Assembly: GCA_938045315.1 (NCBI GenBank) | Contig: CALINM010000202.1 | Span: 1 to 10,617, forward strand | DNA from: an uncultured bacterium | Lineage (GTDB): Bacteria > CALINM01 | DNA: 10,617 bases | Direction: 5' to 3' | In this document: in pieces, positions 1-10,617 of the stretch | How the letters are laid out: every line of letters begins with the position of its first letter | How positions within the stretch are numbered: position 1 is the stretch's first letter | Notes under the pieces: generated by a model | The model's input: the letters and a program-made list of their open reading frames with translations, nothing else | What the model was told of the DNA's origin: nothing | Database searches by the model: none | Made by a program: the position numbers and the translations under genes

Positions 1-459
1 AATAAACCAAAAATAATCAATCTTAAGTTTGAACCAGATAAGATTTTTACTTTTGATAACAACCGCGTTGCTTTCATTATGCCTGATATTTATGAATCAG
101 AGATAAGCAAATATGATAAAATTTTAAAAAATAAAAGAATAAATTCCTTGTTTATTTCCCACCCAGCAGAAGCAATGATATTTAGTGATAAAATTATTTT
201 TGGGTCATTCTATATTTATGTGGCAAATAAGCCAGCCCTATTTTTTATGAAAAGTTTAGGTGTTAAGGGTTTTTCCATAATCCCTGATCTTGATGATAAA
301 AACTTTAAGATGATAAATCTTTTTTCCCCCCTTTGGTTTTCATGGAAGAATGTACCTTTATGGATAACTAGGGTGCCGGTAGATAACTGTTTATTTTTGA
401 CTCAGAAGGGCAATAAAAAAGTGAAAGTTTTTAAAAATTTTGGTTTTTTGTTGGAATAG
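1..459 (+). CDS. C-terminal part of a possible U32-family peptidase (partial, 5' end outside window)
   Basis: An open frame enters from the left edge with no start codon and ends at TAG (457-459), giving the last 152 residues of a protein. The visible part has no signal peptide and no clear membrane segment. A stretch reading GSFYIYVANKPALFFMKSLG followed by a VKGFSIIPDL strand resembles the late part of U32 peptidases, where an N-x-x-A-x-x-F-x-K-x-L-G helix precedes a strand carrying a P-x-L element; the closing basic strand (KVKVFKNFGF) also fits. U32 proteins act in collagen degradation, tRNA hydroxylation or ubiquinone synthesis depending on subgroup, and the subgroup cannot be decided here. 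The internal ATG at 79 lacks a good ribosome binding site, so it is not the true start. That this is the end of a real gene is likely; the family call is tentative. Confidence 0.5.
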   Translation, partial: NKPKIINLKFEPDKIFTFDNNRVAFIMPDIYESEISKYDKILKNKRINSLFISHPAEAMIFSDKIIFGSFYIYVANKPALFFMKSLGVKGFSIIPDLDDKNFKMINLFSPLWFSWKNVPLWITRVPVDNCLFLTQKGNKKVKVFKNFGFLLE

Positions 460-552
460 CATGCTTTAGATAGGGGGGAGGAAAATTTAAAGTCTGCACT
501 TAAATAAAATCCAAGCACAAAGTTTGAAATGCAAAATTAAGTAAAAAAGCTT
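460..552. other. Short convergent intergenic gap
   Basis: The 93 bases between the converging ends of the left-edge gene and the Lgt-like gene contain a G-rich run (GGGGGGAGGA, about 474-483) that resembles a ribosome binding site but has no useful start codon behind it. There is also a short AAAAGCTTTT palindrome near 545-554 with no loop. No convincing terminator hairpin was seen. Confidence 0.3.
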
Positions 553-1608
553 TTAAATATTTTCTTTTATTATAAAAAAGTCAACATTAGATGCAGTTAC
601 TGTGCTTTTACCAAAGTAGATAAATACAAACCACCAGAATAAATTAAGCAAGATAAAAACTATAGGGTCCCAAAAAGTTTGTAAACCTAATTTTAAATTT
701 GGCAATTGAAATGTGGGGAGGGGTAGAAAAAAGTAAAGTAAGATAGAGTAAAACAGTGAAATAGTAGCCATTATCTGGTAAGCTGAAAAAGAATTCATTC
801 CTCTATAATCGGCTCTTAAAAACTCAGATAGTGTACGCCATGTATTAATTACTATCACAAGAAACAAAAAAGATAAATAATAATAGCCTTTAAAAAAAAG
901 ATACAAACCAAATAATGAAGAATTAACATATAATAGTGAAGTTAGTGCTTGTATTGGTATTAGCTTTTCATTTTGTAATTTCCCAGCGTAAGATGCTTTT
1001 TTGATTTCACCCGTAAAAGTAAAATTAAACTTATAGAATATTCTCCTGATTGTATTATTGCACATACTTATAGGTTTTCCATAACAACAGCCAAAGCTTA
1101 TGCATGCAAGCCTCCCCATCCCTTCTCCAAAAGCATAGGATATGATGAATGCTGTAAGTACAGGTATTACTAGCTGCTTTTGTATCGTTAAAAAAGGTAG
1201 GTTAAATGTGGATATTATGAATATTATCCATGGAATTATAAGTACTCCAACAAAAGACGCACCTCCCACAGTGAAAGTATGTTTTTTTTTCTCTACTATT
1301 CTGGCAATAATTTTTGCAGAAAGTAGGCATATTAGGCTGGTAAGAAAAATTAAAATTAAGATGGTTTCCGTGCCTATGGAAAGTGCTCCCAACATGATTA
1401 TAAGTAAGAATAAAGATAAAGAATATGCGAGAGAGATTATGAATCCATAAAATGTTAGATTTATAGCATACCATTTGTTACCGATAATTTTTTTGACTGG
1501 TATTGTAGCGAGTATCTGCCATCTTTCCTGAGGTAAATGTTTAAAAGACCATAATTGAAAGGATAAGCTAAATAAAAAAACAAGAACAATGAAGATTTCA
1601 TAATTCAT
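553..1608 (-). CDS. Divergent Lgt-like (prolipoprotein diacylglyceryl transferase family) membrane protein
   Basis: This is a 351-aa polytopic membrane protein with many hydrophobic segments. Lgt landmarks are visible in order: a Gly-Gly loop (residues 115-116, ...FTVGGASF), the signature-like GRLACISFGCCYG (165-177), an IPIQALTSLLY motif (218-228, matching the Lgt H-P-x-Q-x-Y-E region) and EFLRADYRG (262-270). The signature Arg and the late EFLR Arg are kept. The His that precedes Gly-Gly in E. coli Lgt is replaced by Val, and the signature Asn/Glu positions are replaced by Cys. It is therefore probably a paralogous subfamily rather than the housekeeping enzyme, possibly acting on phospholipid head groups or acyl chains. 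The ATG at 1608 is preferred because GGGGTG lies 6 bases upstream; a GTG at 1617 is an in-frame alternative. It is last in a minus-strand operon directly after phosphatidylserine decarboxylase (about 5 bases apart). Confidence 0.75.
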   Translation of the reverse strand: MNYEIFIVLVFLFSLSFQLWSFKHLPQERWQILATIPVKKIIGNKWYAINLTFYGFIISLAYSLSLFLLIIMLGALSIGTETILILIFLTSLICLLSAKIIARIVEKKKHTFTVGGASFVGVLIIPWIIFIISTFNLPFLTIQKQLVIPVLTAFIISYAFGEGMGRLACISFGCCYGKPISMCNNTIRRIFYKFNFTFTGEIKKASYAGKLQNEKLIPIQALTSLLYVNSSLFGLYLFFKGYYYLSFLFLVIVINTWRTLSEFLRADYRGMNSFSAYQIMATISLFYSILLYFFLPLPTFQLPNLKLGLQTFWDPIVFILLNLFWWFVFIYFGKSTVTASNVDFFIIKENI

Positions 1609-1613
1609 GTCAA

Positions 1614-2630
1614 TCACCCCGTATGTTTATCCTTTTTTAAAGGCCATCCTATGAGGGATCTAACCTTAACATCTGTCTCTACCACTGGTATTCCTAATCT
1701 TTTAGAAAAAATTGTATTCACATCTTCCCTCGATGAATTTTTTAAAAGGTCTTGAGCAAATTTGATTCTGTTTTTCTGAAAAAAAAGTATTACTGTTGAA
1801 CTACCAGGTCTAAAAAGACTTTTAGGCTGTCCTTTTTTTATGAGAATTCCCTTGCTCACTTTTACAGGGTTGTCATACCTGTATTCGCTATAACACTGGA
1901 CAATATCACCTATTAAAAGTGCTACAATCTCTATCATAGCAACAATACCAACATTTGTACCTCCTTCTATGTCTGTGTCTATTACTGTTACAAATCTCTT
2001 ATTTTTGGAATAGGGATGGCAAATAGAAATCAGTGCTTCAGGATGACAGGAATTGTATACTCCATCAATGCTATAAAAATCAATCACAACACCCGTTACT
2101 GGTACATGAGTATAATGGTATTTTTCAGGAGTTAACCTGAAAATAGCGAAATCACCATCTTCAAATGTTTTGTGCCATTCTTTTTTTTCAGCCCCTAACA
2201 AATCTTGATGATCAAAAAACTTATTTTTTATATAGAAGTATTTATTTTCCATGGAAGAACCTAAGGTGACTTTTGAATCAGCAGGCGAGACAATGGCGTC
2301 TTCTTCCTCTGGTAAAGGTCTTGTTTCCCAATATCTAATCTTTCTCTCAAAGATTTTTCTTGGTGTATCAAGATTATCTGGTGAGTCGAAACATTCAGTT
2401 AGATCTATTCCCATTTTTTTCATAAAAGTTTTTGTGCCGGCTAATTTAGCCCCAAGGAAAGAGTCGTATAAGAAAAAGCTAAAAATTTCTGATACTCTCT
2501 TTGATGTAAATATTTTGTATAAAAAATTTGGGTTTTCCCTAATTGTTGAGTATAGAAATTTGACTACTTTATCACCATAAAACTCTTCTCTAATAATATT
2601 ACCTGTCTGCCTGTCTATGAACTCATGCAT
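1614..2630 (-). CDS. psd: Phosphatidylserine decarboxylase proenzyme
   Basis: This enzyme converts phosphatidylserine to phosphatidylethanolamine, the last step of PE synthesis, at the inner membrane. The protein (338 aa from this start) opens with FIDRQTG, typical of the family. It has the catalytic Asp in IVSPADSKV (about residue 118), the YHYTHVPVTG motif with the catalytic His (172-175), and the self-cleavage site FRPGSSTVILFF (Gly-Ser near 276-277). Cleavage there would yield a beta chain and a pyruvoyl-bearing alpha chain. The GSS form is the one seen in longer PSD types rather than the E. coli LGST form. I chose the ATG at 2630 because GAGG (2637-2640) sits 6 bases upstream and the protein then starts MHEFIDRQTG; an ATG at 2642 is also in frame. 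The start overlaps the end of the upstream 816-aa gene by 8 bases, so translation is probably coupled. Confidence 0.9.
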   Translation of the reverse strand: MHEFIDRQTGNIIREEFYGDKVVKFLYSTIRENPNFLYKIFTSKRVSEIFSFFLYDSFLGAKLAGTKTFMKKMGIDLTECFDSPDNLDTPRKIFERKIRYWETRPLPEEEDAIVSPADSKVTLGSSMENKYFYIKNKFFDHQDLLGAEKKEWHKTFEDGDFAIFRLTPEKYHYTHVPVTGVVIDFYSIDGVYNSCHPEALISICHPYSKNKRFVTVIDTDIEGGTNVGIVAMIEIVALLIGDIVQCYSEYRYDNPVKVSKGILIKKGQPKSLFRPGSSTVILFFQKNRIKFAQDLLKNSSREDVNTIFSKRLGIPVVETDVKVRSLIGWPLKKDKHTG

Positions 2631-5073
2631 CTCTGACCTCATCTTTTTGCATAAAGTTATCCATATCTGTTTTTATTGTTAAAATAGTGAGGTGGATTAA
2701 CTTTTTCAAATCTTCTTCACTAATGTTTTCATTGAAAATATCTTTTTTTCTTACTGTTAAAAAGGCTTCTGCGGATGATTCATTTATAATTGATTTTATG
2801 TCAATATAATCTAAAAGTTTTTTTGTTATAAAAAGCTGATCTAATTTTTTGAACTCCTCTTTCATGACTTCGTAAGATTCTTCAAAATGTTTATTTCTTA
2901 AAGTTTCTCTGTAATATCTTTCTGCTTCTTTATTGAAATCCTCTCCCGAGATTAATAAAGGATCTTTTTTCATTCTGTTTTTCATAATGCCCTTTATCAT
3001 CCTTGCATAGCACGAAAACTCTTCTTGTTTTTCTAATCTTTCTTTTAATGACTCAATGGTATTTTCTATTCCCATCATATTAATTAACTCTTTTCCATCC
3101 TCCTGGATAATTTTTAAAAGAGCCCTTTTATATTCTTTACTACTAATCCTTATGTAACCTGAGTAACGATGGCTAAATCTTGAGTTCGACACTTTTTGTA
3201 AAATTTTTAGCATAAATTTATTTTTAGTTTCTCTGTTTATGTAATATGTGGGTATCCCTATAGATTCGCCGAAGAAAATCTGTCTTCTCTCACTTTCAAT
3301 TGTTGGATCGTCTGGAATGTGATCATGGGTTACTTCTCCCGTTAGAATATACTTGTAGGCAAGGCATGTGAGTAGTACTTGTATGCTTACTGCTTCTCCC
3401 ATGTCTTTAAGGACACTTTCAAATACACTGTAATATCTACCTTCAAAGCCGGAATAACCTTTGCTCCCGTAATCTCTTAATCTATAAAGGAGATAAATGG
3501 ACATTTTTTGATCAAAGATACCAAGATGTTCAAGGTCCCTTTTTAATTTTTTTTCGTTGCCAATTAAACCATTAAGTGCAGGACTTTGATCTGTGGAAAG
3601 TAAACATACAAGGTAATCTATAAGGCGAAAATCTATTACAACATCACCTTTTAATCCTAAGATAAAGCTTAGTAGCTTATCTAACCAGGTGGGACCAAAA
3701 GGTGTTATTGATCTGCCAAAAAAATTATTTTTTGCCTTTTTCTTCCACCTTCTCCATATCATTCTAAGATGTGTAAAGTCAAGTTCATGGGGTAAAAATC
3801 CTAAAACATTTTCAGGATGAAACTCCCAGAAATCTATTCTATATGGTGATGCTGAAAAAGTTCCCACAAAAAGGGGGAGAAAATGTTCCATTATTTTAAT
3901 TACCAAATCACCAATATACTTCTCATCAACTTTATCAAAGCCTGAGTCAGGATTTGATAAAAGGGCAGTAATTTTTTTGCTGCTTATGCTTACATGTGTG
4001 CCATTATTGAGTAAAGAGATATTTGAGATATTTGGTAATGTAATCAAATTTCTTGTAATGATACCCGCATCTTTTAGTTTTGAAATAGTGTTTAGATGAC
4101 TTCTTGATAACACCTGATGACAGAGACTCATGTAATGGTATTTTTCCTCGCCCCTATCCCAACCAGAGAGGCAGGGGTTTAAAAATAATTCTCTATAGAC
4201 TGAGTCTGGAATTAGACTATTTAGTTTTCTTAACCTAACAGGTGGGTGGGAGGAAAAATATATTACAACTTTTTGATCGCTATCAAGTAAGGAAAATCTT
4301 TTATTTGAATACATAACTAAAAGCTGTGTAAAAAAGTAACGTTTCAATGTCTCCTTTGCTAAAGATTTGCCAAGTCCATTCTTACTATTTAAGTTGATTG
4401 GTGTAAAAGATATAATCTCAGGAGAGGTGTTATCATTAATGAAAGAATTTATAATTTTTTCTCCATATTCTCTAATTATTTTAGGTGATTTGCTGTCACA
4501 TATTGAAACATCTGCAAGACTAAGCTTCAGTAAATAGCTAACTGGAAATCTCACGTATGTTTTTTCCTCTGTTTTTCTGAAGAATTTATTCAAGTCAGAT
4601 CTTTTGCCTAAGGATGGGTTTTTTTTATCATAGTTAAGATCAGTCAGTATTATTTCGTATAGCTTATTACCAAGTACTTCCTTTGGAATTCTAATCCAAC
4701 AGTTTTCCCAGACATTATCATTATTATCATTTATAAAATTTTCGATACCCTCCATTATTTTTTTCGATGCATCACCAGTTTTTATCCTTCTTATCAAGCT
4801 TTTATAGAAAATTGTTTCCTGTAACTCCCTTGCAACATCCACATTGTACTTTTTACCGATGATGCATGTCTGAAATTCATTTTCTGTCCCCCCAGTGACA
4901 TCATAGTCTGAATATGGTAAGTTTTCATAGAAACTTGAGTCATTTGTCCCATTTATTGACATTATTTCAAGGATATTTTTTAAATATTGCTGGTCTGAAG
5001 ATGGTAAAAAACTTGATTTGATAGGCACTTTTGCTAAAAAGTTCATATATTTTTCTACTTTTACACAAATCAT
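2623..5073 (-). CDS. Large conserved-looking protein of unknown function, first gene of the psd operon
   Basis: I do not recognise a named family. The product is 816 aa (807 if translation starts at the ATG at 5046; neither start has a good ribosome binding site), with no signal peptide and no clear membrane span, so it is probably cytoplasmic or membrane-peripheral. The middle carries dense aromatic/His/Arg motifs that look like an active or binding site: FSSHPPVRLR (273-282), YRIDFWEFHPE (411-421) followed by LGFLPHELDFTHLRM and a basic RRWKKKAK patch, GFEGRYYSVF (542-551), and THDHIPDD (582-589) followed by SERRQIFFG. The C-terminal 150 residues are charged and helical, with coiled-coil-like stretches. 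It heads a tight operon with psd and the Lgt-like gene and overlaps psd, so a role in phospholipid or envelope metabolism is inferred from context only. Confidence 0.85.
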   Translation of the reverse strand: MICVKVEKYMNFLAKVPIKSSFLPSSDQQYLKNILEIMSINGTNDSSFYENLPYSDYDVTGGTENEFQTCIIGKKYNVDVARELQETIFYKSLIRRIKTGDASKKIMEGIENFINDNNDNVWENCWIRIPKEVLGNKLYEIILTDLNYDKKNPSLGKRSDLNKFFRKTEEKTYVRFPVSYLLKLSLADVSICDSKSPKIIREYGEKIINSFINDNTSPEIISFTPINLNSKNGLGKSLAKETLKRYFFTQLLVMYSNKRFSLLDSDQKVVIYFSSHPPVRLRKLNSLIPDSVYRELFLNPCLSGWDRGEEKYHYMSLCHQVLSRSHLNTISKLKDAGIITRNLITLPNISNISLLNNGTHVSISSKKITALLSNPDSGFDKVDEKYIGDLVIKIMEHFLPLFVGTFSASPYRIDFWEFHPENVLGFLPHELDFTHLRMIWRRWKKKAKNNFFGRSITPFGPTWLDKLLSFILGLKGDVVIDFRLIDYLVCLLSTDQSPALNGLIGNEKKLKRDLEHLGIFDQKMSIYLLYRLRDYGSKGYSGFEGRYYSVFESVLKDMGEAVSIQVLLTCLAYKYILTGEVTHDHIPDDPTIESERRQIFFGESIGIPTYYINRETKNKFMLKILQKVSNSRFSHRYSGYIRISSKEYKRALLKIIQEDGKELINMMGIENTIESLKERLEKQEEFSCYARMIKGIMKNRMKKDPLLISGEDFNKEAERYYRETLRNKHFEESYEVMKEEFKKLDQLFITKKLLDYIDIKSIINESSAEAFLTVRKKDIFNENISEEDLKKLIHLTILTIKTDMDNFMQKDEVRDA

Positions 5074-5141
5074 TCTAAATAGTAATTATTAAGCTTTTGT
5101 TAAAAAGAATGAAAATTTTTCTGAATTTATTGTTAAAATCG

Positions 5142-5170
5142 ATTTTAGAAATAATGTTGATGTAAGTTAA
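5142..5170 (-). promoter_or_regulatory. Candidate promoter for the 816-aa/psd/Lgt-like operon
   Basis: On the minus strand TTAACT (5165-5170) and TAAAAT (5142-5147) are separated by exactly 17 bases and match the sigma-70 boxes at 4 of 6 and 5 of 6 positions. Transcription would begin near 5135, about 60 bases upstream of the ATG. In DNA this AT-rich such matches also arise by chance. Confidence 0.3.
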
Positions 5171-5266
5171 TGGCGGCATATTTTTTAAGCTCACCCTTTT
5201 TTAAAAGAGATTTGTTGTCTTTTAAAAAATTGAGTAAAGGTATGGTTTTTTATGTGATTAAAAATC

Positions 5267-5295
5267 CTGACATAGATATATAAAGAAAGTAATAT
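5267..5295 (+). promoter_or_regulatory. Candidate promoter for the rhodanese gene
   Basis: CTGACA (5267-5272, 5 of 6 to the -35 consensus) and TAATAT (5290-5295, 4 of 6 to the -10) are spaced by 17 bases, giving a transcript start near 5302 and a leader of about 30 bases that contains the strong ribosome binding site. Confidence 0.4.
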
Positions 5296-5333
5296 ATATA
5301 TCTAATTAAATATTTTAAATAGGAGGTGGTGAA

Positions 5334-5801
5334 ATGAAGAGAGTTCTGTTATCAGTAATGTTTCTTTTATCATTAAATGTTGTATCCTTTGCTTATGATC
5401 AAGAACTGGCAGCTAAGTTTGACAGGATGTTCTCACAGATGACTCAGGAAGTGCTTGCTATGGCACCGTGCCAGATTACCCCTGAAAAAGTGCTAGAAAT
5501 GTTAAACAAACAGGAAGAGTTTTATGTCCTCGATATCAGAAGGCCTGCGGAGCAGAACTTTGTTGGTTTTACTTTCAAAAATGCTTTGCACATCCCCATG
5601 AATGAGGTATTTAAAAAGGAAAATCTCTCCAAATTGCCAAAGAACAAAAAGATTGTTGTTGTTTGCCATTCTGGAACCAGAGCAGCACCAACAACTTTGG
5701 CTCTAAGAATGATTGGCTTTGAAAATGCAGTAATGTTAAGAGGTGGTATTTCAGCGCTTGCTGCAGCTGTTACTCCAAAAACTCTACCCTTAGAAAAATA
5801 A
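5334..5801 (+). CDS. Exported single-domain rhodanese-like protein
   Basis: This 155-aa protein belongs to the rhodanese (sulfurtransferase) superfamily. Residues 1-20 form a classic signal peptide (KR, hydrophobic core, cleavage after SFA), so it should work in the periplasm. The rhodanese fold starts near residue 50 (ITPEKVLEMLN), continues with the VLDIRRPAEQ element (Asp67) and reaches the active-site loop CHSGTRA with catalytic Cys111; RGGIS near 136 is the family's C-terminal motif. Another Cys (C46, APCQIT) lies just before the domain. Such proteins carry sulfane sulfur or act as redox or sulfur-transfer partners in anaerobic respiration; the actual substrate is not shown. A near-perfect AGGAGGTG (5321-5328) precedes the ATG by 5 bases, which suggests high expression. 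The gene stands alone, divergent from the psd operon and convergent with the metal ATPase. Confidence 0.92.
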   Translation: MKRVLLSVMFLLSLNVVSFAYDQELAAKFDRMFSQMTQEVLAMAPCQITPEKVLEMLNKQEEFYVLDIRRPAEQNFVGFTFKNALHIPMNEVFKKENLSKLPKNKKIVVVCHSGTRAAPTTLALRMIGFENAVMLRGGISALAAAVTPKTLPLEK

Positions 5802-5808
5802 ATTTTAT

Positions 5809-5855
5809 ACTCCTTCCAGGGTAAAAGCCCCCGGAAGGAGTGTTTTATTTTTCTA
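5809..5855. terminator. Bidirectional rho-independent terminator
   Basis: ACTCCTTCC (5809-5817) pairs perfectly with GGAAGGAGT (5833-5841), and GGG/CCC can extend the stem inside. The plus strand continues with GTTTTATTTTTC. The minus strand continues into ATAAAATTTATTTTTC, also T-rich. It sits between the converging rhodanese and P-type ATPase genes and can end transcription from both sides. Confidence 0.85.
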
Positions 5856-7752
5856 TCCTTTCGAATAAAAGCAAAGTAGAGCTTAATACAACTGTTACAC
5901 ATCCAGCTTCTTGAAACATAACTGCCATTACTGGTGATAGTTTACCCATAGAAGCAAGTAATAGACCTATTACATTGTAAATTATGGAAAAAAAGATGTT
6001 TAGCTTGATTCTTTTCAGAACCTTTCTTGACATTTTTATAAATTCAACAATTTTATTTATATTGTCATCCATAAGCGTTACGTTTGATGCCTCTATGGCA
6101 ATGTCTGTTCCTGCTTTACCCATAACAATACCCACATCTGCCAGAGCTAAAGCTGGGGCATCATTAATTCCGTCACCTACCATGCCTATTATTTTGCCGT
6201 CTTTTTTTAATTCTTTCACAACATTTTGTTTATCTTCAGGGAGTAGTTCGGCATAATACCTATCGATGTTTATTTTTTTAGATACTTCCCTTGCACTATT
6301 TTTGTTATCACCTGTTAGCATAATTATGTCTTTAATGCCCAAGTTTTTGAGAGTGCTTATTGCTGAAACAGTTTCTGATTTTATCTCATCCTCTATAGCT
6401 ATAATTCCAGTTAGTGTGCTATCTATGGCAACAAAAATCGCGGTTCTACCCAAATGTAGTTGCCTTTCATATTCGTTTAGAACATTATCTGGTATTGAGA
6501 TGTTAAAGGATTTAATAAAATTTTCTTTGCCTATTATGACCCTCTTACCATTAACCAATGCCTCGATTCCCATACCCGGTGTTGCTTTGAATTCTTCGGG
6601 GTCTTCGACTTTTATGTTTTTTTCTCTTGCATAATTAATAATTGCCTTTGCAAGGGGGTGTTCAGAGTATTTTTCTGCGGATGCACAGATTTTTAGTAAC
6701 TCATTTTTGTCAATTTTATAAGAAACTACTTCTGTAACGATAGGTTTCCCAAGAGTGACTGTTCCAGTTTTGTCAATGACAAGTGTATCAATTCGGCCTG
6801 CAATTTCAAAGTATATCCCACCTTTGATTAAAACAGCTCTTCTTGCCATGTTAGCTATACCCGCAGAAACAGCAGAAGGTGTAGCTATTGCGAAGGCACA
6901 GGGACAGGCAACAAGTAATACTGCAACAGCAACTTTAATATTGCCAGTAAATATAAAAGCTATGATTGCAATTACAAGTACCGTAGGTAAGAAATAGTTA
7001 GTAAATTTATCAGCGATGTTTTGTATGGGTGCTTTAGATTCCTGTGCCGATTCAACTAAATGAACAATTTTGGCAATTGTTGTATCTTCACCAACCCTGG
7101 TTGCTTTAATCTCAAGGCGTCCTGTTTCATTAAGTGTGCCTGCAAACACATCATCACCCACACTTTTATCTACAGGAAAAGATTCCCCTGTAATTGGAGC
7201 TTGATTAACAGTGGAAAAGCCTTCGACCACAGTGCCATCCACGGCTATTCTCTCTCCTGGCCTAACAACCACAATGTCCCCCAACTTGATTTCTGAAATG
7301 TTGACAGTTCTTTCTTCACCGTCTATCTTTATATTTGCAGTTTTTGGAGTTAAGTTGAGAAGACTTGAAATGCTTTTTCTTGTCTTGTCAATTGTATAAG
7401 CTTCGAGAGAACCCACTACAGCCATGATTAGTATAATCACTGCTGATGGGATAAACTCTCCTGCTAAGATACTTACTAATATAGCTATTGTTACAAAAAC
7501 GTTTACAGTTATTTTCTTACTTAGAACATCTATTATGCCTGCATAAAATCTTTGCCAGCCACCAAAAAGAATAGCTATAAGTGCTAGAAAAATGCCGATA
7601 AACTGTCCTGTTATATTCAAAGTACCCACAGAAATTGAGATAGAAGATTTATACATAATATAAGCTAAGAGAGTTAACAATCCGATTAATAATGGGGCAA
7701 TAAGAAAAACTAGTAATTCTCTTAAATTAAATAGGGAGTTATTATTTTCCAT
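5845..7752 (-). CDS. Heavy-metal-translocating P1B-type ATPase without N-terminal metal-binding domain
   Basis: This inner-membrane pump uses ATP hydrolysis to export soft or transition metal ions. All P-type hallmarks are present in the 635-aa product: ITGES (187-191, actuator), CPC in the sixth membrane helix (283-285, metal path), DKTGT with phosphorylated Asp327, SEHP (363-366, nucleotide-binding HP motif of P1B pumps), TGDN (480-483) and GDGINDAP (526-533). The N terminus goes straight into membrane helices, with no CxxC heavy-metal-associated domain. Helix 7-8 reads IIYNVIGLLLA then MFQEAGC, which does not cleanly match the Cu, Zn/Cd or Co subgroup signatures I know, so the substrate stays open. 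The ATG overlaps the stop of the upstream 51-aa Cys-rich gene (TAATG), implying coupled translation. It is the last gene of an ArsR-controlled operon. Confidence 0.93.
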   Translation of the reverse strand: MENNNSLFNLRELLVFLIAPLLIGLLTLLAYIMYKSSISISVGTLNITGQFIGIFLALIAILFGGWQRFYAGIIDVLSKKITVNVFVTIAILVSILAGEFIPSAVIILIMAVVGSLEAYTIDKTRKSISSLLNLTPKTANIKIDGEERTVNISEIKLGDIVVVRPGERIAVDGTVVEGFSTVNQAPITGESFPVDKSVGDDVFAGTLNETGRLEIKATRVGEDTTIAKIVHLVESAQESKAPIQNIADKFTNYFLPTVLVIAIIAFIFTGNIKVAVAVLLVACPCAFAIATPSAVSAGIANMARRAVLIKGGIYFEIAGRIDTLVIDKTGTVTLGKPIVTEVVSYKIDKNELLKICASAEKYSEHPLAKAIINYAREKNIKVEDPEEFKATPGMGIEALVNGKRVIIGKENFIKSFNISIPDNVLNEYERQLHLGRTAIFVAIDSTLTGIIAIEDEIKSETVSAISTLKNLGIKDIIMLTGDNKNSAREVSKKINIDRYYAELLPEDKQNVVKELKKDGKIIGMVGDGINDAPALALADVGIVMGKAGTDIAIEASNVTLMDDNINKIVEFIKMSRKVLKRIKLNIFFSIIYNVIGLLLASMGKLSPVMAVMFQEAGCVTVVLSSTLLLFERIEK

Positions 7753-7907
7753 TATTTATCCTTTTTTTCTTCATCTTTTTTCTCTTTTTCCTTATTTTCC
7801 ACATGACATCCACAACCGGGGCCACAACCACTATTTGCCTTATTTAATGATTCTTTAATAAGTGAGAAAAAACCTTTAATTCCACCAATCTTCTTTTTTT
7901 CTTCCAT
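7752..7907 (-). CDS. 51-aa Cys/His-rich putative metal-binding peptide
   Basis: A small gene begins at the ATG at 7907 behind a perfect GAGGAGG (7914-7920) and ends at TAA (7752-7754), which shares a base with the ATPase start. The peptide has a basic, amphipathic N-terminal part (KIGGIKGFFSLIKESL), a central SGCGPGCGCH motif with Cys28, Cys32, Cys34 and His35, and a highly charged Lys/Glu tail. Four clustered thiol/imidazole ligands in so short a protein strongly suggest metal binding. With an ArsR regulator 14 bases upstream and a P1B ATPase that lacks its own metal-binding domain downstream, the natural inference is a metallochaperone or a split-off metal-binding module of the pump. I know no named family for it; the function is inferred from motif and context. 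Coding status is well supported by the ribosome binding site and gene packing. Confidence 0.85.
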   Translation of the reverse strand: MEEKKKIGGIKGFFSLIKESLNKANSGCGPGCGCHVENKEKEKKDEEKKDK

Positions 7908-7921
7908 AGCAATCCTCCTCT

Positions 7922-8260
7922 TCATTTATTTTCTTGTAAAATACATAATCCTGCTTCTAAAAGCTTTTGAATACAAGGGTCAATAATTTTATAACGCACA
8001 TTATTTCTATCTCTAGTAGCCTTAACAATTCCTTTATCAACTAAACGTTGAATTTGATTTGAAATCGCTTGTGGCTTCATCTCTAAAATATTGGCGATCT
8101 CCGTTAAACATATATTATCATATTTAATTATTGTGTGAATAATCCTCAGTCTTGTGTCGTTTGCAAGTGTTTTAAAAAGGTGAGATAGATTTGTAGCCTC
8201 ATGAAAGTTCAAAATAGATGTTTCCTTCAAAGTTTTAAAAAAACTACAGGTTTCGTTCAT
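7922..8260 (-). CDS. ArsR/SmtB-family metal-sensing transcriptional repressor
   Basis: This 112-aa winged-helix protein matches the ArsR/SmtB family in length and layout: LFKTLANDTRLRII (28-41), a helix-turn-helix with LTEIANIL then KPQAISNQIQRLVDKGIV, and a wing containing RDRNNVRYKI. Candidate metal ligands are Cys5, Cys51 (ICLTEIA, at the position of the first Cys of the CadC ELCVCDL motif), Cys96 (DPC) and Cys106 (GLC). A C-terminal Cys pair next to a helix-3 Cys recalls thiol-type Cd/Pb sensors, but the metal cannot be named from sequence. It is first in the operon with the Cys-rich peptide and the pump, and most likely represses that operon until metal binds. The ATG at 8260 is preferred; an in-frame GTG at 8275 overlaps the promoter candidate. 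Confidence 0.92.
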   Translation of the reverse strand: MNETCSFFKTLKETSILNFHEATNLSHLFKTLANDTRLRIIHTIIKYDNICLTEIANILEMKPQAISNQIQRLVDKGIVKATRDRNNVRYKIIDPCIQKLLEAGLCILQENK

Positions 8261-8266
8261 GTATAG

Positions 8267-8296
8267 ATAATACACTATGTTGTGTAACTGTGTAAA
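8267..8296 (-). promoter_or_regulatory. Promoter of the arsR-type metal operon, apparently leaderless
   Basis: On the minus strand TTTACA (8291-8296, 5 of 6) and TATTAT (8267-8272, 5 of 6) are spaced by 18 bases. The expected transcript start falls at about 8260, the A of the ArsR ATG, and no ribosome binding site precedes that ATG. A leaderless mRNA is therefore the simplest reading. Confidence 0.5.
8271..8294. promoter_or_regulatory. Candidate ArsR operator (TACAC/GTGTA half-sites)
   Basis: TACAC (8271-8275) and GTGTA (8282-8286) form an inverted repeat with a 6-base gap, and a second GTGTA copy lies at 8290-8294 in direct orientation. All three lie between or across the -35 and -10 boxes, where a bound ArsR-type repressor would block RNA polymerase. 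The assignment rests on position and symmetry only. Confidence 0.45.
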
Positions 8297-8432
8297 CTTA
8301 AAATATTTTAAGGAATTAACGTTACTGTTTTATGTAAGTGTCTCTGTTAACAAAACATCATTTTTTTATGATTCTAAATAAAAGATAAAGAAAACTTCCT
8401 CTATGGATCATAATTTCAGCTTTTTTTCCTTC
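8297..8432. other. Intergenic stretch with no recognised feature
   Basis: AT-rich sequence between the metal-operon promoter and the ClC remnant. I see no gene, hairpin terminator or repeat that I can support. Confidence 0.3.
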
Positions 8433-8774
8433 TTACAAGTGGGAAATAATTTTAATTGACCCTGATTTCTGAAATAAAAGATTTTGAGATGGAAAAAGAC
8501 TTCTGTGATCTGTTACTAAGAAACTAAATATAGTAGGAACAATTGCATATGGAGCAAAAGAAGGACCAAAAAGTTCTATTGCCATAACACTTACAGAAAG
8601 AGAGGTATTGAGAGCCCCAGCAAGTACGCTAACAAATCCTGATGAAGTATAGAAGACCAAGTTTATTTCGCCAATTAGCTGGGCTAAGGCGTTGCCACTA
8701 CTTCCACCTGTGTAAAAAAATTAAAAAGTGACTGTCCCCAATTTTCCTAATAATAATCCTATGATAAAAAAGAT
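8433..8774 (-). pseudogene. C-terminal remnant of a ClC-family chloride channel/antiporter
   Basis: Translation of the minus strand reads GLLLGKLGTVTF, then an in-frame TAA (8721-8723), then FFYTGGSSGNALAQLIG and, further on, SVLAGALNTSLSVSVMAIEL, with VTDHRSLFPSQ near the end. This matches the final third of ClC proteins: the G-K helix leading to the GxSGG-like selectivity loop, the AGA helix with S/T-x-x-V-M-x-x-E, and the R-S-x-[YF]-P-S-Q end. ClC proteins move chloride or fluoride across the membrane and are normally over 400 residues long. Here only about 110 codons survive, with one internal stop and a TAG (8775-8777) directly upstream, so the gene is dead. Weak similarity may continue upstream to about 8880 in another frame. 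The small open frame starting with TTG at 8660 is just part of this remnant. Confidence 0.75.
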
Positions 8775-8882
8775 CTACTGGTCAACATGTCTATACCAAG
8801 TGTCAAAGTTTTAATATTTCTGTTGACTTGACCTCCAATATTTCATAAAAACTCCTCAGAACAGTGTATGTAAAAAAATAAT

Positions 8883-8889
8883 GTTGGGC
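8883..8889 (+). other. GTTGGGC, integron-core-like heptamer
   Basis: This heptamer fits the GTTRRRY integron recombination core exactly and lies just ahead of a small cassette-like gene. Seven bases alone are weak evidence; its value depends on the attC-like sequence about 150 bases downstream. Confidence 0.25.
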
Positions 8890-8909
8890 AATTCCCTCAA
8901 GGATGCAAT

Positions 8910-9119
8910 ATGAGGTTTATTAAATCGCTGTTTGTCCCATCTCTTGTCTTTCCCTCTAATGTTTTAGCATGCTCGTTTGATAAGGATTGCAACCCCGGCA
9001 GCAAAATAGTCGTTCATATTAGACAGATGCCCAATCCAGCATTCAAGAGAGACTACGAAAAAGCTTGCAATTCCTTACTTTTACGTTATGTGTTAAATTT
9101 TTTACAGGAAAAGAGGTGA
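8910..9119 (+). CDS. Small exported Cys-containing protein, probably truncated by an attC-like sequence
   Basis: A 69-aa frame starts at ATG 8910 with AAGGA (8899-8903) 6 bases upstream. Residues 1-20 look like a signal peptide ending in VLA, followed by CSFDKDCNPGSK. This C-S-F-x-x-D-C-x-P-G-S-K start is familiar from small exported proteins that normally continue with more Cys and repeat the motif. Here the similarity stops after GSK, and the rest (MPNPAFKRDYEKACNS and onward) reads like a translation through an attC-type repeat. Reading NPAFKRD out of such repeats is a known annotation artefact, as I recall. The gene is probably a 3'-truncated cassette gene whose frame runs by chance into the recombination site. 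Function unknown. Confidence 0.45.
   Translation: MRFIKSLFVPSLVFPSNVLACSFDKDCNPGSKIVVHIRQMPNPAFKRDYEKACNSLLLRYVLNFLQEKR
9029..9091 (+). repeat. Degenerate attC-like recombination site
   Basis: GCCCAAT (9029-9035) fits the left RYYYAAC box at 6 of 7 positions. It is followed by CCAGCATTCAAGAGAGAC, close to the left half of Vibrio-type attC sites (GCGTTCAAGAGGGAC by memory). The right end has ACGTTATGTG, with GTTATGT at 9085-9091 fitting GTTRRRY at 6 of 7. The right arm does not complement the left one well, so the site looks decayed or chimeric. Confidence 0.35.
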
Positions 9120-9121
9120 AA

Positions 9122-9247
9122 TTGGTCCGAACCGTGGGCAGAAGGATGTGGCTTTTATATGCGGTTGTTTCTTTATTCGTAGGTATATTTCCAGCGGGTG
9201 TTTATCATCTTCTGTCAGCTTTCAGAAAAAAGCGGAGGGAAATATGA
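9122..9247 (+). CDS. 41-aa single-span membrane protein, coupled to the following lipoprotein
   Basis: A short frame starting with TTG at 9122, 5 bases after the GAGG of GAGGTG (9113-9118), encodes a basic N terminus (VRTVGRRMW), one hydrophobic helix (LLYAVVSLFVGIFPAGVYHL) and a basic tail (FRKKRREI). Its TGA (9245-9247) overlaps the lipoprotein ATG (9244) as ATGA, so the two are probably translated together. An internal ATG at 9146 is a possible alternative start but sits too close to its AGAAGG. No family recognised. A chance frame cannot be excluded, but the ribosome binding site, membrane helix and coupling favour a real small protein. Confidence 0.5.
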   Translation: MVRTVGRRMWLLYAVVSLFVGIFPAGVYHLLSAFRKKRREI

Positions 9248-9756
9248 GAAACATAATGCCTAAAACATTGATAATTTTAGTCACTTTGACTGTGCTCACT
9301 GGCTGTGCGACGATTATGGGTAAAAGTGCACCAGAAAACTTGAATATTCGCAGTAATCCTGAACAAGCAAGAGTTGTCATTTTTGATGAATCTGGCACCA
9401 AGATATTTGAGGGCAAAACCCCTACGTCTTTATCCTTAGAGAAAAAAAATGGCTATTTCAGTGGCAAGACCTATACTGTAAAAATCATAAAAGAAGGTTA
9501 TCATGAGCATACTGTTACCGTAGGTACAAAGGCAAATGGTTGGTATATCATAGGCAACTTAATATTTGGCGGTCTTATTGGTTGGTTAATAATTGATCCA
9601 GCAACAGGAGCTATGTGGTCATTAAATACCAATCAAATAAATGCAACCTTAGAATCAAAAGAAGGAGCAATGATTGATCCTAATAGAATCACCATTGTCC
9701 TTTTACAAGACGTTCCATTATCGTTACGAGACAAAATGGTTAAAATCTCACAGTAA
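9244..9756 (+). CDS. Lipoprotein with PEGA-like domain
   Basis: This 170-aa protein starts at ATG 9244 behind GGAGGG (9234-9239). The signal peptide ends in a clear lipobox, LTGC, with Cys21 as the lipidation site. Residues about 33-93 form a PEGA-like beta domain (LNIRSNPEQARVVIFDESG, then GKTPTSLSL and YTVKIIKEGYHEHTVTV), a module that usually sits near the cell surface or binds envelope partners. It is followed by a glycine-rich hydrophobic hairpin around residues 99-127 (WYIIGNLIFGGLIGWLIIDP) that could enter the membrane. I recall similar short lipoproteins as uncharacterised accessory or cassette genes in proteobacteria; no function is known to me. It is translationally coupled to the small membrane protein upstream, and the pair is flanked by two attC-like elements, consistent with a transferred two-gene unit. 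Confidence 0.85.
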   Translation: MRNIMPKTLIILVTLTVLTGCATIMGKSAPENLNIRSNPEQARVVIFDESGTKIFEGKTPTSLSLEKKNGYFSGKTYTVKIIKEGYHEHTVTVGTKANGWYIIGNLIFGGLIGWLIIDPATGAMWSLNTNQINATLESKEGAMIDPNRITIVLLQDVPLSLRDKMVKISQ

Positions 9757-9801
9757 AAAAAGTAGTTATAAAAGAATCACATAACGACATCATCAACAAG
9801 C

Positions 9802-9844
9802 GCAGCAAAAAGCGTAGCTTTATACTATGCTATGTTTTTGCTGC
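9802..9844. repeat. Long imperfect hairpin with one bulged base (attC-like or terminator)
   Basis: GCAGCAAAAA (9802-9811) pairs with TTTTTGCTGC (9835-9844). After a bulged G at 9812, CGTAGC (9813-9818) pairs with GCTATG (9829-9834) with one G-T pair, leaving a 10-base loop. AAC (9795-9797) and GTT (9847-9849) flank the stem and can pair too, and GTTAAAA fits GTTRRRY at 6 of 7. A stem with an extrahelical base and AAC/GTT ends resembles a folded attC site. A terminator for the lipoprotein gene is the alternative, though no T-run follows the stem. Confidence 0.6.
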
Positions 9845-9856
9845 CGGTTAAAATAA

Positions 9857-10221
9857 CTCGAAAGTGCCTTTCCCATTTTTGCCAATTTTATTGAATCAGA
9901 AATTTTATACAAGAAATTTACTTGTTATTTAATAATGAAAGCATTGAAATTAAAAATGGAGAAAAGTATAATTGAAAAGTTAATGGTGATGAATTAGTTA
10001 TGAAATATGAAATAATTTGTATATTAAATGTTATACGCAATTCGAAAACCTGTCTTTCACGGAAAAGAGACTGTAAATTATGACGATGTTTATTGTCAAT
10101 GGCTTTTTTACGAACTTAAACTTATGATTAAAAAAGATAATATTATCGAGCATCAAAGGATGTTTTTATTCGTGTCAGGATAGAAGGCGCCAAATTATTA
10201 TATAATGCAAAAAGAAAATAG
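9857..10221 (+). pseudogene. Decayed coding stretch upstream of the restriction-modification genes
   Basis: No intact gene occupies this stretch, but protein-like segments appear in successive plus frames. The first reads LLFNNESIEIKNGEKYN, a TGA (9973-9975), then KVNGDELVMKYE. The second, from about 10037, reads RKPVFHGKETVNYDDVYCQW and on through LMIKKDNIIEHQ. The third, after a one-base shift near 10155, reads KDVFIRVRIEGAKLLYNAK and ends at TAG (10219-10221). The joins look like frameshifts in one or two former genes. The family is not recognised. The final stop lies 13 bases before the hsdM-remnant ATG, as in an operon. Confidence 0.4.
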
Positions 10222-10234
10222 ATACGGAGTAGCT

Positions 10235-10423
10235 ATGGCAAATAATACAACTCCAGAACAAGAACGCAACGAACTTTTTGTTAATGTACGCAAAAGAGCA
10301 AAGGAAGATAAAAACCTCAACGAAACCCTTGCCCGTATTTTTCACAATATTGAAAATTCAGCAAAGGGCTTTGACAGTGAAAACGCTACAAAAGGCTTTG
10401 ATTTGGTGGGAGTGATAATATGA
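10235..10423 (+). pseudogene. hsdM: Shrunken remnant of a type I restriction-modification HsdM gene
   Basis: The 62-aa frame starts at ATG 10235, 5 bases after GGAG (10226-10229). Residues 16-54 (VNVRKRAKEDKNLNETLARI, then NIENSAKGFDSENATKGF) match the part of HsdM just ahead of its methyltransferase domain, where type I modification subunits read LN-x-x-L-x-x-[IV]F-x-x-IE-x-SA-x-G-x-x-SE-x-x-x-KG. The first residues, MANNTTPEQERNEL, look like the very start of an HsdM. In a full protein about 100 residues lie between these blocks, and several hundred follow. This is therefore an internally deleted, C-terminally cut remnant, about one tenth of a normal HsdM and without the catalytic NPPF motif. 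Its TGA overlaps the next gene's ATG (ATGA, 10420-10423), so it may survive as a translational leader. HsdM origin is from remembered family sequences. Confidence 0.65.
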
Positions 10424-10617
10424 ACAAAGAACAAAAATTTTATAAAGCATTACAAGACGTATTTATTGGCGCAAGGGTTGAAGGCACTGGTGGTTTTGTT
10501 AATTTGATGAGGATAAAATCGAATTACTATAAAAAGGTAGAACAGTTATTACAAGACGATATAAACAAGGCATTACAAAAATATCCTGCTTTCAGAGAAG
10601 AGCTTTTTGACAAGCTT
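10420..10617 (+). CDS. N-terminus of a large site-specific DNA methyltransferase (partial, 3' end outside window)
   Basis: An open frame of 66 codons runs from ATG 10420 off the right edge, preceded by GGGAG (10408-10412). It begins MNKEQKFYKALQDVFIGARV and continues with GGFVNLMRIKSNYY and ends in YPAFREELFDKL. This opening is what I remember from roughly 900-1000-residue adenine-specific methyltransferases related to type III Mod proteins, whose next segment carries SRYFTESGSIYF; none of the catalytic motifs (DPPY, FxGxG) lies inside the window. It would methylate adenine in DNA as the modification half of a restriction-modification or related defence system, and a helicase-nuclease partner should follow downstream. 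The start overlaps the hsdM remnant, so the present locus seems to combine pieces of two system types. Confidence 0.65.
   Translation, partial: MNKEQKFYKALQDVFIGARVEGTGGFVNLMRIKSNYYKKVEQLLQDDINKALQKYPAFREELFDKL

Follow-up and report, generated by a model that had tools for sequence, protein, structure and literature searches.

A probable antR-antC-antA operon with a 51-residue Cys/His peptide in the DNA of an uncultured bacterium

Metal pumps usually carry their own metal-binding domains, and a pump that has none and is encoded directly behind a short Cys/His peptide raises the question of which metal such a pair handles and what the peptide contributes. We address this question for an operon in a 10,617-nucleotide contig of an uncultured bacterium (CALINM010000202.1; the whole stretch analyzed is called the window), in which an ArsR-family regulator, a 51-aa peptide and a P1B ATPase are encoded head to tail on the minus strand (Table 1).

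The regulator and peptide genes are separated by a gap of +14 bases and the peptide and ATPase genes by a gap of -1, the peptide stop codon and the ATPase ATG overlapping by one base (TAATG), and the coordinates of all three genes confirm the tight packing described in the initial annotation. The span of 5845-8296 given there for the operon holds for the genes, while its 8296 end takes in the promoter; the regulator itself starts at ATG 8260 or GTG 8275, and its stop codon ends at 7922. The peptide reading frame opens at 7925, and a start at ATG 7907, yielding 51 residues, is likely because GAGGAGG (7920-7914) directly precedes it. On the other side of the operon lies a convergent gene (5334-5801, plus strand) for a rhodanese-domain protein with an N-terminal hydrophobic stretch. 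The hairpin between the two, seen by eye, is likely a terminator common to both, and was not detected by the terminator scan. Further along, an 816-aa protein without any Pfam match (2623-5073, minus strand) is encoded by a gene that overlaps a phosphatidylserine decarboxylase-like gene (1614-2642), and this one in turn overlaps an LGT-like gene (553-1617).

Table 1. Operon features and their positions in the window
Feature	Position	Strand	Basis or remark
ArsR/SmtB-family regulator, AntR-like	7922..8260	(-)	ATG start; an upstream GTG would give 8275; phmmer to PDB 6uvu
AntC-like Cys/His peptide, 51 aa	7752..7907	(-)	tblastn homologues on Enterobacter plasmids; synonymous divergence
AntA-like P1B ATPase, 635 aa, without N-terminal metal-binding domain	5845..7752	(-)	identity to plasmid pumps, tree clade, motifs
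Shine-Dalgarno GAGGAGG of the 51-aa peptide	7914..7920	(-)	sequence
CGPGCGCH, peptide residues 28-35, putative three-thiolate Sb(III)/As(III) site	7803..7826	(-)	invariant in homologues found; metal binding inferred
CPC (Cys283, Cys285) within CPCAFAIATP, putative transport site	6898..6906	(-)	invariant in AntA clade
QEAGC (Gln614-Cys618) of the last transmembrane helix, with the third conserved Cys (Cys618)	5899..5913	(-)	invariant within FQEAGCVTVVLSS of the clade
Candidate AntR operator TTACACAACATAGTGTATTAT, overlapping the -10 box	8267..8287	(-)	17/21 match to plasmid antR upstream
Promoter-like TTTACA-18-TATTAT for the operon	8267..8296	(-)	consensus scan 10/12
Hairpin ACTCCTTCC...GGAAGGAGT with a T-rich stretch after it, in the space separating the operon from the convergent rhodanese gene	5809..5841		by eye

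The peptide, whose sequence begins MEEKKKIGGIKGFFSLIKESLNKANSGCGPGCGCHVEN, has neither a long hydrophobic stretch nor a transmembrane segment. It matches no Pfam or NCBIfam family, so that annotation pipelines leave AntC-type peptides unnamed. As the initial annotation had it, three Cys and one His fall within eight residues, and these proved to be the most constant part of the sequence: a tblastn search of plasmids returned four records with a homologue, all from Enterobacter (63-68% identity over 28-30 residues, E=3e-7), and every Cys and the His of CGPGCGCH are invariant across the homologues found. The core KESxNKAxSGCGPGCGCHVEN is retained between the window and plasmid peptides, GCGPGCGCHVEN being unchanged in the Enterobacter homologue (best identity 68% over 28 aa), and the conserved part also includes the helix KGxxxxLKESxNKA. 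The window, as a diverged copy, narrows the conserved core to this short helix and GCGPGCGCHVEN. The helix is suggestively amphipathic in the window (2.5% of shuffles) but not in the homologue (30% of shuffles), and we make no claim of membrane binding. Between the window and the E. hormaechei record L038, 14 of the 19 codons for identical residues differ, therefore selection acts on the protein. Because the homologues hold the same position on unrelated plasmids and these codons have diverged synonymously, the Cys/His peptide is, judged from its sequence, a genuine, conserved gene beyond chance, with only two independent close homologues besides the window to compare.

In all four plasmid records, the peptide directly precedes an ATPase 62-63% identical to the window pump, and in three of them RefSeq annotates the gene before the peptide as AntR, an antimonite-responsive transcriptional repressor. 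The E. hormaechei records L038 and L040 have the peptide as a hypothetical protein between the RefSeq antR and a P-type ATPase, and a third E. hormaechei record likewise contains the peptide, the antR-annotated gene and the pump. The check suggested in the initial annotation thus came out in its favor: CGPGCGCH peptides recur directly before P1B ATPases that lack a metal-binding domain, with Cys and His all conserved.

The fourth record, the E. ludwigii plasmid pEL-ars2 (L039), comes from an isolate collected in tailing mud at Lengshuijiang, Hunan, and has the peptide within an ars operon, following an ArsD-like protein (Pfam ArsD E=3.9e-43) in the same reading frame. ArsR and ArsC precede the pair, and downstream are genes for the pump, for a CBS protein and for an ArsB-type pump. 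A single open reading frame of 177 aa (5611-6144) spans ArsD and the AntC-like peptide, and AGGAGG precedes the internal ATG of the peptide; the frame is possibly either a natural ArsD-AntC fusion or an in-frame internal start. The peptide is missing from the gene list of this record, the plasmid gene table being incomplete. This direct linkage to ArsD on one plasmid supports the idea of a chaperone.

The ATPase carries TGES (188), CPC (283), DKTGT (327), HP (365), TGDN (480) and GDGIND (526), lacks CxxC throughout, has neither Cys nor His in residues 1-90, and matches only the E1-E2_ATPase and hydrolase domains of Pfam; the motif check agrees with the initial annotation of a catalytically complete pump without an N-terminal CxxC domain. 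Identity reaches 63.2% with the E. hormaechei pump and 61.6% with that of E. ludwigii, then drops to ~44% for the next best plasmid records. In a maximum-likelihood tree of 36 pumps, the window pump and two plasmid pumps form a clade (support 100/100, stem 1.33) outside the CopA-type, CopB-like and ZntA-like groups sampled, and among the ATPases examined CPCAFAIATP together with FQEAGCVTVVLSS is found only in the window and plasmid AntA-like pumps. The conserved Cys of the clade, Cys283, Cys285 and Cys618, all lie in predicted membrane segments and may form a three-Cys transport site suited to a trivalent metalloid; an AlphaFold prediction from four sequences (pLDDT 43.5) was too poor for their geometry. 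HMMER alignment places Glu615 of QEAGC on the Glu of the HEGST motif in the CoaT-type structure 7qbz, and the surroundings of TM6 and TM8 resemble those of this ATPase. Assignment to the P1B-2 Zn/Cd/Pb ATPases (ZntA/CadA, CPCALVISTP) was rejected, the ZntA-like clade (100/100) excluding the window pump and the last helix reading QEAGC, as was assignment to the P1B-1 Cu ATPases (CopA, CPCALGLATP), the pump lying outside the CopA clade with QEAGC instead of MxxSS.

By far the best solved relative of the regulator is PDB 6uvu (phmmer E=8e-31 over 107 residues), which we take to be the AntR of Comamonas testosteroni. The positions of its Cys103 and Cys113, the C-terminal pair that presumably binds Sb(III), are conserved in the window regulator (DPCx9C), which is 45% identical to a RefSeq-named AntR; the E. 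hormaechei AntR and the 6uvu chain are the same but for one residue across the stretch that aligns. Upstream, the candidate operator TTACACAACATAGTGTATTAT (8287-8267), within which lies the palindrome TACAC-N6-GTGTA (8271-8286), shares 17 of 21 positions with TTACACAATATCATGTAATAT, which precedes antR in L038. As good a match is reached by 3 of 2000 shuffled pairs, and both sequences overlie the -10 box, which suggests a regulatory circuit conserved together with the genes. The promoter-like consensus matches are weak alone, not being in excess over shuffles.

Regulators of the same subfamily also occur in other settings. On Gram-positive plasmids (L056, L057, L060), regulators 45-50% identical and with the same C-terminal Cys pair lie beside CadD transporters. 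On the S. aureus plasmid L059 (3474-3978), 16 bases separate an AntR-like-subfamily regulator from a downstream gene for a 49-aa Cys-rich metallothionein-like peptide, which weakly matches metallothionein PF02069; here too a sensor is paired with a small thiol protein, and no pump is annotated after them. In Massilia, the subfamily is found beside ABC-transporter genes. Because the window regulator is equally similar to the CadD- or metallothionein-linked ones, the regulator alone does not fix the metal, and it is the pump clade, the peptide and the ars context that carry the metal argument.

The window thus combines an AntR-type regulator with a C-terminal Cys pair, a small Cys-rich AntC between regulator and pump (as in the AntR-linked plasmid copy) and an AntA-type pump without an N-terminal metal-binding domain. 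Because the peptide, the pump clade, the AntR-linked copies, the shared operator and the ArsD and ars context agree, the operon is very probably an ant operon (antR-antC-antA) that would provide resistance to trivalent antimony and possibly also arsenic, Sb(III)/As(III) being the most likely substrate. The ant operon was described from C. testosteroni (JL40), and AntA is presumably a separate P1B subgroup; identity with the JL40 system is read from the AntR-linked plasmid copies, with which the comparison was made, and not from the JL40 AntA and AntC sequences. An et al. are said to have described the antR-antC-antA operon, to have called AntA a new P1B subgroup and to have proposed that the small AntC raises resistance as a chaperone of Sb(III). 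In that case, the hypothesis put forward for the peptide had already been made for its homologue. The system is not an undescribed one: it matches the known ant operon in gene order, peptide, pump clade and AntR Cys pair, and by these sequence features is a diverged relative of an already described operon, in a sparsely sampled lineage. A role for the peptide as a metal-binding module or chaperone fared better, agreeing with the proposal for AntC and with the copy linked to ArsD; the reading of the peptide as a putative partner that binds metal for the pump is likely right in kind. The paper by An et al. is listed among the references of PMC10509353.

Which metal and which function the operon serves can be read in other ways. 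An ordinary exporter of the same architecture for a soft divalent metal (Cd, Zn or Pb), with the peptide as a divalent-metal carrier or buffer, is quite improbable: the pump scores above the cut-off of the cadmium-family NCBIfam model TIGR01512 (480 vs 313.5), though also above that of the copper model TIGR01511, and same-subfamily regulators adjoin CadD on Gram-positive plasmids, but the pump groups with AntR-linked pumps outside the ZntA-like clade, ars genes, ArsD included, surround one of the homologous operons, and the CadD-linked regulators lack the Cys at regulator position 56 that is common to the window and AntR. The initial annotation had set the peptide in place of the pump's metal-binding domain, and we regard it as unlikely that AntC is such a detached domain, replacing a fused N-terminal one lost by the pump. 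No version of an AntA-clade pump bearing a fused domain was found, the peptide has no HMA-like similarity, and by HMMER alignment the surroundings of TM6 and TM8 in the pump resemble those of CoaT-type 7qbz, P1B-4 pumps commonly lacking such a domain. The phrase is not supported, even though the pump has no N-terminal Cys or His and its start overlaps the stop of a gene for a metal-binding-type peptide, as substitution would have it.

That the peptide serves as a small scaffold or stabilizer of the pump, like PacL, or as a cytosolic metalloid buffer, its Cys and His mattering only at high load, we consider possible though doubtful. Its conserved part includes a helix besides the Cys motif, and PacL1, encoded with the Zn pump CtpC, is partly independent of its metal-binding motif (PMC9374683). 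Against this reading, the Cys/His core is the best conserved part of the peptide, neither a DUF1490 match nor a transmembrane stretch is present, and the linkage to ArsD speaks for work of the chaperone type.

For the ant reading, we propose a mechanism that starts from the observed gene order, homology of all three proteins, Cys/His conservation, shared operator and selection on the peptide as a protein, and for which we infer metal identity, binding, transfer and docking. AntR would occupy the palindrome at the -10 box until binding of Sb(III) to its C-terminal Cys pair frees it from the DNA, upon which AntC and AntA, whose genes overlap, would be made. With the three Cys of CGPGCGCH, AntC would take up Sb(III) in the form of a thiol complex, and its conserved helix would pass the ion to AntA, which has no metal-binding domain of its own and carries three conserved Cys in its membrane part; AntA would expel the ion with ATP. 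More speculatively, AntC and AntA might form a dedicated three-thiolate relay for trivalent metalloids, the peptide being a portable donor module hung on other chaperones, as in the ArsD-AntC frame of pEL-ars2, and the pair being old and spread across distant bacterial lineages; we offer this tentatively. A free donor of 51 residues would be a compact test system for metalloid hand-over.

Among the genomes sampled, the group of the window's own genome has only two other members (G001 and G002); the peptide is absent from both, and the best pump match is a CopA-type ATPase in G001 and an HMA-domain ATPase in G002. A peptide search of ~1,140 further genomes, with weak matches inspected, found no true AntC outside the own genome among 386 broad relatives, 369 genomes of one Gammaproteobacteria-like class and 391 relatives of a Pseudomonas-like genome. 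No AntA-clade pump was found in 387 genomes of the phylum of G147, with three candidates scored per genome, and a pump scan of genome contigs gave only relatives of 35-37% identity, without the peptide. Scans of viral contigs with the peptide, with its DNA pattern and with the pump alignment gave no match; phages gave chance matches only, and E. coli genomes had no ant operon, only copA fragments. The operon is rare and patchy in the samples searched, in which Burkholderiales, the group in which ant was described, are poorly covered, and this fits horizontal spread. The GC content of the pump gene (35.5%) is near that of the window (32.8%), therefore any transfer was not recent from a high-GC donor.

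How does the operon compare with known systems? The peptide belongs to none of the small metal-protein families considered: it has no PF00403 match and no CxxC of an HMA/CopZ metallochaperone, and no PF02069 match of a prokaryotic metallothionein. The FeoB-associated Cys-rich membrane proteins (PF12669) are likewise short, with SGCGxGCxC beside a metal transporter, but have a transmembrane helix and adjoin FeoB; the window peptide has no PF12669 match and its neighbors are an ArsR regulator and a P1B ATPase. One such protein (L042, 1407-1560) carries SGCGKGCSC beside FeoB, the same motif grammar with an unrelated transporter partner. The closest analogue from a different family is PacL with its pump CtpC, PacL1 being a small protein encoded with this Zn pump (PMC9374683). 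Like the window peptide, PacL (DUF1490) lies directly before a P1B pump, which needs it, and has a short metal-binding motif; it differs in its transmembrane segment, Glu/Ala repeats and Asp/His motif, no sequence relation was found, and with no Pfam match and no long hydrophobic stretch the peptide was rejected as a member. The arsenic metallochaperone ArsD is also a cytosolic trivalent-metalloid chaperone that works with a pump, and is joined to or in frame with the peptide in pEL-ars2, but it has a thioredoxin-like fold and ArsA ATPase as partner, and the window operon has no ArsD. The ant operon of C. testosteroni JL40 and the Enterobacter plasmid copies share with the window the regulator-peptide-pump order, the GCGPGCGCHVEN core, the 62-63% identical pump, the AntR Cys pair and the palindromic operator over the -10 box. 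The window differs from the ant copies in its 33% GC contig from a sparsely sampled lineage, its diverged regulator (45% identity) and the Lys/Glu-rich tail of its peptide, which is without the extra Cys of the E. hormaechei copy.
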